This document shows positions 1 through 64,000 of a stretch of 64,000 nt of DNA, piece by piece. The translations under genes were made by a program, and so were the position numbers. Origin of the DNA: Planctomycetota bacterium (GTDB lineage Bacteria; Planctomycetota; Phycisphaerae; Phycisphaerales; Phycisphaeraceae). The stretch spans positions 62,001-126,000 of the forward strand of contig JAPLMQ010000302.1 in the NCBI GenBank assembly GCA_026386955.1. The letters are read 5' to 3'. Positions within the stretch are counted from its first letter, which is position 1; each line of letters opens with the position of its first letter. The notes beneath the pieces were generated by a model. It did not search any database, was not told the DNA's origin, and saw nothing but the letters and a program-made list of their open reading frames with translations.

Positions 1-1700
1 ACCCCGCCCCAACGGACGACCGCTTCGTCGACGTCAAGGAACGCATCGTCAGCCTCAACCCCGGCTGCATCCCCGACCTCGACGGCAAGGGGCTCACCCT
101 CACGCTGCCCGTCACCGAGATCGCCAGCGGCGTGAAGTGGCGGCTGGTCTGGGGCGCCTACTGCGGCGACCCGATCCTGACCTTCGGCACCGACGAAAAG
201 GCCCCCACCGCCCGCTTCCGCTACCTCCGCCACTGGGACAGCCTGGCCGCCGTCATGGACGAGGCCGTCTCCTCGCGCGACGACCGCCTGACCCAGTCCC
301 GCCGGTTCGAGCGGGCCGTCGACCAGACCCCGCTGCGCATGGCCCAACGCCACCTGGTCAACCAGAGCTTCCAGGCCTTCCTCTCCAACACCTTCTGGTG
401 CGACCGCGACGACGTCATGGGCTGCCCCAACGCCGGGGGCGAGTGGTTCAGCGTCTGGGAGGGCAACTGCTTCTTCCACTCCACCGTCGACGTCGAATAC
501 AACGTCGCGCTGGTCTACCTCACACTCTGGCCCCGGCTGCTGGCGCTCCAGCTCCGCCAGTGGGCGGTCTACACCAAGCCCCACCAGCCCTCGGGCGGCG
601 CGTTCCTCAGCCACGACGTCGGCCACGGCGTCTCCATCCTCGGGCAGCGATACCCGCACGACATGCCCGTCGAGGAGAGCTGCAATTATCTCCTGCTGCT
701 CCAATGCCACGCCCACTGGACGGGCGACCTCTCCATCGCCAAGACCCAGGCGGAGATCGTGCAGAAGCTGGCCGAGTACCTCATCTGGACCGACCGCGAC
801 CTCACCGGCTTCCCCTCGGAGGGCACGCCCAACACGCTCGACGACGCCGGGCCTGCCGCGCAGTTCGCGCTCAAGCAGACCTACCTGGGCGTGAAGCGCG
901 TCGCGGCGCTGCGGGCCGCGGGCGACCTGCTCGCCCGCGCGGGGCGGACCGAGTTCGCCGCGAAGTGCCAGAAGGTCGTCGAGCGCGACGTCCCGCTCAT
1001 CGAGTCGCAGGCCTGGCTGGGCGACCACTACGCCGTATGCGACCGCTCGGGCGAGGGCGTCATCAACGCCTGGACCGGCGAGCCGCTGCCCTACGACGAA
1101 GTCCCCGGGTGGAGCGCCTACTCCATCAGCACCGCCAACGGCCTGCTCCTCCCGCTCCTCTGCGGCCAAGGCGAGCTGCTCGACCGCCAACACCTCTTCA
1201 CCGACATCCAAAACGCGCTCCGCGAGTCGCTCAGCCCCTACGGCTGCGGGCACACCTCCGACGACAAGGAAAACGTCTGGATCAGCCAGAACCTCTGGCG
1301 CGACCACGTCGCCCGCTACCTCGGCGGGCGCGCCCCCGACTGGGCCCAGGCCTACTGGGACATGCAGACGATGAGCAACACCCAGAACCAGAGCCTGGGC
1401 TTCATCGACACCTACGTCACCAACAACCTCTGCTTCTACCCCCGCGGCGTGGTCAGCATCGGCTACCTGCTCGCCTACCCCCGCCTGGTCATCGACCGCC
1501 TCGCCACGGGCAAGGCCCGCTTCAGCGTCGACCCCGACCGCACCCACGCCCAGCGCTGGCCGCTCTTCCCGCTCGCCGACTGGCGCGCGGGGCGCATCCC
1601 CGTCTGCGTGGTCGACGCCAACGGGCACGTGAGCATCGAGGGCGAGTCGGACCCGATCTTCATCCACGACGAGCAGGCGCCGGTGAACGCGATCGACTGA
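1..1700 (+). CDS. Six-hairpin glycosidase-like protein (5' end outside window)
   Basis: The reading frame is open from base 3, so the true start lies left of the window; about 565 residues are visible. The protein is rich in Trp, Tyr and His and alternates helices as in (alpha/alpha)6 barrels. Visible motifs include WFSVWEGNCFFHSTVDVEYN, then HDVGHG and MPVEESCNYLLLL, which recall the HDLG and MPVEE-GNMLIL motifs of the glutaminase A / DUF4965 group of six-hairpin enzymes. Clan GH-O glycosidases (GH52, GH116) share the fold but I do not see their N-E-G-E-Y or E-Y-x-M-Y-N-T signatures. No signal peptide can be judged because the N-terminus is missing. Fold assignment is fairly secure; substrate and reaction are unknown. 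Confidence 0.6.
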   Translation, partial: PAPTDDRFVDVKERIVSLNPGCIPDLDGKGLTLTLPVTEIASGVKWRLVWGAYCGDPILTFGTDEKAPTARFRYLRHWDSLAAVMDEAVSSRDDRLTQSRRFERAVDQTPLRMAQRHLVNQSFQAFLSNTFWCDRDDVMGCPNAGGEWFSVWEGNCFFHSTVDVEYNVALVYLTLWPRLLALQLRQWAVYTKPHQPSGGAFLSHDVGHGVSILGQRYPHDMPVEESCNYLLLLQCHAHWTGDLSIAKTQAEIVQKLAEYLIWTDRDLTGFPSEGTPNTLDDAGPAAQFALKQTYLGVKRVAALRAAGDLLARAGRTEFAAKCQKVVERDVPLIESQAWLGDHYAVCDRSGEGVINAWTGEPLPYDEVPGWSAYSISTANGLLLPLLCGQGELLDRQHLFTDIQNALRESLSPYGCGHTSDDKENVWISQNLWRDHVARYLGGRAPDWAQAYWDMQTMSNTQNQSLGFIDTYVTNNLCFYPRGVVSIGYLLAYPRLVIDRLATGKARFSVDPDRTHAQRWPLFPLADWRAGRIPVCVVDANGHVSIEGESDPIFIHDEQAPVNAID

Positions 1701-1782
1701 GCCCGGCAACGCTGCCCTGTTGTTGACGCCCATCCCATCCACGCCGGCTCCGCCCCAGAGTCAAGCCCGGGAACCTTGCGGC

Positions 1783-2589
1783 ATGAGCACGCTCGAATTG
1801 CTGTTGGATCGCGTGCGTGCCCAACCGGAATGGATGGGTCGCAAGAGCGTCGATCTCATCCTACCTTTCGTCCTTGGTTACATCGAGGGTCGGCACCGCT
1901 GCGGTGCGCCACCCCTGACCGCCGAGCTGAGCTTGGGGGTCGGCAATTTCCAGGAGTGGGTCGAGAGCCGGTTCGGTTGGACTTCGGAACGCGGTTGCAG
2001 GCAGAGCGTGATCGGCTTCGCGCGCCTCTTGGCGGGCGACGAGCAGCAGGCGTTCGATCTCTATTTTTCATTCCGAGACGAGGCCCGCGGGCAAATCCGT
2101 GGCACTCCCGACAGCAAAGGCCTCTCTCCCGAAGAACCCCGCCGCGAACTGCTCGAGTTCATCATGATGCCGCCGTTTCGCGAGCGCCCCGCGTTGTATT
2201 TCGGCCGCCCGTCTGTCGACGCTCTCGGGGCGTTCTGCAACGGTTACGACGCCGCCGAGAAGGACCTGCGGGTCGACAACCCGGCTACGCGTTCGTTTCT
2301 TGACGGGTTTCAGCGGTGGGCGGAGGCGCGGTTCCCCTTCCCGTGCAATCGACCGTGGAATGACCTGGTTCTCTTCCTGGCGCTGGGATACGACGACCGC
2401 GCCTGGGAGCACTTCTACTCGTGGCTCGACGAGTTCCTCGAAGGGCGCGACCCCCGATCGCTTTCGCGCGACGCCGAAGCGGTCCTCGCCAACATCACCA
2501 AGGTCATGATGCGGAGCAGGCCCGACGCCGACCCCGACGAGATCGCCGCCGCCATGCGGAAAGAAATCGGGAAAGTCGTCCCGCCTTGA
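1783..2589 (+). CDS. Unknown protein with two copies of a roughly 85-residue module
   Basis: 268 residues from the ATG at 1783; the frame extends further upstream, but that part is proline-rich and not conserved-looking. Family not recognised. The sequence contains an internal duplication. Module 1 (about residues 20-105) and module 2 (about 150-235) share the order R-K/P-S-V-D-hh, F-h-x-G-Y, F-Q-E/R-W-V/A-E-x-R-F, a conserved Trp or Cys, and a final D/E-x-x-A-F/W-x-x-F/Y-x-F/W-x-D-E. The tail is charged. No signal peptide or membrane segment is seen. GC is a little lower than in neighbours. The W/F-rich pattern is reminiscent of small immunity-type proteins, but that is only an impression. 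It is followed convergently by pyrE. Confidence 0.6.
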   Translation: MSTLELLLDRVRAQPEWMGRKSVDLILPFVLGYIEGRHRCGAPPLTAELSLGVGNFQEWVESRFGWTSERGCRQSVIGFARLLAGDEQQAFDLYFSFRDEARGQIRGTPDSKGLSPEEPRRELLEFIMMPPFRERPALYFGRPSVDALGAFCNGYDAAEKDLRVDNPATRSFLDGFQRWAEARFPFPCNRPWNDLVLFLALGYDDRAWEHFYSWLDEFLEGRDPRSLSRDAEAVLANITKVMMRSRPDADPDEIAAAMRKEIGKVVPP

Positions 2590-2621
2590 GGGCGGATCGA
2601 GGAGTCAATGCCGGCAACGCG

Positions 2622-3158
2622 TCAGTCATTGATCCCCAAATCCGTCTTCGTGAAGAGCGCCGAGAAGGCGTAGCCCGCCTTCTCGATGTTCTCCCGCGCG
2701 CCCTCCTGACGGTCGATCACCGCCACGATGCGGACCACCACCGCGCCGGTGTCGCGGATCACGTTGGCCGCCTCGAGCACCTGTCCGCCGGTGGTTGCGA
2801 TGTCCTCGACGATCAGCACGCGGTCGCCCTTGTTCAGCTTCCCCTCGAGCTGCTTGGCGGTGCCGTAGTCCTTCTTCTGGTTGCGGATCAAGACCGTCGG
2901 CAGCCCCGTCGCCAGCGACGCGGCCGTGACGAGCGGAATGCCGCCCAGCTCGGCCCCGGCGAGGCGGTCGACCTTGCCGTCGGCCCCGCCCTTGGCGAAG
3001 CGCCCGAAGCGCTCGCCCAGCGCGGCCAGGATGTCGGGCTGCGTCTCGAAGAGGTATTTGTCGAGGTAGTACTTGCTCTTGCGGCCGCTGCGGAGGGTGA
3101 ACTCGCCCCGCAGCAACGCCGCCTCGCACAGACGCCGGATCAGTTCTTGGTCGTTCAT
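2622..3158 (-). CDS. pyrE: Orotate phosphoribosyltransferase
   Basis: 178 residues. It converts orotate and PRPP to orotidine 5'-phosphate in cytoplasmic pyrimidine synthesis. The PRPP-binding loop VLIVEDIATTGGQVLEA is complete (about residues 116-132), and the N-terminal substrate segment GEFTLRSGRKSKYYLDK is typical of PyrE. The length is close to the bacterial norm. The start is the ATG at 3158: no Shine-Dalgarno sequence precedes it, but a TATACT hexamer lies 7 nt upstream, so the message is probably leaderless. It stands alone, divergent from the SDR/gmhA pair, with a 25-bp palindrome between them. Confidence 0.95.
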   Translation of the reverse strand: MNDQELIRRLCEAALLRGEFTLRSGRKSKYYLDKYLFETQPDILAALGERFGRFAKGGADGKVDRLAGAELGGIPLVTAASLATGLPTVLIRNQKKDYGTAKQLEGKLNKGDRVLIVEDIATTGGQVLEAANVIRDTGAVVVRIVAVIDRQEGARENIEKAGYAFSALFTKTDLGIND

Positions 3159-3193
3159 GGCAGAGAGTATAAGCAGAACGCAACGCACTCCAA
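3159..3193 (-). promoter_or_regulatory. Predicted leaderless promoter of pyrE
   Basis: On the minus strand a TATACT box (3166-3171) lies exactly 7 nt before the ATG, with TTGGAG (3188-3193) 16 bp further upstream as a possible -35. Transcription from this -10 would begin at or next to the ATG. There is no Shine-Dalgarno sequence. Confidence 0.5.
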
Positions 3194-3228
3194 GCCCGCC
3201 GGTCCGCACTCGGCTCGGCGGCTCGTTT

Positions 3229-3253
3229 GCCCCTCTCCCGGAGGGAGAGGGGC
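3229..3253. repeat. 25-bp palindrome, solo arm of repeat family F
   Basis: Perfect 11-bp arms (GCCCCTCTCCC / GGGAGAGGGGC) around GGA, between the divergent pyrE and SDR genes. The same hairpin type forms both ends of the larger element at 7186-7364. Confidence 0.75.
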
Positions 3254-3353
3254 AGAGTGGCGTCGCGCCCAAGATTTCAACCGAGCAAAGCGCATCCTCC
3301 GCCCGCCCCGCTTCGCGCTGGACACTCCGCGCCCTCTCCCCGACACTCATGCG

Positions 3354-4178
3354 ATGCCCCGCAACCTCACAGGCCAGGTCATCGCCATCACCGGCGCCAG
3401 CTCGGGCATCGGGGCCGCGACCGCGTTGGAGTGCGCCCGCGCGGGGATGGACGTCGCCCTCGCCGCACGACGGGTCGACAAGCTCGAGAAGGTCGCCGCG
3501 GAGATCCGCGCCATGGGCCGGCGGGCGATCTGCGTCGCCTGCGACGTCACCCGCGACGACGACGTGCAGCGCTTCGTCGACGCGACGGTGGCCCAGCTCG
3601 GCCGGCTCGACGCCGCCTTCGCCAACGCCGGCTACGGCATCAACCGCCCGGTGATGGAGACGACCGACGCCCACTTCCGCGCCATCTTCGAGACCAATGT
3701 GTACGGCACGCTGCGCGTCATCCGCGCGGCCGTGCCCGTCATGCGCAAGGCCGGGCGCGGCCACCTGCTCATCTGCTCCAGCGCCGCCAGCGAGATCGCC
3801 CCGCCCGGCTACGGAGCCTACGCCGCGACCAAGGCGTCGCAGGACTGCATCGGCCAGGCCCTCCGCGCCGAGCTGCGCGACGAGAACATCTTCGTCACCA
3901 CCGTCCACCCCATCGGCACCACCACCGAGTTCCTCGACCGCGTGGCCGACGACCTGGGCAGGCCGATCGCGGGCAACACGCCCGGGGCCTTCACGCAGAC
4001 GGTCGAGACCGTCGCCCGCGCGATCGTCCGCTCGATGAGGCAGGACCGCCCCAAGCCCGAGGTCTGGCCCCAGCCGGCGGCCCGCTTCGTGCTGGGCCTC
4101 GCCACCGCCTTCCCCGGGCTGACGGCCCGCGGGCTCCTGCGCAGCTTCCGGGCCCGGCCGAAGGAGACCACGTCATGA
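3354..4178 (+). CDS. Short-chain dehydrogenase/reductase
   Basis: 274 residues, NAD(P)(H)-dependent oxidoreductase of the classical SDR family. The cofactor motif ITGASSGIG is at residues 11-19, NAG at about 88-90, the catalytic Ser in CSSAAS, and the Y-x-x-x-K pair in YAATK. The Ala-Arg-Arg after strand beta-2 suggests NADPH preference. The last 60 residues, with PEVWPQPAARFVLGLATAFP, resemble SDRs that act on lipid or sterol-like substrates, but the substrate is unknown. The start is the ATG at 3354; there is no obvious Shine-Dalgarno sequence. Its stop overlaps the gmhA start as ATGA, so the two are translationally coupled. Confidence 0.9.
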   Translation: MPRNLTGQVIAITGASSGIGAATALECARAGMDVALAARRVDKLEKVAAEIRAMGRRAICVACDVTRDDDVQRFVDATVAQLGRLDAAFANAGYGINRPVMETTDAHFRAIFETNVYGTLRVIRAAVPVMRKAGRGHLLICSSAASEIAPPGYGAYAATKASQDCIGQALRAELRDENIFVTTVHPIGTTTEFLDRVADDLGRPIAGNTPGAFTQTVETVARAIVRSMRQDRPKPEVWPQPAARFVLGLATAFPGLTARGLLRSFRARPKETTS

Positions 4179-4786
4179 GCAGCAAACCACCGCAGTCCGG
4201 ATCGACGGGCGATTCCCCGAAGGAGACCGCGCGGCTGCTGGCCGCGAACATCGCGCAGGCCCGCGCGACGTTCGACGCGCTGGCGCAGCTCGCCGCCCCC
4301 GTCGCCATGGCCGTGGAGACGCTGCACGCCTGCCTCGCCTCGGGCGGGAAGATCCTCGCCTGCGGCAACGGCGGCAGCGCCTGCGACAGCGCCCACTTCG
4401 TCGCCGAGATCGTCGGGCGCTACGTCCGCGAGCGCCGCGGCTATCCCGCGATCGACCTCACCGCCGACCACGGCCTGATCACCGCGCTCATCAACGATTA
4501 CCCGCCCCAGCGACTCTTCGCGCGGCAAATCGAGGCCCTGGGCAAGCCAGGCGACGCGCTGGTGGTCTTCACCTCCTCCGGAAACTCGCCCAACATCGTC
4601 GAGGCCCTCGCGGCCGCCCGCGCGGGCGGCCTGCGCACCATTGCCTTCCACGGCCGCGACGGCGGCGCCTGCAGGGGCGGCGCGGAGATTGAATTGATCG
4701 TCCCCGGGCAGGTCACCGCGCGCATCCAGGAAGGGCACCAACTCCTGCTGCACACGGTCTGCGAAGCGCTCGACGCGCGGTTGTGA
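4175..4786 (+). CDS. gmhA: Phosphoheptose isomerase-type SIS protein
   Basis: 203 residues, SIS fold. The family converts sedoheptulose 7-phosphate to D-glycero-D-manno-heptose 7-phosphate, the first step towards ADP-heptose for LPS. Visible motifs: CGNGGSACDSAHFVAEI with RY following, D-x-T-A-D near residue 95, INDYPP, and SSGNSPNIVEAL for phosphate binding. The C-terminal IQEGHQLLLHTVCE helix is typical of GmhA and supplies metal/catalytic residues. It starts by ATGA overlap with the SDR gene. hldE, the later bifunctional step, is 7 kb away on the other strand, which supports a heptose role. DiaA-like SIS proteins are the main alternative, but the heptose context favours GmhA. Confidence 0.88.
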   Translation: MSSKPPQSGSTGDSPKETARLLAANIAQARATFDALAQLAAPVAMAVETLHACLASGGKILACGNGGSACDSAHFVAEIVGRYVRERRGYPAIDLTADHGLITALINDYPPQRLFARQIEALGKPGDALVVFTSSGNSPNIVEALAAARAGGLRTIAFHGRDGGACRGGAEIELIVPGQVTARIQEGHQLLLHTVCEALDARL

Positions 4787-4824
4787 AGCGAACGTCTGCA
4801 CGCTCGCTGCCCGCAGCGTCGTCG

Positions 4825-5051
4825 TCTGATCAGAGACGGACACTGTGTGTCCGAAGACCGGGCCAGGCGGTACTCCGCCCGCGCGACGTGCCTCACACGC
4901 AGAGGCGCCACAATCTACGTCGATGCCCCATCGACAGCCTCTGCCGATGGCGTCACCCGCTTCCCGAAACCCACAAGCCCCCGACGAGTCGTGCGAGCGG
5001 AGTACCGCTTTCGCCCGAAAATCGGGGACACAGTCCCCGTCTCTGATCAGA
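4825..5051. repeat. Long inverted-repeat element, family A copy 1
   Basis: About 227 bp filling the space between the convergent gmhA and MFS genes. Both ends carry TCTGATCAGA. The left arm (about 4825-4885) and right arm (about 4993-5051) are imperfect reverse complements, with shared blocks GAC-GACTGTGT-TCC and GCGGTACTCCGC. The centre is unique. A second copy lies at 18886-19190. No open frame of its own is credible, and no target-site duplication was seen. Confidence 0.85.
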
Positions 5052-5079
5052 TTGAAAATCCTCGCGGCCCGGACTCCCC

Positions 5080-6477
5080 CTACCCCTCCGCATGCCGATG
5101 CGCGTCGTGCAATGAGCCGAGCCTGCGAATCTCAGGCCAGATCGCCGCGACCACCAGCACCACCGCGACCGTCCCGATCCCGCCGCCCACCACGCTCCAG
5201 ACCGGGCCGAAGCTCGCCGCGGTCAGGCCCGACTCCAGCGCGCCCAGCTCGTTCGACGACCCGATGAAGACGCTGTTGACCGCCGAGACGCGCCCGCGCA
5301 TCGCGTCGGGCGTGAGCACCTGCACCAGCGTGTGGCGGACCACCACGCTGATGTTGTCGAACGCGCCGGTGAGCGCCAGCGCGACCAGCGAGATCCAGAA
5401 ATTCGTCGAGAGCCCGAAGACGATCGTCGCCACGCCGAAGCCCGCGACGGCCCAGAGCAGGGCCGACCCGGCATGCCGCAGCGGCGGGCGGTGGGCCAGC
5501 ACCATCGCCATCACGACCGCGCCGACCGACGGGGCCGCGCGGAGGATGCCCAGCCCCATCGCGCCCACGTGCAGGATGTCTTTCGCGAAGACCGGCAGGA
5601 GCGCCACCGCGCCGCCGAGCAGGACCGCGAAGAGGTCGAGCGTGATCGTCGCGAGGATGATCTTGCGCGAAAAGACGAAGTGGACGCCCGCGCCGAGCGT
5701 CTTGAGCGAGATCGGCTCGCCGCTGCGCTTCGCCGGGGCGTAGGCCACGCCCGCGAGCGAGAAGAGCAGCACCATCGCGAAGAGCGCATCGAGCCCGTAG
5801 ACCACCGACAGCGCGTAGGGCTTGCCCTCGAGCAGCCAGAGGAGCAGGCCGCCCAGCGCGGGGCCTACCGTCGATGAGAGCTGGTAGACGCTCGACTGCC
5901 ACGTCACCGCGTTGCTGAAATGCTCGATCGGGATGATCTCGGGCAGGAGCGACTGGCGGGCGGGCGTGCTGAAGGTCTGGGCCGTCGCCGCGAGCAGGAG
6001 CAGGAGGAAGAGGAGCGGGACGATCGGCGCGTCGAAGTGGCTGTCGCGCTCGCCGAGGGTTCGGGCGATGCTCTCGAGGCCGGCGTTGGCCGACTGCAGC
6101 AGGCCGTGGTCGGGCAAGGCCAAACCTTGATAGGAGATCACCGCCAGGATCATGGAGATCAGCGAGATCGCGCCGACCATCGCGAGCACGATGCGCTTGC
6201 GGTTGAACTGGTCGGCCAGTTGCCCCGCGGGGATCGCCAGGAAGATCAGCGGCAGCGCCTGAGCGAGCCCCGCCAATCCCAGCGCGGTCTTCGAGTTGGT
6301 GAGGAGATAGACCTGCCAGCTCACCGCGACGGCGGTCATCTGCTGCCCGAGCGTCCAGAAGAGCGAGCCCACGGCCCAGCGGCGGTAGACGTCGATGCGC
6401 AGGGCGGCGTAGGGATCGTGCGCGGAGGGGCCGCCGGGCGATTTTCCGGATGGCGTTGTCGGCGGGCTGGAACTCAT
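5080..6477 (-). CDS. MFS transporter, MFS_3 / EntS-like exporter
   Basis: 465 residues with about 10-12 membrane helices. The N-terminal Pro/Ser-rich tail is followed by DVYRRWAVGSLFWTLGQQM, which matches the first helix of the MFS_3 group (enterobactin exporter EntS-like, drug/H+ antiporters). The loop 2-3 motif appears as GQLADQFNRKRIV. The frame stays open upstream to 6648, but that part runs through a degenerate repeat, so the ATG at 6477 is preferred. TACAAT on the minus strand at 6505-6510 would give a leader of about 20 nt. Substrate unknown; siderophore or drug efflux is the usual role. Confidence 0.88.
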   Translation of the reverse strand: MSSSPPTTPSGKSPGGPSAHDPYAALRIDVYRRWAVGSLFWTLGQQMTAVAVSWQVYLLTNSKTALGLAGLAQALPLIFLAIPAGQLADQFNRKRIVLAMVGAISLISMILAVISYQGLALPDHGLLQSANAGLESIARTLGERDSHFDAPIVPLLFLLLLLAATAQTFSTPARQSLLPEIIPIEHFSNAVTWQSSVYQLSSTVGPALGGLLLWLLEGKPYALSVVYGLDALFAMVLLFSLAGVAYAPAKRSGEPISLKTLGAGVHFVFSRKIILATITLDLFAVLLGGAVALLPVFAKDILHVGAMGLGILRAAPSVGAVVMAMVLAHRPPLRHAGSALLWAVAGFGVATIVFGLSTNFWISLVALALTGAFDNISVVVRHTLVQVLTPDAMRGRVSAVNSVFIGSSNELGALESGLTAASFGPVWSVVGGGIGTVAVVLVVAAIWPEIRRLGSLHDAHRHAEG

Positions 6478-6504
6478 GGGTGGGCCGAGGGCGGGAAACG
6501 CGGG

Positions 6505-6510
6505 ATTGTA
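6505..6510 (-). promoter_or_regulatory. Candidate -10 box of the MFS gene
   Basis: TACAAT on the minus strand, 27 nt before the chosen ATG. It supports placing the start at 6477 rather than at an upstream codon inside the neighbouring repeat remnant. Confidence 0.35.
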
Positions 6511-6550
6511 ACCGTCGGGCGGGGCGGCGTGCCCCGGCAAGACGCACCTC

Positions 6551-6605
6551 GTGCAGGGTGGCGCAGAGCGGTGCTCCGCGAAAACCCGCCGGCTCGGTGC
6601 ACGTC
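6551..6605. repeat. Degenerate half copy of repeat family B
   Basis: GTGCAGGGTGGCGCAGAGCG followed by a CTCCGCGAA-CCGCCGG block matches the left arm of family B (compare 18989 onward), with several substitutions. No matching right arm was found, so this looks like a decayed remnant. Confidence 0.55.
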
Positions 6606-6690
6606 CTCTCTTGAGGGCTGAAGGCTGGATAACTTCGCTGATGAACAAACGACGGGGCCGCTCTGGGTTGGTCGGGCCCTGCGCTCCGGC

Positions 6691-7155
6691 TCACAACGGC
6701 GGCGCGGCGATCATGCTGATGAACGCCAGCAGCGAGGCCACCGCCAGCCCCGCGGCCGTGTAGGCCAGCGCGAGGAACATCGCCCTGCCCACGCCCGGGC
6801 CCTGGCGCGAGCGGTCGCGCAGCACATTGGCGAAGACCACCGCGTGTCCCCCCAGCACGGCCCCGATCAGCAGCGCGTAGACGGAGATGTCGTTGGAGAC
6901 CACCAACACGGTCCGCCCGCGCCCGATCACCAGGAAGAAGCTGAAGAAGAAGATGAAGGTGATGACGTTGCCGATCGCGGAGGCCTTCACGGCCTCCCAA
7001 TAGCTGGGGCCCTCCCAGTTCATGAGCGCGGCGCAGGCGCGGATCACGATCGCCCCGAGCAGGCTCGCGAAGGGCACGCCCACGAGCAGGGCCCCGACGA
7101 CGATGTTGAGGGCCAGCAGGGGCGGGAGATAGAAGGGCATTTGGGAGTAGAGCAC
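6691..7155 (-). CDS. Small multi-pass membrane protein
   Basis: 154 residues with four predicted membrane segments (about 10-38, 58-80, 88-112, 128-152). Family not firmly recognised; the layout resembles Yip1-type bacterial membrane proteins. The GTG at 7155 is chosen because GGAG lies 6 nt upstream; the ATG at 7140 has no such site. It has no conserved catalytic residues I can identify. It sits between the MFS gene and the repeat F element, in the same orientation as both flanking genes. Confidence 0.6.
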   Translation of the reverse strand: MLYSQMPFYLPPLLALNIVVGALLVGVPFASLLGAIVIRACAALMNWEGPSYWEAVKASAIGNVITFIFFFSFFLVIGRGRTVLVVSNDISVYALLIGAVLGGHAVVFANVLRDRSRQGPGVGRAMFLALAYTAAGLAVASLLAFISMIAAPPL

Positions 7156-7185
7156 GGGGAGCTCCGCGCGGGCGAGGCTGTGTCT

Positions 7186-7364
7186 GCCCTTCTCCCTCCG
7201 GGAGAAGGTGGCACGGATGTACTCATCCGTGACGGATGAGGGCGTGGGGCAAAGGACGGGCGCAATGATACGCTTGCGTCTGCCGTGTTGGACGGGAGTC
7301 GCCGGTTGTCCACGCCCTCACCCGGCCGGAGTACCAGCCACCCTCTCCCGAAGGGAGAGGGGCT
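7186..7364. repeat. Inverted-repeat element, family F
   Basis: Each end is itself a hairpin: CTTCTCCCTCCGGGAGAAG on the left and CCCTCTCCCGAAGGGAGAGG on the right. Inside these, the left arm GGTGGC...GATGAGGGCGTGGGG is complementary to the right arm CCACGCCCTCA...AGCCACC. The unique centre is about 55 bp. It occupies most of the gap between two minus-strand genes. The solo hairpin at 3229 is the same type. Confidence 0.8.
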
Positions 7365-7392
7365 TGCGCGCCGCCGCATTTACCCGACATCC

Positions 7393-8124
7393 TCACTTCA
7401 TCAAGCCCTTGAGCGCCCCGCCCACGTCGCCGCCCGAGGCCTTCTTGGCGGCGAGCATCTTGTGGGCGTTGTCGACTTGGTCGGCGAGCGAGCTGGGGAG
7501 AGAGCCCTTGATCTCGTCGAGCTTCTTGAGCGTGGTGTCGGCGTCGTCGAGCTTGTTGTCCTTGATGTATTGGACGACCTGCTCGAGGAGCGACTTGGCC
7601 TTCTCGGAGAGGGTCGCCGTCTCCTTCGCCTTGGCCGCGGCGGCGGCGGCGTCGGCCTCGGCCTTGGCGGCGTCGGCGGTCTTGTCCGCGTTCATCTTCG
7701 CGTCGGCGGCGGTCTTGTCGGCGGCTGCCTTCGCATCGGCTGCGGTCTTCTCCGCGCCGGCCTTCTCGGCGTCGAGCTTCGCGGAGGCCTCCTTCGCGTC
7801 TGCGGTCAACTTCGCGTCGGCTGCTTTCTTGTCCGCGGTCGCCTTGTCTGCGGTGAGCTTCGCCTCGGCGTCGGCCTTCTCCATGGCCGCCTTGCGGTCG
7901 GCATCGGCCTTGGCGCCGGCTGCCTTCACGTCCGCGGCCGCCTTGTCCGCGGTGGCCTTGGCCTCCGCGGTCGCCTTCGAGGCGGCGGCCTTCGCGTCGG
8001 CGACGGCCCTCTCCGCCTCGCCCGTCATCGCCGCCTGCGGGGCGGTCCCGGGCTCCGAGCGCCCGCACGCGCCGATCGCCAGACCCAACAACGCCACGCC
8101 CAACACCGACATGCGAGTTTTCAT
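7393..8124 (-). CDS. Ala/Lys/Asp-rich coiled-coil lipoprotein
   Basis: 243 residues. A signal peptide ends in the lipobox LGLAIGAC, so Cys20 would be lipidated. Residues about 35-170 are almost entirely Ala, Lys, Asp and Glu in a loose 11-residue rhythm (A-D-K-A-A-A-D-x-K type), predicting one long amphipathic helix like LEA group 3 or apolipoprotein-like proteins. The C-terminal 70 residues (SLLEQVVQYIKDNKLDDAD and on) look like a short helical hairpin domain. The start is supported by AAGGA 9-10 nt upstream. It probably anchors to or spaces the outer membrane or protects against desiccation stress; both are inferences. Low complexity makes homology calls unsafe. Confidence 0.75.
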   Translation of the reverse strand: MKTRMSVLGVALLGLAIGACGRSEPGTAPQAAMTGEAERAVADAKAAASKATAEAKATADKAAADVKAAGAKADADRKAAMEKADAEAKLTADKATADKKAADAKLTADAKEASAKLDAEKAGAEKTAADAKAAADKTAADAKMNADKTADAAKAEADAAAAAAKAKETATLSEKAKSLLEQVVQYIKDNKLDDADTTLKKLDEIKGSLPSSLADQVDNAHKMLAAKKASGGDVGGALKGLMK

Positions 8125-8297
8125 GCAGGACTTCCTTTTGAGGTGAACCGCCCCAGAGACATGGGCGACCACGCCTGAGGCGTGATCGGCAGAGTGACCG
8201 CAACAAAGCTCTACGGTCTTAGCATAGGCGGGCAGTAAGGCAGAAAGCCATTGATTCAATTCGATGGGCGTTGAGTGCGCGGAGCAATGTTGCGGCG

Positions 8298-8309
8298 TAT
8301 TCTCTGGCG
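8298..8309 (+). promoter_or_regulatory. Predicted leaderless promoter box
   Basis: TATTCT (8298-8303) is separated from the ATG at 8310 by 6 nt. No Shine-Dalgarno sequence is present. Confidence 0.45.
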
Positions 8310-9080
8310 ATGGACACGAACCCTTCCGGCGAATCCTCAACCCATCCGCCCTATTCGGGGTTGCCGACGCGATGGACGATCGTGTGGCGGTTGGTCGCGA
8401 CGGCGGCATTTGTCGCACTGGTGGCGTTGTTTCCAGTTATTGAGGGAATCGAGCGTCATGCACGCTGGGCCGCGGGATATCGCACGGCGGATTGGCAAAT
8501 TTGGGAACTCCGAGGAATCGCTTTGTACTTTGCTGGGTCGGTGTTCGCCCTCATTTCGCCTTTTCCGTTGGCCTTGTTCGCAATCGTCGCACTGAGGAAG
8601 CCATGGACGTGGACGTCGCTGGTTTCGGCGGCGCTGATGATTCTTGTTTCCATTATTGCGGTGCGGTATTGCTTCTATGGGGGATCGAGGAGCGAAGCAT
8701 TTGAGAGCGGCCGCAGGCAGGCGGAGGCCGAGGTAGGTGTCGATCAATTGGCGAAGGATTGCTTGGAGTTCTATGAGCGCACCCCGAATGACTGGATCTT
8801 TCGCGATCAGTTCGAGAAAAATCCGTCTCTCCCTGCGTCATTCCGGAGGCTTCGCCCCAATTACATCTCCGTTTACGATTCGTCGATGTACCTCGAATTT
8901 CATGGGGGACACGCCAGCTATGGCTACAAGATCGAGCCGGATCCCACGACACACGAGTGGTGCCTGTTGAGGTACTGGGAAAGTGGTGAAGATGAGAGGT
9001 TGCTCCAACTGCCGAGGTCGCCCAAGGCGCGGCCAGCGGCTGCAACGCAGCCTGCGACCGAGCCGGCGAATGGATCGTGA
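8310..9080 (+). CDS. Unknown membrane protein, compositionally distinct
   Basis: 256 residues, not recognised. Three hydrophobic segments (about residues 27-48, 72-97, 104-125) are followed by a soluble C-terminal half containing two Trp/Tyr-rich stretches (RPNYISVYDSSMYLEFHGGH, YKIEPDPTTHEWCLLRYW). GC is visibly lower than in every neighbour (mid-50s by eye), with codons such as TTG, CGT and GAT that neighbours avoid, so recent acquisition or weak selection is likely. The ATG at 8310 is preceded by TATTCT at 6 nt. It is convergent with the GH95 gene. Confidence 0.6.
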   Translation: MDTNPSGESSTHPPYSGLPTRWTIVWRLVATAAFVALVALFPVIEGIERHARWAAGYRTADWQIWELRGIALYFAGSVFALISPFPLALFAIVALRKPWTWTSLVSAALMILVSIIAVRYCFYGGSRSEAFESGRRQAEAEVGVDQLAKDCLEFYERTPNDWIFRDQFEKNPSLPASFRRLRPNYISVYDSSMYLEFHGGHASYGYKIEPDPTTHEWCLLRYWESGEDERLLQLPRSPKARPAAATQPATEPANGS

Positions 9081-9140
9081 TGCGCAGGGCCGCAGCCTTC
9101 GGGCAAACGACGCGCTTGTCGTGAGGACTGTGGCCACAAC

Positions 9141-9178
9141 CGGTGGGCTTCGCCGGGTACGGCTCAGCGCCACCCTAC
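9141..9178. repeat. Solo right arm of repeat family B
   Basis: CGGTGGGCTTCGCCGGGTAC and GGCTCAGCGCCACCCTAC match the right half of the family B copies at 18989-19118 and 48396-48545. No left arm is present upstream. It ends 3 bp before the stop codon of the minus-strand GH95 gene. Confidence 0.7.
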
Positions 9179-9181
9179 TAG

Positions 9182-11575
9182 TCATCCCAACACCAGCCGA
9201 TAGCTCTCCCCGCGGCGGGCCTTGAGGTGGACGACGCCTCCGTCGCCGCCGGTGAGGGCGTCGCGCCCCGAGCCGTCGAGGGCGGCGAGGATCTTCTGGT
9301 GGTGCGGCGGGCGGAGCCGGTGGCTGCCGTCGATCGCCGCGCGGAGCGAGGCCCGCGTGAGTCGGCCTTCCTCCCACGCCATGTCGACGGTCAGGCCGCC
9401 TCTCGCGCGGAGGCCGGTGACGCTGCCCTTCGCCCAAGCCTTGGGCAGGGCGGGGAGCAACTGCGCCTGTCCCGCGTGGCTTTGCAGGAGCATCTCGGCG
9501 ATGCCGGCCGTCGCGCCGAAGTTGCCGTCGATCTGGAACGGCGGGTGCATGTCGAACAGGTTGGGCGAGGTCGACTTCGCCAAGAGCGCGACGATGTTCT
9601 CGTGGGCCTTCTCGGCGTCGAGCAGGCGGGCCCAGAAGTTGATGATCCACGCCCGGCTCCAGCCGGTGTGCCCCCCGCCGTGGGCGAGGCGGCGCTCGAG
9701 GACCTTGCGGGCCGCGGCGGCGAGGTGCGGGTGCTCGTGCGGATGGATCTGGTCGCCGGGGTGGAGGGCGAAGAGGTGCGACATGTGCCGGTGGCCGGGC
9801 TCGGCCTCGTCGTAGTCCTCCGACCATTCCATGATCTGCCCGTGCTTGCCGATCTGGATCGGCGGGAGCTTGGCGCGGGCGTCGTCGAACTGCTGCACGA
9901 GCTGCGGGTCGAGCCCGAGGATGCCCGCGGCCTCGATCGCCTGCGTGAACAATCCGCGGATCATCTGCGAGTCGATGGACGAGCCCATGCAGAGCCAGCC
10001 GACCTGACCGTTGGGGAGGATGTAGCGGTTCTCGGGCGAGCTGGACGGGCCCGAGACGAGGCGCCCCTTCTCGTCCTCGACGAGGTAGTCGAGGAAGAAG
10101 AGCGAGGCCTCGCGGATGAGCGGGTAGGCCCTGCGGGCGAGGAAATCGCGGTCGAGGCTGAAGAGGTAATGCTCCCACGCGTGTTGGCAGAGCCAGGCCG
10201 CGCCCATCGGCCAGAGGCCCCAGCCGGCGCCGTCGGCGGGGGTGGTGAAGCCCCAGAGGTCGGTGAGGTGGTGGGCGACGAAGCCGCGGCAGTCGTAATG
10301 CGTCCGCGCGGTCTTGCGCCCGGGTTCGAGGAGGGTGTGGGTGAAGTCGACCAGCGGCTCATGCAGCTCGGCGAGGTTGCAGGGCTCGGCCGGCCAATAG
10401 TTCATCTGGATGTTGATGTTGAGGTGGAAGTCGGCGCTCCACGGGGGCGTGAAGCTGTCGTTCCAGATGCCTTGGAGGTTGGCGGGGAGCGTGCCGGGGC
10501 GGGAGGAGCCGATGAGGAGGTAGCGCCCGAAGTGGAAGAGCTGGGCCTCGAGGCCGACGTCGGGTTGGCCGGCTTTCACGCGCGCGAGGCGCTGGTCGGT
10601 GGGGAGGTCGTTGCGGGCGGCGGTGGAGTCGGAGCCAGAGGCGGAGCCGTTGAGGTCGAGGGTGACGCGGCGGAAGTAGCGTTGGTGGTCGGCGACGTGG
10701 TCGAGGCGGAGCTCGTCGATGGGGCGGAGGGCGGCGAGGGCGAGGTCGCGCCCGACCAGGCCGTGCGGGTCGCCGCCGCGGAAGTCGGTGTGGGCGGCGA
10801 GGACGATGGTGGCGGCGGAGGCGTGGGTGATGGTGAGGCGGTCGTCCTTCGCGGTGATCTGCCCGCCTTCGAGGGCGACGTGGGCGGCGGCGGCGAAGGT
10901 CAGGCCCTTGCCGGCGTCGACCCGGCCGCGGAATTCGCAGAGGCCCGAGTCGGCGGCGCGGGCGAGGTCGGCGGGGGTTTTCGCGGTGGAGTGGTCCGAG
11001 AGGCCATGGAGGACGGTGGCGGCGCTGCCGGTGAGGTCCTTGTCGCGCGTGAGGCGGGCGGAGAAGGAAAGGGAGCCGGGCTTGCTCGAGGCGAGGCGCA
11101 CGACGAGCACTTGGTCCGCGGCCGAGGCGAAGACCTCGCGCGTGAAGAGGACGTCGCCCACGCGGTAGGTCGTGCGGGCGATGGCGCGGTCGAGGTCGAG
11201 CTCGAGGCGGTAGTCGGCGGCGTCGCCCGCGTGGTCGAAGTCGAGGAAGAGGTCGCCGAGGGTTTCGTAGGGCTTGACGTTGAATGGCTTGCCGAGCAGG
11301 TGGGCCTCGGCGAGCTTCTCGGCCTCGACGGGGCGGCCGGTGAAGAGCAGCTTGCGGACCTCGGGGAGGTGCCTGAGGGCGTCGGGGTTGTTGGTGTCGC
11401 GCGGGCCGCCGGACCAGAGCGTCTCCTCGTTGAGCTGGATGCGCTCGGAGCGGACGTGGCCGAAGACCATCGCGCCGAGTCGGCCGTTGCCGAGAGGCAC
11501 GGCCTGGTCCCACTGCGGGGCGGGGCGGTTCCACCAGAGGAGCAGGTCGGGATGGGTGGGAGACGAAGTGGCCAT
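9182..11575 (-). CDS. GH95-family glycosidase (alpha-L-fucosidase type)
   Basis: 797 residues, close to the usual GH95 length. The N-terminal beta-sandwich begins with [20 protein letters not shown] and LGAMVFG, then [11 protein letters not shown], all hallmarks. The (alpha/alpha)6 catalytic domain carries [20 protein letters not shown], whose two Asn correspond to the pair that activates water in family members, and SSSPENRY, which contains the conserved acid Glu. The family removes alpha-1,2-linked fucose, or galactose in some members, by inversion. No clear signal peptide is seen, so it may act in the cytoplasm or periplasm. The ATG at 11575 has AAAGG about 7 nt upstream. It lies 41 bp after hldE on the same strand. 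Confidence 0.9.
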
Positions 11576-11616
11576 GGCAAAGCCTTTCGGTGTGGACGGC
11601 CGGAGGCGTTCGCCAA

Positions 11617-13113
11617 TCAGCCGCCGCCGGAGATCTTGCGGATGATGTTCGTCGTGCTGCGCCCCGCGACGAGGTCGGCCAGCACGACCTTTCCGCCGTG
11701 CTTCTCGACCCAGTCGCCGCCGACGACCTTGTCGCGCGTGTAGTCGGAGCCCTTCACCAGCACGTCGGGGCGGACGGCGCGGATCAGCTTGATCGGCGTG
11801 TCCTCCGAGAAGACGCAGATGTAGTCGACGCTCTGCAGCTCGCCCAGCACCATCACGCGGTCGGCCTCATGGTTGACGGGCCGGCCCGCGCCCTTGAGCT
11901 TGCGGATCGAGGCGTCGGAGTTGAGCCCGACGACCAGCAGGTCGCCCTGCTGCCGGGCCTGGCGGAGGAAGCTGACGTGCCCGGCGTGGAGGATGTCGAA
12001 GCAGCCGTTGGTGAAGACGATCCGCCGCCCCTGCGAGCGGTAGGCGGCGATCTCGGTGACGAGCTGGTCGAGGTCGCGGCGCTTGCCCAGGTCGGCATGC
12101 TGCTTTTCGAGCAGGCTCACGAGGACCTCCTCGAGCGGGATCGACACGACGCCGAACCGCTCGACCTCCAGCCCGGCGGCGGTGTTGGCGAGGTCGACCG
12201 CGGTGGGCCAGTCGGCGCCGTTGGCCCGTGCGGCGGCGAGCATCGCCAGCACCATGTCGCCCGCGCCGGTCACGTCGTAGACCTGCCGGGCGACCGTCGG
12301 CACCATCACCGGCTTCCCGCCCCGCTCCTGCAGCAGCGCGCCCTGCTTGTCGAGCGTGAGCACCACGGACTCGAGCCCGAGTTCGTCGAGCAGCTTGCGG
12401 GCCATGGCCTGCAGCGAGGGCTCGTCGCCCTTGTTGGCGTTGATCCGCGTGGCGAGGCCGGCCTCGGTGCGGTTGGGCGTGATGCAGGTCGCGCCCTTGT
12501 ACTTGCCGTAGTCGGCGATGGCCGCGGGGTCGACCAGCACGGGGACCTTCATCCGCTTCGCCAGGGCGATCAGGGCCTGGCAGGTCTCCGGGCCCAGCAC
12601 GCCCTTGTTGTAGTCCTCGAGGCAGAGCACGTCGGCGCCCTTGAGCAGGCGGGCCGCCTGCTTGAGCAGGGCCGCGAGGGCGTCGGCGTCGAGGGCCCGG
12701 CGGACCTCGGTGTCGACGCGGAACATCTTCTGCGGGTGGCGGTGCTGGGCGAGGCCCACGAGGCTCTGCTTGACGGTGGTCGGGCGGTCGTCGAGCGCGA
12801 GGATGCCCGAGACGTCGCAGCGGTTCTGGCGGAGGATCTTTCGCAGGAGCGTGCCCGTCTCGTCCTGCCCGACGACGCCCAGGCAGGCGACCGAGCAGCG
12901 CAGGGCCCGCAGGGCGAGGCAGACGTTGGCGGCCCCGCCCGGCTTGTCCTCCTGGCGCTCGACGGCGAGGACGGGCACGGGCGCGTCGGGGCTGAGCCGC
13001 TCGGCGTTGCCGTAGACGTAGCGGTCGAGCATGAAGTCGCCCGCGACGACGATGCGGCGGGTCTTCCAGTGGTCGACGAAACGGATGAGGTCGGCGGTGG
13101 AGGGGACTGGCAT
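11617..13113 (-). CDS. hldE: Bifunctional heptose 7-phosphate kinase / heptose 1-phosphate adenylyltransferase
   Basis: 498 residues in two domains. Residues about 1-320 are a PfkB-type kinase ([20 protein letters not shown], and the anion-hole/base motif [11 protein letters not shown]). Residues about 345-498 are a cytidylyltransferase-fold domain with [20 protein letters not shown] and the VNHEADR and KGSDYTRD motifs. Together they phosphorylate D-glycero-beta-D-manno-heptose 7-phosphate and adenylate heptose 1-phosphate for LPS core. The ATG at 13113 has no Shine-Dalgarno sequence, but TATTCT lies 6 nt upstream. Neighbours lpxK and, on the other strand, gmhA fit LPS assembly. No GmhB phosphatase is in the window. 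Confidence 0.95.
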
Positions 13114-13125
13114 GGGGAAAGAATA
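13114..13125 (-). promoter_or_regulatory. Predicted leaderless promoter box of hldE
   Basis: TATTCT on the minus strand (13120-13125), 6 nt before the ATG, with no Shine-Dalgarno sequence. It implies hldE can be transcribed separately from lpxK. Confidence 0.45.
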
Positions 13126-13178
13126 CGCTTCCGCGGGCCGGCGTGAAAACGCGCGGGGCGGGCGGATCAGACGGAGGC

Positions 13179-14270
13179 TCAGGCCGGCGCGTCCTGAGGC
13201 GGCACGGGCTGCCGCGCCGCCAGCGTGCGGGCGAGCAGTTCCCCTGTCGCCTCCTCGCCGTCGAGGAAGAGCAGGCGCAGCACCGGGCGGAAGATCGGCA
13301 GGGCGGGGCGCTCGGGCAGCAGCGACTTCCACTTCACCCAATCCTTCTCGGTGGTGACGATCGCCGCCGCTCCGCTCGACTTCGCCTGTAGCAGCAGGGT
13401 CTCGACCTGCCCGCGCGTGTAGGCGTGGTGGTCGGGGAAGAGCTGCATGGCCGGGGGCGTCGCGGTGTGGTGGGCGAGCGTCGCGGCGAAACCGCGCGGG
13501 TTGCCGATCCCGCAGACGCCCACGACCGTCAGCCGCTGCAGCGCCCCCGCGGGGTGCGGCTCGTCCTTGTGGTCGCGGAATCCGATCCAGCGGTGGGCGA
13601 CGTGGGCCAGCGGCGGCTTGCCTGTGAGCGAGCGCACTTGTTCGTCGAGCCCGCGCAGATCGCGGGCGTCGACTTGGTCGGCCCGGGTGATGATCACCGC
13701 GCCGGCCCGGGCGAGGCTGGGGCGCGGCTCGCGCAGGAGCCCACGTGGAAGCATTCGCCCCGGGCCGAAGGGCTCGAGGGCATCGAGCAAGACAAGGTCG
13801 AGGTCGCGCCGGGCCTGGCGGTGCTGGAACCCGTCGTCGAGCAGGAAGACGTCGATGTCCGGGCGGCGCTCCAGGACGCGCTTGGCCGCCAGCACCCGTC
13901 GGGGGTCGACCTCCACCGGCACCCGCGGCCCGAGCTCCTCCGCCAGCAGCCGGGCTTCGTCGCTCCCCTCCGGCCCCGCCATGTGGCCGCGGAGCAGCAC
14001 CGCCGGGGCGGCGCCTTTGTCGAGCAGCCGGCGGGCGAGGTCGATGACCATCGGCGTCTTGCCCGTCCCGCCCGTGGTCAGGTTGCCGATGCTGATGGTC
14101 GTCCGCCCCAGGTCGTGGGAGCGCAGGACGTTGGAGCTATAGAGCTTGTTGCGCAGGACCACCACGCCGCGGTAGGCGGGCTCGGCGCAGGCCAAGAGCG
14201 TGCGCCAGGCCTCGGCCCGGAGCGAGCGATCCTCCCCGCGCAGGATGGCGGTCCATTCACCCGAACTCAT
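13179..14270 (-). CDS. lpxK: Tetraacyldisaccharide 4'-kinase
   Basis: 363 residues. It phosphorylates the 4' position of the lipid A precursor at the inner membrane. The P-loop is in SIGNLTTGGTGKTP (about residues 61-74). The signature DDGFQHRQARRDLDLVLLDA (about 141-160) carries the family Asp and His. Other markers are GRMLPRGLLREP and the late PDHHAY and TTEKDWVKW motifs. Length and order match LpxK. AAGGG precedes the ATG at a usable distance. It lies between the broken maf and hldE, and its presence implies a lipid A outer membrane. Confidence 0.95.
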   Translation of the reverse strand: MSSGEWTAILRGEDRSLRAEAWRTLLACAEPAYRGVVVLRNKLYSSNVLRSHDLGRTTISIGNLTTGGTGKTPMVIDLARRLLDKGAAPAVLLRGHMAGPEGSDEARLLAEELGPRVPVEVDPRRVLAAKRVLERRPDIDVFLLDDGFQHRQARRDLDLVLLDALEPFGPGRMLPRGLLREPRPSLARAGAVIITRADQVDARDLRGLDEQVRSLTGKPPLAHVAHRWIGFRDHKDEPHPAGALQRLTVVGVCGIGNPRGFAATLAHHTATPPAMQLFPDHHAYTRGQVETLLLQAKSSGAAAIVTTEKDWVKWKSLLPERPALPIFRPVLRLLFLDGEEATGELLARTLAARQPVPPQDAPA

Positions 14271-14344
14271 CGGCTTGCCCTTATCGACTCAACTTATCCT
14301 TCGGCGATCCGCGGCTTGTGGGCGGATAGTTCGGATGCCCGAGC

Positions 14345-14915
14345 TTACGGAACGGCGTTCGACGCATTGGCTGCATTTGCTTGGGGCGCAACGCCGCGCC
14401 GCGCGAGCGCCGCTCGCAAGGCGGTCATCGGCAGGCCGACGACGGTGGTCGGGTCGCCCTCGACCGTCATCGGCCAACCCGCGCGCTGGCGATCGAAGAG
14501 GTTGTACCCGCCCGCTTTCCCGCGCCATTGCCCGGAATCGAGGTATTCCTCGAGATCCCCGGCAGCGACGCGACGCATGTTCACGACCGCCGCGTCGGCG
14601 AACCGTTCGGGCTGAACGTCGTCCGCGCCCAGCAGCGCCACGCCCGTCACCACATCGTGCGACCGCTCCAGGAACGGCGACGATCACCGCACCGGGGTGC
14701 CGTTGAAAGATGCCCGCGTCGCGCAGGCTCGCGGCCTTGAGCGCCGCGAGCTCCGCCGCGGTGCGCCGGGCGTCGGGCACGCCCTCGGCGGGGTGCTCCG
14801 GCTCGGGCGGGTCGGCGAAGGGCGGGTCGGCCTGGATGAATGCGTAGCCCGCGTCGCGCAGCAGCCGGGCCCGCTGCGGCGAACGGCTGGCGAGAATGAG
14901 CAGGATCGGCGTCAC
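14345..14915 (-). pseudogene. maf: maf-like nucleotide pyrophosphatase, internally deleted and frameshifted
   Basis: The N-terminal half reads (GTG at 14915) TPILLILASRSPQRARLL and ends at HPGAVIVA near 14675. The family then continues with A-D-T and G-K-P segments that carry essential Asp and Lys. Here the next recognisable part, RSHDVVTGVALLG through LDSGQWRGKAGGYNLFD and VVGLPMTALR, follows immediately in a different minus-strand frame (14345 to about 14672). Roughly 27-29 codons are missing at the junction, so the active site is lost. Intact length would have been about 215 residues. An assembly error is the alternative. ATG at 14922-14924 is another possible start, but TACAAT lies 7 nt before the GTG. 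Confidence 0.8.
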
Positions 14916-14928
14916 GCGCGGCATTGTA
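14916..14928 (-). promoter_or_regulatory. Predicted leaderless promoter box of the maf remnant
   Basis: TACAAT on the minus strand (14923-14928) lies 7 nt before the GTG at 14915. The same spacing as at intact genes suggests the promoter is preserved although the gene is broken. Confidence 0.4.
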
Positions 14929-15277
14929 GCGGGGGCGCGGGTGGTGGACGGAACACCCGTTGGGCGACAGGGTTTTCATCCAAAACCCGCTTTTCAGTAT
15001 TGATATTCAAGGCGCGCGGGGCCGAGTCCCGATAAGCATGAACGCTGAACCACCTGTTTTTTGGCGGTTCAGCGTGCGGAGGCGTGTAAAATCGGGCGGA
15101 GCCCGATGCCGCCGCGGGCGGGAGGATGGACGTCATTCCGGGAGCGGGTCGCCGATCTCGAGCAGGTTCTGATACGGCAGCAGGGCGGATCGGAAACAAA
15201 AGAGACAAGGCTGTCCTGATTCCGATCGACATTTTCAACGAGCCACCTGTCGCTTTCAGGGACGAAAGGACGAGCCC
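14929..15277. other. Intergenic region upstream of the parA-like gene
   Basis: About 350 bp between divergent genes, less GC-rich than its surroundings in places. It holds a hairpin at about 15046-15073 (CTGAACCACC / GGCGGTTCAG, one mismatch) and a pair GATCGGAA ... TTCCGATC about 33 bp apart (near 15189-15228). TGTAAAAT near 15086 could be part of a promoter. I see no gene. Confidence 0.5.
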
Positions 15278-16591
15278 GTGCGAACGATCGCGGTCATCAA
15301 CCAAAAGGGCGGTTGCGGCAAGACCACCCTGGCCATCAATCTCGCGGCGGTGCTCGCGGCCATGGGCCGGCGCACGCTGCTGGTCGACATGGACCCGCAG
15401 TCCCACTGCGCCCTGGGATTGGCGGTGCCCGAGGCCCAGCTCGACCACTCCATCGGCGACATGCTCCGCGCCGGGATGGATGGCTCGCTCGCCTTCTCCG
15501 ACGTCGTGTGGCAGATCTCGCGCAGCCTCGACCTCGCGCCCAGCACGATGGCCCTCGCCGGCATCGAGCAGGAGCTCTCCACCGCGATCGACAAGGACCG
15601 CCGGCTCGCCCAGGTCCTCGCCCCCGTCGACGACCAATACGAATTCTGCATCGTCGACTGCCCGCCCTCCATCGGGCTGCTGACCTTCAACGCCCTCCGC
15701 GCCAGCCAGGAAGTCATCATCCCCGTCGAGACCGGCTACTTCTCGCTCCAGGGCGCCGTGCGCCAGGAGGCGACGATCGAGATGCTCGCCCGCCGGGCCG
15801 GGCACAACGTGCGCTTCATGGTCCTCGCGACGATGTACGACGTGCGCACCAAGCTCGCCCGCGAGATCCTCGCCGAGCTCAAGCGCCACTTCGCCGACAA
15901 GCTCCTGCCGGTGGTGATCAACTTCAACGCGAAGCTCAAGGAGGCGGCCAGCTTCGGCCAGCCGATCACGGAATACGACTCCTCGAGCCGGGGCATGCAG
16001 GACTTCGACAAGCTCGCGGCGTGGCTGCTCGCCAACCCGCCCGCGCCGGCGGTGGTCGAGCTGGCGGAGGGCGAGACGCCCGTCGTCGCCGCGGCCGCGC
16101 CTGCGATGAGCCGGGCGGCGGAGCTGGTCGAGCGTGCCCGCGCCCTCGCGGCCCGCACCGCGGCCCTCTCCACCAAGCTCTCGGGCGACAGCGACATCGT
16201 CCGCGAGCGCTTGGCCGACCCGCCGGCCCCCGCGCCGGGCGTCCTCCAGCCGCAGGCCGGGGCCGCCCCGGCGGCGAACCTCGCGGAGAAGCTCGCCCGC
16301 GTCTACGGCGCCCGCGCCACCTCGCAGGGATTGCTCTTCGTCCAGCCGGCGCCCACGGCCTCGTGCGTCTACGTCGCGGGCGACTTCAACGGCTGGTCCG
16401 ACACCGCCACCCCGCTCAAGCGCGACGAGCGCCTGGGCGTCTGGCAGACCTGCATCCCCGTGCCCCCGGGCCGGTACCGCTACCGCTTGGTGATCGACGG
16501 GCGCTGGACGCAGGACCCGTTCAACAAGTACGTCGAGGTGAACCCGTTCGGCGAGCTGAACAACGTCGTGGAGTTCGGGGACGAGGCGTGA
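15278..16591 (+). CDS. ParA/Soj-family ATPase fused to a C-terminal CBM48-like domain
   Basis: 437 residues. Residues 1-250 are a full ParA ATPase: deviant Walker A QKGGCGKTT with the signature Lys, Walker A' VDMDPQ and Walker B FCIVDCPP. A helical linker (about 265-345, Ala/Glu-rich) leads to residues about 348-437, which match the AMPK-beta/CBM48 glycogen-binding fold (YVAGDFNGWS, GRYRYRLVIDGRW, then NNVVEF). ParA ATPases position chromosomes, plasmids or protein complexes; the added domain would bind alpha-glucan or serve as a protein-binding sandwich. No parB partner is adjacent. The GTG at 15278 has GAAAGGA 7 nt upstream. The next gene is 70 bp downstream. Confidence 0.88.
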   Translation: MRTIAVINQKGGCGKTTLAINLAAVLAAMGRRTLLVDMDPQSHCALGLAVPEAQLDHSIGDMLRAGMDGSLAFSDVVWQISRSLDLAPSTMALAGIEQELSTAIDKDRRLAQVLAPVDDQYEFCIVDCPPSIGLLTFNALRASQEVIIPVETGYFSLQGAVRQEATIEMLARRAGHNVRFMVLATMYDVRTKLAREILAELKRHFADKLLPVVINFNAKLKEAASFGQPITEYDSSSRGMQDFDKLAAWLLANPPAPAVVELAEGETPVVAAAAPAMSRAAELVERARALAARTAALSTKLSGDSDIVRERLADPPAPAPGVLQPQAGAAPAANLAEKLARVYGARATSQGLLFVQPAPTASCVYVAGDFNGWSDTATPLKRDERLGVWQTCIPVPPGRYRYRLVIDGRWTQDPFNKYVEVNPFGELNNVVEFGDEA

Positions 16592-16661
16592 ACCCCGGGC
16601 GAACGTTGTCCTAAAACCAGGCGGGACTCCGGGCGACGCCGCGATTAGACTGAGATCGACC

Positions 16662-18827
16662 ATGGAAGATCCCCGTACCCGCGCGGCCCTGGACAATCTC
16701 GCCGACCTGTTCCTGACGGGAACGGCCCCTGTGGGCGTCGGCGCCGCCGCCGCGGCGGCGAGCGCCAATCCGCCTTCGGGCAACCCGCCCGCGCCCGGGG
16801 CAGGCGCGGGTGCAGGCGGGGCTGAAAAGACCGACCGCAGCGACGCGCTCGACGGTCCCCGACCGATCCGCCTGGCCCCCAAGCTCCGCCCCAACCCGCC
16901 TTCGCAGGGCTCGCCGCTCACCGGCCTGCCGATGCCGCCCGCGCGGCCGTCGCGCCTCAGCCCGCCCGGCGCCCCTTACGCCGGCGCTGCGGCCAACAAG
17001 CCGAGCGGCTTTCCCAACAGCTTTGAGAAGAGCGCCGCCTCCACCAGCGGGACCGCCGGCTCGATCGGCGTGAGCCCCGACGACTTCGACGACGCCGCGG
17101 ACGATGAAAACGACGACACGCAGGGCAGCGGGCCGATGCGCGGGCCGAAGCGCGATGGCCTGGCCGTCTCGTCGGCCGTCGAGGCGGTCTTTCTCGGCAA
17201 CCTTCCCGGCTTCGGCGGGCCTTGGCTGACGCAATACGCGCGGTTCCTCGCGCAGGGCGGGCCCGGGCCGGTCGGCGTTTTGCGCGTCGACGGGGAGCAG
17301 ATCTCGCTCGAGCTCGTCGGCACGCCCAAGCCGCCGCTCCCGCAGGACCTCGGCGAGGAAGACGCCGACAGCCAACAGACCGTCGAGAGTTGGGCCGCGC
17401 TCGCCGCTGGCGAGGAGAACCTCATCGAGCTGCTCGACGGGCTCGCATCGTTCGAGACGACGCCCGTCCGCCGATGGCTGGTCAACTTCGTCCGCCCCAG
17501 CGAGCCCGCAGCCGTCGCGATGGCCCGCGAGCTCGACCGCTGGACCTTCCTCTGCGGAGCGGACCAGGCGGCGGTGGTCGGCGCCTATCGGCTGCTCAAG
17601 CAGTTGGTCGACGCCGACGGCGGGCAGACCGAACGCCAAGTCGGCTTCATGATCATGGGCAGCGACGAGGCGACCAGTCGGCGGATCGTCGACCGCGTCG
17701 GCGCCGCCGCGGCCGAGGGCTTGCTTCGCCGCCCGCTGGAATTCCGCGGCACTCAGAAGCAGATGATGCCCGTGAGCCTGCACATCATTGGATCGTTCGC
17801 CCAGACCCCCAAGCTGTGGGAGGAGATGGTCGGCTTCTTCCAGAGCCAGGGCGACATCGAGGAAGCGCCTCTGGGCGCGGCCGAGCAGGAGGACGACCTG
17901 GCTTTCCCCAGCGCGGGCAAGCCCGCCGCTGCCTCGGCCATGACCGGCGACGCCCGGCTCGGCGCGAGCCTCGACATGGAAAGCATTCCCGAGGAGATGG
18001 TCTCGGCCGACCCGCCCGCGCGGGCGATGCCGTTGGCGGCAGCGCCTTCGCCGGCCCGGCCTGTCGCTCCGCCTGCGGCGAATGTGGCCGCAGGTGTGGG
18101 CGGTTCACAAGCCGCGCCTCCGCCTGTTCGTCCCTCCGTCGCGCCATCCGTCGCGCAGCCTGCCGCGCCGTCGTCTGAAAACGAAGCCGCTGCCGCGGAC
18201 GAAGTCGCCCCGGCCCGGCCTCGCTCGTTCCTTCCGCCCCGCGCCACCCCACCCGCACCGCGGACCGCTCAACGCCCCGCGGCGCAGGTGTCGCCGGCCT
18301 TCGCGGCCGAATCCGCTGCCGCATCGAGCCAAACGGCCCGCGCCAGCGCGGAGGTCGCCGAGCCCACCGAGGCGGCCGGGGTCTCTCCGGACTTCGCCCC
18401 TGACTTGGCCCAGTACGTCGCCGGCGGCGTCGCCCTCGAGGCGCGTTGCCCGCGCCACCCGCAGACCAGCCTCGTCCTCGACGAGCAGGGCGTGCTGCAC
18501 CTGCTTCGCCGCCACGCCTCCGCCCCCCCGCTGGGCATGCACCGCGACGCCCCGACGCGCGACGCCACGCAGGAAGTGCTGCGGGCCGCGATCGTGGATT
18601 TGATCGAGGCCCGCGCGTGGGTGCGCGAGAACCTCGTGCTGCTGTCGATGACGCAGCGGCAATTCCGCTTCGACGCCGCCGCCGAGCCGGTGCTGCACCT
18701 CTTCACCGACCAGGCCAAGCCCGCGGCCGCGCTGGTGGCCCACCTGGGCGCGCTGATCAAGCTGCACCTCCTGCACGAAGTCCGCGTCGGCGCGACGGTG
18801 AGCTGGTTCAGCACCGAGTTGAACTGA
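16662..18827 (+). CDS. Large protein with a degenerate MinD/ParA-like domain
   Basis: 721 residues, not recognised as a named family. Residues 1-155 are Pro/Ala/Gly-rich and disordered. Residues about 165-375 look like a MinD/FlhG-type fold without nucleotide-binding motifs: FLGNLPGFGGPWLTQYARFL stands where Walker A would be, and FLCGADQAAVVGAYRLLKQL and VGFMIMGSDEATSRRIVDRV match the positions of the T-P-E-x-x-x-x-x-D-A-Y-x-L-I-K and V-x-N-x-x strands of MinD. A second long Pro/Ala linker (about 430-590) precedes a helical C-terminal domain (about 590-721). TAGACT lies 10 nt before the ATG. It probably works with the preceding ParA fusion; the pairing is an inference. Confidence 0.6.
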   Translation: MEDPRTRAALDNLADLFLTGTAPVGVGAAAAAASANPPSGNPPAPGAGAGAGGAEKTDRSDALDGPRPIRLAPKLRPNPPSQGSPLTGLPMPPARPSRLSPPGAPYAGAAANKPSGFPNSFEKSAASTSGTAGSIGVSPDDFDDAADDENDDTQGSGPMRGPKRDGLAVSSAVEAVFLGNLPGFGGPWLTQYARFLAQGGPGPVGVLRVDGEQISLELVGTPKPPLPQDLGEEDADSQQTVESWAALAAGEENLIELLDGLASFETTPVRRWLVNFVRPSEPAAVAMARELDRWTFLCGADQAAVVGAYRLLKQLVDADGGQTERQVGFMIMGSDEATSRRIVDRVGAAAAEGLLRRPLEFRGTQKQMMPVSLHIIGSFAQTPKLWEEMVGFFQSQGDIEEAPLGAAEQEDDLAFPSAGKPAAASAMTGDARLGASLDMESIPEEMVSADPPARAMPLAAAPSPARPVAPPAANVAAGVGGSQAAPPPVRPSVAPSVAQPAAPSSENEAAAADEVAPARPRSFLPPRATPPAPRTAQRPAAQVSPAFAAESAAASSQTARASAEVAEPTEAAGVSPDFAPDLAQYVAGGVALEARCPRHPQTSLVLDEQGVLHLLRRHASAPPLGMHRDAPTRDATQEVLRAAIVDLIEARAWVRENLVLLSMTQRQFRFDAAAEPVLHLFTDQAKPAAALVAHLGALIKLHLLHEVRVGATVSWFSTELN

Positions 18828-18885
18828 TCACGTCCATTCCTTCTCTCTGATGAGTGCTGTGTTTTCGTTTCTCATCAGGCGCAGC

Positions 18886-19190
18886 CTGATCCGAGACGGA
18901 CACTGTGTGTCCGAAGATCGGGCGCGCAGCGGCACTCCGCTCGCGCGAAGCGCCAATTCCACAATGACGATCCGTAACGCCCATCCCCGTAGGGTGGCGC
19001 TGAGCGGTACCCCCGGAATCCGCGAAGCCCACCGGTTGGGCGTCCGGTGCACGTGCGCGGCCCGGTTTGTCGTTCGCCACCTCGGTGGGCTTCGCGAGTA
19101 CGCTCAGCGCCACCCTACAAGAAGGGATTCGCGCGGGCGGAGTACCGCTGCGCGCCCGTTCTTCGGCGACACAGTCGCCGGCTCTGATCA
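18886..19190. repeat. Inverted-repeat element, family A copy 2, interrupted by a family B element
   Basis: Outer arms of about 60 bp (18886-18946 and 19131-19190) are imperfect reverse complements and align with the 4825-5051 copy (CTGATC ends, GACTGTGT core, GCAGCGGTACTCCGC block). The middle holds a complete family B element (18989-19118), so B inserted into A. It lies between the convergent degenerate-MinD gene and flgM. A small dyad, CTGATGAG ... CTCATCAG, lies just outside at about 18847-18878. Confidence 0.85.
18989..19118. repeat. Inverted-repeat element, family B copy 1 (nested in family A)
   Basis: Perfect 18-bp ends (GTAGGGTGGCGCTGAGCG and its reverse complement) with an inner block GCGAAGCCCACCGG repeated in inverse as CGGTGGGCTTCGCG. 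Total 130 bp. Confidence 0.85.
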
Positions 19191-19226
19191 GATCAGAAAG
19201 AGCGTTTCCACAAGACAATTGGCATG

Positions 19227-19260
19227 AAAAAAAACCGCCGCACGTGTGAACGTGCGGCGG
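19227..19260 (-). terminator. Rho-independent terminator of flgM
   Basis: On the minus strand a perfect 11-bp stem (CCGCCGCACGT / ACGTGCGGCGG, loop of 4) is followed by eight T residues, 60 bp after the flgM stop. It is the clearest intrinsic terminator in the window. Confidence 0.9.
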
Positions 19261-19319
19261 CGTGGTTTCATCAACAGTGAGGAGGACGGTGATCCGTCCT
19301 CAGCGTTCGGTCTCCGCGG

Positions 19320-19601
19320 TCAATCGCGCAGGTCGTCCAACAGACCGTTGATCGCGCCGTCGAGCTTTTCGGGCGTCTCATAGGTGCCCTTGGCGATCTC
19401 GGCCTTCACGCGGTCGACCAGGTCCTGACGGACGTCGGGCAGCTTCGCCAGACGGCTGAGCAGTTGGGCCTTCTGCGAGAACTCCGCCTTGTCGCCGCCG
19501 CGGGAGGGCGTCTGGTCGACGGTCGGGGTGGATTGTGTCGGACGTCCGAGCCGGGTGGCCGAGGCCGCGGCAGGCCGTCCGATGGGTGCGATGTCACTCA
19601 T
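19320..19601 (-). CDS. flgM: FlgM-like anti-sigma-28 factor
   Basis: 93 residues. The C-terminal half has the FlgM pattern: VRQDLVDRVKAEIAKGTYET followed by P-E-K-L-D-G-A-I-N-G-L-L-D-D-L, where the K-x-x-I-x-x-G-T-Y core contacts sigma-28. The N-terminus is Pro/Ser/Thr-rich and unstructured, as expected for a protein exported through the flagellar apparatus. The start at 19601 is fixed by GAGGAG 7 nt upstream. A strong terminator follows. Its job would be to hold sigma-28 until the hook is built. No other flagellar gene is in the window. Confidence 0.8.
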   Translation of the reverse strand: MSDIAPIGRPAAASATRLGRPTQSTPTVDQTPSRGGDKAEFSQKAQLLSRLAKLPDVRQDLVDRVKAEIAKGTYETPEKLDGAINGLLDDLRD

Positions 19602-20209
19602 TTGAATGCTCCTCACGCGTCGCCGTTTCGGCGGCGCTTGGGCCGAGGTTTTGATCCCCAAATCCTGATGGGATTCACCTCAGCGGTTTGCGGTGGGGCC
19701 GCTTCCTTGCAGTATTAGTATCGCCCATCGCCCTCGAATGTCTTGAAGGAATGAACAACCGACAGTCAATTCCGCAACACCATTCATTCAATCGACTTAT
19801 ACAATGATTCAGAATTGAACGTCCGGTAAGAAACAACGCCCCTGCATTGGCGGCAACCGCCGCGCAGCGAACAACCCGAACGGGTTATCAGACCAATTGC
19901 CGACGAACCAGTATAGCCTCACCTGCCCGGAATCCAGCGCCCCTTGGAATGAAAATTGTTCGGGAAAATGACGGGTCGTTTGGCCGGGGGGCCGGGGAAT
20001 ATCCGGGGCTTGAGGCGGCTTGATCTTCACGCGGGCCCGGGTTCACGCCTGGGTGGCGCTCGTGGCCTCGCCGCGTTCGGGCCTGGCGCGAGATTTAGAT
20101 GACGCCCGTGCGACTATGATGGCCACACGTGCCGCATCTCCATCATCACCCCGACCAACTCACGCCCTAGGCCCCCGGCCCCGGCCCCCCCCGGAACACG
20201 GAGACTCCC
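19602..20209. other. Gene-free region between flgM and the YHS-like lipoprotein
   Basis: About 600 bp, partly AT-richer (19740-19830). It holds the leader and promoter of minus-strand flgM. On that strand AAGACATT - 11 nt - GGCGATAC (19718-19744) loosely resembles a sigma-28 promoter. AACCCGAACGGGTT (near 19868) is a 14-bp palindrome. TATGAT near 20115 is a possible -10 for the plus-strand lipoprotein. A 73-codon minus-strand frame at 19809-20030 has no start signal or recognisable content and is not called. Confidence 0.4.
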
Positions 20210-20641
20210 ATGCAACGCATCCTTCTGTCGGCGATCGTCCTGCTCGGCCTGACCCTCGCGGCCTGTGACCAACAGTCATCCACGCCGGCCGCCAAGCCTG
20301 CCGCCCCCGCCCCCGCGGTCTCAGCGCCGGCCGTCGCCCCGACGCCTTCGCCGACCTCCATCGACGCGCCGGCCGCCACCATGCCTTCGATGAGCACGCC
20401 CGCGTCGGACGCGGGCGGCTCGAAGGGCCCCCCGGGAACCGACGTCGCGAACGCCTCGCTCTCCAAGGAGCCGAGCACGATCGTGGTCAACACCGTCTGC
20501 CCGGTCGGGGGCGACCCGGTCGACCCGAATGATCCCAAGCTCATCAAGGTCGTCGTCGACGGCAAGACCTACGGGATGTGCTGCGCGGATTGCGTCGCGC
20601 CGTTCTCGGCCAACCCGGCCAAGTACCTCAGCAAGAAGTGA
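20210..20641 (+). CDS. Lipoprotein with a C-terminal YHS-like cysteine module
   Basis: 143 residues. The signal peptide ends in LTLAAC (Cys19 lipidated). A Pro/Ala/Thr linker of about 70 residues precedes the C-terminal module NTVCPVGGDPVDP, VVVDGKTYGMCCADCVAPF and NPAKYL. This is the layout of YHS/TRASH-type metal-binding modules (C-P-V-x-G, G-K-x-Y-x-F-C-C, F-x-x-N-P-x-K-Y). A role in copper or other soft-metal handling at the membrane is inferred. The ATG at 20210 is preceded by GGAG. It is convergent with folP; the 44-bp gap contains three copies of GCCTCAC. Confidence 0.8.
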   Translation: MQRILLSAIVLLGLTLAACDQQSSTPAAKPAAPAPAVSAPAVAPTPSPTSIDAPAATMPSMSTPASDAGGSKGPPGTDVANASLSKEPSTIVVNTVCPVGGDPVDPNDPKLIKVVVDGKTYGMCCADCVAPFSANPAKYLSKK

Positions 20642-20685
20642 CCCCTGCGGCGGACTCGGCCTCACGTAGCCTCACCCAGCCAGCC

Positions 20686-21579
20686 TCACGCGCCGTTCGC
20701 GCGGGCCAGCGCCCACGCCACGTCGGCCGCCTGCCGGTTCGCCTGCACGTCGTGCACGCGGAAGATCCTCACCCCCGCGGCCACGCCCAGTGCGGTCGTC
20801 GCGCAGGTCGCCCCGACCAGCTCCGCCGGCGCGAGCGGTTGGCCGTCCTTCCCGGGCGGGCAGAGCGAGCCCATGAACCGCTTTCGGCTCGCCCCGAGCA
20901 GGACGGGGAACTCCGTGTCGACGATCCGCGCGAGGTTCGCGAGCAACGACAGGTTGTGCTCGCGCGTCTTGCCGAAGCCGATGCCGGGGTCGAGCAGGAT
21001 CTGCTCCCGCGGCAGGCCCGCGTTCATCGCCGCTTGGGTTCGCTCAAGCAGGAACGCGCGGACTTCGCTCACCACATCGGCGTAGGTCGGGTTCCGCTGC
21101 ATCGTTGCGGGCGAGCCCTGCATGTGCATCAGCACGAGCGGGGCGCCGCGCGCGGCCGCGAGCTCGAACATCGCGCGAGGCGAGCCGTTGCGCGGATCGC
21201 CCCCGGCGTGGACGTCGTTGATGATCGAGGCCCCGGCCTCCAGCGCCGCGGCGGCGACGGCGGCGAGCGAGGTGTCGATGCTGATCACGGCCGGCCGCCC
21301 AGCCCGGTCCAGTGCCTCGCGCAGCCCGCGGATCACCTCGACCACGCGGCGGATCTGCTCCGCGGGCTCGACGGGCTGCGAGCCGGGGCGGGTCGACTCA
21401 CCGCCGACGTCGATGAGGTCGGCCCCCTGGTCGACCATGTCGAGGGCGTGGGCGATCGCGCGTTCGCGCAGCGAGAACTGCCCGCCGTCGGAGAAGCTGT
21501 CGGGCGTGACGTTGAGGATGCCCATGATCAGCGGGCGGTCGAGGGCGAGCGTTCGGCCATCGGGGAGGCGGGGGGGCAT
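20686..21579 (-). CDS. folP: Dihydropteroate synthase
   Basis: 297 residues, TIM barrel. It joins p-aminobenzoate to dihydropterin pyrophosphate in folate synthesis. Signature MGILNVTPDSFSDGG at residues 19-33, DVGGESTRPG at about 57-66, IINDVHAGGD, LMHMQGSPATMQ, LLDPGIGFGKT and LLGASRKRF are all intact. Length is normal. TACACT lies 7 nt before the ATG and there is no Shine-Dalgarno sequence, so it probably has its own leaderless promoter, although it also lies only 26 bp after phoR. Confidence 0.96.
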   Translation of the reverse strand: MPPRLPDGRTLALDRPLIMGILNVTPDSFSDGGQFSLRERAIAHALDMVDQGADLIDVGGESTRPGSQPVEPAEQIRRVVEVIRGLREALDRAGRPAVISIDTSLAAVAAAALEAGASIINDVHAGGDPRNGSPRAMFELAAARGAPLVLMHMQGSPATMQRNPTYADVVSEVRAFLLERTQAAMNAGLPREQILLDPGIGFGKTREHNLSLLANLARIVDTEFPVLLGASRKRFMGSLCPPGKDGQPLAPAELVGATCATTALGVAAGVRIFRVHDVQANRQAADVAWALARANGA

Positions 21580-21592
21580 GTGGGGAAGTGTA
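21580..21592 (-). promoter_or_regulatory. Predicted leaderless promoter box of folP
   Basis: TACACT on the minus strand (21587-21592) lies 7 nt before the ATG; no Shine-Dalgarno sequence. Confidence 0.45.
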
Positions 21593-21605
21593 ACGCCATC
21601 GCGTT

Positions 21606-23405
21606 CTACTTCCCCCCGCGCTCCTCCGTCGTCAGCAGCGGCAGGTGGAGCGTGAAGACGCTGCCCTTGCCCACAGTGCTCGCGACGCTGATGCTCCCGC
21701 GGTGGGCCTGGGCGATGTGCTTGACGATCGCCAACCCCAGCCCCGTGCCGCCCAGCCTCCGGCTGCGGGCCTTGTCGACGCGGTAGAACCGCTCGAAGAT
21801 CCGCGGCAGGTGCTCGGCGGGGATGCCGCTGCCGGTGTCGCGCACCTCGATGCGGACCTCGCGCTCATCGGCGAGGGCATTCAAGTCCACGCTCGCCCCC
21901 GGGTCGCTGTACTTGATCGCGTTGTCGAGCAGGTTGACCACCGCCTGCTCGAGCAGCGGGGCGTTGACCCGCGCCAGCAGATCGGGTGGGCAGGTGAGCC
22001 GCAGGTTGATCTCGCGCTCGGCCGCCTGTGCCTGGCAGTCGCTCAGGGCCGACTGCAGCACGTCGCGCAGGCGGTGCGGGGCGAGCTCGACCTCGGCCCG
22101 CTCGTTCTCCTGCTCGATGCGCGAGAGGCGCAGGAGGTCCTCGATGATCGCGTTGAGTCGGTCGGCCTGCCGGGCGAGGATCGCCAGGAACTGCTCGGCT
22201 CGCGCGGGGTCGTCCATCGCCCCCTCGCGGAGGGTCTCGATCGAGCCCTTGATCGCCGTCACGGGCGTGCGCAGCTCGTGCGAGACGTTGGCGACGAAGT
22301 CCCGCCGGATGTTCTCCAGCCGGCGGAGGCGGGTGACGTCGTTGAGCACCACCAGCGCGCCGATGCCCGCCCCCGCGGGGTCGCGCAGCACCGTGCCGTG
22401 GGCCTGCAGGTAGCGGTCCTCGCCCTCGGCGGGGAGGACCAGGTCGCCCTCGACGGGGTCGGAGCCGGCGAGGGTGCGGGCGACGAAGCGCTGGAGCTGG
22501 GTGTTGCGGACGATCTCGCGGATGGGGCGCCCGATGACGCGCGCGGGCTCTACGCCCAGGAACGTCGCCGCCGCCGCGTTGAGGCTCAGGATGCGCTCTT
22601 GCGAGTCGATCGCCACCACGCCCTCGATCATGCTCGCGAGCACGGCCCGCTGCTCGTTGCTCTGCTGGGTGATCGTGCGGATCTGGTCGTGAAGCTGGCG
22701 GGCCATGGTGTTCACCGCGTCGGAGAGCCCGCCGAACTCCTCGGCCCGCTGGTCGGGGATGACGCTGGTGAGGTTGCCGGCGGTGAAGGCGCTGGCGGAG
22801 GCGCGGATCTGGGCGAGCGGGCGTGCGACGACGCGCGAGAAGATCGCGATTCCCATCGCCGCCGCGAGCGCCGCCATCGCCAGCGCGCCGACCTCGAGGC
22901 GCAGGCGGATCGCCGCGAGCGCGTCGGAGACGTCGGCCGTGGGCAGCGCGACGCGCAGCACGCCGACGATCCGCCCGTCGTCCAAGACTGGGCGGGCACA
23001 GTAGTGCATCTCCATCCGCATGGTGTCGCTGTAGCGCTCGACGAGGCCGACCTCGCCCGCCAGCGCGGCGACCACCTCGGGGCGGTGGGCGTGGTTGTCG
23101 AGCGGGGGCGTCTTCTCCGAGTCGCTCAGGACCACGCCGTCGGGCGCGATGAGCGTCACGCGGGCCCCCGCCTCCTCGTCGAGCCGGCGGACCAGCGCGT
23201 CGAGCTCCGCGCCGGCCGCGCGCGGGAAGGGCTGCGGCAGCCTCCCCGCGATGAGCGCGGCCCGGGCCTTGAGGCTCGCGACGCGCTGCTGCAGGAAGAC
23301 GCCGCGGACGGCGTGGTCGATGTAGACCACCGCCGCGGCGATCGAGACGACGACCACGACGAGGTAGGCGGGATAGAGCTGCCAGATGAGCCGGCGTCGA
23401 GGCAT
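21606..23405 (-). CDS. phoR: Sensor histidine kinase, PhoR/VicK type
   Basis: 599 residues. One membrane helix (about 8-30), a periplasmic sensor region of about 130 residues, a second helix (about 170-192), HAMP (190-245), PAS (about 252-360), then HisKA with phospho-acceptor His376 in VANVSHELRTPV and HATPase with NLLDNAIKYS, DTGSGIP, FERFYRVDKARSR and GGTGLGLAIVKHI. This order is that of PhoR-type kinases with an extracytoplasmic sensor. It begins 4 bp after phoB, so the two are co-translated. Phosphate sensing is inferred from the partner; no pst genes or phoU are in the window. Confidence 0.88.
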   Translation of the reverse strand: MPRRRLIWQLYPAYLVVVVVSIAAAVVYIDHAVRGVFLQQRVASLKARAALIAGRLPQPFPRAAGAELDALVRRLDEEAGARVTLIAPDGVVLSDSEKTPPLDNHAHRPEVVAALAGEVGLVERYSDTMRMEMHYCARPVLDDGRIVGVLRVALPTADVSDALAAIRLRLEVGALAMAALAAAMGIAIFSRVVARPLAQIRASASAFTAGNLTSVIPDQRAEEFGGLSDAVNTMARQLHDQIRTITQQSNEQRAVLASMIEGVVAIDSQERILSLNAAAATFLGVEPARVIGRPIREIVRNTQLQRFVARTLAGSDPVEGDLVLPAEGEDRYLQAHGTVLRDPAGAGIGALVVLNDVTRLRRLENIRRDFVANVSHELRTPVTAIKGSIETLREGAMDDPARAEQFLAILARQADRLNAIIEDLLRLSRIEQENERAEVELAPHRLRDVLQSALSDCQAQAAEREINLRLTCPPDLLARVNAPLLEQAVVNLLDNAIKYSDPGASVDLNALADEREVRIEVRDTGSGIPAEHLPRIFERFYRVDKARSRRLGGTGLGLAIVKHIAQAHRGSISVASTVGKGSVFTLHLPLLTTEERGGK

Positions 23406-23409
23406 CGCG

Positions 23410-24099
23410 TCAGATGTCCTTCATCCGGTAGCCCACGCCGCGGACGGTCTCGAGATACTCCTCGACGGGCCCGAGCTTCCGGCGGAGCGAGACGATGTGC
23501 ACGTCGACCGAGCGGTCGGTCACCGCCACGTCCTGCCCCTGCACGCCTTCGACGATCTGGGCCCGGGTGAAGACCCATCCCGGCCGGCGGGCGAGCAGGT
23601 GCAGGATGCGGAACTCGGTGAAGGTCAGGTCGATCTTCTCCCCCGCGACGACGACCTCGTGCCGGCCCGGGTGGATCGCCAGTTGCCCCAGCGTCACCGC
23701 CGCGCCGGGCTCCTCGGGCGCGTGCGACCCGCGGCGGAGCGCCGCCTTCACGCGCGCCACCAGCACGCGCGGGCTGAAGGGCTTGGTGATGTAGTCGTCG
23801 GCCCCGCACTCCAGCCCGCGGATCACGTCGCTCTCCTCGCCCTTGGCGGTGAGCATCAGCACGGGCACGCCCTTGGTCTTCGGGTCGGCCTTGAGCGTGC
23901 GGCAGACCTCCAGCCCGTCAAGCCCCGGGAGCATCAGGTCGAGCACGACCAGGTCGGGCACCTGCGTGCGCGCGACCTTCACGCCGTCCTCCCCCGAGGT
24001 CACGCAGGAGACCTGGAAGCCCTGCTTGGCGAGGTTGTATTCGATGAGTTCGAGGATGTCCTCTTCGTCGTCGACGACCAACACTTTCTGCCTCGCCAC
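23410..24099 (-). CDS. phoB: Response regulator, PhoB/OmpR family
   Basis: 229 residues. Receiver domain 1-120 with Asp10/Asp11, phospho-acceptor Asp54 in VVLDLMLPG, Thr in MLTAKGEE and Lys in ITKPFSP. The winged-helix DNA-binding domain (about 130-229) carries LTFTEFRILHLLARRPGWVF, DRSVDVHIVSLRRKLG and VRGVGYRM. The GTG start at 24099 is set by AAGGAG 7 nt upstream. An 11-bp direct repeat about 100 bp upstream looks like a Pho box, which would make the operon autoregulated. Confidence 0.9.
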   Translation of the reverse strand: MARQKVLVVDDEEDILELIEYNLAKQGFQVSCVTSGEDGVKVARTQVPDLVVLDLMLPGLDGLEVCRTLKADPKTKGVPVLMLTAKGEESDVIRGLECGADDYITKPFSPRVLVARVKAALRRGSHAPEEPGAAVTLGQLAIHPGRHEVVVAGEKIDLTFTEFRILHLLARRPGWVFTRAQIVEGVQGQDVAVTDRSVDVHIVSLRRKLGPVEEYLETVRGVGYRMKDI

Positions 24100-24199
24100 G
24101 GGTGTGCTCCTTGGGCGCCGTTGGGCGCCCGATGCTCGGACCTGCCGATCCCGCGCGGTGCGCGGGATCAGCCACGGGCCGGAGAATACGAGAGGGGCA

Positions 24200-24226
24200 T
24201 CACCGCAATGTTACCGCATGGTTAAA
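24200..24226 (-). promoter_or_regulatory. Candidate Pho box upstream of phoB
   Basis: Two adjacent 11-bp units, TCACCGCAATG (24200-24210) and TTACCGCATGG (24211-24221), agree at 8 of 11 positions. PhoB sites are 7-bp units with 4-bp spacers, so an 11-bp period is the expected geometry. It lies about 100 bp before the phoB start. Confidence 0.4.
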
Positions 24227-24285
24227 GTTTGATGAGTTCGGCCGCGTTTTGAGGCGGAAAACGAGGGTGGGGCAAAATGGACGCC

Positions 24286-25686
24286 TCACACCTTCACCCG
24301 CTGCCACCCGCCCTGTCGGAACCGCGCGTAGAAGAGCATCCCGCGGACGACCAGCTCGCCGCAGAGCGCGTACCAGACGCCGCTGAGGCCAAGCCCGCAG
24401 GTGAGCCCCAGGAAATAGGCCGCGGGCAGGCGCAGGCAGTAGATGCAGAAGTAAGCCAGCAGCATGGGGACGCGCGTGTCGCCCGCGCCGCGCATGGCCA
24501 TGCTCAGGATGATGTGCGTGGCGAAGAAGACCTCGATCGGCCCGCAGATGCGCAGCAGCGGCGGGGCAAGCTCCAGCAGCTCGGGCTTGTCGGTCATGAT
24601 CCGCACGAGTTGCTCGGGGACCAGCACGAAGACCAGCCCGACGCAGCCCATGATAGCCATGCCGGCGAACCAGCAGAGCCGGATCGCCTGCCGGGCCCGG
24701 GCGGGATCGCCCAGCCCGAGGTATTGCCCGGCGAGCGTCGCGGCGGCGATGCCCATGGCCGTGCCGGGGAGGTAGCTGATCGCCTCGACGCGGACCGCGA
24801 CGGCGTGGGCCGCGACCGCCGCGGGCGTGCCCAGCTTGAGGCTGACCTGGCCAACGACCCAGAGCACGAGGAACTGCCCGATCCAGACGCCGGAGGACTC
24901 CAAGAAGTTCGGCGCCGCGAGCCGGGCGATGCGGGCGATGGTCGGGCCGTCGAACCCCAATCGGCGCCAGTGCAGCCGGAGCCCGCCCCAGTTGCGCAGC
25001 AGCGCGACGGCCATGAGCGTCGCACCGAGGGCCCACGCGAGGACGGTGGCGATGGCGATGCCCTGCACGCCGTGCCCGCCGAACGGCGCGGGGCCGAAGA
25101 CCAACAGCGCGCTGGCCAGCGCGTTGACCGTGTTGACCACCACCATCACGCGGAAGGGCGTCACCACGTCGCCCGCCCCGCGCAGGCAGGCCATGCCCAC
25201 GAAGAGCACGCCCGAGAGCGGCGTGGCGAAGCAGACCGTGCGCAGGAAGAGCGTGGCGTACTCCAGGCTCTCGCCCTTCAAGCTGATGAACGCCCCAAGC
25301 GTCGGGGCCGCGGCGTAGAGCGCGCCCATCGTCGCCAGCCCGGCGCAGACCGCGAGCGTGAGCGACTGCCCCAGCACGGCGTTCGCCACCCGGCGGTTCC
25401 GGGCCCCGATGGCGCGCGAGACGATCGCCGTCGAGCCCACGCCCAGCGCCATCTGGATCAGGTTGACCGCCCAGACGACATAGGCCGCCACGCCGATCGC
25501 CCCCGCGGCCTCGACGCTTAGCCGGCCCGCGAGCATGGTGTCGACGAAGCCCACGAGGAAGCTGAGGACCTGCTCGAGCAGAGGCCAGAGTGCGAGCGTG
25601 AAGACCTGCTGCGGGAGCGTGAGCCCCGCGAGCTTGCCCGAGAGCTCTCTCTTCGGCTCGGCTGGTTTTTCCTCGGCTGCGTCCAC
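24286..25686 (-). CDS. MATE-family multidrug/metabolite exporter
   Basis: 466 residues with about 12 membrane helices in two homologous halves. The first helix contains LTLPQQVFTLALWPLLEQ and the loop VDTMLAGRLSVEAAGA. The second half repeats this as LAAPNFLESSGVWIGQF, as MATE antiporters do. It exports cationic compounds in exchange for H+ or Na+. The start is taken as the GTG at 25686 because AAGGA lies 6 nt upstream; the frame is open for 60 further codons, but these run through tandem repeats and element C1. Divergent from the sulfatase gene. Confidence 0.88.
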   Translation of the reverse strand: MDAAEEKPAEPKRELSGKLAGLTLPQQVFTLALWPLLEQVLSFLVGFVDTMLAGRLSVEAAGAIGVAAYVVWAVNLIQMALGVGSTAIVSRAIGARNRRVANAVLGQSLTLAVCAGLATMGALYAAAPTLGAFISLKGESLEYATLFLRTVCFATPLSGVLFVGMACLRGAGDVVTPFRVMVVVNTVNALASALLVFGPAPFGGHGVQGIAIATVLAWALGATLMAVALLRNWGGLRLHWRRLGFDGPTIARIARLAAPNFLESSGVWIGQFLVLWVVGQVSLKLGTPAAVAAHAVAVRVEAISYLPGTAMGIAAATLAGQYLGLGDPARARQAIRLCWFAGMAIMGCVGLVFVLVPEQLVRIMTDKPELLELAPPLLRICGPIEVFFATHIILSMAMRGAGDTRVPMLLAYFCIYCLRLPAAYFLGLTCGLGLSGVWYALCGELVVRGMLFYARFRQGGWQRVKV

Positions 25687-25704
25687 ACGGATTCCTTGCG
25701 ACAC

Positions 25705-25750
25705 GGAAACGCCCCGGAAAACGCCCCGGAGAACGCCCCGGAGAACGGGG
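25705..25750. repeat. Four-unit tandem repeat in the MATE leader
   Basis: Consecutive units GGAAACGCCCC, GGAAAACGCCCC, GGAGAACGCCCC and GGAGAACGGGG (12-bp period) lie just upstream of the MATE ribosome-binding site. Each unit contains a C-run that pairs with a neighbouring G-run. Confidence 0.7.
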
Positions 25751-25793
25751 AGCAGGATGATAGGGCGGCGCGGCCGGGCGCGGCGGCAGCGCT

Positions 25794-25899
25794 CTGGGTT
25801 AGCCGGACGCGCAAGCGACGGCTTGCACCGTACGTTGTTCTGAAGGCGTCCTGTCCGCCGTGCGCCCAACGCCGTCGCTTGCGCGTCCGGCTAACCCAG
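25794..25899. repeat. Inverted-repeat element, family C copy 1
   Basis: Perfect 28-bp arms (25794-25821 and 25872-25899; ends CTGGGTTAGCCGG, core GCAAGCGACGG) around a 50-bp centre. It lies in the divergent promoter region of the MATE and sulfatase genes. Core sequence shared with the copies at 40260 and 47712. Confidence 0.9.
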
Positions 25900-25979
25900 A
25901 CCGCCACACCCCGCAGTATCATCCTCCCATCCGCCGCCGCATCTCCTGTCGTCCCTCCATCTCGACACGAGCCTCCCCC

Positions 25980-27500
25980 ATGCGCATCCTCTACCTCGAC
26001 ATCGACTCCCTCCGCCCCGACCACCTGGGCTGCTACGGCTACCACCGCAAAACCTCGCCCAACATCGACCGCGTCGCCGGCGAGGGCGTGCGCTTCGACA
26101 ACCTCTACGTCACCGACGCGCCCTGCCTCCCGAGCAGGACCGCGCTCTGGTCCGGCCGCTTCGGCATCCACACCGGCGTGGTGAACCACGGCGGGGTCGC
26201 CGCTGAGCCCTTCAACCAAGGGCCCGACCGCGGCTTCCGCTCCCGCCTGGGCGCGACCAACTGGATGACCTGCCTGCGCGAACGCGGCCTCAAGACCGCC
26301 ACCGTCTCCCCCTTCGGCGAGCGGCATTCCGCGTGGCATTGGTATGCCGGGTTCAGCGAGATCCACAACACCGGCAAGTGCGGCATCGAGCGGGCCGACG
26401 AGGTCGCCCCCGTCGCCCTCGACTGGATCAAGCGCAACGCCCGCGACGAGAATTGGTTCCTCCACGTCAACTTCTGGGACCCGCACACCGGCTACCGCAC
26501 GCCCGCCTCCTTCGGCGACCCCTTCGCCGCCGACCCGCTCCCCGCCTGGCTCACCGAGGAGGTCCGCCAACAGCACTGGAAAGGCGTCGGCCCGCACAGC
26601 GCCCGCGAGATCCCCGGCTTCAGCGACGAGCCCTACAACGACCCCGAGCTGGGCTACGACTCCTACCCGCGCCAGCCGTGGAAGGCCGACTCGATGGCGG
26701 TCGTCCGCCAGATGTTCGACGGGTACGACACGGCCATCCTCTTCGCCGACCACTACGTCGGGCAGCTCCTCAACGCTCTGGCCGACCAGAACGTCCTCGA
26801 CGACACCGTGATCGTCATCTCCTCCGACCACGGCGAGAACCTCGGCGAGCTCAACGTCTACGGCGACCACCAGACGGCCGACCAGATCACGACGCGCGTG
26901 CCGCTCATCGTCCGTTGGCCGGGGATCACCAAGCAGCGCGGTGCGAAAAGCGGGGGGCCGTCCGGCGGCCCCGGTCGCGTCGACTCAGCCCTGCACTACC
27001 ACTTCGACTTCGCCGCGACGATGATCGAGCTGACGGGCGGCGAGGTGCCCGCGATCTGGGATGGCCGATCGTTCGCCGACGCCTTCAAGGCCCAGCGCGA
27101 GCAGGGGCGCGACTTCCTGGTCGTCTCGCAAAACGCCTGGAGCTGCCAGCGCTCCGTGCGCTTCGAGGACTACCTCGCCATCCGCACCTACCACGACGGC
27201 TACCGCGGCTACCCCGAGTCGATGCTCTTCGACTTGAAGCGCGACCCGCATGAGCAGCACGACCTCGCGCCCGCCCGCCCCGACCTCATGGCCCGCGCGA
27301 TGTCGATGCTCAGCGGCTGGCACGCCGAGATGATGCGCACCGCCACCCACCCCACCGACCCGATGTGGACCGTCCTCAGCGAGGGCGGCCCCGCCCAGAC
27401 GCGCGGGACGCTCAAGGCCTATTGCGACTGGCTGAGGAAGACCGACCGCGGGCATTGGGCCGATTTCCTGATCGCGCGGCACCCGACGGAATACATGTGA
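25980..27500 (+). CDS. Formylglycine-dependent sulfatase
   Basis: 506 residues of the alkaline-phosphatase superfamily. The sulfatase signature C-L-P-S-R begins at Cys49 ([15 protein letters not shown]), the residue converted to formylglycine. Metal-binding Asp residues are in [16 protein letters not shown] (residues 5-20) and [12 protein letters not shown]. No signal peptide is seen, as the protein starts directly with the first metal-binding strand, so it may be cytoplasmic. It would cleave sulfate esters from a carbohydrate. No formylglycine-generating enzyme is in the window. The ATG at 25980 is used. Confidence 0.92.
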
Positions 27501-27507
27501 GGTGCCT

Positions 27508-27691
27508 CTTGTAGGGTGGGTTGAGCGGTAATCCGCGAAGCCCACCGGCTGGGCGCACGACCACCGATGTCGAAATCGGCGGCGCATGGTTCGTCGGAAA
27601 ACCATTCCAACGCGTCGACGTCGCGAGGCGCGGGGCCTCGACGCGAGTCTCCGGTGGGCTTCGCGGAATACCGCTCAACCCACCCTACAAG
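27508..27691. repeat. Inverted-repeat element, family B copy 2
   Basis: 184 bp with perfect 23-bp ends (CTTGTAGGGTGGGTTGAGCG...), plus the inner inverted block GCGAAGCCCACCGG. It fills the gap between the convergent sulfatase and the remnant/regulator genes and ends 6 bp before a stop codon on the minus strand. Confidence 0.9.
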
Positions 27692-27697
27692 ACGGCG

Positions 27698-27850
27698 TCA
27701 CCTTCCCTCCCGAAACGCCTCATACCGCTTGAAGACCGCCGCGTCCGACGCATACGGCGTGTAGATCAATCGGCCGTCGTGGCCCACCGACGTGTCGAAC
27801 GGCGCGTCGGCAGGGCCTCGCATCCAACGATCGCAGTCCCTTGCAGCCCG
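27698..27850 (-). pseudogene. Possible 3' gene remnant
   Basis: Directly after the stop of the winged-helix gene, and in the same frame, 50 sense codons read with protein-like composition (DRWMRGPADAPFDTSVGHDG, RLIYTPYASDAAVFKRYEAF) and end in TGA. No start codon or ribosome-binding site precedes it. It looks like the C-terminus of a longer protein whose front was lost, with a family B element now abutting its end. Chance is possible at this length. Confidence 0.35.
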
Positions 27851-28171
27851 TTACAGCGCCAGCTTCAGCAGCGCGCCCACGCGGCAATGGGCCTCCACGG
27901 GGTGCCGGAGGGGCCGTTCCGCGTGGATCTCGTAGTGGTTCCGCCTCCCCTCCTTCACGCGGGTGATCACCCCCGCGGCCTCGAGGTCGGCCACGATCTT
28001 CTGGACGGCGCGCTCGGTGATGCCCACCGCGGCGGCGACGTCGCGCAGGCGGTCGTCGGGCTTGCGGGCCAGGCAGATCAGCACGTGGGCGTGGTTGCTC
28101 AGGAAGGTCCAGCCCGCGGCCGGGGGCGCGGCGGCCCGGTTTTCCACATCCGCCTTTTTCCGCGTCACCAT
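27851..28171 (-). CDS. Winged-helix transcriptional regulator
   Basis: 106 residues, single domain. The helix-turn-helix is [20 protein letters not shown] followed by a wing ([17 protein letters not shown]), similar to small MarR/ArsR-like regulators. [20 protein letters not shown] forms the first helices. The ATG at 28171 has GGAG 8 nt upstream; the earlier ATG at 28195 lacks a site, and CATAAT lies in a position to be its -10. It is divergent from icd with only 92 bp between starts, so it may control itself and icd. Ligand unknown. Confidence 0.75.
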
Positions 28172-28196
28172 CTTGACGACTCCAAAATCGTGCATT

Positions 28197-28226
28197 ATGA
28201 TTCACGAAGTTTAATTCGCGTATTAC
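28197..28226. promoter_or_regulatory. Candidate operator between the regulator and icd
   Basis: ATGATTCACGAA - 6 nt - TTCGCGTATTAC is an imperfect dyad (8 of 12 positions), centred between the two divergent start codons in an AT-rich patch. It is a plausible binding site for the adjacent winged-helix protein. Confidence 0.35.
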
Positions 28227-28263
28227 GATTTGTGCATCGCACAACATGAGAAAGGATACCACC

Positions 28264-29760
28264 ATGACCGCCGCCCCGCACGCCTCCTCCTCCGCCCCTC
28301 GCAACTCCGCCGCCGCGGCCCCCATCACCGTCGCCCGCGGCGACGGCATCGGCCCGGAGATCATGGAGGCCACCCTCGCCCTCCTGCGCGAGGCCGGCGC
28401 CCGCCTCGAGGTCGAGGAGATCGAGATCGGCGAGAAGGTCTACCTCCGCGGCGTCAGCGCCGGCATCGAGCCTTCCGCCTGGGAATCCCTCCGGCGGACC
28501 AAGGTTTTCCTCAAGGCCCCCATCACCACGCCGCAAGGCGGAGGCTTCAAGAGCCTCAACGTCACCACCCGCAAGACCCTGGGCCTCTACGCCAACGTCC
28601 GTCCCTGCATGAGCTACCACCCCTTCGTCGACACCAAGCAGCCCGCGATGGACGTGGTGATCGTCCGCGAGAACGAGGAGGACCTCTACGCCGGCATCGA
28701 GCACCGCCAGACCGACGAGGTCCACCAGTGCCTCAAGCTCATCACCCGCCCGGGGTGCGAGAAGATCATGCGCTACGCCTTCGAGTACGCCCGACGCAAC
28801 GGGCGCAAGAAGGTCACATGCTTCACCAAGGACAACATCATGAAGCTCACCGACGGCCTGTTCCACAAGGTCTTCGACGAGGTGGCCAAGGAATACCCCG
28901 ACCTCGCCAACGAGCACTGGATCGTCGACATCGGGGCCGCGAAGCTCGCCGACAGCCCCGCGCAGTTCGATGTGATCGTCATGCCCAACCTCTACGGGGA
29001 CATCCTCTCCGACGTCGCCGCGGAGGTGGCGGGCTCGGTGGGGCTGGCGGGCTCGGCGAACATCGGGCAGCACGCCGCGATGTTCGAGGCGATCCATGGC
29101 TCCGCCCCGCGGCGGGCCGGGCAGGACCTCGCCAACCCCTCGGGGCTGATGCTCGCCTCGGTCATGATGCTGGTCCACCTAGGGCAGGCCGACGTCGCCA
29201 CCCGCGTGCACAACGCCTGGCTGCGGACCATCGAGGACGGGGTTCACACCTACGACATCTTCAACCACAGCGTGAGCACGCGGAAGGTCGGCACGAAGGA
29301 CTTCGCCCGCGCGGTCGTCGCCCGCCTGGGCCAGTCGCCCCAGACGCTCAAGCCGGTCGCGTACCAAGCCGGGGAACCCTTCCTCGCGCCGCAGGCCGGC
29401 CCGACCCGCGCCGCCCGCAAGGAGCTCCTGGGCGTCGACGTCTTCCTCCACTGGGACCAGCCCGGCCGATCGCCCGCCGCCCTGGGCGCGCGCCTGAAGG
29501 CCCTCGACACCCACGGGCTCAAGCTCAAGATGATCACCAACCGCGGGGTGAAGGTCTATCCCGACGGCTTCCCCGAAACCTTCTGCACCGACCACTGGCG
29601 CTGCCGGTTCCTCTCCGCCACCGAAGGCAGCCCCATAAGCCACATGCAGGTCATCGCCCTGCTTCAGTCCTTCGCCGCCGCCGGGCTGGACTTCATCAAG
29701 ACCGAGCACCTCTGCGCCTTCGACGGCGAGCGCGGGTACAGCCTCGGGCAGGGGGAGTGA
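28264..29760 (+). CDS. icd: NADP-type isocitrate dehydrogenase, long (Thermus-like) form
   Basis: 498 residues from the ATG at 28264 (AAGGA 8 nt upstream; an ATG at 28246 is less likely). It oxidises isocitrate to 2-oxoglutarate in the TCA cycle. Substrate and metal motifs: GDGIGPEI, KSLNVTTRKTLGLYANVRP, NEEDLYAGIEHR, and DVIVMPNLYGDILSD. The nucleotide loop is EAIHGSAPRRAGQDLANPSG. A C-terminal extension of about 150 residues (from roughly residue 340) is typical of the Thermus/Rickettsia-type enzyme. The regulator gene diverges from it, and a small unknown gene starts 4 bp downstream. Confidence 0.93.
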   Translation: MTAAPHASSSAPRNSAAAAPITVARGDGIGPEIMEATLALLREAGARLEVEEIEIGEKVYLRGVSAGIEPSAWESLRRTKVFLKAPITTPQGGGFKSLNVTTRKTLGLYANVRPCMSYHPFVDTKQPAMDVVIVRENEEDLYAGIEHRQTDEVHQCLKLITRPGCEKIMRYAFEYARRNGRKKVTCFTKDNIMKLTDGLFHKVFDEVAKEYPDLANEHWIVDIGAAKLADSPAQFDVIVMPNLYGDILSDVAAEVAGSVGLAGSANIGQHAAMFEAIHGSAPRRAGQDLANPSGLMLASVMMLVHLGQADVATRVHNAWLRTIEDGVHTYDIFNHSVSTRKVGTKDFARAVVARLGQSPQTLKPVAYQAGEPFLAPQAGPTRAARKELLGVDVFLHWDQPGRSPAALGARLKALDTHGLKLKMITNRGVKVYPDGFPETFCTDHWRCRFLSATEGSPISHMQVIALLQSFAAAGLDFIKTEHLCAFDGERGYSLGQGE

Positions 29761-29764
29761 AGCG

Positions 29765-30313
29765 ATGAACCCGCAGCCGCCCGCCTCGAAACCCGATCAT
29801 CCCCAAACCCCGAACCGGAAAGGACCGCCCATGCCCCAAGCCCTTGACGCCAGCATGACCAGCCTGCTCGACGCCCTGCCCGAGGCCGCGGGAGACAACA
29901 TCGAAGTGCTGCATCTCCAGGCCCGCGGGCCTGGCGAGGCGGCTGAGGGAATCTCCCACGCATGGGATTCCCTGAGCCTCGCGCGAGTCGTGATCGTCGA
30001 CGCGGCCCGCATCAGCCTCAGCCGGGCCGACGCCCAGGCGCTCTCCCGGCTGGCGACGCACGGCGTGCGCGTCGTGCTCGCCTCGTCGACTCCACTGCAG
30101 GGAATCGCGCCGCTGATCGCCCTGTACGAGCCCTGCTTCGCCCGGGCGGTGGTGGCCTCGATCTACGCCCTCCCCCACGAGCAGGCCGCCGTCGTCATCT
30201 CGCCCGAGCCGCACGAATCGCCCGCCCTGCGCGGACTGGCGCTGCACGCCCTGCGCTGGCGAGCCTCCTGGCAGGATGCGGAGGAGGGCGACCTCTCATC
30301 GCGCCCCACCTGA
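29765..30313 (+). CDS. Small unknown protein downstream of icd
   Basis: 182 residues, not recognised. The first 22 residues are Pro-rich, and a second start at 29831 with AAAGGA would give 160 residues. From about residue 45 it alternates strands and helices (IEVLHLQARG, RVVIVDAARISLSRADAQAL, GVRVVLASSTPLQGIAPLIA), somewhat like a STAS or small Rossmann-type fold. The start at 29765 has GGAG 7 nt upstream and lies 4 bp after the icd stop, so co-expression is likely. Confidence 0.6.
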   Translation: MNPQPPASKPDHPQTPNRKGPPMPQALDASMTSLLDALPEAAGDNIEVLHLQARGPGEAAEGISHAWDSLSLARVVIVDAARISLSRADAQALSRLATHGVRVVLASSTPLQGIAPLIALYEPCFARAVVASIYALPHEQAAVVISPEPHESPALRGLALHALRWRASWQDAEEGDLSSRPT

Positions 30314-30617
30314 GCCAATGCCCTCGACGGCGCCGTGGGAATGCCGCGGATCGCGTCAGCGCCCCCCAAGGGCTTCGTGCCGCGAGATGACGGCGGCCTG
30401 GGTTTCGGACAGCGCACGGATCGGCTTTCCGCCGTGCCCCGCTGGCGTGTTGAATGGCGCGTCGCCGACGCTGAGGCTCGGGTCTTCCGGGGCGTGCGCC
30501 TGGTGGAGCGGGGCATTGCGTCAAGATGAACCTCCAACCGCGGAGCGGCGTGGGGGGCCAGCGTGAAACCGAGTTGGTCGCGGCGCGGAAGGCGCGGAGG
30601 TGATACGCTGCGGCACG
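30314..30617. other. Gene-free stretch
   Basis: About 300 bp between a small unknown gene and a membrane protein gene. Frames on both strands are open but have arginine/proline-rich shadow composition and no start signals. TACGCT at 30604-30609 lies 8 nt before the next ATG and may be its promoter. I see no inverted-repeat element here. Confidence 0.4.
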
Positions 30618-31037
30618 ATGAGACGGATCTTCAACGCCCTGGCCTTGCTCTCGCTCCTGCTGGCCCTCATGGTCGCGGGGCTGTGGTTGCGCAGCACGCG
30701 CTGGGCGACGGACATGGTGACGATCAACGCCGGCCCGCGCTCGGGGCATCTCTGGTCGCTCGACGGGTGGCTGGTGCTGGGCGTGGGGCGCTCGACCCCC
30801 GGCGGTCCGCGGCTGGCGATCGAGAGCGACGGGCCCCGCCCCGACGGCATCAGCGAAGTCGTCGTCGAGACCCGGCTCAACGATCTGCTGGCCTATGAGA
30901 CTTCGCCTGGGGCAGTCATCATGGGCATGCACTGCCGGCTGGCGCTCTTTGTGCTGACGCTCCTGCCCGCGGCGTGGGGGCTTCGGCACGTCCGCAAGAC
31001 GAAACAGGCCGGTGCGACGCCGTCCTCTTCACCCTGA
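30618..31037 (+). CDS. Small two-helix membrane protein
   Basis: 139 residues. A first membrane helix (residues 5-26) is followed by a soluble middle part with GHLWSLDGWLVLGVGRSTPG, then a second helix (about 105-124) and a basic tail. The layout resembles a group of small planctomycete membrane proteins that often end in a zinc ribbon; here no cysteine pair is present. TACGCT lies 8 nt before the ATG. It is convergent with murQ, 8 bp away. Confidence 0.55.
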   Translation: MRRIFNALALLSLLLALMVAGLWLRSTRWATDMVTINAGPRSGHLWSLDGWLVLGVGRSTPGGPRLAIESDGPRPDGISEVVVETRLNDLLAYETSPGAVIMGMHCRLALFVLTLLPAAWGLRHVRKTKQAGATPSSSP

Positions 31038-31045
31038 CGAGGTTT

Positions 31046-31975
31046 TCAGCGCGGCGGGCCGAGGATCGGGCGGAGCTGGCCCTGGGTGGCGTCGAGCAGC
31101 TTCTGGGCCTCGGCGGCGTCGACCCCGCGGTGGGCCATGATCAGCGCGAGCTTCACCTTGCCCCCAGCCTTCTCCAGCAGAGCGGCCGCGTCGGCGCGGG
31201 AAAGATCGGTCTGCCCCATCAGGATCCGCGTGGCCCGGTCGACGAGCTTGCTGTTGCTCGCGCGGACGTCGACCATCAGGTTGCCCCACACTTTTCCGAC
31301 GCGCACCATCGCCGTGGTGGTGATCATGTTGAGCGCGAGCTTGGTGGCCGTGCCCGCCTTCATGCGGGTCGAGCCGGTCAGGGGCTCGGGGCCGACGAGC
31401 AACTCCACGGCGTGGTCGAGGCAGGCGCGGTCTTCGCGCACGCCCGCGAGCTCGACGCAGACGATCAATCCCGTCGTCGCCCCGCGGGCCTTGGCGATCC
31501 GCAGCGCGCCCCAGACATAAGGCGTCGTCCCGCCCGCGGCGATCCCGACGACCACGTCGCGCGGACCGACCTCGAGGCGCTCCAACTCCGCGCGGGCGCC
31601 GTCGGGGTCGTCCTCCGCGCCTTCGCTGCTCTGGCGCAGGGCCTTGTCGCCCGCGGCGATCAGCCCCACGACCATTCCCGGATCGGTGTGGAACGTCGGC
31701 GGGCACTCGCTCGCGTCGAGCACCGCCAGCCGACCCGACGTCCCCGCGCCGAGGTAGATCAGCCGTCCCCCGGCGCGGAACGCGGCGACCACCGCCTCGA
31801 CCAGCGGCGTCAACGCGGGAATCGCCCGGCGGACCGCGGCGGGCACGGCGGCGTCCTGGTCGTTCAGCAGCTCCAGCGCCCCGCGGACGTCGAGCGTGTC
31901 GAGCCCGCGCGTGGCGTCGTTGCGTCGCTCGGTGCTGAGGTGCCCGCGGTCGGGCGGCAGGGCGGGGGTGGTCAT
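31046..31975 (-). CDS. murQ: N-acetylmuramic acid 6-phosphate etherase
   Basis: 309 residues, SIS fold. It cleaves the lactyl ether of MurNAc 6-phosphate to give GlcNAc 6-phosphate and D-lactate in peptidoglycan recycling. Motifs: RLIYLGAGTSGRLAVLDASE (about residues 71-90), the catalytic region EGAEDD, GIAAGGTTPYV, and the family signature GPEPLTGSTRMKAGTATKLA. The C-terminal helical part ends in the A-x-x-L-L-D-x-x-x-G-x-L-R-x-I motif. TAAACT lies 7 nt before the ATG with no Shine-Dalgarno sequence. anmK, the preceding pathway step, is immediately upstream. Confidence 0.95.
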   Translation of the reverse strand: MTTPALPPDRGHLSTERRNDATRGLDTLDVRGALELLNDQDAAVPAAVRRAIPALTPLVEAVVAAFRAGGRLIYLGAGTSGRLAVLDASECPPTFHTDPGMVVGLIAAGDKALRQSSEGAEDDPDGARAELERLEVGPRDVVVGIAAGGTTPYVWGALRIAKARGATTGLIVCVELAGVREDRACLDHAVELLVGPEPLTGSTRMKAGTATKLALNMITTTAMVRVGKVWGNLMVDVRASNSKLVDRATRILMGQTDLSRADAAALLEKAGGKVKLALIMAHRGVDAAEAQKLLDATQGQLRPILGPPR

Positions 31976-31988
31976 GGCGCGGAGTTTA
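31976..31988 (-). promoter_or_regulatory. Predicted leaderless promoter box of murQ
   Basis: TAAACT on the minus strand (31983-31988), 7 nt before the ATG; no Shine-Dalgarno sequence. The 86-bp gap to anmK also holds a single TGATCAGAGA-type fragment of family A near 32030. Confidence 0.45.
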
Positions 31989-32061
31989 CCGCGAAGGGGT
32001 TGCGCGTGATGAGCGTGCGGAATGGATGTCTGATCAGAGAGGGATCGCCTCCACGCAGCGT

Positions 32062-33246
32062 TCACGGAAACGCCCACGTCCCCGCGCGGCTGGGGTTCGT
32101 CGCCCCGGTGATCTGCGGGAGCGTGATCGGCACGTTGTCCTGCGAGAGGGCGCCGAGCACCGCGAACTCCATCGCCTCGCGGGCCTCGACGGGGACGCCC
32201 AAGTCGTCGCTCAATCGAACCGCGGCGAGGCCGGCGAGCTTCGCGTGATGGACGATCCGGGCGACGAGCACCGGGTTCCGCGCCCCGCCTCCCGCGAGGA
32301 TCAGCTCGATCGATCCACTTGCCCCGCCCGCCTCCTTCGCCGCGCCCGCGATGAGCGCCGCGACGGCGTCGACCGCCGACGCGACCAAGTCGTCCGCCGC
32401 GATCGTCCCGCGACCCTCCTCGACGACGCTCGCCACCCACACGTCGGTGAAATCCTCCCGCCCCGTCGAGCGCGGCCAGGGGCGGGCGAAGAACGGGCTC
32501 GTGCGGCGGACGATCTCCGCGAGGCGCGGGTTGGGCGTGCCCACCGCCGCGAGTTGGCCATCCTCGTCGAAGCGCTTGTCGGGGTGGAGCAGCCGCACGA
32601 CGCCGTCGATGAGCAGGTTGCACGGCCCGATGTCGCCTCCGCCGACGGACGACGGCGAGCCGCCCGCGGGCAGGTGGGTGACGTTGCAGATCCCGCCGAG
32701 GTTGACGACGAAGCGGGCGCGCTGGGGCGAGCGGAAGAGGATCCAGTCGGCGAGCGGGGTGATCGGCGCGCCCTGCCCGCCGGCGATGAGGTCGGCCTGG
32801 CGGAGGTCGTAGACCACCGGCACGCGCAGGCGGCGGACGATCGGCCAAGGGTCGAAGAGCTGCCAACTCACGCCGGCTGCCGTCTCGCGATTGTTCGGGG
32901 CGTGCCAGATGGTCTGGCCGTGGGCGACGACGAGGTCGATCGTCCTCGCGCCCTCGCGCCGGCAAAGCGCCTCGACGGCGTCGGCGTGTAGCTCGCCGAG
33001 CTTGCGTGCGGCCAGGAGATAAGCCAGCGGCCCGAGCGCGGCGCCCGAGGCCATTTGTCGTAGCACCTGGCGGAGGTCGCCCAGGCCCGTGCTGAGCGAG
33101 CCAACGAGCGTGGCCCGCAGGTCGAGCCCGTTGCCGGTGATCGCGACCAAGGCTGCGTCGAGCCCGTCGAGGCTGGTGCCGGTCATGCAGCCCACGACGA
33201 GGCGGGTGTCGGGCTCGGGGCGTCGGGTTGCGTGGGGTTGCGTCAT
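32062..33246 (-). CDS. anmK: Anhydro-N-acetylmuramic acid kinase
   Basis: 394 residues of the sugar kinase/actin fold. It opens and phosphorylates 1,6-anhydro-MurNAc from cell-wall turnover to MurNAc 6-phosphate, the substrate of MurQ. Signature GCMTGTSLDGLDAALV (residues 19-34), VAHGQTIWHAP, NLGGICNVTHLP, DIGPCN and LAGGGARNPVLVARI are present. The end segment with the E-A-x-E-F-A-x-L-x-A pattern appears as REAMEFAVLGAL. Adjacent, same-strand murQ makes a two-gene recycling unit, direct evidence that this organism turns over peptidoglycan. Confidence 0.95.
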   Translation of the reverse strand: MTQPHATRRPEPDTRLVVGCMTGTSLDGLDAALVAITGNGLDLRATLVGSLSTGLGDLRQVLRQMASGAALGPLAYLLAARKLGELHADAVEALCRREGARTIDLVVAHGQTIWHAPNNRETAAGVSWQLFDPWPIVRRLRVPVVYDLRQADLIAGGQGAPITPLADWILFRSPQRARFVVNLGGICNVTHLPAGGSPSSVGGGDIGPCNLLIDGVVRLLHPDKRFDEDGQLAAVGTPNPRLAEIVRRTSPFFARPWPRSTGREDFTDVWVASVVEEGRGTIAADDLVASAVDAVAALIAGAAKEAGGASGSIELILAGGGARNPVLVARIVHHAKLAGLAAVRLSDDLGVPVEAREAMEFAVLGALSQDNVPITLPQITGATNPSRAGTWAFP

Positions 33247-33271
33247 GCGGGTTCCAGCGGTTCCGAGGCAC

Positions 33272-33301
33272 TTGACTTCCCCGGTCGGGTTGTCAATGTA
33301 T
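33272..33301 (+). promoter_or_regulatory. Candidate promoter of the oxidoreductase/isomerase pair
   Basis: TTGACT (33272-33277) with ATGTAT (33296-33301) at 18-bp spacing, about 120 bp before the start of the Gfo/Idh/MocA gene, in the gap between divergent genes. The -10 match is weak. Confidence 0.3.
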
Positions 33302-33420
33302 CACCGATCCTTTTCCACGGGATGTTGGCCGGAACCCCTGCCCAAACCACTCCATTCCCCACTGAAAACCGGTTCGGCGAACGATCGGCCGGGCGGTCGC
33401 GCCACTCGAAAGGCAACAGC

Positions 33421-34494
33421 ATGTCAGCCACCAAAGTCGTCCGCATCGGTTTCGTCGGCGGCGGATACATGGGCCAGCTCGCCCACATCGAGAAGTACTG
33501 GAAGCTCCCGGGCGTCGAGCTCGTCGCCATCGCCGAGGGGCGCCCCAAGACCGCGGCCCTGGTCGCCAAGACCTACGGCATCCAAGAGGTCTACGGCCAC
33601 CACACCGAGCTGCTCAAGAACGCCAAGGTCGACGCGATCGTCGCCATCCTCCCCTTCGCCCTCAACGCCGAGGTGGTCGAGGACGCGATCAAGGCCGGCA
33701 AGCACATCATCACTGAGAAGCCGCAGGTCAACCGCTCCGACAAGGGGCATGAGTTGGTCGACCTCGCGAAGAAGAAGGGCGTGGTCTACCAAGTCGGCTA
33801 CATGAAGCGGTTCGACCCCGGCGTGCGCTGGGCCAAGGCCCGCATCGCGCAGTGGCGCGAGAGCGGCGCCTTCGGGCCGATGATGCAGGTGCGGATCTGG
33901 TGCGCGGGCGGGGCGTGGCAGTGGTTCCGCGAGCCCGCCCTCAACGCGGGCGACGAGCCGGCGAAATACCCCACCAAGTTCGAGCCCAAGTGGGACTGGA
34001 TGGCCGAGGACGAGTGGAACTGGAAGGGGCACCAAGGCTGGACGAACTACTACAGCCACCAGACCAACCTCGCCCGCTACATCGCCGGGGAGGACTACAA
34101 GCTCGAGTACGCCAAGCGCACCGCGGGCGGGCACCACATCCTCTGCGGCTACGTCCCCTCGGGCGTGAACCTCTACCTCGACTTCACCAGCCACTTCCAC
34201 AACCAGTGGGACGAGGGCTTCGAGGTCCGCTTCGGGCGGGCCAAGCTCACCGCGAAGATGCCCTCGCCCCTGGCGACGCGGCAGATCGCCGACGTCACGG
34301 CCTACGAGTGCCCCGAGAAGGGCGAGGCCCACGAGTACCGCCCGATCCTGCCGTCGGTCGACGGCTTCACCTCGCAGGCGCAGCAGTTCGTCGCCTCGAT
34401 CCGCGGGGAGGAGCCGGCCCTCTCGCCCGCGTCCGACGCGGTGAAGGAAGTCGAGTTCTCCGAGTCGCTGATCAAGTTCTACGGGAAGAAGTGA
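33421..34494 (+). CDS. Gfo/Idh/MocA-family oxidoreductase
   Basis: 357 residues. N-terminal Rossmann domain with IGFVGGGYMGQLAHIEKY (residues 9-26) and the family motif ITEKPQ at about 100-105, which supplies the catalytic Lys. VGYMKRFDPGVRWAK follows, and the C-terminal beta-sheet domain contains many Trp residues. Such enzymes oxidise or epimerise sugars, inositols or their derivatives with NAD(P). AAAGG precedes the ATG. The TIM-barrel isomerase 48 bp downstream makes a catabolic pair of the kind seen in inositol or keto-sugar routes; the exact substrate is unknown. Confidence 0.9.
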   Translation: MSATKVVRIGFVGGGYMGQLAHIEKYWKLPGVELVAIAEGRPKTAALVAKTYGIQEVYGHHTELLKNAKVDAIVAILPFALNAEVVEDAIKAGKHIITEKPQVNRSDKGHELVDLAKKKGVVYQVGYMKRFDPGVRWAKARIAQWRESGAFGPMMQVRIWCAGGAWQWFREPALNAGDEPAKYPTKFEPKWDWMAEDEWNWKGHQGWTNYYSHQTNLARYIAGEDYKLEYAKRTAGGHHILCGYVPSGVNLYLDFTSHFHNQWDEGFEVRFGRAKLTAKMPSPLATRQIADVTAYECPEKGEAHEYRPILPSVDGFTSQAQQFVASIRGEEPALSPASDAVKEVEFSESLIKFYGKK

Positions 34495-34542
34495 GTCCGC
34501 CCGCATTCCATTGAAACCACCACGCAAACACCAGGATTCCCC

Positions 34543-35388
34543 ATGAAGCACAGCCAGATCGCCATCAACTCCGTCTCCACGCGCCAGCCCACCTTCAACT
34601 TCGAGGAGATGCTCCAGGCCTACTCCGCGGCCGGCTTCAAGCTCGTCGAGTTCCCCCTGCCCCAGGTGAAGCAGTGGATGAAGGCCGACCCGTCGCGCAC
34701 GGCGCAGGACGTCAAGGCCCTGCTCACCAAGTTCGGGATGCAGAGCATCGGCGGCTTCGAGGCGGGGCTGACCTGCTTCGGCTCGGCCGAGGAGATGAAG
34801 AAGAACTTCGAGCTGCTCGCCGGCAACGGCAAGCTCATCGGCGAGCTCGGCGGCGGGACGATGATCATCGGCACCGACGGCGACGCCAACAACAACCTCG
34901 AGACCCTCAAGGCCATCGGCAAGCGCACCCGCGAGCTCGCCCTGGCGGTCCCGCCCAACGTCAAGCTCGGCGTGGAGTTCAACTGGTCCCCCGTGGTCAA
35001 GAGCATCCGCAGCGCCATGATCGTCGCCGAGGAGGCCTGCCACGGCCGCGTCGGCATCCTCTTCGACCCCGCCCACTACCACTGCACCCCCAGCAAGTTC
35101 GAGGACCTCACCGAGAAGGTCGTCAAGAAGATCGTCCACGTCCACGTCGACGACATGCTCGACAAGCCCGGCGACCGCAGCAACTGCAACGCCGACCGCG
35201 TCCTCCCCGGCGAGGGCATCATCGACCTCAAGGGCCTCTTCGGCCGGCTCGAGGAATACGGCTACAACGGCTACTACTCCATCGAGATGTTCAACGACGA
35301 CCTCTGGGCGATGCCCGTCGCCGAGGCCGCCCGCGCCTGTTACGCCTCGATGGCGCGCCTGGCGTCGTGCGGGCACTGCCACAAATGA
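34543..35388 (+). CDS. Sugar phosphate isomerase/epimerase-like TIM barrel
   Basis: 281 residues, AP-endonuclease-2 superfamily (xylose isomerase-like barrel). Metal-binding positions are suggested by GVEFNWSPVV (Glu), ILFDPAHYHC (Asp, His), HVHVDDM (His, Asp) and YSIEMFND (Glu). The family includes inosose dehydratases, hydroxypyruvate isomerases and ketose 3-epimerases. AGGA lies 6 nt before the ATG. It is probably co-transcribed with the preceding oxidoreductase and ends at the terminator near 35774. Confidence 0.85.
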   Translation: MKHSQIAINSVSTRQPTFNFEEMLQAYSAAGFKLVEFPLPQVKQWMKADPSRTAQDVKALLTKFGMQSIGGFEAGLTCFGSAEEMKKNFELLAGNGKLIGELGGGTMIIGTDGDANNNLETLKAIGKRTRELALAVPPNVKLGVEFNWSPVVKSIRSAMIVAEEACHGRVGILFDPAHYHCTPSKFEDLTEKVVKKIVHVHVDDMLDKPGDRSNCNADRVLPGEGIIDLKGLFGRLEEYGYNGYYSIEMFNDDLWAMPVAEAARACYASMARLASCGHCHK

Positions 35389-35484
35389 CGCGTCCGAAAT
35401 CCGCGTGATCGGTCTTGGATTGAAGCGGCTCTGTCGCGATGCTCCGTCACCGCGAGGATGTCGAGCGCCTGGCATGTGGCATTG

Positions 35485-35676
35485 AGCCCCAACGGGGCGC
35501 AAGTTGATAGCCCGGGGTGAAACCCCGGGTTGGGTCACCGAGTTGATTCCAAGCCCTGTAAGGGCGCAACCTCGCCGCGGGGAGAATCCGGTTTCGCCCT
35601 TTCAGGGCTCTGCGCTTACGGACGCCGTTTTCCCGGGGCGATGCCCCGGGCTATCAACTTGCGCCCCGTTGGGGCT
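35485..35676. repeat. Inverted-repeat element, family D
   Basis: 192 bp with perfect 33-bp arms (35485-35517, 35644-35676; ends AGCCCCAACGGGGCGCAAG). Inside, each arm continues into its own small hairpin (CCCGGGGTGAAACCCCGGG and CCCGGGGCGATGCCCCGGG), and CCCTGTAAGGGCG / CGCCCTTTCAGGG pair further in. It lies between convergent genes, before the terminator. Confidence 0.9.
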
Positions 35677-35773
35677 GAAGACAACGCCAGCGAATCTTTC
35701 GGGTTCGCCGACAGGTTTGCCGGCGGATTTCAGCGTCGCAACAGGGCCAATTGAAGCCTGAATCCAAGTCAAG

Positions 35774-35802
35774 GCCCAGGCCGGTCACGCCTGGGCTTTT
35801 TT
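35774..35802 (+). terminator. Intrinsic terminator of the oxidoreductase/isomerase unit
   Basis: Perfect 8-bp stem GCCCAGGC / GCCTGGGC (loop 7) followed by six T on the plus strand. It overlaps the last codons of the convergent PH-domain gene. Confidence 0.8.
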
Positions 35803-36387
35803 CTGCGCCGCGCGGGCCGCGCTGTCGTCGATGTCCAGCTCGGTGATGCGCTTGCGGTCGCGCTCCCGGTGCACCTGCTCGCGCACGAGGTCCTTCACCC
35901 GCTCCGCCCCGGCGACGGCGCGGATCACCACCATCGGCGTCGTCGAGTCGGTCGTGTTCAGCACCACCGTCCCGGCCCCGCACAGGCGCAGGTGGAACGG
36001 GAGCAGGACCGTGATGTCCTTCACGCGGTAGAGCTCCAACTCGTCGACGCGCTGGCTGAGGATGCCGCTCTTGATGCGCAGCCGCTGCGTGGTGAGCGTG
36101 TAGAGCGTGCCGCGCGTCACCAACACGCGGTGCAGCGCGAAGCCCAGCGGGATCAGGGCGGCGGCGGCGAACCCCAGCAGGATCGGGCCGCCCAGGCTGA
36201 AGAAGAGCGGCACGCCCACCAAGGCGGCGACGACCAGTCCGCAAAGCAGGTAGAGGCCCGTGTTGATCCCCTGCGAGGTGCGTCCCTCCCAGACGACCGA
36301 CTCGGGCGGCCCCGCGGGAGCGGCGGGCTGCGCGGCGGGCTGAGCCTCGTTGGACGCGAGCGGCTTCTGCGGTTCGGCGTCAGGCAT
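35785..36387 (-). CDS. Membrane protein with a bacterial PH (YdbS/YdbT-type) domain
   Basis: 200 residues. A Pro/Ala-rich N-terminal 30 residues precede ESVVWEGRTSQ, then two membrane helices (about 44-63 and 67-88) and the bPH2 domain (about 92-165) with YTLTTQRLRIKSGILSQRVD and ELYRVKDITV. The tail is basic and helical. These domains sit on the cytoplasmic face of the membrane; function is generally unknown. TACAAT lies 6 nt before the ATG and there is no Shine-Dalgarno sequence, so it is probably leaderless. Confidence 0.85.
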   Translation of the reverse strand: MPDAEPQKPLASNEAQPAAQPAAPAGPPESVVWEGRTSQGINTGLYLLCGLVVAALVGVPLFFSLGGPILLGFAAAALIPLGFALHRVLVTRGTLYTLTTQRLRIKSGILSQRVDELELYRVKDITVLLPFHLRLCGAGTVVLNTTDSTTPMVVIRAVAGAERVKDLVREQVHRERDRKRITELDIDDSAARAAQKKAQA

Positions 36388-36399
36388 GGCTCGATTGTA
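36388..36399 (-). promoter_or_regulatory. Predicted leaderless promoter box of the PH-domain gene
   Basis: TACAAT on the minus strand (36394-36399), 6 nt before the ATG; no Shine-Dalgarno sequence. Confidence 0.5.
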
Positions 36400-36446
36400 T
36401 CCGGCAGGTTCCTGTGCGCGACGCATCACCGCCGCCGCCCGCCCCC

Positions 36447-38963
36447 TCACAACCCCGCGCGCAGGCGGATCTCGTCGGTCTGGCTCAGCCCCGTCGTCGC
36501 CTCGCGCACCGTCACCCGCCAGATGCCCGCCTGGTCGTTCCGCGCGAAGTCGATCTTGAACCGGCACTGCCCCTTGCTGGCCAGCGCGGTCGTCGAATAC
36601 TCCCGGCTCACCACGCCCTGCGGGTCGACCACCGTCATCTCCAGAGGCAGGAGCCCCTGCGCCGCCTGCTTGCCCGCGCTCACGCTCACATCGATCGTCG
36701 CGGCCTTGCCCGCGTCGGCCCGGTGGAGGAGCTTGAGCGCGATCGCGTCGGGGGCCGCGGGGTAGAAGGCCAGCAGCGTGCCCTGCCAGAAATTCATCGT
36801 CACCGGGACGCGCAGCCGCCCACCCTCGCGCGTCGCCGCGACGCGCTTGCCCGCGATCACGTCGTAGACGGCAGCCCCGTCGAGCGCCGCCACGTTCACC
36901 ACCGAGGCGTGCTCGCGCCGGTCGAGGCCCGCGTCGGCCAGCGGCTCCACCTTGGGCGGGATCACGCCGGGATTCGCGGCCAGCTCCTTGGATTGGTGGG
37001 CCAAGTCCTCCTCGTGCGTCATCAGGTGGACGACCCAGAGGTAGTCGACGCCGCCCGCCTGGAACCGCCTGAGCAGCAAGTGCGGGTCGGCCGAGTCGGC
37101 CCAGGGCGGTGCGAGGGGTTCGATGGCCTCGCGGACCTGCGCGATCCGCGCGAGGTCGCCGTAGTCCTGCTGGCGGTCGTGCCCCGCGAAGGAGAAGGCG
37201 AGCTTGCGCGCCCCCGGGACGTCGACGCTCGTCGCCGCGTCGGAGACGACCACGCCCCCGCGCCGGCGATATTCCGCCAGCAGCTTGAGGTTGCTCTGCG
37301 TGAGGTGGCTGACGTCGTGCAGGAGGATCGCGCGGTAGTTCGCCCGCAGAAGCGGCAGCTCCTCGGGCCAGACGGGCTCGACCTCGAGCCGGGCCATCGC
37401 GAGGTTGTCGAAGGCGTAGCCCGCCTGCGCCGGGTAGTCGATGCGGAAGGCGGCGGTCTCGAAGGGCATGAGGAGCCCGATGGGGCGCGGCGCGGGCTTG
37501 AGGCGGGTGAAGAGCTTGCCGAGGCGCTGGGCGATCGGGCCCACGCGGCGGAGGGCCTCGATCGCGGCGTCGGAGGTCTGCTCGTGGAGGAAGTAGGCCA
37601 GGCCGTCGACGCCCGAGGCCATGAGGAGGTGCCAGTTCTGGAGGTGGTAGGTGGTGCGCGTGTCGAGGCTGTCGGGCATGACCCAGGTCTCGCCGTCGCG
37701 GTTGCCCATCCGCCCGAGCTCCTGCCACCAGACCTGGGTGAGGGCGGGCGCCTGGTAGAAGTTGTAGTTGTACGAGGCGGTGAGGTTGAAGCCCGCGTCG
37801 CCGAAGTTGTAGGGGGGCCACTGGGCGCTGGCCATGTCGACCAGCGGGGTGAACATCGGCCCGGAGATGGGCCCGATCTTTCCGCGCCCGCCGGTGGCGG
37901 CGAGGACCTCGCCGGTGAGCAGGCGGTTGTAGTGCCCCAGCACGTCGCGCGAGAGGAAGCGCATCCAGCGCAGCCAGGGGTCGTCGTCGGGGACGACGCC
38001 CGGGGGGCGGTTGAGCGTGCGCGGGGCGGGGTCGGCCGCGAGCTCGGGCGGGCGTGCGGGCTCGTCGCCGAACATGAGGCGATACCGGCGGAGGTTCCAC
38101 GGGTTGTAGTCGAGCCCGGCGCGGTAGCTCAGGTCGTCGTTGGTCAGGACGCGCGGGTGGAAGGCGGGGAAGCGCATGAGCGTCGCGACCTGCGAGCCGA
38201 GGTTCCGCGCGGAGGCGAGCTGCCAATCGATGTTGGCGATGCCGTTGACCTGCCTCTGCGGCCCGGGCTGCCAGGGGACGGGCCAGGGCTGGTTGTTGGA
38301 GTTGAGCCGGTAGAGCGACTCGGCCGGGGCGTTGAAGCCGGCGCCGGCGGCGTTGCCGTGGGTGATCGTCGAGCAGCCGATCTGGTTCCAGAGGCAGCGG
38401 TCGAGCAGCATGGGCGAGGCCGACATGACCGTCACCCCCGCGAGCCCGCGCTGGTGCAGCCCTTCGAGGAACATGTCGACCGACGCCTGCTCGTTGGCGG
38501 GGCGCTCCCACCAAGTCGACATCCAGAGCCCCTCCTCGTCGGACTCGGGGCAGATCCAGAGCGGCGCCTCGGCGGTGGCGCTCAGTCCGCCGGCGTAGCA
38601 GCGGGCCGCGAGGTGATAGACGCCCGTGCGGCATTCCGCCAATGAGAGCGGCAGGGGGACGTCGACCTCGCCGCTGGGCGGGGCGCGGAAGGACCAGGTG
38701 ACGGTGCGCACGACCTCGTCGCCGAGCATCAGCGACAGCCGGCCTTCGCCCTTGAGCGTCTGCGGGCGGCGGTTGACGACGTGGAGGCGGACGACGGGTT
38801 TTTCCCGGCGGAGGTAGGCCTGCCGCGGGACGTTGTCGTCGGGATAGGGGCGGACGACCAGTTCGAGGTCCGCCGCCTGCGCCGCGGCCGGGCTGTGCCA
38901 GAGCCAAAGCCCGAGCAAAAGCCAGGCAACCGCGGCCAAGACGCGTGCCACGCGACCCATCAT
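36447..38963 (-). CDS. Large secreted TIM-barrel protein, GH42-like architecture
   Basis: 838 residues. The signal peptide is residues 1-27 (RVARVLAAVAWLLLGLWLW, cleavage near AAAQA). A beta-rich N-terminal domain (about 30-150) is followed by a barrel-like region with many Trp/Tyr (WMSTWWERPANEQ, SYNYNFYQAP), then a Rossmann-like domain (about 540-610: ILLHDVSHLTQSNLKLLAEY, RRRGGVVVSDAA) like the trimerisation domain of GH42 beta-galactosidases, and a C-terminal beta domain. I cannot place the two catalytic Glu with confidence, so it may be a glycosidase or a related non-enzymatic protein. The ATG at 38963 is preferred over upstream in-frame codons because it opens the signal peptide. Confidence 0.65.
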   Translation of the reverse strand: MMGRVARVLAAVAWLLLGLWLWHSPAAAQAADLELVVRPYPDDNVPRQAYLRREKPVVRLHVVNRRPQTLKGEGRLSLMLGDEVVRTVTWSFRAPPSGEVDVPLPLSLAECRTGVYHLAARCYAGGLSATAEAPLWICPESDEEGLWMSTWWERPANEQASVDMFLEGLHQRGLAGVTVMSASPMLLDRCLWNQIGCSTITHGNAAGAGFNAPAESLYRLNSNNQPWPVPWQPGPQRQVNGIANIDWQLASARNLGSQVATLMRFPAFHPRVLTNDDLSYRAGLDYNPWNLRRYRLMFGDEPARPPELAADPAPRTLNRPPGVVPDDDPWLRWMRFLSRDVLGHYNRLLTGEVLAATGGRGKIGPISGPMFTPLVDMASAQWPPYNFGDAGFNLTASYNYNFYQAPALTQVWWQELGRMGNRDGETWVMPDSLDTRTTYHLQNWHLLMASGVDGLAYFLHEQTSDAAIEALRRVGPIAQRLGKLFTRLKPAPRPIGLLMPFETAAFRIDYPAQAGYAFDNLAMARLEVEPVWPEELPLLRANYRAILLHDVSHLTQSNLKLLAEYRRRGGVVVSDAATSVDVPGARKLAFSFAGHDRQQDYGDLARIAQVREAIEPLAPPWADSADPHLLLRRFQAGGVDYLWVVHLMTHEEDLAHQSKELAANPGVIPPKVEPLADAGLDRREHASVVNVAALDGAAVYDVIAGKRVAATREGGRLRVPVTMNFWQGTLLAFYPAAPDAIALKLLHRADAGKAATIDVSVSAGKQAAQGLLPLEMTVVDPQGVVSREYSTTALASKGQCRFKIDFARNDQAGIWRVTVREATTGLSQTDEIRLRAGL

Positions 38964-39078
38964 CCACAACCTCGCATCGGAGCCCTGATCGATCGTCGCC
39001 CGGAGTCCTCCACCTCGGGGCACCAGCATAACCGCGCACCGCCCCGGGGTTTCACCGTGAATGCGCATTCCCCGCTGT

Positions 39079-39084
39079 TATAGT
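39079..39084 (+). promoter_or_regulatory. Candidate -10 box of the M24 peptidase gene
   Basis: TATAGT, 31 nt before the ATG at 39116, which here does have GGAG. It contrasts with the leaderless boxes at 6-7 nt. Confidence 0.35.
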
Positions 39085-39115
39085 GGCTCCCCCGTCCTTT
39101 CTCCGGAGAACCATC

Positions 39116-40225
39116 ATGAGCATTCCCCTTCCCGTCGTCGGCCTCACGGCCGAGGGTTGCCGCCTTCGCCAGGACCGGCTGCGCAGCCACCTCAAGCGCG
39201 AAGGCCTCGACGGCGCGCTGCTGAGCGAGCCGCGGTACATCAACTATTTCACGGGCTATTTCCAGCGCGGCCTCTCCGCCGCGGCCGCGTGGGTTCCTGT
39301 CGCCGGCCCCGTCGCGGTCGTCACCGCCGGGGGCGAGGCCATCCCCGCCGCCGACGTCGCGCTCACCTACACCGCCTCGCAATGCGCGACGATGGTCGAC
39401 GACCAGTTCGGCGGCTCGCTGCAGGCGCTGCTGCCCGCAGTGGGCGGCGCGAAGAAGATCGGCGTCGACCAGGCCCCGCGCCCGGCCCTGCTCGCGGGGC
39501 GCGAGCTGCGCGACCTCAACCCCGCGCTGCTCAAGCTCCGCAGGACCAAGGACGCCGACGAGATCGTGCTGATCCGCCGGGCGATCGCGGGCGTCGAGGC
39601 CTCGTACGCCGCGGCCAGGAAGTTCCTCAAGCCGGGCATGAGCGAGATCGAGGTCTTCGCCTTGGCCCAGCAGGCCGCGGTGGAATCCGTCGGCGAACCC
39701 ATCGGCGACTTCGGCAACGACTTCCAGGCGGGCACGCCCGGCGGGCCGCCCCGGCTTCGCGCCATCCAGGCGGGCGAGCTCATGCCGCTCGACCTCTCGG
39801 TGATCGTCCGCGGCTACTGGGCCGACATGTGCCGCACCTACTGCATCGGCGGCAAGCCCACGCCCGCGCAATTGGAGGCGCGCGAGAAGGTCATGGCCGC
39901 CCTCAATCACGTCGAGCGCACCGCCAAGCCCGGCGTGAGCTGCCTCCAGCTCTTCCGCGACGTCCACGCCATGCTCGACGGACACAACGGCTGGAGCTTC
40001 ATGCACCACCTCGGCCACGGCTTCGGCCTCACCGCCCACGAGTCGCCCCGGCTCAACCCCAACTACGACGACACCCTCCAGGTCGGCGACACCTTCACCT
40101 GCGAGCCGGGCCTCTACTCCGAGGGCAAGGGGCCCGACCTCAAGGGCGGCGTGCGCATCGAGGAGAATTTCCTGGTCGTCCCCGGCGGGGTGGTGAAGCT
40201 CTCGTCGTGCTCGACGGAGCTGTGA
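39116..40225 (+). CDS. M24-family metallopeptidase (Xaa-Pro aminopeptidase-like)
   Basis: 369 residues. N-terminal creatinase-like domain (1-130, EPRYINYFTGYFQRG) and C-terminal pita-bread catalytic domain. The five metal ligands appear as Asp in PLDLSVIVRG, Asp in GYWADMCRTYC, His in HHLGHGFGL, Glu in CEPGLYSEG and Glu in RIEENFLV. The usual D-x-G before the first ligand is here D-L-S, a small deviation. It would cut X-Pro bonds of peptides in the cytoplasm. The ATG at 39116 has GGAG 9 nt upstream. It is divergent from the secreted TIM-barrel gene. Confidence 0.9.
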   Translation: MSIPLPVVGLTAEGCRLRQDRLRSHLKREGLDGALLSEPRYINYFTGYFQRGLSAAAAWVPVAGPVAVVTAGGEAIPAADVALTYTASQCATMVDDQFGGSLQALLPAVGGAKKIGVDQAPRPALLAGRELRDLNPALLKLRRTKDADEIVLIRRAIAGVEASYAAARKFLKPGMSEIEVFALAQQAAVESVGEPIGDFGNDFQAGTPGGPPRLRAIQAGELMPLDLSVIVRGYWADMCRTYCIGGKPTPAQLEAREKVMAALNHVERTAKPGVSCLQLFRDVHAMLDGHNGWSFMHHLGHGFGLTAHESPRLNPNYDDTLQVGDTFTCEPGLYSEGKGPDLKGGVRIEENFLVVPGGVVKLSSCSTEL

Positions 40226-40259
40226 GGAGGAAGGTCGGGCGAACAGCAGGTTCGGCGAA

Positions 40260-40432
40260 TTGTTAGCCGGAAGCGCAAGCGACGGGACGGGGGTCGCACT
40301 ATCAACCGCCGCGCCGAGGCATGCGGCACGCCTTCGGTGGACATCGGAGTGGAAGACCGCCGCGCGTTGTGGCCCGGCAGTAGACGGAACGACCCCCGGC
40401 CCGTCGCTTCCGGGGGCGCTTCCGGCTAACAA
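40260..40432. repeat. Inverted-repeat element, family C copy 2
   Basis: Ends TTGTTAGCCGGAAGCGC / GCGCTTCCGGCTAACAA with the core AGCGACGG. The right arm carries a short extra CCGGGGG relative to the left. About 173 bp, downstream of the M24 gene. Confidence 0.8.
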
Positions 40433-40491
40433 ATGCCACGGCGCGCTGGCCATCCCCTCGCCACAGGCCCCTCGCGTCCTCGCGGCTCTTA

Positions 40492-40589
40492 GGTACGTAG
40501 TTCCGCGTTTACGCGGTCTTCGGAAAACGGAAGCGCCGCGCCCGATCCGAAGCAAGACAAATGCCCGCCTGAAGGCGGAATTACGTACC
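40492..40589. repeat. Inverted-repeat element, family E
   Basis: Arms GGTACGTAGTTCCGC (40492-40506) and GCGGAATTACGTACC (40575-40589) match at 14 of 15 positions; each is followed inward by its own small hairpin (CCGCGTTTACGCGG; CCGCCTGAAGGCGG). About 98 bp. Single copy in the window. Confidence 0.7.
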
Positions 40590-41297
40590 CCAGACGCTCG
40601 CGCGGCGCATCACGCAGCGCGAAAATTTTCTCCCCGAAATCGAAAAAATATTTACCACCCATTTCCCAAACGGGTTGGAACGCCCACCCCTCCGGAAACG
40701 CTCAGAACGAGCCCCGCGCGGCTGGGTTAACCTGCGGGCGGCGCGCGCCGGCGCGAGAGCGGGACATTTTGTCGCCCCGTTTCGCTTCAAGAGCGCCGGC
40801 GACCACGTCCGGCCGCCATGGTCCCGAACAGCCAAAACGGCACCAAAAATCGCAATGCGTGGATCGATCAGTGCTTACAAGAATTCGTCCCGAAACTGCT
40901 CCCAAGCCTGAACGCCAAGGTCGCGCGGCCAGCGGCGCGCCAAGCCTCGAATCGATCCCGAAGACGCACCGGACCGGTGTCGATGCGTCACCCGAGCGGA
41001 ACCGCAATGGAGCGGGAGCGGCATCTTTTTGAGCATTTTCGAGGGCTGATTTCCCGCGCCAGACATAGATACCAGCGTCCGGAAAAATCCGGACAGGCGC
41101 CAAAACCCGAAAACAAAAATAACGACTTGCGCGCCGGTGTCCGGATTCCGCCGGACGCTTGTGCGGGTCTTACGGGGGGCGAGGTTTTTTCCCAAAGGGT
41201 GTCCATGAGACTATTGCTGCCTGACTGCCGATAACAGGACGGGTCGTTCAGGGGTTCACCTTGGGCGAATTCCAAACACGGTCAATCACCCCCATCG
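40590..41297. other. Gene-free region of unusual composition
   Basis: About 700 bp, less GC-rich than its surroundings. It contains an AT-rich patch at 40618-40662 (AAAATTTTC, AAAAAATATTTA), a perfect hairpin GTCCGG-AAAAAT-CCGGAC near 41079-41096, and GTCCGGATTCCGCCGGAC near 41140. Frames on both strands (for example plus 40818-41234, minus 40875-41195) lack start signals and recognisable content. It could be a decayed gene, a regulatory leader or a non-coding RNA. Confidence 0.4.
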
Positions 41298-42233
41298 ATG
41301 GGTCCAGAGATGAGCGAGGCGGTCCAACTCAAATCCAAGACTTTCCAGGGCGACGAGGAAGGCCCGCACTTCCTCATCACGGGCGGCGTCCACGGCGACG
41401 AGTGCGAGCCGATCTTCGCCATCCACGCGCTGACGGAACTGTTCGAGGCCAAGCAGCGCCAAGGCGACCTCGCGATGCGCGGCCGCGTCACGCTCGTGCC
41501 CTGCGTCAACGAGCCCGCCTTCTGGCGCGGGGCCCGCACCGCCGAGGACGGGCTCGACCTTGCCCGCACCTGCCCGGGCAAGCCCGACGGCTCGATCACC
41601 GAGCGCACCGCGCACGCCCTGAGCGAGCTGATCCGCTCGGCCGACTTCTACATCGACCTCCACACCGGCGGTTCGATCTACGACATCTATCCGCTCGCGG
41701 GCTACTGCCTGCACAAGGACCCCGTCATCCTCGACCATCAGCGCCGCATGGCGGCTGCGTTCAACCTCCCGCTGGTATGGGGCACGACGCCCAACCTCAA
41801 CGGCCGATCGCTCTCGGTGGCGCGCGACGCCGACGTCCCCGCGATCTACTGCGAATACGGCGGTCGCTGGAGCGGGCAGCGGCAGGACGCGACCAGCGCC
41901 TACTTCGAGGGCTGCCTCAACGTCCTGGCCGAGGTTGGGCTGATCGACCACCCCCACGACGCCGGGCAGGTCCGCCACGTCGTCGAGGACCCGCGCGACT
42001 CCAGCGGGCATCTGCAGGTCCAGCATCCCTCGCCGATCGACGGGCTCTTCGTCCCGCTCGCCTACCTGGGCGACCTGATCGAGAAGGGCGGCGTCTTCGG
42101 CGAGGTGATCGACCCGTTCAGCGGGAAGCGCGAGGTCGTGCGGTCGCTGCAGACGGGCATCGTGCTGCTGCTGCGGGCGATGCCGACGGTGAGGAAGGGC
42201 GACGCGCTGATGGCGGTCGCGGAGAACCCGTGA
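41298..42233 (+). CDS. M14-like zinc enzyme (succinylglutamate desuccinylase/aspartoacylase type)
   Basis: 311 residues (or 307 from the ATG at 41310). Zinc ligands: His and Glu in ITGGVHGDECEP (about residues 28-39) and His in FYIDLHTGGS (about 115-124). The catalytic Glu is probably in IYCEYGG. The C-terminal part has the small beta domain (HPSPIDGLFVPL, GDLIEKGGVFGEV, MPTVRKGDALM) typical of AstE/AspA proteins. The family deacylates N-acylated amino acids. No strong ribosome-binding site is seen. It stands after the long gene-free region, and a hairpin follows. Confidence 0.85.
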   Translation: MGPEMSEAVQLKSKTFQGDEEGPHFLITGGVHGDECEPIFAIHALTELFEAKQRQGDLAMRGRVTLVPCVNEPAFWRGARTAEDGLDLARTCPGKPDGSITERTAHALSELIRSADFYIDLHTGGSIYDIYPLAGYCLHKDPVILDHQRRMAAAFNLPLVWGTTPNLNGRSLSVARDADVPAIYCEYGGRWSGQRQDATSAYFEGCLNVLAEVGLIDHPHDAGQVRHVVEDPRDSSGHLQVQHPSPIDGLFVPLAYLGDLIEKGGVFGEVIDPFSGKREVVRSLQTGIVLLLRAMPTVRKGDALMAVAENP

Positions 42234-42286
42234 GCGGCTCGGACGCCTCACGCCGTTGCGCGCATGGGCGTGCATCACGGAACTTC

Positions 42287-42321
42287 AGCCTCGCCCAGTT
42301 GCCCGGCTTCCGGGCGAGGCT
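42287..42321 (+). terminator. Hairpin without T-tract after the M14-like gene
   Basis: Perfect 10-bp stem AGCCTCGCCC / GGGCGAGGCT (15-nt loop), about 55 bp after the stop. No T run follows, so it may stabilise the 3' end or assist Rho rather than terminate alone. Confidence 0.35.
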
Positions 42322-42381
42322 TACGCTATCCCGCGCATGCGCACGGCGCTGCGGCGGCAACCTGTCTTGCGGGAGTGAGTC

Positions 42382-44193
42382 ATGATGATCCGGCAACGGT
42401 GGCGGGCGGTGGCGACGCTGGCGCTGGCCTGCGTGTGGGCGGCGGGCGCCCCGGCGCGGGCGGCAGAGCCGCAGGCCCAGGCGGTGCAGACGGCGCTGAA
42501 CCAGGTGCCCGCCGAGGCGCCGATCGTCGTGCTCATGCCCAACCTCGCGGGCCTGAGCCAAAAGCTGCTGATGCTCAATGACGCGCTGGCGCTGAAGCTG
42601 CCTTACCTCAGCGACTCCCTCGCGGAGCTGAAGATGACGCTCGGGGCCTCGCGCGGGATGCGCGACGACGGGCCGCTGATGATCGTTCCCACGGGCATCG
42701 GCGCCAAGGCCGGCAACGAAGCCCCGCCGATGCTGGTCTTCTTCCCCGTCTCGGACTACGCGGCCTTCGTAGGCAACTACAACGGCAACCCCGCCGACGC
42801 GGTCGCGTCGCTGGTGCTGCCCGGGCAGAGGCCCGGCTTCGCCCGCAAGCTCGAGGGCTTCGCGCTGGTGAGCCCGAGCAAGCAGGCGGTGGAGGCCTAC
42901 AAGCCCGGCAACGCCGCCGCGGCGTGGAACACCTCGCTGGGCAAGCTCGCGGCCCCGTACCTCGCGTCGAGCGACGCGATGCTGCTGATGAACGTCGCCG
43001 CGATGTCGCCTCGGCTGATCCCCATGTTCACGGAAGAGATGGCCGACGCCCGCGCCCGCGCCGAGACGGCCGACGGCACCCCGCAGGCCCGCGCGTCGGC
43101 CCGCTCCGCGCAGGAGATGTTCAACGGGATCGTCATGCCTTGGCTGCGCGACACGTCTGGCGCGCTGGTCGCCCTGGAGATCGCCGAGGACGGCGTCGCC
43201 CTCACCACCACCACGCAGTTCAAGCCCGGCTCGCCCCTGGCGGCGATCTACGGCACGGGCGGCGAGTCGGCGCCGCTGCTCGGGCGGCTGGCCAACCAGG
43301 GATTCGTCCTCGCCGGGGCCATCAACACGCAGGGCTTGGCGGTCCAGCAGATCGCCGACGGCTTGGTCGCCCGCGCCGCCGCCGGCGGGGGTGGGCCGAT
43401 GGTCGACCTGCTCAAGCGGGCCGTCCCGATCGCCGTCGGAGCCAAGGGCTTCGGCACGGTCTACTACATCCCCCAGGCGGGCGGGGCCGTCGGCACGCTG
43501 CTCACCGGCGTGACGATCATGGAGTCGGCCGACGCCAAGGGGCTGCTGGCGACTTGCCGGAAGTTCATCGAGGACCTCAACGACGTGAAGGTGCCGATCG
43601 CCGTCGACGCCGCGGGGGCGAAGGCCGGCGCGGGCGCGGGGGTGATCACCTACAAGACCGGCTATCTGCCCGCGTTTCTTCAGATGGAGGGCGTGGCCGC
43701 CGACCAGTACAAGGTCAACTTTGAATTGCCGCCGTCGGTGAGCGAGGGCATGGGCAAGTACGGCCCGGTGGTCATGATGCTCGGCGGCTCGGGCCAGGGC
43801 GGCTACCTCGCGCCGACGGGCAACTACGTGATGATGACCTCGGTGACCGATTCGCAGCTCGTGCGGCAGGCGCTCCAGTCGGCCCGCGTCGAGACGGGGC
43901 TGGGCACCAATCCGCTGGTGACGCAGGTGCGCGGACGGCTGACGCCCAAGCCCTCGGCCGAGGCTTACCTCAGCGTGCAGGGCGTGGTCCGCTCGATCAA
44001 CCCGGTGATGTCGATGCTTGCCATGCCGGCGATGACGGTGCCCGCCGACATGCCGCCGATCGGCGCGGGGGCGACGCTGCAGAACAACGCCATCGCGGCG
44101 AGGCTGTTCCTGCCGACGCCCGTGCTGCGCTGGGTTCGCGACATGACGCGTCCGCCTGAAGCCGAGGGCGCCGCGCCGCCCTCGGCGAAGTGA
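42382..44193 (+). CDS. Secreted protein of unknown function
   Basis: 603 residues (a second ATG follows directly). The signal peptide spans residues 1-27 (ATLALACVWAAGAPARA, cleavage after A-R-A). The mature part alternates beta strands and helices with phrases such as APIVVLMPNLAGLSQKL, GPLMIVPTGIG, FARKLEGFALVSPSKQAVEA and SSDAMLLMNVAAM, the style of DUF3352-like periplasmic proteins found in planctomycetes. No catalytic motif or sorting signal is seen, and the C-terminus is Pro/Ala-rich. GGGAGTGAG precedes the start. The GH113-like gene follows after 95 bp. Confidence 0.6.
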   Translation: MMIRQRWRAVATLALACVWAAGAPARAAEPQAQAVQTALNQVPAEAPIVVLMPNLAGLSQKLLMLNDALALKLPYLSDSLAELKMTLGASRGMRDDGPLMIVPTGIGAKAGNEAPPMLVFFPVSDYAAFVGNYNGNPADAVASLVLPGQRPGFARKLEGFALVSPSKQAVEAYKPGNAAAAWNTSLGKLAAPYLASSDAMLLMNVAAMSPRLIPMFTEEMADARARAETADGTPQARASARSAQEMFNGIVMPWLRDTSGALVALEIAEDGVALTTTTQFKPGSPLAAIYGTGGESAPLLGRLANQGFVLAGAINTQGLAVQQIADGLVARAAAGGGGPMVDLLKRAVPIAVGAKGFGTVYYIPQAGGAVGTLLTGVTIMESADAKGLLATCRKFIEDLNDVKVPIAVDAAGAKAGAGAGVITYKTGYLPAFLQMEGVAADQYKVNFELPPSVSEGMGKYGPVVMMLGGSGQGGYLAPTGNYVMMTSVTDSQLVRQALQSARVETGLGTNPLVTQVRGRLTPKPSAEAYLSVQGVVRSINPVMSMLAMPAMTVPADMPPIGAGATLQNNAIAARLFLPTPVLRWVRDMTRPPEAEGAAPPSAK

Positions 44194-44288
44194 CTACAGC
44201 CAAAGTGATCCGGCCAAATTGACCCGGCCTCGACCGGGCCGAGCAGCATCGTCCCTCTTCCCGTTTCCCCCGCCCGCGAGGTCCGCCC

Positions 44289-45455
44289 TTGCTTCAAGAC
44301 CGCTTGTTTCGCTGGTTGCCCGCCGTCGCGGGAATCGTCTACGCGCTCTCGATCCTGGGCGCGATGGCCGCCGGGCCCGCCGCCTCGGCGCCGGGCGGAT
44401 CTGCCGGCGCGAACGCCACCGCCCCGGTGACCTCGGCGGCTTCCGGAGCGCTCGCCAAGCTGCCGCACCCGGTCGTCGGCTTCGCGATCAACTTCCACCA
44501 CACCGAGCAACTCGACGACCATCTCAAGGCCATCGACGAGATGGCGGCCATGGGCTTCAACACCGTCGAGATCCTCACGCCCGCCTTCCAGCGCGACGGG
44601 GCCGCGACCGACATCAAGGTCGACGTCTCCCCCGGCCAGAGTCCCCGGCGCGAGGACCTCATCAAGCTCCTCAAACACGCCCGCGACAAGGGGCTGACGA
44701 CCAAGCTGATGCCGCTGGTGCTCTTCAGCAACCCGCGCGGGAACGAGTGGCGGGGCAAGATCCAGCCCGAGCAGTGGGACCCCTGGTGGCAGGCCTACCG
44801 CAAGAACATCGACCACTTCGTCGACATCGCCAATGAGGCCCACGTCACCATCTTCAGCGTCGGCTCCGAACTGCTCACCACCGAGAAGCAGACCGACCGC
44901 TGGAACGCCCTGATCGACCACGTCCGCAAGCGCTTCCCCGGGCTGCTCTCCTACTCGACCAACTGGGACCACTACCACGTGCCGACCTTCTGGAAGAGGC
45001 TCGACATGATCGGGATCAACGGCTACTGGGATCTGACGACGCTCGCGAAGAGCGACCCGCCCGAGGCCCAGGCCCTCGCCCAGCGCTGGCGCGAGATCCG
45101 CACGCAGGTCCTCGACTTCGCCGCCACGCAGGACAAGCCCGTCCTCATGACCGAGATCGGCTACCCCACGCTCCCCTGGGCCCTCAAGGACCCCTGGAAC
45201 TACGTCAACACCAACAACTCCACGCCCGACCCCAAGGCGCAGCTCGCGGGGTTCAAGGCCTTCTTCTCCGCGTGGAGCGACCTGCTCGCCAAGCCCGACC
45301 CGAGCCGCTTCGTGGGCGTCTGCTTCTTCGAGTGGGACGTCTACCACAGCGGCGGCGAGGACGACACCGGCTACGGCGTCCGCGGCAAGCCGACGTACGA
45401 CCTGCTCAAGGATTGGTTGAAGCAGCGCGAGGACCTGAGCGCCAAGACCCCATGA
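44289..45455 (+). CDS. GH113-like secreted glycosidase (beta-mannanase type)
   Basis: 388 residues. Signal peptide or anchor at residues 9-33, an Ala/Ser-rich linker to about 55, then a TIM barrel. The likely catalytic pair is Glu in IFSVGSELLT (acid/base) and Glu in VLMTEIGYPT (nucleophile), with WNALIDHVRKRFPGLLSYST and DMIGINGYW between, an order matching GH113 beta-1,4-mannanases. FFEWDVYHSGGEDD near the end is also typical. The start is TTG at 44289 with GAGG 7 nt upstream. An intrinsic terminator follows. Confidence 0.8.
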   Translation: MLQDRLFRWLPAVAGIVYALSILGAMAAGPAASAPGGSAGANATAPVTSAASGALAKLPHPVVGFAINFHHTEQLDDHLKAIDEMAAMGFNTVEILTPAFQRDGAATDIKVDVSPGQSPRREDLIKLLKHARDKGLTTKLMPLVLFSNPRGNEWRGKIQPEQWDPWWQAYRKNIDHFVDIANEAHVTIFSVGSELLTTEKQTDRWNALIDHVRKRFPGLLSYSTNWDHYHVPTFWKRLDMIGINGYWDLTTLAKSDPPEAQALAQRWREIRTQVLDFAATQDKPVLMTEIGYPTLPWALKDPWNYVNTNNSTPDPKAQLAGFKAFFSAWSDLLAKPDPSRFVGVCFFEWDVYHSGGEDDTGYGVRGKPTYDLLKDWLKQREDLSAKTP

Positions 45456-45468
45456 CGCATCCCAAAGC

Positions 45469-45492
45469 CCAGGCCCCGCCTGCCTGGGTTTT
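45469..45492 (+). terminator. Intrinsic terminator after the GH113-like gene
   Basis: Stem CCCAGGC / GCCTGGG (7 bp) followed by four T, 14 bp after the stop. It separates this unit from purD. Confidence 0.7.
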
Positions 45493-45530
45493 CACGCGTC
45501 GATCCATCCACTTCTCCCCGCCGCACCTGC

Positions 45531-45542
45531 TATATTCCCGCC
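45531..45542 (+). promoter_or_regulatory. Predicted leaderless promoter box of purD
   Basis: TATATT (45531-45536), 6 nt before the ATG at 45543; no Shine-Dalgarno sequence (CCCGCC only). Confidence 0.5.
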
Positions 45543-46871
45543 ATGAATGTCCTTGTCATCGGCAGCGGCGGGCGCGAACACGCGCTGGGTTGGAAGCTCA
45601 AGCAGTCTCCCCGGTGCGGCAAGCTCTTCTTCACTCCCGGCAACGGCGGCACGTCCTTCTTGGGGACCAACGTCGCCCTCTTCAACGACAAGGTCGACAC
45701 CAAGACCGTCGACGCCATCGACTACTTCTGCAGGCAGAACCAGGTCGAGCTGATCGTCATCGGCCCTGAGGACCCGCTCGCCGCGGGGCTCGCCGACCGC
45801 CTCGCCAAGCCGGGCCGGACGGTCTTCGGCCCCGTCGCCGCCGCCGCCCGCCTCGAGGCCGACAAGGCCTACTGCAAGCAGCTCCTGCGCAACGCCTCGA
45901 TCCCCACCGCCGAAGCACGCATCTTCACCAACCACTCGGCCGCGCTCGCCTACGTGCAGAGCCGCGAGACCCCCGTGGTCGTCAAGGCGGCCGGGCTCGC
46001 CAAGGGCAAGGGCGTCGTGGTCTGCGACGACGCCGCCCAGGCCCAGGACGCCGTCAACCTCATCATGCGAGACCACGCCTTCGGCGAGGCGGGCGACACC
46101 ATCGTCGTCGAGGAGCGACTCGTCGGGCAGGAGGTCTCCCTCCTCGCGCTCGTCGACGGACGCAACATCTTCGTCCTCGAGCCCGCGCAGGACCACAAGC
46201 AGATCGGCGAGGGCGACGTCGGCCCCAACACCGGCGGCATGGGCTCCTACTCGCCCACGCCCCTGATCGACGACGCCTTGATGGCCGTGATCGAGAGCCA
46301 GATCCTCGTCCCCACCGTCGACGCCCTGCGCCGCGAGGGCGTGGAGTACCGCGGCGTGCTCTATGCCGGGCTCATGCTCACCGCCGGCGGGCCCAAGGTG
46401 CTGGAGTTCAACTGCCGCTTCGGCGACCCCGAGACGCAGACGCTCATGCTCCGCCTCAAGGGCGACCTGCTGGAGATCATGCTCGCCGTCGCCGGCCCCG
46501 GGCCCTCCTCGGCCGGGCAAGGCTCGCCCGCGAACTGGCCCAAGCTCGACGAGGTCGACCTCTCGTGGGACCCGCGCTGCTCGGTCTGCGTGGTCATGGC
46601 CAGCGGCGGCTACCCCGGCGACTACAAGAAGGGCATCCCCATCACGGGCATCGAGGCCGCGAACGCGCTGGAGGGCGTCCGCGTCTTCCACGCCGGAACG
46701 ACCACGACCCGCGACGGCACGCTGGTCACCGCGGGCGGACGCGTGCTGAACGTCTGCGCCGTGGGGGCCGACCTCAAGGAGGCGCAGGCCCGGGCGAACG
46801 CCGCCTGCGCGAAGATCCATTTCGAGGGCGCGCAATACCGCCGCGACATCGGCTTCCGCGTGATGAAGTGA
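45543..46871 (+). CDS. purD: Phosphoribosylamine-glycine ligase
   Basis: 442 residues, ATP-grasp enzyme of purine synthesis that joins phosphoribosylamine and glycine. MNVLVIGSGGREHALGWKL at the N-terminus, GPEDPLAAGLAD, the ATP-grasp loop VVVKAAGLAKGKGVVV, AQDHKQIGEGDVGPNTGGMG and the metal-binding FNCRFGDPETQT are all intact, and the C-terminal domain ends in RRDIGFRVM. Length is normal. TATATT 6 nt before the ATG suggests a leaderless message. Confidence 0.97.
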   Translation: MNVLVIGSGGREHALGWKLKQSPRCGKLFFTPGNGGTSFLGTNVALFNDKVDTKTVDAIDYFCRQNQVELIVIGPEDPLAAGLADRLAKPGRTVFGPVAAAARLEADKAYCKQLLRNASIPTAEARIFTNHSAALAYVQSRETPVVVKAAGLAKGKGVVVCDDAAQAQDAVNLIMRDHAFGEAGDTIVVEERLVGQEVSLLALVDGRNIFVLEPAQDHKQIGEGDVGPNTGGMGSYSPTPLIDDALMAVIESQILVPTVDALRREGVEYRGVLYAGLMLTAGGPKVLEFNCRFGDPETQTLMLRLKGDLLEIMLAVAGPGPSSAGQGSPANWPKLDEVDLSWDPRCSVCVVMASGGYPGDYKKGIPITGIEAANALEGVRVFHAGTTTTRDGTLVTAGGRVLNVCAVGADLKEAQARANAACAKIHFEGAQYRRDIGFRVMK

Positions 46872-46906
46872 GGAACGTGGGCTGATGGGCGCGGAGGGGG
46901 ATCCCT

Positions 46907-47248
46907 GTGACGCGCGATGGATTCGGCTTCCTTTTCAAGATCAGCCTCGGCCTGCTTTTCTGGGGCGCCGTCTGGGAATTCTGGGAACGGTGGACGAGGG
47001 TCTCGGCTGCTGCCGCTTCCTTTCTCCCATGTGGCTTGACGCTGATCACCGTGGGATCGTTGGGCGTGTTCTGCTTTGGCGTGGGGTATCTGCTCCATCG
47101 GCGCCGGCCTCGGCCAGGCGTTTGCGGCAAATGCGGATATGACTTGCGCGCAAGCAAGGGCACCTGCCCCGAGTGCGGCCAGCCGATCGTTGACGTCGTG
47201 GATTGGCGTCCCGGCCCCTTTTTACCGCATGACAAGCGGAAGCCTTGA
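46907..47248 (+). CDS. Small membrane protein with C-terminal zinc ribbon
   Basis: 113 residues. Two membrane helices (about 8-24 and 40-63) and a C-terminal zinc ribbon C-G-K-C-G-Y-D-L-R ... C-P-E-C-G (about residues 73-91). Proteins with this exact ribbon after membrane helices are very frequent in planctomycetes and rarely elsewhere, which helps place the organism. GTG start at 46907 with GGAGGGGG upstream. GC is lower than in purD. Function unknown. Convergent with sufT. Confidence 0.7.
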   Translation: MTRDGFGFLFKISLGLLFWGAVWEFWERWTRVSAAAASFLPCGLTLITVGSLGVFCFGVGYLLHRRRPRPGVCGKCGYDLRASKGTCPECGQPIVDVVDWRPGPFLPHDKRKP

Positions 47249-47275
47249 AACGGGGCGCGATCGCGTTCCCGCACT

Positions 47276-47683
47276 TCACTCCATCCCCAGCGCCAGCTTC
47301 GCGTCCTCGCTCATCATTCCCTTCTCCCACGGCGGGTCCCACACGACCAGCACCAGCGCGCTGTCGATCTCCGCGACCAGTTCCAGCTCGCGCTTGATCG
47401 TTTCGGGGATCGTCTCCGCCTCGGGGCAGTGGGGCGAGGTCAGTGTCATCGTCACCACCACCCGTCGCTTGGCGGGGTCGTGCTCGATCTTGTAGATGAG
47501 CCCCAGGTCGTAGATGTTGACGGGGATCTCGGGGTCGAAGACGCGGCGCAGCGCGGCCTTGATCTTCTCGTCCGTGGTCTGCGGCGCCTTCGCGTCGCCC
47601 GTGGCGGTCTCGCCCATCGTCGTGGCCCCTTTCAGCTCCGGCGGCCAGATGCGTTTTGTTTGCGGTTGGTGTGGATCGGTCAT
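47276..47683 (-). CDS. sufT: SufT/MIP18-family (DUF59) protein
   Basis: 135 residues. A charged N-terminus of about 35 residues precedes the DUF59 domain: IKAALRRVFDPEIPVNIYDL, then GLIYKI, and the conserved T-L-T-S-P-H-C-P motif with its Cys. The C-terminus shows W-D-P-P-W. SufT proteins help mature Fe-S proteins and typically lie at the end of suf clusters, as here. The ATG at 47683 has GAGG 6 nt upstream. It is separated from sufU by a family C element of 186 bp. Confidence 0.88.
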   Translation of the reverse strand: MTDPHQPQTKRIWPPELKGATTMGETATGDAKAPQTTDEKIKAALRRVFDPEIPVNIYDLGLIYKIEHDPAKRRVVVTMTLTSPHCPEAETIPETIKRELELVAEIDSALVLVVWDPPWEKGMMSEDAKLALGME

Positions 47684-47711
47684 CGTCGACCTCGTCTATC
47701 CGGATGCCCGT

Positions 47712-47897
47712 CTTGTTAGCCGGAAGCGCAAGCGACGGGACAGGGGTGCTCCAGATCTCGGCCCGGTTGAACTGCAACGATCGCGTCCAATGGGCCATCG
47801 CAGCATGCTCGCCGCGGCGGACGGATCATTCGCGTGCTCCGGCGGGGTCGTGCATTGATCGACCCCTGTCCCGTCGCTTGCGCTTCCGGCTAACAAG
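47712..47897. repeat. Inverted-repeat element, family C copy 3, inside the suf cluster
   Basis: Perfect 36-bp arms (47712-47747 and 47862-47897; ends CTTGTTAGCCGGAAGCGC, core AGCGACGGGACAGGGGT), the longest perfect inverted repeat in the window. The element occupies nearly the entire sufU-sufT gap. Confidence 0.95.
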
Positions 47898-47909
47898 ATG
47901 ACGCCTTCA

Positions 47910-48383
47910 TCATTCCGTCGTCACCTTCCCGCCGTCCTCCAGCGCCACCTTGAACGTGTGCCAAGGAAGCGTCGCGCACTTCACGCGGATCGGGTACTTC
48001 CGCACGCCGGCGAAGACCACGAGCTTCCCGAGCCTCTCCTCTTCGCCGTCCTGCGCGGCCGCGTCCGTCAGCAGATGGTGGAACTCCTCGAACAATCGCC
48101 GCGCCTCCGCGATCGGCTTTCCCTTCACCGCCTGCGTGAGCATCGAAGCGGAGGCGGTGCAGATCGCGCAGCCCTTGCCGGTGAAGGCCGCGTCGGCGAC
48201 ACGGTCGCCCTCGAGCTTCACTTCGATCGTCACGCGGTCGCCGCACAAGGGGTTGAACCCCTCGGCCTTGCCGTCGGCCTTCTCCAGCGCCCGGAAGTTC
48301 CGCGGTCGCCTGCCGTGGTCGAGGATGACCTGTTGGTACAGGTCGTCGAGGTCCTGCAGATCGTCGGCTTGGTGCTGGGTCAT
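47910..48383 (-). CDS. sufU: Iron-sulfur cluster assembly / sulfur acceptor protein SufU
   Basis: 157 residues, IscU fold. YQQVILDHGRRPRNF opens the domain. The three conserved Cys are in NPLCGDRV, GCAICTASASM and VKCATLPWH, and Asp in CGD is also conserved. The insertion between the second and third Cys (about 20 residues) is typical of SufU rather than IscU. It takes sulfur from SufS. It follows sufS on the same strand after a family B element. Confidence 0.93.
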   Translation of the reverse strand: MTQHQADDLQDLDDLYQQVILDHGRRPRNFRALEKADGKAEGFNPLCGDRVTIEVKLEGDRVADAAFTGKGCAICTASASMLTQAVKGKPIAEARRLFEEFHHLLTDAAAQDGEEERLGKLVVFAGVRKYPIRVKCATLPWHTFKVALEDGGKVTTE

Positions 48384-48395
48384 GGAACTCCTCGC

Positions 48396-48545
48396 CTTGT
48401 AGGGTGGGTTGAGCGGTACCCCCGGAAACCGCGAAGCCCACCGGTTGGGCGCTCAATCCGCGTTGATCGACGAATCACTCGGCATCACGGCCACACACGC
48501 CTCTCCGGTGGGCTTCGTCGGGTACGACTCAACCCACCCTACAAG
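48396..48545. repeat. Inverted-repeat element, family B copy 3, inside the suf cluster
   Basis: 150 bp. Ends CTTGTAGGGTGGGTTGAG / CTCAACCCACCCTACAAG are perfect; further in, two mismatches, then the inner inverted block GCGAAGCCCACCGG. It occupies nearly the entire sufS-sufU gap. Confidence 0.9.
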
Positions 48546-48551
48546 TCGTCC

Positions 48552-49826
48552 TCACGCCTTGAACATCTCCGCGACGCGGCGAAGTCCCGCGGCCAGCGCG
48601 TCGATCTCCCCGACCGTGTTGTAGGCCGCGACGGAGGCCCGCACTGTCGCGGGTAGGCCGAAGCGATCCATCACGGGCTGGGCGCAGTGGTGCCCCGCGC
48701 GGACGGCGATCCCGAGCCGGTCAAGCACGGTGCCTACGTCGTGCGGATGGACGTCCCCCAGAGTGAAGGAGATCGCCCCCGTCCTGTGTCGGGGCTCGCC
48801 GACGAGGCGCAGGCCAGGAACGTCGCGCAGGACATCGGCCGCGTGGCCAAGCAAACATGACTCGTGCGCCGCCACGGCCTCGAGCCCGAGCGCCTGTAGG
48901 TAGTCGAGCGCCGCCGCGAGGCCGATCGCCCCGGCGATGTCGGGCGTGCCCGCCTCGAAGCGGTGGGGCACGTCGTTGTAGGTCGTCCCCGCGAACGAGA
49001 CCGACTTGATCATGTCGCCCCCGCCTTGCCAAGGCGGCATCGCCTCAAGCAATTCGCCGCGTCCGTAGAGCGCGCCGATGCCCGTCGGGCCGTAGGCCTT
49101 GTGCCCGGAGAAGACGTAGAAGTCGCAGTCGAGCGCCGCCACGTCGATCGGCTTGTGGGCGATCGCCTGGGCCCCATCGACCAGCACCGCGGCGCCGACG
49201 TCGTGGACCAGGGCCGCCAACTCGCGCACGGGGTTGACCGTGCCCAGCGCGTTGGAGACGTGCGTGAACGCCGCCAGGCGCGTGCGGGTCGTGACCAACT
49301 TCGCGAAGGCCTCGACGATCAATTCCCCGCGGTCATCGATCGGCGCGACCACCAGCTCCGCCCCGGTCTGGGCGGCCAGCATCTGCCACGGCACGATGTT
49401 GGAGTGGTGCTCCATGTGCGTGATGAGGATCTGGTCGCGGGCCCGCACGTGCGTCCGCCCATAGGTCTGGGCGACGAGGTTGATGGCCTCGGTCGCCCCG
49501 CGGGTGAAGACGATGTTGCGAGCGTCGGGCGCGTGGAGGAAGTGGGCGACGGTGGCGCGGGCGCCCTCGTAGGCCTCGGTCGCCTCCTGGCTGAGCGTGT
49601 GCACGCCGCGGTGGACGTTGGCGTTGTGAGTCGTGTAGTAGCGATCTATCGCGTCGAGCACCGCGCGGGGCTTTTGCGTCGTCGCGGCGTTGTCGAGATA
49701 GATCAGTGGCCGGCCGTGGATTTGCCGGGCGAGGATCGGGAAGTCGGCGCGCACTCGCTCGACGTCGAAAGTCCGCGAAGGCGGAGGCGAGGCCGGCGGC
49801 GCGGGCGTGGTGCGGGAGACGGTCAT
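48552..49826 (-). CDS. sufS: Cysteine desulfurase SufS
   Basis: 424 residues, PLP-dependent. YLDNAATTQKPRAVLDAI, ANVHRGVHTLSQEATEAYEG and FTRGATEAINLVAQ mark group II desulfurases. The PLP Lys is in FYVFSGHKAYGPTGIGALYG, His in THMEHHSN, and the active-site Cys region is RAGHHCAQPVMDRFG (Cys about residue 373). It releases sulfur from cysteine for Fe-S clusters. Its ATG overlaps the sufD stop as ATGA, so they are translationally coupled. Confidence 0.96.
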   Translation of the reverse strand: MTVSRTTPAPPASPPPSRTFDVERVRADFPILARQIHGRPLIYLDNAATTQKPRAVLDAIDRYYTTHNANVHRGVHTLSQEATEAYEGARATVAHFLHAPDARNIVFTRGATEAINLVAQTYGRTHVRARDQILITHMEHHSNIVPWQMLAAQTGAELVVAPIDDRGELIVEAFAKLVTTRTRLAAFTHVSNALGTVNPVRELAALVHDVGAAVLVDGAQAIAHKPIDVAALDCDFYVFSGHKAYGPTGIGALYGRGELLEAMPPWQGGGDMIKSVSFAGTTYNDVPHRFEAGTPDIAGAIGLAAALDYLQALGLEAVAAHESCLLGHAADVLRDVPGLRLVGEPRHRTGAISFTLGDVHPHDVGTVLDRLGIAVRAGHHCAQPVMDRFGLPATVRASVAAYNTVGEIDALAAGLRRVAEMFKA

Positions 49827-51265
49827 GGCTGGGGTTCTCCACTCTGGGCCAGGCCTCGGAGGATTTCTGGCCGGGGGAGGCGACGGATCAATTCGGCCTC
49901 GAGCGCCTCGCGGACCGGCGCGAGGGCCATGCGCTCCAAGCTCTCGTTGGCGAAGGCGAAGATGAGCATCGCGCGGGCGGCCTGGGGGTCGATCCCGCGC
50001 GAGCGCAGATAGAAGAGTGCTTGGGTGTCGAGCCGGCCCGTCGTCGCGCCGTGCGTGCACTTCACGTCGTCGGCGTGGATCTCCAACTGCGGCTGGACGT
50101 CGACGCGGGCGTCGTCGGAGAGCACCAGGTTCCGGCTGGTCTGCTTGGCGTCGGTCTTCTGCGCGCCGGGGCGGACGACGATGCGCCCAGTGAAGACGCC
50201 GCGCGATCGGCCGTCGAGGATGCCCTTGTAGAACTGCCGGCTGGCGCAGTTCGGCGACGCGTGGACGACGCGCATGTGGTTGTCGAGTTGCTGGCGATCC
50301 CTCCCGACGAATAGGCCGTTGATCAGCAAGTCACAACCCTCGCCGGCGAGTTCGATGCGCACGTTGTTGCGCACCAGGGCGCCGCCGAGGAGAGCGGAAT
50401 GGGACTCGAACCGGCTCCCGCGCTCCTGCCGGACGGCGAGGGTCGAGACGTTGAAGGCCCGCGGGCCCTCGTTCTCGAGGAAGTAGTGAGCCACACGCGC
50501 GTCGGGCCCGACGGCGATCTCGGTGACGGCGTTGGTCCAGTGGGGTCGCGAGTCGGCTTCCGCGTCTGCGCTCGCCGGGGCGTCGAGCGCGACGTAATGC
50601 TCGACGATGTCGAGCCGGCTCCCGGCGCGGGCGAAGACCAGATTGCGCGGGTGCGTGACCCGCCCCGCCGACGCGGGGCCGGCGATGTTGAGCAGGTGGA
50701 TCGGGTGGGGCTGGTCGAACCCGCGGGGCACGATGATGACCGCGCCCCGCGCGAGGAACGCGGCGTTGAGCGCGCTGAAGGCATCCTGCTCGTCGAGCAT
50801 CTCGTCCAGGTGGTCGAGCAGCCCGGCAGGATCGTCGCGCAGGGACTGCGCCAGGTCGGTCACGGTCAGGCTCGAAGGGTCCTCGGCTCCGGGCCCGTCG
50901 ATCCTGGAGAGATCGGGGCGGTGGTGCCCGTCCACGAAGACGACCAACGGGCCTTCGAGCCCGCGCGGACGCAGGCGGGCGACGTCTTCCGCGGTGACGA
51001 TGGACGCGGCGTGGGGCGTGGTTGAGGAGAGGTCGCCCGCGGTCGGGGAGGCCTCGTCGTGCGTGAACCGGCCTTCGATCAGCGGGCGGAGGTTGGTGAA
51101 CCGCCAATCCTCGTGGGTCGACGTCGGGAAGCCCAGCGCGGCGAATCGCTCCATCGCGCGCTGCCGCAGCGGGCGGAGCAGGTCCGCGCCGGGGCCGACG
51201 GCGGATTGCAGCCGATCGAAGTCGGCGGCGATGGTGTCGAGGGGTTGTGCCATCGTGAGTGTCAT
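49823..51265 (-). CDS. sufD: Fe-S cluster scaffold subunit SufD
   Basis: 480 residues. The N-terminal helical region carries THEDWRFTNLRPL, a SufD hallmark. The beta-helix core contains VIIVPRGFDQPHPIHLL, RFESHSALLGGALVRNNVRI and HASPNCASRQFYKGILDGRS. The C-terminal KCTHGATTGRLDTQALFYLR has the His of the cluster-building site. It pairs with SufB and SufC. The ATG at 51265 is preferred; 51253 and 51283 are possible. It overlaps sufS by 4 bp. Confidence 0.95.
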   Translation of the reverse strand: MTLTMAQPLDTIAADFDRLQSAVGPGADLLRPLRQRAMERFAALGFPTSTHEDWRFTNLRPLIEGRFTHDEASPTAGDLSSTTPHAASIVTAEDVARLRPRGLEGPLVVFVDGHHRPDLSRIDGPGAEDPSSLTVTDLAQSLRDDPAGLLDHLDEMLDEQDAFSALNAAFLARGAVIIVPRGFDQPHPIHLLNIAGPASAGRVTHPRNLVFARAGSRLDIVEHYVALDAPASADAEADSRPHWTNAVTEIAVGPDARVAHYFLENEGPRAFNVSTLAVRQERGSRFESHSALLGGALVRNNVRIELAGEGCDLLINGLFVGRDRQQLDNHMRVVHASPNCASRQFYKGILDGRSRGVFTGRIVVRPGAQKTDAKQTSRNLVLSDDARVDVQPQLEIHADDVKCTHGATTGRLDTQALFYLRSRGIDPQAARAMLIFAFANESLERMALAPVREALEAELIRRLPRPEILRGLAQSGEPQP

Positions 51266-51315
51266 GTCGGGTTCCGATCGCATGCGGTTTCCCAACGGCC
51301 ATTCAGCATGTCAGG

Positions 51316-52077
<762 letters not shown>

Positions 52078-52124
52078 GGGGGCGTTCCGTTTACGTTGGG
52101 ACTTCCGCGTCGCGACGGGGCCTT

Positions 52125-53618
<1,494 letters not shown>

Positions 53619-53758
53619 CGCGCGGCCTCCGTGAGGCGATGTGCGGGCGAGGAGGCGGCGCTTGCAGCGGGGTCTCGAGTCGTCCGCCCGAGGGGGACAG
53701 TTGATCCTAGGTCGCAACTGGGCCGGAATCGCGGCCAGGAAGGGGTCGGGGCGTCGAA

Positions 53759-56464
53759 TTAGCGAAAAATGCGCGCTACGCCGTCCGAGGTGGTGACGAT
53801 GATCTCGGATCGCCCGTCGCCGTCGACGTCGGCGGCGATGAGGTCGACCACCTCGGCGTGCAGGTCGATCTCCCAGAGCAGACGCGGCTGGTTCGCGACA
53901 AGGCCCACGGCGAGGAGTTGCCCGGTGGAGAGGCCGACGATGAATTCGTCATTGCCGTCGCCGTCGAGGTCGCAGGCGATGACGGTGTTGCTGGGGAGGA
54001 GCGGCCGGGCGAGGTCGAGCGTGGCGCGGGTCTCGAGCGTGAGCGTGTCGATCCACTCGAAGCGCCCCGCGCGGTGGATGACGCCCAGGTCCCAGCGCTT
54101 GTCGGCTCGGCGGGCGACGCAGGCGTGGGCGAAGTAATAGTCGTAGACGCCCGCGAAGGCGCGACGGGCGACGCGGTTGCCCTGGGCGTCGCAGACCTCG
54201 AAGGCGCTGAAGCCCGGGGCCATGACCATGCGCGTCTCGCCCGCGGGGCCGAACGGGCCGACGATCGGCAGGGCGTGGGCCGCGCCGTTGTCGCGTCCGG
54301 GGATGGTGTCATGCCACGCCTGGGCGAAGAGCTTCGAGCGGCCGTCGAGCTGGTAGATCGCCTGCCGGCCGTGGTCGTCGAGGAGAAGATCGGGCTGGCC
54401 GTCGCCGTCGAGGTCGAAGATGGCGGGCGGGTGGGGGCAGGTGCCGTGGTCGCGGTCGAGCCAAAGTTGCTTGCCGCCCGCGTCGTAGAGGGCGGCGGCG
54501 ACGGTGTCGCGCCCGGTGACGAGGCTGACGAAGAGGCGCATTTCACCGGCGACGGTGAAGGGGACGAGGGCGGACTGGAAGGAGCCGCGGCGTTGGGGCG
54601 GGAAGGGGAGGTCGATGCGGGTTGGCGGGACGCTCGCGGAGTCGCCGGCGGGGTTGCGGTAGACCAGAACGGCGTTGTCGGTGGGGTGGAGGGCGCAGAG
54701 GACGCGCCGGCCACCGCGAGCGATCCAGAGCGAAGGCTGGGTGCCGCTGACGCGCCAGGGGTTGCGGAGTCGGCCGGGGTGGGCGAGGTCGGGCATGCCG
54801 CCGGTGATCGTGCCGTTGGAGAGCCAGAGGACGAGTTCGCGATGGTTGGAGGAGCGATCGGCGGAAGGGCCGGTGAGGGTGGCGAGCACTGCGGGCTTGG
54901 GGGATTCGTCGCTGCCGGGGAGACGGAGGTCGAAGGGGACGGTGTTCGGTGCTGAAGTTTCGCTCGCGCCTTCGAGGATGACGCGGGCGGCGCGGGTGAG
55001 GGTGGCCGGAGCGAGCCGGGATTGGCCATGCTGCAGCGCCAACAGCTGCGGGCGGTCGGGTGCGTCGCCGGCGAGGAGCAGGACGGGGCCGCTGGGCGAA
55101 GTTGTGTGGATCGGCTCGCGGCGCTCGCCGTAGTTCGCGCCCGGGTAGGGCGTGGGCGTGCCACTGCTGATCATGCGCGTCACCGGTGCCGCGTGGTCGA
55201 CCGACGCGACGACGCGCCCGGTCTTCCCTTCGCGGGCCTCGAGCAAGGCGGGCCCGGAGGCGTCGCGCTGGCGGGCCTCGCCGACGATCACGCGCGGGAG
55301 GGTGTCGTCGCCCAGCTTGAAGCAGCCCCAGAAGTAGCGGTCCGGCCAATCTTGCAGCGGCTTCGTGTCGCCCACGAGCGGGTCGAGCACGAGCGTGTGC
55401 CAGCGGCCGTCGCCGGTCTGGTTGAAGAGACTCAGGACCACTTCGGGTTTGCCGTCGCCGTCGAGGTCGGCCACGGAGGTCGCGGCCGGGTGAAGCTCGC
55501 GGTGGTCCTCGGGGAAGTCCTTCTCGACGAAGCGCGACCAGCCGTGGCGGAGGGCCTTGCCCGCGTCGTTGCGGATCACGGCGAAGTATTCCTCCACGCG
55601 GAAAGGCGCGATGAAGAGGTCGAGGAACCCGTCGCCGTAGAGGTCGACGAGCTGGACTTGGCCGTACGGGCGGCCGGTGTCCTCCGGCGCGCCGGTGATG
55701 GGGTAATGGAGATCGAACTTGACTTTGCCGGAGTTGGCGTCGACGACGGCGACGTAGGAGGGCTTGGTGACGAGGACCAAGTCGTCGCGGCCGTCGTTGT
55801 CCATGTCGCCCAGGGCGAGGAGCGGGCCGAAGTTGGCGTAGTAGCGCGGGGCGTAGTCCTGCTCCCAGAGGAGGCGCGGCTCGCGGGCGGCGGGGGAGTC
55901 CCACTGGAAGCAGAGGCAGCGGGTCGAGTTGGTGGGGGCGAGGAAGAGGCGGAAGCCGTCGCCCGCCGGCGCGGCGATGGCGCCGATGAAGCCTTGGTCG
56001 AAGAGGCGCTGCCAGAGGACCGAGCCGGTGGCGGCGTCGATGAGCGTCACGCCGCTGAGGCCCCAGCGGGCGAGGATGCGCGGGCCGGCGGGCGTCGGCC
56101 AGATCGCGAGCACTTGGTTCGGGCCCAGGAGCGGCTGGGGCCAGAGGGCGCTGCCGTCGGCGTTGAGGAGGCGCATCTGCCAATTGCGCTGGACGAGAAA
56201 GCAGGGCCGGCCCGCGACCTCGATGGGGCGGATGGCGGAGGGCGCGGCCGACGCATGGCCGTAGGACCAGATCTCGCGCGGGCGGTCGAGGCCGTGGCCG
56301 GGCAGGTCGGCCCGGCTGGTGTTCTGGTCGTCCTTGTTGGGCCGGAGCCAGAGGCCGGAGGTCGGGTCGGGAAGCGGACTGGAGGTCGGGGCTTGGGTCA
56401 TGGAGGAATTCTTCCCGGCAGCGCACCCAGGCGAGGTGGAGGCGACGGCTAGCGCGATGAGCAA
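53759..56464 (-). CDS. FG-GAP/VCBS beta-propeller lipoprotein
   Basis: About 901-914 residues. Six Ca-binding D-x-D-x-D-G-type loops are visible ([54 protein letters not shown]) in two groups, suggesting two seven-bladed propellers. The N-terminus looks like a lipoprotein signal ([19 protein letters not shown]), but no ATG opens it. Within it TTG at 56464 is the only usual start codon; ATC at 56500 has GAGGAG exactly 8 nt upstream and would supply the missing charged n-region (D-T-T-R-T). ATG at 56401 would remove the signal. Probably a surface protein for binding or adhesion; no enzyme motif is seen. Confidence 0.75.
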
Positions 56465-56519
56465 CGCCAGCCCGACGAGGATTGTTCGCGTGGTGTCGAT
56501 GGGCGCGGCTCCTCAGTCC

Positions 56520-57349
56520 ATCGCCTCGGCGAGGCGGCCCGGGACGATAACCACTGTCGCATGCGTGCGATGGTCGTCAACCGCAAGAGAGCGATTCGAG
56601 GGCATTGTCTATGGTTATTGGACCTTGGTCGACGGCGGGAGCGACGAGTCCAGAAATCCATCCTTATGAGAAGCCGGGAGGCCGAATCAGCCGCCTGAGG
56701 CCGGCTCCGTCAACGCCGCTTACGCCTAGAAGCGGGCGGGGTAAGGCATGTTGATATCCTGTTGATCATTCGGTGAGAGCAAAAGAAGTTAGAGTGATTC
56801 CAGTTTGTCTTAAGCGGCGTGATGATCGGTATAAGCATTGACAATGATTATGGTTGCGATCCAATATGACCCCTTCAGGCCAGTGGTTCGCGATTGGGCA
56901 TCGATGAAGCTGATTCGCAGGAAGAATGTGCATAACGCCGAACCCGGAGTGGGTTGGAGGAATACAATCCTTTTAGGAGAGGCTTTGGATCGTAGGCGCA
57001 GCGAGGAGCGGGAGATATGATTATCGGTCCGGCTGGTTCGGCGCTTTGGGCATCTTGGGTTGACGGGTGAAAATAGGACCTAAGCGGCCACACGGAGCGC
57101 GGATCAAGCCGACTTGCGGTCGGCCGATGGAAGAGATGAGCCTGGGCCGACCAGATTCAACCCAGGGGGCGGTCGATGTACACCGGGAAATCTGCCGATA
57201 GTCCGGGTTAGCGGTGCGCCGCCGACATCGGGCGCTCCGTCTTGCCCGGAGCGTCGTCGAGCGCGCGCCGGCCGGCGTTGCGACCGGGATGTCGCATGAC
57301 AGGGACGTGTCCCGAGACGTCGTGTCTCGGGGATTTGTTAGGGGCATGC
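56520..57349. other. Gene-poor control region before the exopolysaccharide operon
   Basis: About 830 bp, less GC-rich than its surroundings at 56600-57100. TTGACA (56838-56843) with CAATAT 18 bp on is a weak promoter candidate. Hairpins: GCCGAC-TTGCG-GTCGGC near 57109, GCTCCG/CGGAGC near 57230-57247, GGGACGTGTCCC at 57302-57313 and CCCGAGAC/GTCTCGGG at 57311-57331; the last two share three bases and cannot form together. A 60-codon plus-strand frame (56838-57020) has no ribosome-binding site and is not called. A long leader for the operon is the simplest reading. Confidence 0.45.
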
Positions 57350-58357
57350 ATGCCAGGGAACGTGGCGATGGAGGCCGCGAAAAACGACTTGAAGCCGGGC
57401 GAGCCATCGCCGGCGTCGGCTGCCACGAGCGCCGCGGCCATGCCATTGGCGGCGCGCGAGGCGCTCGGCCGGCTCCGCGCGGTCATCCTGCTCGGCGGGT
57501 CGGTCCGCACAGGTCGCCTCGCCTCCTCGATCGGGCGCTCGGTCCTCGACCTTCCGGTCGAGGAGAAGAAGAGCGTCCTCGACCTTTGGCAGGCTCAGGC
57601 CGCCCACCTCGCCTCGATGCTCGGCCTCCGCGGGCTGCCCGTGCGCGTCTTCATCGACCAAGCCTCGGAGATGCCCCGCCCCGCGCGGTCGGTGCCCGAG
57701 GTCAACGTCCAACTCGAGCGCGACCCGCTCGACTTCCGCGGGACCGCGGGCGTCCTGCACGACCATTCGCGCGTCTATGAGGCGAACGACCTGATGCTCG
57801 TGGGCAACGCCGCCCAGATCCTGCTCGAGCCGCTGCCCGACTTGGCCGCGGGGCTGGTGCTCAAGGGCGGGGCCGTCAGCCTCGTCGCCCACGACGACGG
57901 CATCCCCAGCGGTTTGATGCTGATCCGCCGCGACTGCCTCGACGACATCAAGCCCATGGGCTTCGTCGACCTCAAGGAGCAGGCGCTCCCCGCGATCGCC
58001 GCGAAGCACGGCGTGGGCGTCATGCGCCGCTCGAGCCCGACGGGCCTGCCCATCCGCACGCTCGACGACTACATCAGCGCGCTGCAGCACTACCACCGCC
58101 GGCTGGCGGGCATCGTCGACGACGACCCGATGGCGGAGGAATGGCGCACCAGCTTCTCGCTGGTCGAGGAGGGCGCGACGGTCGCCCCGGGCGCGCGCGT
58201 CCACGACTCGGTCGTGCTGCGCGGCGGCCGGCTGGAGAAGTCGGCCGTGGCCGTGCATTCGGTGATCTGCCCGGGCGGCGTCGTGCCGGCGGGTGGGATG
58301 GCGGTCAACCAAGTCGTCGCCGGGCCCGACGTGCGCCCCTCCAGGAGCCAGGCGTGA
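57350..58357 (+). CDS. Nucleotidyltransferase-like protein with degenerate active site
   Basis: 335 residues. The N-terminal region (about 45-260) follows the GT-A fold of sugar-1-phosphate nucleotidyltransferases, but the G-G-x-G-T-R-L signature is replaced by VILLGGSVRTGRLASSIGRS, and the expected D-G-D region reads YEANDLMLVGNAAQILLE. The C-terminal region (about 285-330) has left-handed beta-helix turns (GATVAPGARVHDSVVLRGGR). It may be a catalytically altered or regulatory relative of mannose-1-phosphate guanylyltransferases. AGGGG precedes the ATG at 57350; 57368 is a second option. Its stop overlaps the exosortase start (GTGA). Confidence 0.7.
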   Translation: MPGNVAMEAAKNDLKPGEPSPASAATSAAAMPLAAREALGRLRAVILLGGSVRTGRLASSIGRSVLDLPVEEKKSVLDLWQAQAAHLASMLGLRGLPVRVFIDQASEMPRPARSVPEVNVQLERDPLDFRGTAGVLHDHSRVYEANDLMLVGNAAQILLEPLPDLAAGLVLKGGAVSLVAHDDGIPSGLMLIRRDCLDDIKPMGFVDLKEQALPAIAAKHGVGVMRRSSPTGLPIRTLDDYISALQHYHRRLAGIVDDDPMAEEWRTSFSLVEEGATVAPGARVHDSVVLRGGRLEKSAVAVHSVICPGGVVPAGGMAVNQVVAGPDVRPSRSQA

Positions 58358-59232
58358 TCCCCCGCACCTTCTCCCGCAACGGCTGGACCATCTGGCACCT
58401 TCTGGGCGCCCTCGCGATGCTCGCGCTGGGCGTCTGGATCACGCGCGACGCGTGGCAGGACATGTACCGCATCGCCAGCCGCGACGAGGAATCGACCCAC
58501 ATCTTCCTCGTGCCCCTGGTCGCCGCGTGGCTGGTCTTCGTTCGCCGCGGCCGCCTGCGGCTCTGCCTGCCGCGCGGAGCCTGGCTGGGCCCGGTCATCA
58601 TCGTCGTGGGCTGGCTGATCCACAGCGTCGGCGACCTGCACATGATCCAGTCGTTCTATCACGGCGGGGCGGTGCTCGTCGCCGTCGGATGCGTCCTCTC
58701 CGTCACCGGGTCCGACATCTTCCTGCGCTTCATGCCCGCGTTCGCGGTGCTGGTCTTCCTCGTGCCCGTCCCCGGCAGCGTGAGGCAGCAGATCGCCATC
58801 CCGCTCCAGACCCACACCGCCAAGGTCACGCAGGTGCTCTTTGAGCTGGCCGACCTCCCCGTGGGCATCTCGGGCAACGTCCTGTCGATCAACGGCGTGG
58901 AGGTCGCCATCGCGGAGGCCTGCAACGGGCTGCGCATGGTCTTCGCGCTGGTGCTGGTCTCCTACGCCTTCGCCTTCGGCACGCCCCTGCGCTCCTACGT
59001 GCGGGTCCTGATCCTGGTGGCCAGCCCCGCCTCCGCGGTCGCCTGCAACGTCGTCCGGCTGCTGCCGACGGTCTGGCTCTACGGGTATTACCCCTCGATC
59101 GCCGACAAGTTCCACGACATCAGCGGATGGGTCATGCTCCCCCTCGCGTTCTTCCTGCTCTTGGGCGTCATCCGCGTCCTGCGATGGGCGCTGGTGCCCG
59201 TGACGCACTACACGCTCGCATACGAGTATTGA
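58354..59232 (+). CDS. xrt: Exosortase (membrane cysteine transpeptidase-like)
   Basis: 292 residues with about eight membrane helices. The catalytic triad is visible: Cys190 in IAEACNGLRM, Arg235 in CNVVRLLPT and His254 in KFHDISGW. Exosortases cut C-terminal sorting tails (PEP-CTERM-like) and are linked to exopolysaccharide export. The N-terminal DEESTHIFLVPLVAAWL is typical. The GTG at 58354 has AGGAG 6 nt upstream and overlaps the preceding stop by 4 bp. EpsI follows. No protein in this window has a recognisable PEP-CTERM tail, so its clients are elsewhere. Confidence 0.93.
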   Translation: MIPRTFSRNGWTIWHLLGALAMLALGVWITRDAWQDMYRIASRDEESTHIFLVPLVAAWLVFVRRGRLRLCLPRGAWLGPVIIVVGWLIHSVGDLHMIQSFYHGGAVLVAVGCVLSVTGSDIFLRFMPAFAVLVFLVPVPGSVRQQIAIPLQTHTAKVTQVLFELADLPVGISGNVLSINGVEVAIAEACNGLRMVFALVLVSYAFAFGTPLRSYVRVLILVASPASAVACNVVRLLPTVWLYGYYPSIADKFHDISGWVMLPLAFFLLLGVIRVLRWALVPVTHYTLAYEY

Positions 59233-59303
59233 CGTTTGCCGATTGTGGCTGGTCGAGGCTGGCGCCCCTGCCTCCTCGTGAGTGATTCAGATCGGAGTCT
59301 GGC

Positions 59304-59987
59304 ATGCGGGACAAGCTGGCGCATCAAATCGGCGTGCCGATCCTCGCGCTGTTGGTGCTGGGGGGCATGGCGGCGGAGAAGCGCCTTCTCCACGCGCCCG
59401 CCGGCGACTCCGACGCCTACCACGACCGCGTGCTGGCGGTCAGCGAAAACATCCCGATGAACGTCGATGGGTATGTCGGGCACAACGAGACCATCCTTCC
59501 CGCGGCCGTGGCGCTCCTCCGCCCCAACGTCATCTTCAACAGGCGGTACGACAACCGCGAGGCCCGACTCTCGGCCACGCTCCTGCTCGTGCAATGCCGC
59601 GACGCGCGGGACATCCTGGGCCACTACCCGCCGGTCTGCTACCCCGCCCACGGTTGGGTCCAGGAGAACGCCGTCCCGCGCGACTGGAGCATCGACGGGA
59701 TGGAGATCCACGGGATGGAATACACCTTCGCCGCCAATTCGCCCACCAAGTCCGGGCGCATCACGATCCTGGATTTCATGCTCCTGCCCGCGGGCGGGAC
59801 GGTGCGCGACATGAAGGGCGTGATCACCGCCGCCGGGGACTCCCGCCGCAAGCTCTTCGGGGCCGGGCAGGTACAGGTCGTCATGGACGCCGACATGGGC
59901 CCCGAGGACCGCGAGGCGGTCTTCAAGACGCTCATCACCGCCGCCGGGCCGACGCTCAAGGCGATCATGGCCGGGGAATCCAAGTGA
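59304..59987 (+). CDS. epsI: EpsI-family exosortase-associated protein
   Basis: 227 residues. One membrane helix at residues 9-22, then an extracytoplasmic domain with RRYDNREARLSATLLLVQCR, GHYPPVCYPAHGWVQE and a conserved Cys pair (Cys in VQCRDARD and PPVCYPAHGW). The C-P/Y-P-x-x-G-W signature is the mark of the EpsI/DUF3485 family found fused to or next to exosortases. GGAG precedes the ATG. It is taken to assist exopolysaccharide export or sorting. Confidence 0.88.
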   Translation: MRDKLAHQIGVPILALLVLGGMAAEKRLLHAPAGDSDAYHDRVLAVSENIPMNVDGYVGHNETILPAAVALLRPNVIFNRRYDNREARLSATLLLVQCRDARDILGHYPPVCYPAHGWVQENAVPRDWSIDGMEIHGMEYTFAANSPTKSGRITILDFMLLPAGGTVRDMKGVITAAGDSRRKLFGAGQVQVVMDADMGPEDREAVFKTLITAAGPTLKAIMAGESK

Positions 59988-60045
59988 ACCGTCCGTCCAT
60001 CCGCCCCGCCGCCCCCCTCGGGCCGTGGGCCAAGGAAACCGCTTC

Positions 60046-61524
60046 GTGTCGACCGTGACTCCATCCATCGCGCCTGGAACCGCCCCGAGCCCCGCGCCCG
60101 GGCTCCGCGCCCTCTCCGCCACCGCCGGCGCGGGGCACAGCGTCTGGGGCCTCGACGCCGTCCAGCTCCACGACCGCTTCTGGGCCGCCCGCGGCGTGCA
60201 GGTCGTGCGCCAGGGCGAGCGCTCCGAGATCGTCGCCGACGCCGAGCTCTTCCTGCTCATCGACCCGCGCTCGCTGGTCATCTTCCCGCTTGGCCCGCTC
60301 GTCGAGGTCATCAGTTGGGTCAAGCCCGACGTGCTGCTGGTGCGCCTGCAGGACAAGATCGAGCGCGGCTACCGCGAGCTGGCGGTCACCGACGCGCAGG
60401 GGCGCTTCGTGCGCTTCCAGCGCGTCTACGGCGGCGGCGACTCGCGCCTCGCCCGCGTCTCGCTCACCGCCGACCGCGACCTCGCCCGCACCTGGCAGAA
60501 CGCCACCGACGTCCGCACCGGCCGGCGGCACATCCGCCACGCCATCCGCCCGCAGGACCGGCTGACCATGTCCGCCTCCGGGAGCGTCTACGACCGCCAC
60601 AGCGGCGAGGAGATCATGCAGTTCATCCGCGTGCTGGTGCGCGACTGGCACAGGCCCGACGCGACCATCCCCCGCGCCCGCCGCGTCTCGGCGGGCGTCT
60701 GGGCCGACCGCGACGTGAAGATCGAGTCCGGCACGCGATTCGTCGGGCCCGCGTGGATCGGCGCCGGGCGCAGGCTCGAGCCCGGCGAGGCCGTCGTCGG
60801 CCCCGCCGCCCTCTGGGACGAGCCCGCGGCGCGCCCCGCCGTCGAGGACCTGCAGTGGCAGGAGATCGAGCCCAGCGACGTCATGACCCGCCCCGTGCGC
60901 CCGCGCGGGCAGACCTCGTTCCAGAAGCTCACCAAGCGGCTGTTCGACATCGTCGCGGCCCTCATCGGGCTGGCCCTCACCGCCCCGCTCTACCCGTTCA
61001 TCATGCTCGCCATCTGGCTCGAGGACGGGCGGCCGTTCTTCTTCTCGCACACGCGCGAGACGCTGGGCGGCAAGCAGTTCCCCTGCCACAAATTCCGCTC
61101 CATGCGCCGCGACGCCGAGCAGATCAAGGCCCGCCTCGCCAAGGAGAACGCCTCCGACGGCCCGCAGTTCTTCATGAAGAACGACCCGCGCCTCACCAAG
61201 GTGGGCAAGCTCCTGCGCGACTTGAATTTCGACGAGTTCCCCCAGTTCTGGAACGTGCTGATGGGCGACATGTCGATCGTCGGCCCGCGCCCGAGCCCGA
61301 ACAAGGAGAACCAGTACTGCCCGCCGTGGCGCGAGGCTCGCCTGAGCGTCCGCCCCGGCATCACCGGCCTGTGGCAGGTCATGCGCAGCCGGCGGCAGGG
61401 CTTGGATTTCCAGGAGTGGATCCGCTACGACATCCAGTACGTCGAGAGCGTCACCTGGCGCCTCGACATCTGGATCATCTGGAAGACGATTGTCCTGATG
61501 ATCTTCAAGACAGGCAGCAAATGA
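60046..61524 (+). CDS. Undecaprenyl-phosphate sugar phosphotransferase with extra N-terminal domain
   Basis: 492 residues. The C-terminal domain (about 295-492) is a bacterial sugar transferase: KRLFDIVAALIGLALTAP, FFFSHTRETLGGKQFPCHKF, RSM, LRDLNFDEFPQFWNVLMGDM, SIVGPRPSP and ITGLWQV. It moves a sugar-1-phosphate to the lipid carrier, the first step of exopolysaccharide repeat synthesis. The usual N-terminal membrane helices are absent. Instead residues about 20-270 form a soluble region ending in beta-helix turns (GVWADRDVKIESGTRFVGPA), recalling the gene at 57350. The GTG at 60046 has AAGGA 9 nt upstream; 60025 is possible. Confidence 0.88.
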   Translation: MSTVTPSIAPGTAPSPAPGLRALSATAGAGHSVWGLDAVQLHDRFWAARGVQVVRQGERSEIVADAELFLLIDPRSLVIFPLGPLVEVISWVKPDVLLVRLQDKIERGYRELAVTDAQGRFVRFQRVYGGGDSRLARVSLTADRDLARTWQNATDVRTGRRHIRHAIRPQDRLTMSASGSVYDRHSGEEIMQFIRVLVRDWHRPDATIPRARRVSAGVWADRDVKIESGTRFVGPAWIGAGRRLEPGEAVVGPAALWDEPAARPAVEDLQWQEIEPSDVMTRPVRPRGQTSFQKLTKRLFDIVAALIGLALTAPLYPFIMLAIWLEDGRPFFFSHTRETLGGKQFPCHKFRSMRRDAEQIKARLAKENASDGPQFFMKNDPRLTKVGKLLRDLNFDEFPQFWNVLMGDMSIVGPRPSPNKENQYCPPWREARLSVRPGITGLWQVMRSRRQGLDFQEWIRYDIQYVESVTWRLDIWIIWKTIVLMIFKTGSK

Positions 61525-64000
61525 GCATCCGTCCCAAGACCAAGCGTCGTCTTGTGTTGCTTCTGTGCTCCGTGGGCCTGCTGGCGGTCCTGGGGGTCGT
61601 GGCCGTGCTGGCGCGGGGCTGGCAGCTCGAGCGCCGCGCCAAGGTCTTCCGCGCCGCGGGCATGGCCGCCGCCCAGCGCGAGGATTGGCCAGCCGCGCAG
61701 GAGAACCTCCGGCACTACCTCGCCCCCCGCCGCAACGCCGACGACGTCGAGGCCCTCTTCCAGTACGCCCGCGCCTGCCGCAAGGTGCAGATGCCCGAGA
61801 GCAAGCACTTGGTGGCCGCCATCCAGCAGCTCCGCCGGCTGATCGCGCTCAAGCCCGACCACCTCGAGGCCCAGGAGATGGCGGTGGAGATCTACACCGA
61901 GCTGGGGGCCTCGACCGAGGCCGCCGCCGCCGCCGACCGCCTGCTCGCCCAGCGCCCCGACGACCCGGTCGCACTGCGCGCCAAGGCGATCGCGCTCACC
62001 CGCCTGCGCCGCAACGCCGACGCCTTGGCGGCGACGGAGGCCTACCTCAAGGTCAAGCCCGAGGACCTGCAGGTCCACCTGCTCAACCTGGATTTGATGC
62101 AGCGCGTCGAGAAACCGGCGGCGGAGATCGTCGCGCGGGCCGAGGCGCTGCACAAGTCCCACCCCGACGACCCGCGCTTCGAGCTCCTGCTCGCCTGCGC
62201 CTACCGGGCCGCGAATGACCCCCGCAAGTCGAACCAGTGGCTGCGCACCGCCGCCGGCCACAAGCCGCCCGACGCCGACTTCCTCCAGATCCTCGTGGGC
62301 CTGCTCGACAACAGCGGGATGTTCACCGAGGCCCGCGCGGTCCTCGAGAAGTCGGCCGGGCCCGACGCCGGGCCCCAGGTGCTCACCGCCTTGGCCTTCC
62401 GCCTCTGGGAGAACGGGCAGGACAAGGAGCTCATCGAGCGCTTCGCCAAGCTCGACCTGGACAACGCCCTGACCGCCGCCGACCTCATGGGCCTCAAGGC
62501 CATGTCCCTGGCCCGCACGGGGAAAGTCGCCGACGCCAAGCCCCTGGCCGACGCCCTGCGCCAACGCGTGAGCGAGATGCGGGCCCAGGCTTGGTCGACC
62601 TTCCTCGACGGCATCATCCTCGTCAACACCCCGAGCCCGCGCGAGATCGCCGACGTCTGCCGCAAGGCCATCGCCCTCGAATCCCGCATCTCCCCGCTCC
62701 ACGCGATGGCCGGGCAGGCCTACTTCGAGCTGGGCGAAAAGGAGCAGTCGCTGCGCGAATGGCAGGAGGCCTCCCGGCTCAGTCCGTCGTGGTCCCTCCC
62801 GCTCTCACGCATGGCCCGCCTGCTCTCCGACATGAACCGGCCCGAGCTCGCGGTCGTCGCGGCCCGCGAGGCGGGCCTCCGCGCCCCGGGCAACGCCGAG
62901 GCGGCGGTCGTCTGGGTCACCTCCCGCTACGCCAACCTCACCAACAACCCCAACGACAGCCCCGACAAGGTGCTGTCGATGATCGACGACGTTCAGAAGG
63001 CCATGCCCGGCGAGCCGCAGACCCTCGCGTTGAAGGTCGAGCTGCTCGTGCAGACCGGCAAGAAGGACGCGGCCGCGAATGCGGTCCGCCAGGCCCTCGC
63101 CGCCAATCCCGCCCCGGCGCCCGAGACGTTGATGCGCCTGGCGGAAGTCAGCCGGGAGGCGGGGCTGGGCCAGGAGGAGGCCTGCCTGCAGTTGTATGAG
63201 AAGGCGTCGGGCCCGACGCCCGAGTCCGTCCTCTTCCGCGCCTTGGGGTTCTCCGCGAAGGGGCAGTTCGACCAGGGCCGCAAGCTCATCGACGCGTCCA
63301 CCCAAGGCGAGAAGGAGGCGGCCAAGCTGCTTCGCTGGAAGCTCGCGCTGGCGGAATACCTCGACCGCAACGCCGCCCCCGACGCCGTCGAGGTGATCGG
63401 CGCCCTCGCCGACGCCGAGCCGCGGAACCTCGCGGTGCAGCAGTCGGTGATGCGCAGCCGCACGGCGGGGAACGACCGGAAGCTGATGGACCGCACGATC
63501 GACCACGTGAAGGCCCTCACCGGCGACGACGCCGCGGGCTGGCGCGTCGCGCGGGCGCGGTGGCTCCTGCAGGGCGACCAGGCCGCGACCGACACGCCCA
63601 AGGCTCTGGCCCTGCTCCAGGAAGTCGTGCGCACGGCCCCTGAGCTGCTCGATGGCCGGCTGCTCCTTGCCCGCACGTACGAGCGCCAGGGCAACCGCAC
63701 CGCCGCGCTCGAGGAACTCAAGGCCGCCCGCAACCTCGCGCCCCGCTCCAACGGCGTGGCCCTCGACTTGGCGGCCATGCTGCAGGCCCAAGGCGACCTC
63801 GAAGGCTCATCGGCGCTGATCGACGCGGTCCTCAAGTCGCCTGCCGCGGGTCCCGAGGAGCTCCGCCGCGCCGCCACCCTGCTCGCGGCCCGAGGCCAGG
63901 GCGACCGCGCCATCGAGGTGCTCAAGAATCTCGAAGGCGGCGCGGGAGCCGACGCGCAGGGCTCTTCGGGCCTGCTGCTCGCGATGCTCTACCGCAGCCG
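61521..64000 (+). CDS. TPR-repeat protein of the exopolysaccharide operon (3' end outside window)
   Basis: 826 codons are visible with no stop. The ATG overlaps the sugar transferase stop as ATGA. A membrane helix at residues 10-30 anchors a long series of tetratricopeptide-like helical pairs (for example LRRLIALKPDHLEAQEMAVE, QLYEKASGPTPESVLFRALG, LKAARNLAPRSNGVALDLAA). It resembles the PrsT-type TPR proteins that accompany exosortase loci. It probably scaffolds the export machinery in the periplasm. Repeat number cannot be given because the gene is cut. Confidence 0.85.
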   Translation, partial: MSIRPKTKRRLVLLLCSVGLLAVLGVVAVLARGWQLERRAKVFRAAGMAAAQREDWPAAQENLRHYLAPRRNADDVEALFQYARACRKVQMPESKHLVAAIQQLRRLIALKPDHLEAQEMAVEIYTELGASTEAAAAADRLLAQRPDDPVALRAKAIALTRLRRNADALAATEAYLKVKPEDLQVHLLNLDLMQRVEKPAAEIVARAEALHKSHPDDPRFELLLACAYRAANDPRKSNQWLRTAAGHKPPDADFLQILVGLLDNSGMFTEARAVLEKSAGPDAGPQVLTALAFRLWENGQDKELIERFAKLDLDNALTAADLMGLKAMSLARTGKVADAKPLADALRQRVSEMRAQAWSTFLDGIILVNTPSPREIADVCRKAIALESRISPLHAMAGQAYFELGEKEQSLREWQEASRLSPSWSLPLSRMARLLSDMNRPELAVVAAREAGLRAPGNAEAAVVWVTSRYANLTNNPNDSPDKVLSMIDDVQKAMPGEPQTLALKVELLVQTGKKDAAANAVRQALAANPAPAPETLMRLAEVSREAGLGQEEACLQLYEKASGPTPESVLFRALGFSAKGQFDQGRKLIDASTQGEKEAAKLLRWKLALAEYLDRNAAPDAVEVIGALADAEPRNLAVQQSVMRSRTAGNDRKLMDRTIDHVKALTGDDAAGWRVARARWLLQGDQAATDTPKALALLQEVVRTAPELLDGRLLLARTYERQGNRTAALEELKAARNLAPRSNGVALDLAAMLQAQGDLEGSSALIDAVLKSPAAGPEELRRAATLLAARGQGDRAIEVLKNLEGGAGADAQGSSGLLLAMLYRS

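Follow-up and report, generated by a model that had tools for sequence, protein, structure and literature searches.

A ParA-type ATPase with a fused CBM48/AMPK-beta-type domain in Phycisphaerae, a possible motility-linked positioning protein

As a rule, an ATPase of the ParA/MinD family locates its cargo by way of a distinct partner protein that evolves quickly. Within this family FlhG places flagella and ParC/PpfA place chemotaxis clusters, and the partners of these ATPases attach through an N-terminal peptide (PMC10241942). We describe here a locus from a window of 64,000 nucleotides (the whole stretch of DNA that was analysed, from a genome of the Phycisphaeraceae), in which a ParA-type ATPase and a CBM48/AMPK-beta-type domain are joined in one polypeptide. 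ParC of Vibrio and PpfA of Rhodobacter sphaeroides resemble this fusion in being of ParA type, in keeping the nucleoid-binding positions and in their apparent link to motility; the fusion, however, is located outside a chemotaxis operon, carries a C-terminal CBM48, and has as its partner a degenerate FlhG, whereas the partner of ParC/PpfA is CheW-like or receptor-like. Carboxysome positioning by McdA/McdB likewise relies on a ParA ATPase and a partner with an N-terminal peptide and long disordered regions, but in the fusion the putative cargo- or ligand-binding domain sits on the ATPase itself. The storage-granule organisers PhaM, PhaF and PhaH combine nucleoid-binding and polymer-binding ends in a single protein, as the fusion would in the scheme set out below, but have no ATPase and bind PHB; a review of them mentions no glycogen counterpart (PMC13052382). 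Our literature searches found no description of a ParA-CBM48 protein of this kind.

Domain layout and conserved residues

The fusion gene (15278..16591, plus strand) has a GTG start and encodes 437 amino acids. Residues 1-252 (15278..16033) form a Soj-type ParA ATPase domain, recognised by Pfam (AAA_31, 4.4e-45, residues 2-174), by Soj/ParA chains in the PDB (E down to 2.5e-47) and by fold search (VIA Z 38.8, rmsd 1.5, 250 aligned). A linker of variable length follows, disordered in the AlphaFold2 model around a helix at residues 279-303 (16112..16186), and leads to the CBM48/AMPK-beta-type domain at residues 343-433 (16304..16576). Both AMPK1_CBM (1.5e-12, residues 361-433) and CBM_48 (2.1e-8, residues 343-414) match this domain over both curated Pfam cut-offs, and the fusion is the sole protein of the host genome over the AMPK1_CBM cut-off. 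Compared with PDB chains, the C-terminal 100 residues retrieved AMPK-beta1 first (E 2e-9), then DSP4/SEX4, which are plant glucan phosphatases, and then the branching enzyme GlgB. The AlphaFold2 model has a mean pLDDT of 88.7, with approximately 90-98 in the ParA and CBM blocks and confident strands in the CBM region. The first-pass annotation had read the gene as an intact ParA followed by a helical linker and an AMPK-beta-type CBM48, which Pfam, PDB matches and AlphaFold2 bear out; the structure prediction that it suggested thus yielded a confident CBM block, while the accompanying fold search with the whole model listed matches to the ParA half only and none to the CBM. The CBM fold therefore rests on sequence and model, by which the C-terminal domain is assigned to the CBM48 family and its fold. 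Upstream of the fusion, a Maf gene (14289-14924, minus strand) appears frameshifted, with its N- and C-terminal halves in different frames, reflecting either an assembly error or a pseudogene.

The ATPase half keeps the signature lysine (Lys10), the Walker A Lys15, D37, D39 and D127. In the alignment, K10, K15, D37 and D127 were found in 102/102 sequences and D39 in 101, so that the deviant Walker A motif with signature lysine (KGGxGKT) and the conserved aspartates of ParA/MinD (A/D) ATPases are both present. Two basic residues, R190 and K219, which correspond to the DNA-binding arginines R189 and R218 of Bacillus subtilis Soj, are putative nucleoid-binding positions; at the level of sequence, R190 is kept in 90/102 proteins and position 219 is K or R in 98/102. 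As far as its residues tell, the ParA half thus retains the positions for nucleoid binding that a positioning ATPase should have. The fusion is a real and conserved protein, and a variant within the ParA/MinD family.

Carbohydrate contacts in AMPK-beta1 are made by W100, K126, W133, L146 and T148 (PMC2642990). Aligned to that protein, the window fusion has the contact equivalents W373, R403, W410 and N428, the last matching AMPK-beta1 N150, a further sugar-contact residue. Among 100 fusions, the equivalent of W100 is kept in 99, that of W133 in 98 and that of N150 in 96, all three being shared with AMPK-beta and SEX4/DSP4, the best PDB matches. In contrast to those proteins, K126 is replaced by arginine in 100/100 fusions, a conservative change, T148 has given way to an acidic residue or glycine, and the domain is joined to a ParA where those proteins have a kinase or phosphatase. 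The rest of the CBM domain drifts to approximately 54% mean column identity, and the W-R-W core is broken in only three of 79 fusions sampled from 21 families (G111, G251 and G406). The first-pass annotation had staked its reading on CBM48 membership and on the contact Trp/Lys positions being found in homologues; W/R/W/N are kept in about 96-100% of the 100 fusions, so this test of its own was passed. Judged from these residues, the CBM48 probably binds glucan. In G111 the contacts read G, A and L in place of W, W and N, and the operon partner described below has been lost as well; this genome (L186, G111:C15; L055) also encodes, besides the fusion with its degenerate site, a stand-alone CBM48 protein of 203 aa that retains W, R and W.

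Distribution, promoter and operon partner

Scanning genome contigs, we confirmed 201 related loci and kept 80, from Phycisphaerae including Sedimentisphaerales; nearly all of these span the full length (residues 1-432), so the fusion is not a chance product. The survey across planctomycetes proposed in the first-pass annotation placed it in 94 of 150 sampled Phycisphaerae, where it is conserved, and outside this class just once (G058) in approximately 270 other Planctomycetota (294 planctomycete genomes scanned); plasmid records matched the ParA half only. In a tree of 94 ParA domains, the fusion ATPases were separated from the chromosomal ParAs (98/99 support) and grouped largely by host family, as expected from vertical inheritance. 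The fusion is ancient. ParAs without a CBM, from G371, G421 and G220, nest inside the fusion clade, so the loss of the CBM is secondary and took place in flagellin-less lineages. Three architectures exist, with CBM and partner, with CBM but no partner, and with partner but no CBM, and the two elements are therefore not strictly tied to each other. A class-wide conserved operon was considered and rejected, since only the partner recurs and the other neighbours vary.

A predicted sigma28/FliA-type promoter, TCAAG-N16-CCCGATAA (15007..15035, plus strand), lies approximately 240 bases upstream of the GTG. The sigma28 consensus is TAAAGTTT-n11-GCCGATAA (PMC2859248), and we scanned the 300 bases upstream of genes for TAAAG-N14..16-GCCGATAA with a score out of 13. 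The site scores 11/13 and is the only one of its kind in the window, where shuffles predict 0; in most Phycisphaeraceae loci the element precedes the fusion with the same spacing. Scores of at least 11/13 were obtained for 70 of 98 distinct loci, where dinucleotide shuffles predict 1.2, and for 1.1% of the control windows from these loci; none of 11 chromosomal parA genes reached a score of 10. The flagellin genes point both ways: six of 20, from clades that also hold the fusion, share a sigma28-type site (1.1% in shuffles), all of them in Sedimentisphaerales-type genomes (f7); the other 14 are without a good one, which counts against the reading, and those of Phycisphaerales show no motif. 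Sites of sigma54 type, tried as a candidate, were no commoner than in shuffles, and Rfam gave no matching element (best E 0.12, below threshold). We consider it very probable that the fusion belongs to the flagellar (sigma28) regulon. Right after the -10 element there is a 10-base inverted repeat, ACGCTGAACC...GGTTCAGCGT (about 15044-15077), possibly an operator or a leader hairpin. In G077, a copy of the element, TTCAAG-N16-CCCGATAA, occurs 3' of the operon (L044:11596-11625, plus strand) before an ORF which may be part of the same regulon.

The gene that follows the fusion (16662..18827, plus strand) encodes a partner of 721 amino acids that matched no Pfam or NCBIfam family. In the structural model it begins with a helix (residues 4-19, 16671..16718), a candidate ATPase- or FlhF-binding peptide whose D-x-L-A-x-L echoes, by eye only, the FlhG helix DQAxxLR. 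The middle domain (residues 169-405, 17166..17876), a Rossmann domain, has a degenerate FlhG/FleN-like fold: it aligned with FlhG 4rz3 at VIA Z 11.7 (rmsd 4.8, 174 aligned) and with FlhGs of the class at an hhalign probability of 96.4% (E 1.2e-9), and returned nothing against the fusion's own ParA profile. By fold and profile, then, the partner is derived from FlhG, the MinD-like regulator of flagellar number, from which it differs in lacking Walker A (GNLPG..., without the lysine in 20/20) and in its long disordered linker and C-terminal domain. The latter (residues 577-721, 18390..18824) resembles XisH/PD-(D/E)XK proteins at a borderline level (2inb, VIA Z 8.1, rmsd 3.2, 112 aligned) and, with no clear ExK in the alignment, is unlikely to be an active nuclease. 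Genuine FlhGs, which have DQAxxLR and whose P-loop is intact, are found elsewhere in these genomes beside flhA, flhF and sigma-factor genes, as in the flagellar cluster L247. The partner homologue adjoins the fusion on the same strand, often overlapping or 10-200 bases away and sometimes highly diverged, throughout Phycisphaerales and in f96-f100, f102, f94 and f5; it is absent next to the fusion in Sedimentisphaerales, f7 and others.

Flagellin is encoded in 107 of the 150 Phycisphaerae genomes, 83 having both flagellin and the fusion, 11 the fusion only, 24 flagellin only and 32 neither. The fusion thus tracks flagellin with an odds ratio of 10 and p=5e-9 when kinship is ignored, a value which overstates the evidence because the genomes are related and only about five independent concordant transitions exist. 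Within families, 3/22 genomes of f96 have both and the other 19 neither, and both are missing from G220 (f3), all of f6 and two f98 genomes; f4 members without flagellin have a lost or degraded CBM. All 24 flagellin-only genomes belong to three families that never carry the fusion (f101, f106 and f109), so flagella as such can do without it. Five flagellin-negative genomes with the fusion (G353, G397, G414, G305 and G302) retain the promoter, and two of them carry flagellar regulators (in G305 an FlhF-FlhG-sigma operon; in G302 FlhG and, after it, a sigma factor), so that some of these cases are probably assembly gaps. In the window, the fusion locus stands outside any flagellar or chemotaxis operon, and no che gene was seen among the window genes scanned or recognised among the conserved neighbours of the fusion. 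Just past the operon lies a gene for an FlgM-like anti-sigma28 factor (19320-19661, minus strand; Pfam 1.5e-8, NCBIfam slightly under cut-off); as a linked gene it was rejected, not being conserved beside the fusion in relatives. The first-pass annotation had overlooked the promoter, the partner and the link to flagella.

Glycogen genes and competing explanations

The bacterial glycogen synthase GlgA is rare in the 150 Phycisphaerae (six genomes at E<=1e-30); GlgB (TIGR01515) passes its cut-off in 17 genomes, and GlgE occurs in four. A eukaryote-type glycogen synthase, GT3, is widespread, being present in 74 genomes: the host (G000:C110:9470-11242), all of its family and others. Missing GlgA and GlgB had suggested a lack of glycogen synthesis in many hosts, the present one among them, a view that the GT3 genes corrected. 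The host also encodes an alpha-glucan phosphorylase and, with GT3, is probably able to make alpha-glucan.

The first-pass annotation had raised the placement of storage granules as a role. In such a model the CBM48 would hold glycogen granules while the ParA half walked them across the nucleoid, passing the reserve on to both daughter cells or to the swimming one. Escherichia coli accumulates glycogen at its old pole, by which division is skewed (PMC12706056), and a system to partition it would therefore have a purpose; the nearly invariant contact residues and the glucan enzymes of the host also speak for it. Nevertheless, we regard it as improbable. The fusion shows no association with GT3 (44/94 genomes with the fusion, 30/56 without; p=0.50) or with any synthase (GT3, GlgA or GlgE; p=0.74 in 150 Phycisphaerae); six families (f7, f95, f97, f99, f100 and f107) are mostly or entirely without a recognised synthase, yet keep fusion and contacts, and in f96 GT3 occurs in 21/22 genomes but the fusion in only three. 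In f4 the single member with GlgA keeps the contacts and those without a synthase have lost or degraded them, a pattern which seems favourable but is confounded with flagellin loss in mostly the same genomes and hence unusable. Granule placement would, moreover, leave the sigma28-type promoter and the FlhG-like partner unexplained; the features that do go with the fusion are these two and flagellin.

A sensor for motility without any positioning, in which glucan bound by the CBM48 switches the ATPase and hence flagellar number or output, as glycogen inhibits AMPK, would account for the promoter and the FlhG-derived partner, and among solved structures the domain is closest to AMPK-beta modules, which are glycogen sensors (PMC2642990). 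It is nonetheless unlikely in our view, as the presence of the fusion does not follow glycogen synthases and the ParA half keeps residues expected of a positioning ATPase. We give quite a low probability to the CBM48 being a protein-docking module, with the partner or a motility protein, instead of sugar, bound at its conserved face. That this face is kept in lineages without a known synthase, and that contacts and partner were lost together in G111, would fit docking, but all four sugar-contact positions persist while the rest of the domain drifts, the face is unchanged in Sedimentisphaerales, where the partner is absent, and G371 and G421 retain the partner although their CBM is gone, so the CBM is not its only dock. 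Very improbable, finally, is a second chromosome-segregation or cell-cycle ParA that merely happens to be expressed in swimming cells. Soj/ParA of ParABS has the same fold and catalytic residues as the fusion, and the DNA-binding positions are conserved; the fusion, however, falls outside the chromosomal ParA clade, has an extra domain and a sigma28-type promoter, and does not follow ParB, which is present in 143/150 genomes. It has no adjoining parB, as the first-pass annotation had noted, that of the host lying elsewhere (G000:C227).

A possible role in motility

Read from sequence, the fusion itself, its near-invariant ATPase and contact residues, the operon with a degenerate FlhG, the sigma28-type promoter and the co-inheritance with flagellin are in place. 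As it accompanies flagella and a flagellar-type promoter and not glycogen synthesis, it is probable that the fusion organises a motility structure, to which it may couple a glucan signal. The ParA/MinD scheme fits, with two twists, a dead FlhG as the partner and a fused glucan-type module; we therefore propose a ParA/ParC-like positioning ATPase of the flagellar regulon, in which the built-in CBM48 would probably bind glucan as a handle or signal. We hold this reading tentatively, at slightly less than even confidence, and a role in spatial positioning as such is slightly favoured. FliA would switch on the fusion gene late in flagellar assembly, and ATP-bound dimers would coat the nucleoid via the conserved basic residues until released by the partner, or by a cargo which the partner recognises. 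The nucleoid gradient that we infer would then place a motility structure, either the flagellum or a chemotaxis array, in the manner of ParC, PpfA and McdA. The domain may serve as a handle on a large complex, the other use raised in the first-pass annotation, a motility complex being the likelier cargo. The CBM48, for its part, may bind a cytosolic alpha-glucan or maltodextrin, also inferred, and so tether the ATPase or tune it to the carbon reserve, as modelled on the AMPK-beta module acting for its kinase.

The ATPase carries, in the same chain and throughout the class, a domain recognisable as ligand-binding, so the ligand of the fusion is directly testable. Several lineages in which CBM, partner and flagellin were lost in a coordinated way provide natural mutants. 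If the CBM48 does bind glucan, it would represent a glucan module of AMPK type that is non-enzymatic and connected to bacterial motility. It is conceivable, though rather doubtful at present, that a positioning ATPase of the flagellar regulon reads or carries alpha-glucan in these bacteria, and so links, in the manner of AMPK, the carbon reserve to how the motility apparatus is built, placed or inherited.

Follow-up and report, generated by a model that had tools for sequence, protein, structure and literature searches.

Introduction

As a rule, partners of ParA/MinD-superfamily ATPases work by means of a peptide at their N-terminus, and the rest of the protein binds the cargo (PMC10241942, PMC13170346, PMC12462528; these and the other sources below are cited from excerpts). 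In ParB, hydrophobic residues of the N-terminal motif bind the ParA dimer interface and a basic residue activates the ATPase (PMC12462528), and other partners are described as binding and activating likewise (PMC13170346, PMC10241942, PMC12204374). Activating peptides are reported to need the basic residue, and a helix of PomY that lacks it, which docks in a model, has been proposed to bind without strong activation (PMC13170346). The partners are extremely diverse, and many of the ATPases are considered 'orphans' for want of an identified partner (PMC10241942).

The locus described here, which its relatives place in the order Phycisphaerales, the named loci being mostly records of Phycisphaeraceae and Phycisphaerales, shares its layout with the ParB, McdB and PomX systems: the partner gene lies directly after that of the ParA, and its product has an N-terminal peptide followed by a disordered linker. 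It differs from them in the body of the partner, which consists of a predicted degenerate FlhG domain (pseudo-FlhG) and a PD-(D/E)xK-like domain. The PomX/PomY/PomZ system of Myxococcus xanthus, likened here by description, also joins a ParA-type ATPase to large, partly disordered proteins, but it has two partners and the FtsZ ring as cargo, whereas a single partner is found here. A search of the open PMC literature, outside which most subscription papers lie, found no paper on the ParA-CBM48/pseudo-FlhG pair. The pair is linked genetically across the order and its origin is recognisable, in that a dead FlhG appears to have been turned into a partner for a ParA carrying a glycogen-type module. 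It offers a defined entry point to the positioned contents of Phycisphaerales cells.

Results

A conserved gene pair

The partner is encoded at 16662..18827 on the forward strand of the window (the whole 64-kb stretch of DNA that was analyzed). Its ORF of 721 aa begins 70 bp 3' of the ParA-CBM48 gene on the same strand and comprises an N-terminal peptide, a linker, the pseudo-FlhG domain, a second linker and the PD-(D/E)xK-like domain. The protein has no match in Pfam, NCBIfam or the PDB sequences, and searches of the PDB sequences with the protein itself, the A2 profile and the A3 profile yielded no meaningful relative. A contig search with the single protein as query likewise returned nothing, whereas relatives were recovered with an alignment as query. 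The gene is real, because relatives of its central domain are present in 164 of 201 Phycisphaerales genomes by a single-sequence query and in more when a profile is used. In an alignment of 30 relatives, conserved islands alternate with variable linkers; the islands are the peptide (residues 1–20), a short motif L.GP.PIRL.PK (61–74), the central domain (170–398) and the C-terminal domain (579–721). Two low-complexity, Pro/Ala-rich stretches flank the central domain, in agreement with an earlier note on this DNA that had described disordered linkers there. The short motif, which lies in the first linker (16842..16883, forward strand) and was seen in the Phycisphaeraceae family alignment, is matched by a loose pattern in 33 of 106 members, compared with a mean of 6.1 after shuffling.

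The cognate ATPase, a ParA-type protein with a C-terminal CBM48, is encoded at 15278..16591 on the forward strand (437 aa, GTG start) and matches the Pfam families AAA_31 (2.5e-45), AMPK1_CBM (1.5e-12) and CBM_48 (2.1e-8). Its deviant Walker A motif, KGGCGKTT (15305–15328), is kept in 108/108 ParA ORFs, as befits an active ATPase. This ParA is present in 200 of the 201 genomes, and among the 113 with both positions listed, the partner adjoins it on the 3' side and on the same strand in 107. Four of the remaining six have the two genes on different contigs, and in the other two (G049 and G055, of one genus) they lie about 9–10.5 kb apart on opposite strands. The 30 named loci were found through the partner and are biased for pairing; a further set of 79 Phycisphaerales loci was picked by ParA alone. 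In the locus numbering, L071 and L170 come from the same genome, and L042–L070 repeat many genomes of L012–L041. With an iterated profile, the partner was detected directly 3' of ParA in 75 of the 79 and both of its domains in 74; three of the four misses are contigs that end at the ParA gene, and the fourth (G015) is a ParA with neither CBM nor partner. The adjacency that the earlier note had remarked on is thus a conserved one. In 15 of the 79 loci the ParA has no CBM and the partner is still there; the ATPase and its partner therefore form the core of the system, with the CBM as a losable addition. No recognisable partner adjoins the ParA in five sister-family ParA-CBM48 loci (L211–L214 and L216) or in G015 (L148), so the ATPase can also occur without it.

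The central domain is FlhG-like and has lost its P-loop

Residues 170–398 (17169..17855, forward strand) were predicted by AlphaFold2, using 28 sequences, to adopt the FlhG/FleN fold (4rz2, 5j1j, 7ejw) with a pLDDT of 90.1 and a pTM of 0.87, and with a final helix at the end of the domain. For the structure alignments, L050, L066 and L067 were left out of A2, and L066 and L067 out of A3. The top eight PDB matches in Foldseek were all FlhG or FleN chains, the best being FlhG 4rz2 (E 1.2e-5), and VIA-align placed FlhG at Z 12.4 (rmsd 3.5, 160 aligned), compared with Z 9.3 for the best row that was neither FlhG nor FleN. For a profile comparison with hhalign, 104 of the 106 pseudo-FlhG rows were set against FlhG from 14 of 30 Phycisphaerales loci, the start pattern not being found in the other 16; it gave a probability of 96.8% (E 2.4e-10, 114 columns), while the reversed, column-shuffled and C-terminal-domain decoy controls did not exceed 1.1%. 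Against the neighbouring ParA family the same profile scored 0.17%. The domain is thus a degenerate homologue of FlhG and no duplicate of that ParA. The similarity lies in the C-terminal portion of the domain and takes in residues 299–315 (17556..17606, forward strand), where GADQAAVVGAYRLLKQL matches the FlhG segment TPEPTSITDAYAMIKTV in the hhalign alignment.

The former P-loop (residues 179–188; 17196..17225, forward strand) now reads GNLPGFGGPW. Neither the Walker A lysine nor the deviant Walker A KGGxGK[ST] is present in any of the 106 aligned members, which places the loss of the P-loop in the common ancestor of the members sampled. The loop that replaced it follows the form G(N/H)LP(G/V)...W, with L in 99%, P in 97% and W in 96% of the 106 members, a count in which the L050 loop segment is misplaced by a long insertion, although the loop is visible in another alignment. 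Judged from this alignment, the (N/H)LP..W loop is itself under constraint, and we infer that the pseudo-FlhG domain binds no nucleotide. The earlier note, which had proposed a MinD/FlhG-like region with FLGNLPGFGGPWLTQY in place of Walker A and with GAYRLLKQL retained as a D-A-Y-x-L-I-K-like segment, was right in this. Both strings are found in the translation, the predicted structure belongs to the MinD/ParA superfamily, and the DAYxxIK-like segment falls within the hhalign similarity to FlhG.

Where the note and the present results part is in the ancestry and role given to the domain. It had been taken for an inactive relative of the adjoining ParA, suggesting a heterodimer or an antagonist; on such a reading the domain would poison or tune the ATPase. 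The shared superfamily fold and the adjacency of an active and an inactive member agree with such an idea; however, the domain is of the FlhG and not the ParA type, and both lysines of the ATP-sandwich dimer are missing, which makes a ParA/pseudo-ParA heterodimer improbable. The dimer interface of ParA/MinD ATPases is, moreover, reported to limit them to homodimers (PMC10241942), and the N-terminal peptide discussed below offers a simpler contact and, together with its ParB-like form in outgroups, points to a ParA-binding adaptor instead of an antagonist. All told, we regard heterodimerization or antagonism as quite unlikely.

The pair does not depend on flagella

The ancestry of the domain and the retention of the matched FlhG segment could also be taken to indicate a flagellar module, in which pseudo-FlhG would bind FlhF, FliM/FliN, FliA or GpsB and ParA would place the flagellum or export gate. 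A FlgM gene (19320–19661, minus strand, Pfam 1.5e-8) lies downstream in the window, convergent with the partner gene and about 490 bp from it, and the earlier note had read it as a hint of a polar or flagellar target. That hint did not survive comparison, as FlgM was found near the pair in 0/50 related loci. Furthermore, FlhA is missing from 30 of the 201 genomes of the order (the last ten deduced from absence among the matches listed), and at least 20 of them still have the partner (18 by single-sequence search, G018 by the phylum search with A2 and G057 by the iterated profile); 14 of the 20 genomes are at least 90% complete. When seven FlhA-lacking loci were profiled, the pair was detected in six (L138, L162, L166, L168, L172 and L194) and was absent in L148. 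The pair is kept where FlhA is gone, and a flagellum is therefore not needed for it. The genome that contains the window also encodes an ordinary FlhG with KGGVGKS elsewhere, and no enhancer helix of the DQAxxLR type (motif as defined in PMC12826062) was noticed by eye in the N-terminal segments of members. Unlike FlhG and FleN, the partner's domain sits between linkers and is paired with a ParA. A flagellar role inferred from flgM was dropped, and we consider the flagellar module very unlikely in general.

A putative PD-(D/E)xK-like fold in the C-terminal domain

Residues 579–721 (18396..18824, forward strand) were modelled by AlphaFold2 with a pLDDT of 92.9. The best VIA rows were PaqCI (Z 8.3), an EndoMS-type repair nuclease of Pyrococcus (8.1), XisH (7.5) and Shedu (7.1), and nearly all of the top rows belong to the PD-(D/E)xK superfamily. 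Because Z scores of this size come close to what the tool gives as noise, the assignment of a PD-(D/E)xK-like fold is made with moderate confidence; Foldseek returned no match below E 1e-3 for the domain. In contrast to the nucleases, the 103 members compared, with the ExK positions aligned by eye to the hairpin, do not have E among the six most frequent residues at the Glu position or K among those at the Lys position. The domain is probably a non-catalytic, nuclease-like scaffold. The predicted fold could instead suggest an action on DNA or RNA, and with it a function in regulation or defence and not in positioning. Besides the unconserved ExK, PADLOC was empty for the partner and its outgroup relatives, the central domain has no match among the PLSDB plasmids, and a single pair is retained order-wide, unlike a mobile defence island. 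Defence and a plasmid origin were rejected on these searches, and to regulation or defence as a whole we give hardly any credence.

Relatives outside the order

A search of the phylum with A2 matched 31 of 392 genomes, 28 within the order and three elsewhere with weak scores (E 2.5e-4 to 4.3e-4), and found none in the 10 listed genomes of other orders of the same class. ParA-CBM48 was also found outside the order in G255, from another order of the same class, and in G256, from another class represented by three genomes, so that CBM48-bearing ParAs occur in three lineages. Four of five other phylum-level ParA loci (L217, L218, L220 and L221, the fifth being L219) have no CBM. In G255 the next gene encodes a homologous partner (profile E 7.8e-12, hhalign 95.3%). 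The product of the next gene in G256 has a ruined P-loop and was recognised by the FlhG profile (E 2.8e-8), with 76.7% by hhalign compared with 0.3% for the reversed control; it gave no direct match to the Phycisphaerales pseudo-FlhG profile (E 0.56).

The N-terminal peptide and a proposed mechanism

The partner begins with MEDPRTRAALDNLADLFLTG (16662..16721, forward strand), which we presume to be its ParA-binding element. The motif is acidic and hydrophobic, typically (Y/L)DxLA(D/E)LFL(G/T), and in its strict form was counted in 84 of 106 members, whereas 200 shuffles averaged 0.23 and never exceeded 2/106; of the 22 members without it, many carry a variant or were cut short by the stretch of sequence used. 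The G255 partner starts MADIPKNREGRGISSIAHHFL (its N-terminus is also given as MADIPKNREGRGISSIAHHFLSN) and that of G256 starts MKRKKLGRGIEDFIGAF. These partners of two outgroup lineages carry a ParB-type motif, KKLGRGIEDFI and EGRGISSIA, of the form GRG(I/L). The same N-terminal motif was seen in 6/6 ParBs fetched beside ParA from unrelated bacteria, such as KRRLGRGLAALIGE, LGRGLAALIGE and GLGKGINALF; two of these have a ParB annotation, and the other four were read from motif and position. A separate ParB-like ORF in G256 starts MSEKKLGRGLDFLISG. Of the 3233 ORFs with an ATG start in the fetched loci, a set that mixes real and spurious frames, 22 (0.7%) have G(R/K)G(L/I/M/V) within their first 22 residues, the outgroup partners included. 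A phmmer search that used the first 25-residue peptide from the partner in G256 as query returned no ParB chain, and a text search of the literature for the LGRGL motif returned no paper.

By eye, the outgroup GRG-I-S-S-I-A-H-H-F-L can be aligned with the Phycisphaerales Y-D-A-L-A-D-L-F-L, in which the basic residue is lacking, and at the position where ParB has it no basic residue is conserved in the peptide across the 106 members. The likeness of the peptide to an outgroup form from which it differs in this residue is the weakest link in the case for an adaptor. By analogy with what has been proposed for the PomY helix, the Phycisphaerales peptide may bind ParA without strongly activating it; alternatively, another basic site may serve, such as the PIRL.PK motif.

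From the gene pairing, the intact Walker A of the ATPase, the N-terminal peptide and the ParB-type motif of the G255 and G256 partners, we think it rather probable that the partner serves the ParA-CBM48 encoded upstream as its dedicated adaptor and activator, in a system that positions a cargo inside the cell as ParB/ParA and McdB/McdA do. In such a system, ParA-CBM48 would bind ATP, dimerize and coat the nucleoid, and the N-terminal peptide of the partner would dock on the ParA dimer and help to trigger hydrolysis. The long disordered linker would provide reach, and the pseudo-FlhG and nuclease-like domains, both without catalytic residues, would be binding scaffolds for the cargo or for an assembly formed by the partner itself. 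A candidate docking element on the ATPase is the linker helix RAAELVERARALAART (16112..16159, forward strand), whose strict RAAEL-type pattern is present in 59/108 ParA tails and in 0/108 shuffled tails. We read the partner as resembling ParB and McdB in its way of working, while being neither a ParB, since Pfam detects no ParB domain (CTPase, HTH) in it, nor a functional FlhG. If so, the pair would show a member of the ParA/MinD superfamily becoming the adaptor of another.

Counting against an adaptor are the lack of a conserved basic residue, the partnerless ParA loci, and the lack of a cargo gene linked to the pair order-wide.

CBM48 and the cargo

The CBM48 of the ParA (16304..16576, forward strand, by Pfam) is a glycogen-binding module like that of AMPK beta, fused here to a ParA ATPase and not to a kinase subunit or glucan enzyme. 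The presumed glucan-contact positions, matched by eye in 91 relatives, are largely kept (W 97%, R 91%, W 85%, N 76%); they comprise two Trp, a basic residue with Arg in place of Lys, and an Asn that we take to correspond to N150 of AMPK beta. The glucan-contact residues reported for AMPK beta are W100, K126 and W133 (PMC2642990). This module is the lead to an alpha-glucan body as a possible cargo. That the cargo is a carbohydrate polymer, with the pair spreading an alpha-glucan, or a structure coated with it, along the nucleoid when the cell divides, strikes us as doubtful; if true, glucan would be a ParA cargo that is neither protein nor DNA. The roles could also be exchanged, with the CBM48 anchoring ParA to alpha-glucan or another polysaccharide and the partner acting as a release factor or as a bridge to the nucleoid or membrane. 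The retention of the contact positions and the presence of the CBM48 in three lineages speak for such an anchor, which we hold to be unlikely in view of the 15 loci that keep the pair without a CBM and the lack of any recognised glucan gene among the recurrent neighbours. In addition, the glycogen synthase family GT5 (PF08323) has strong matches in only 2 of the 201 genomes, so classic glycogen synthesis, as far as the GT5 route goes, is not an obvious context. With two such genomes no correlation is possible, and the idea of a tie to glycogen, to be shown by loss together with glycogen synthase, was abandoned.

Under the adaptor proposal, the division site may be the cargo in a second version. 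Binary fission is the reported mode of division in Phycisphaerales, and FtsZ is reported to be missing from Planctomycetes (PMC5147048). No cargo gene was linked to the pair across the order in the loci tested. The gene order RfaE-LpxK-Maf (divergent), ParA, partner, DnaJ, ClpB is frequent in Phycisphaeraceae, to which, among the loci tested, the DnaJ-ClpB and Maf-LpxK-RfaE neighbours are confined (0/19 loci of other families); neither DnaJ nor ClpB lies beside the partner in the present window. In one genus the ParA has been relocated, and the partner is still found with DnaJ-ClpB (L060 and L149).

Conserved histidines in the partner and genomic linkages of the pair

The C-terminal domain of the 721-residue partner contains three predicted strands with a shared pattern, LHLL, LHLF and LHLL, encoded at 18495-18515, 18693-18710 and 18762-18779, respectively. 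Their histidines are conserved in 94, 81 and 86% of the 103 partner members, and they could possibly form a metal or ligand site.

In the Phycisphaeraceae, genes for DnaJ and ClpB often lie downstream of the ParA-partner pair on the same strand (loci L042-L070 of related genomes; for example, 9956-13608 in L053). At two loci, L060 and L149, the ParA gene has been relocated and the partner gene still adjoins dnaJ-clpB. That the partner stays with these genes may hint at a protein-quality-control cargo in this family.

In a sister family of the class, five loci (L211-L214 and L216) encode ParA-CBM48 with no recognisable adjoining partner. The ATPase portion of these proteins is 51-54% identical, and at three of the five a gene for a protein of about 865-869 residues is convergent with ParA-CBM48. 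The Phycisphaerales almost entirely lack a canonical GT5 glycogen synthase, with only 2 strong matches among 201 genomes, a scarcity that contrasts with the fusion of a glycogen-type CBM to ParA.

Sequences flanking the pair

Upstream of the pair, pieces of a Maf gene were found on the minus strand at 14289-14924 and 14345-14653. The N-terminal part has a Pfam match (2.5e-6 over residues 9-82). Because this part and an apparent Maf C-terminal part occupy two different frames, the gene looks broken, either frameshifted in the assembly or degraded.

Directly 3' of the partner gene is a 64-nt inverted repeat (18886-19191) with arms that are 86% complementary and 178 nt apart. Translated pieces of it (QPVGFA...THPT) are found again near 27500, which suggests a dispersed repeat or a mobile-element remnant. 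It is followed by a 22-nt hairpin (19224-19271; 82% complementary, 4-nt loop), possibly a terminator between the partner gene and flgM.
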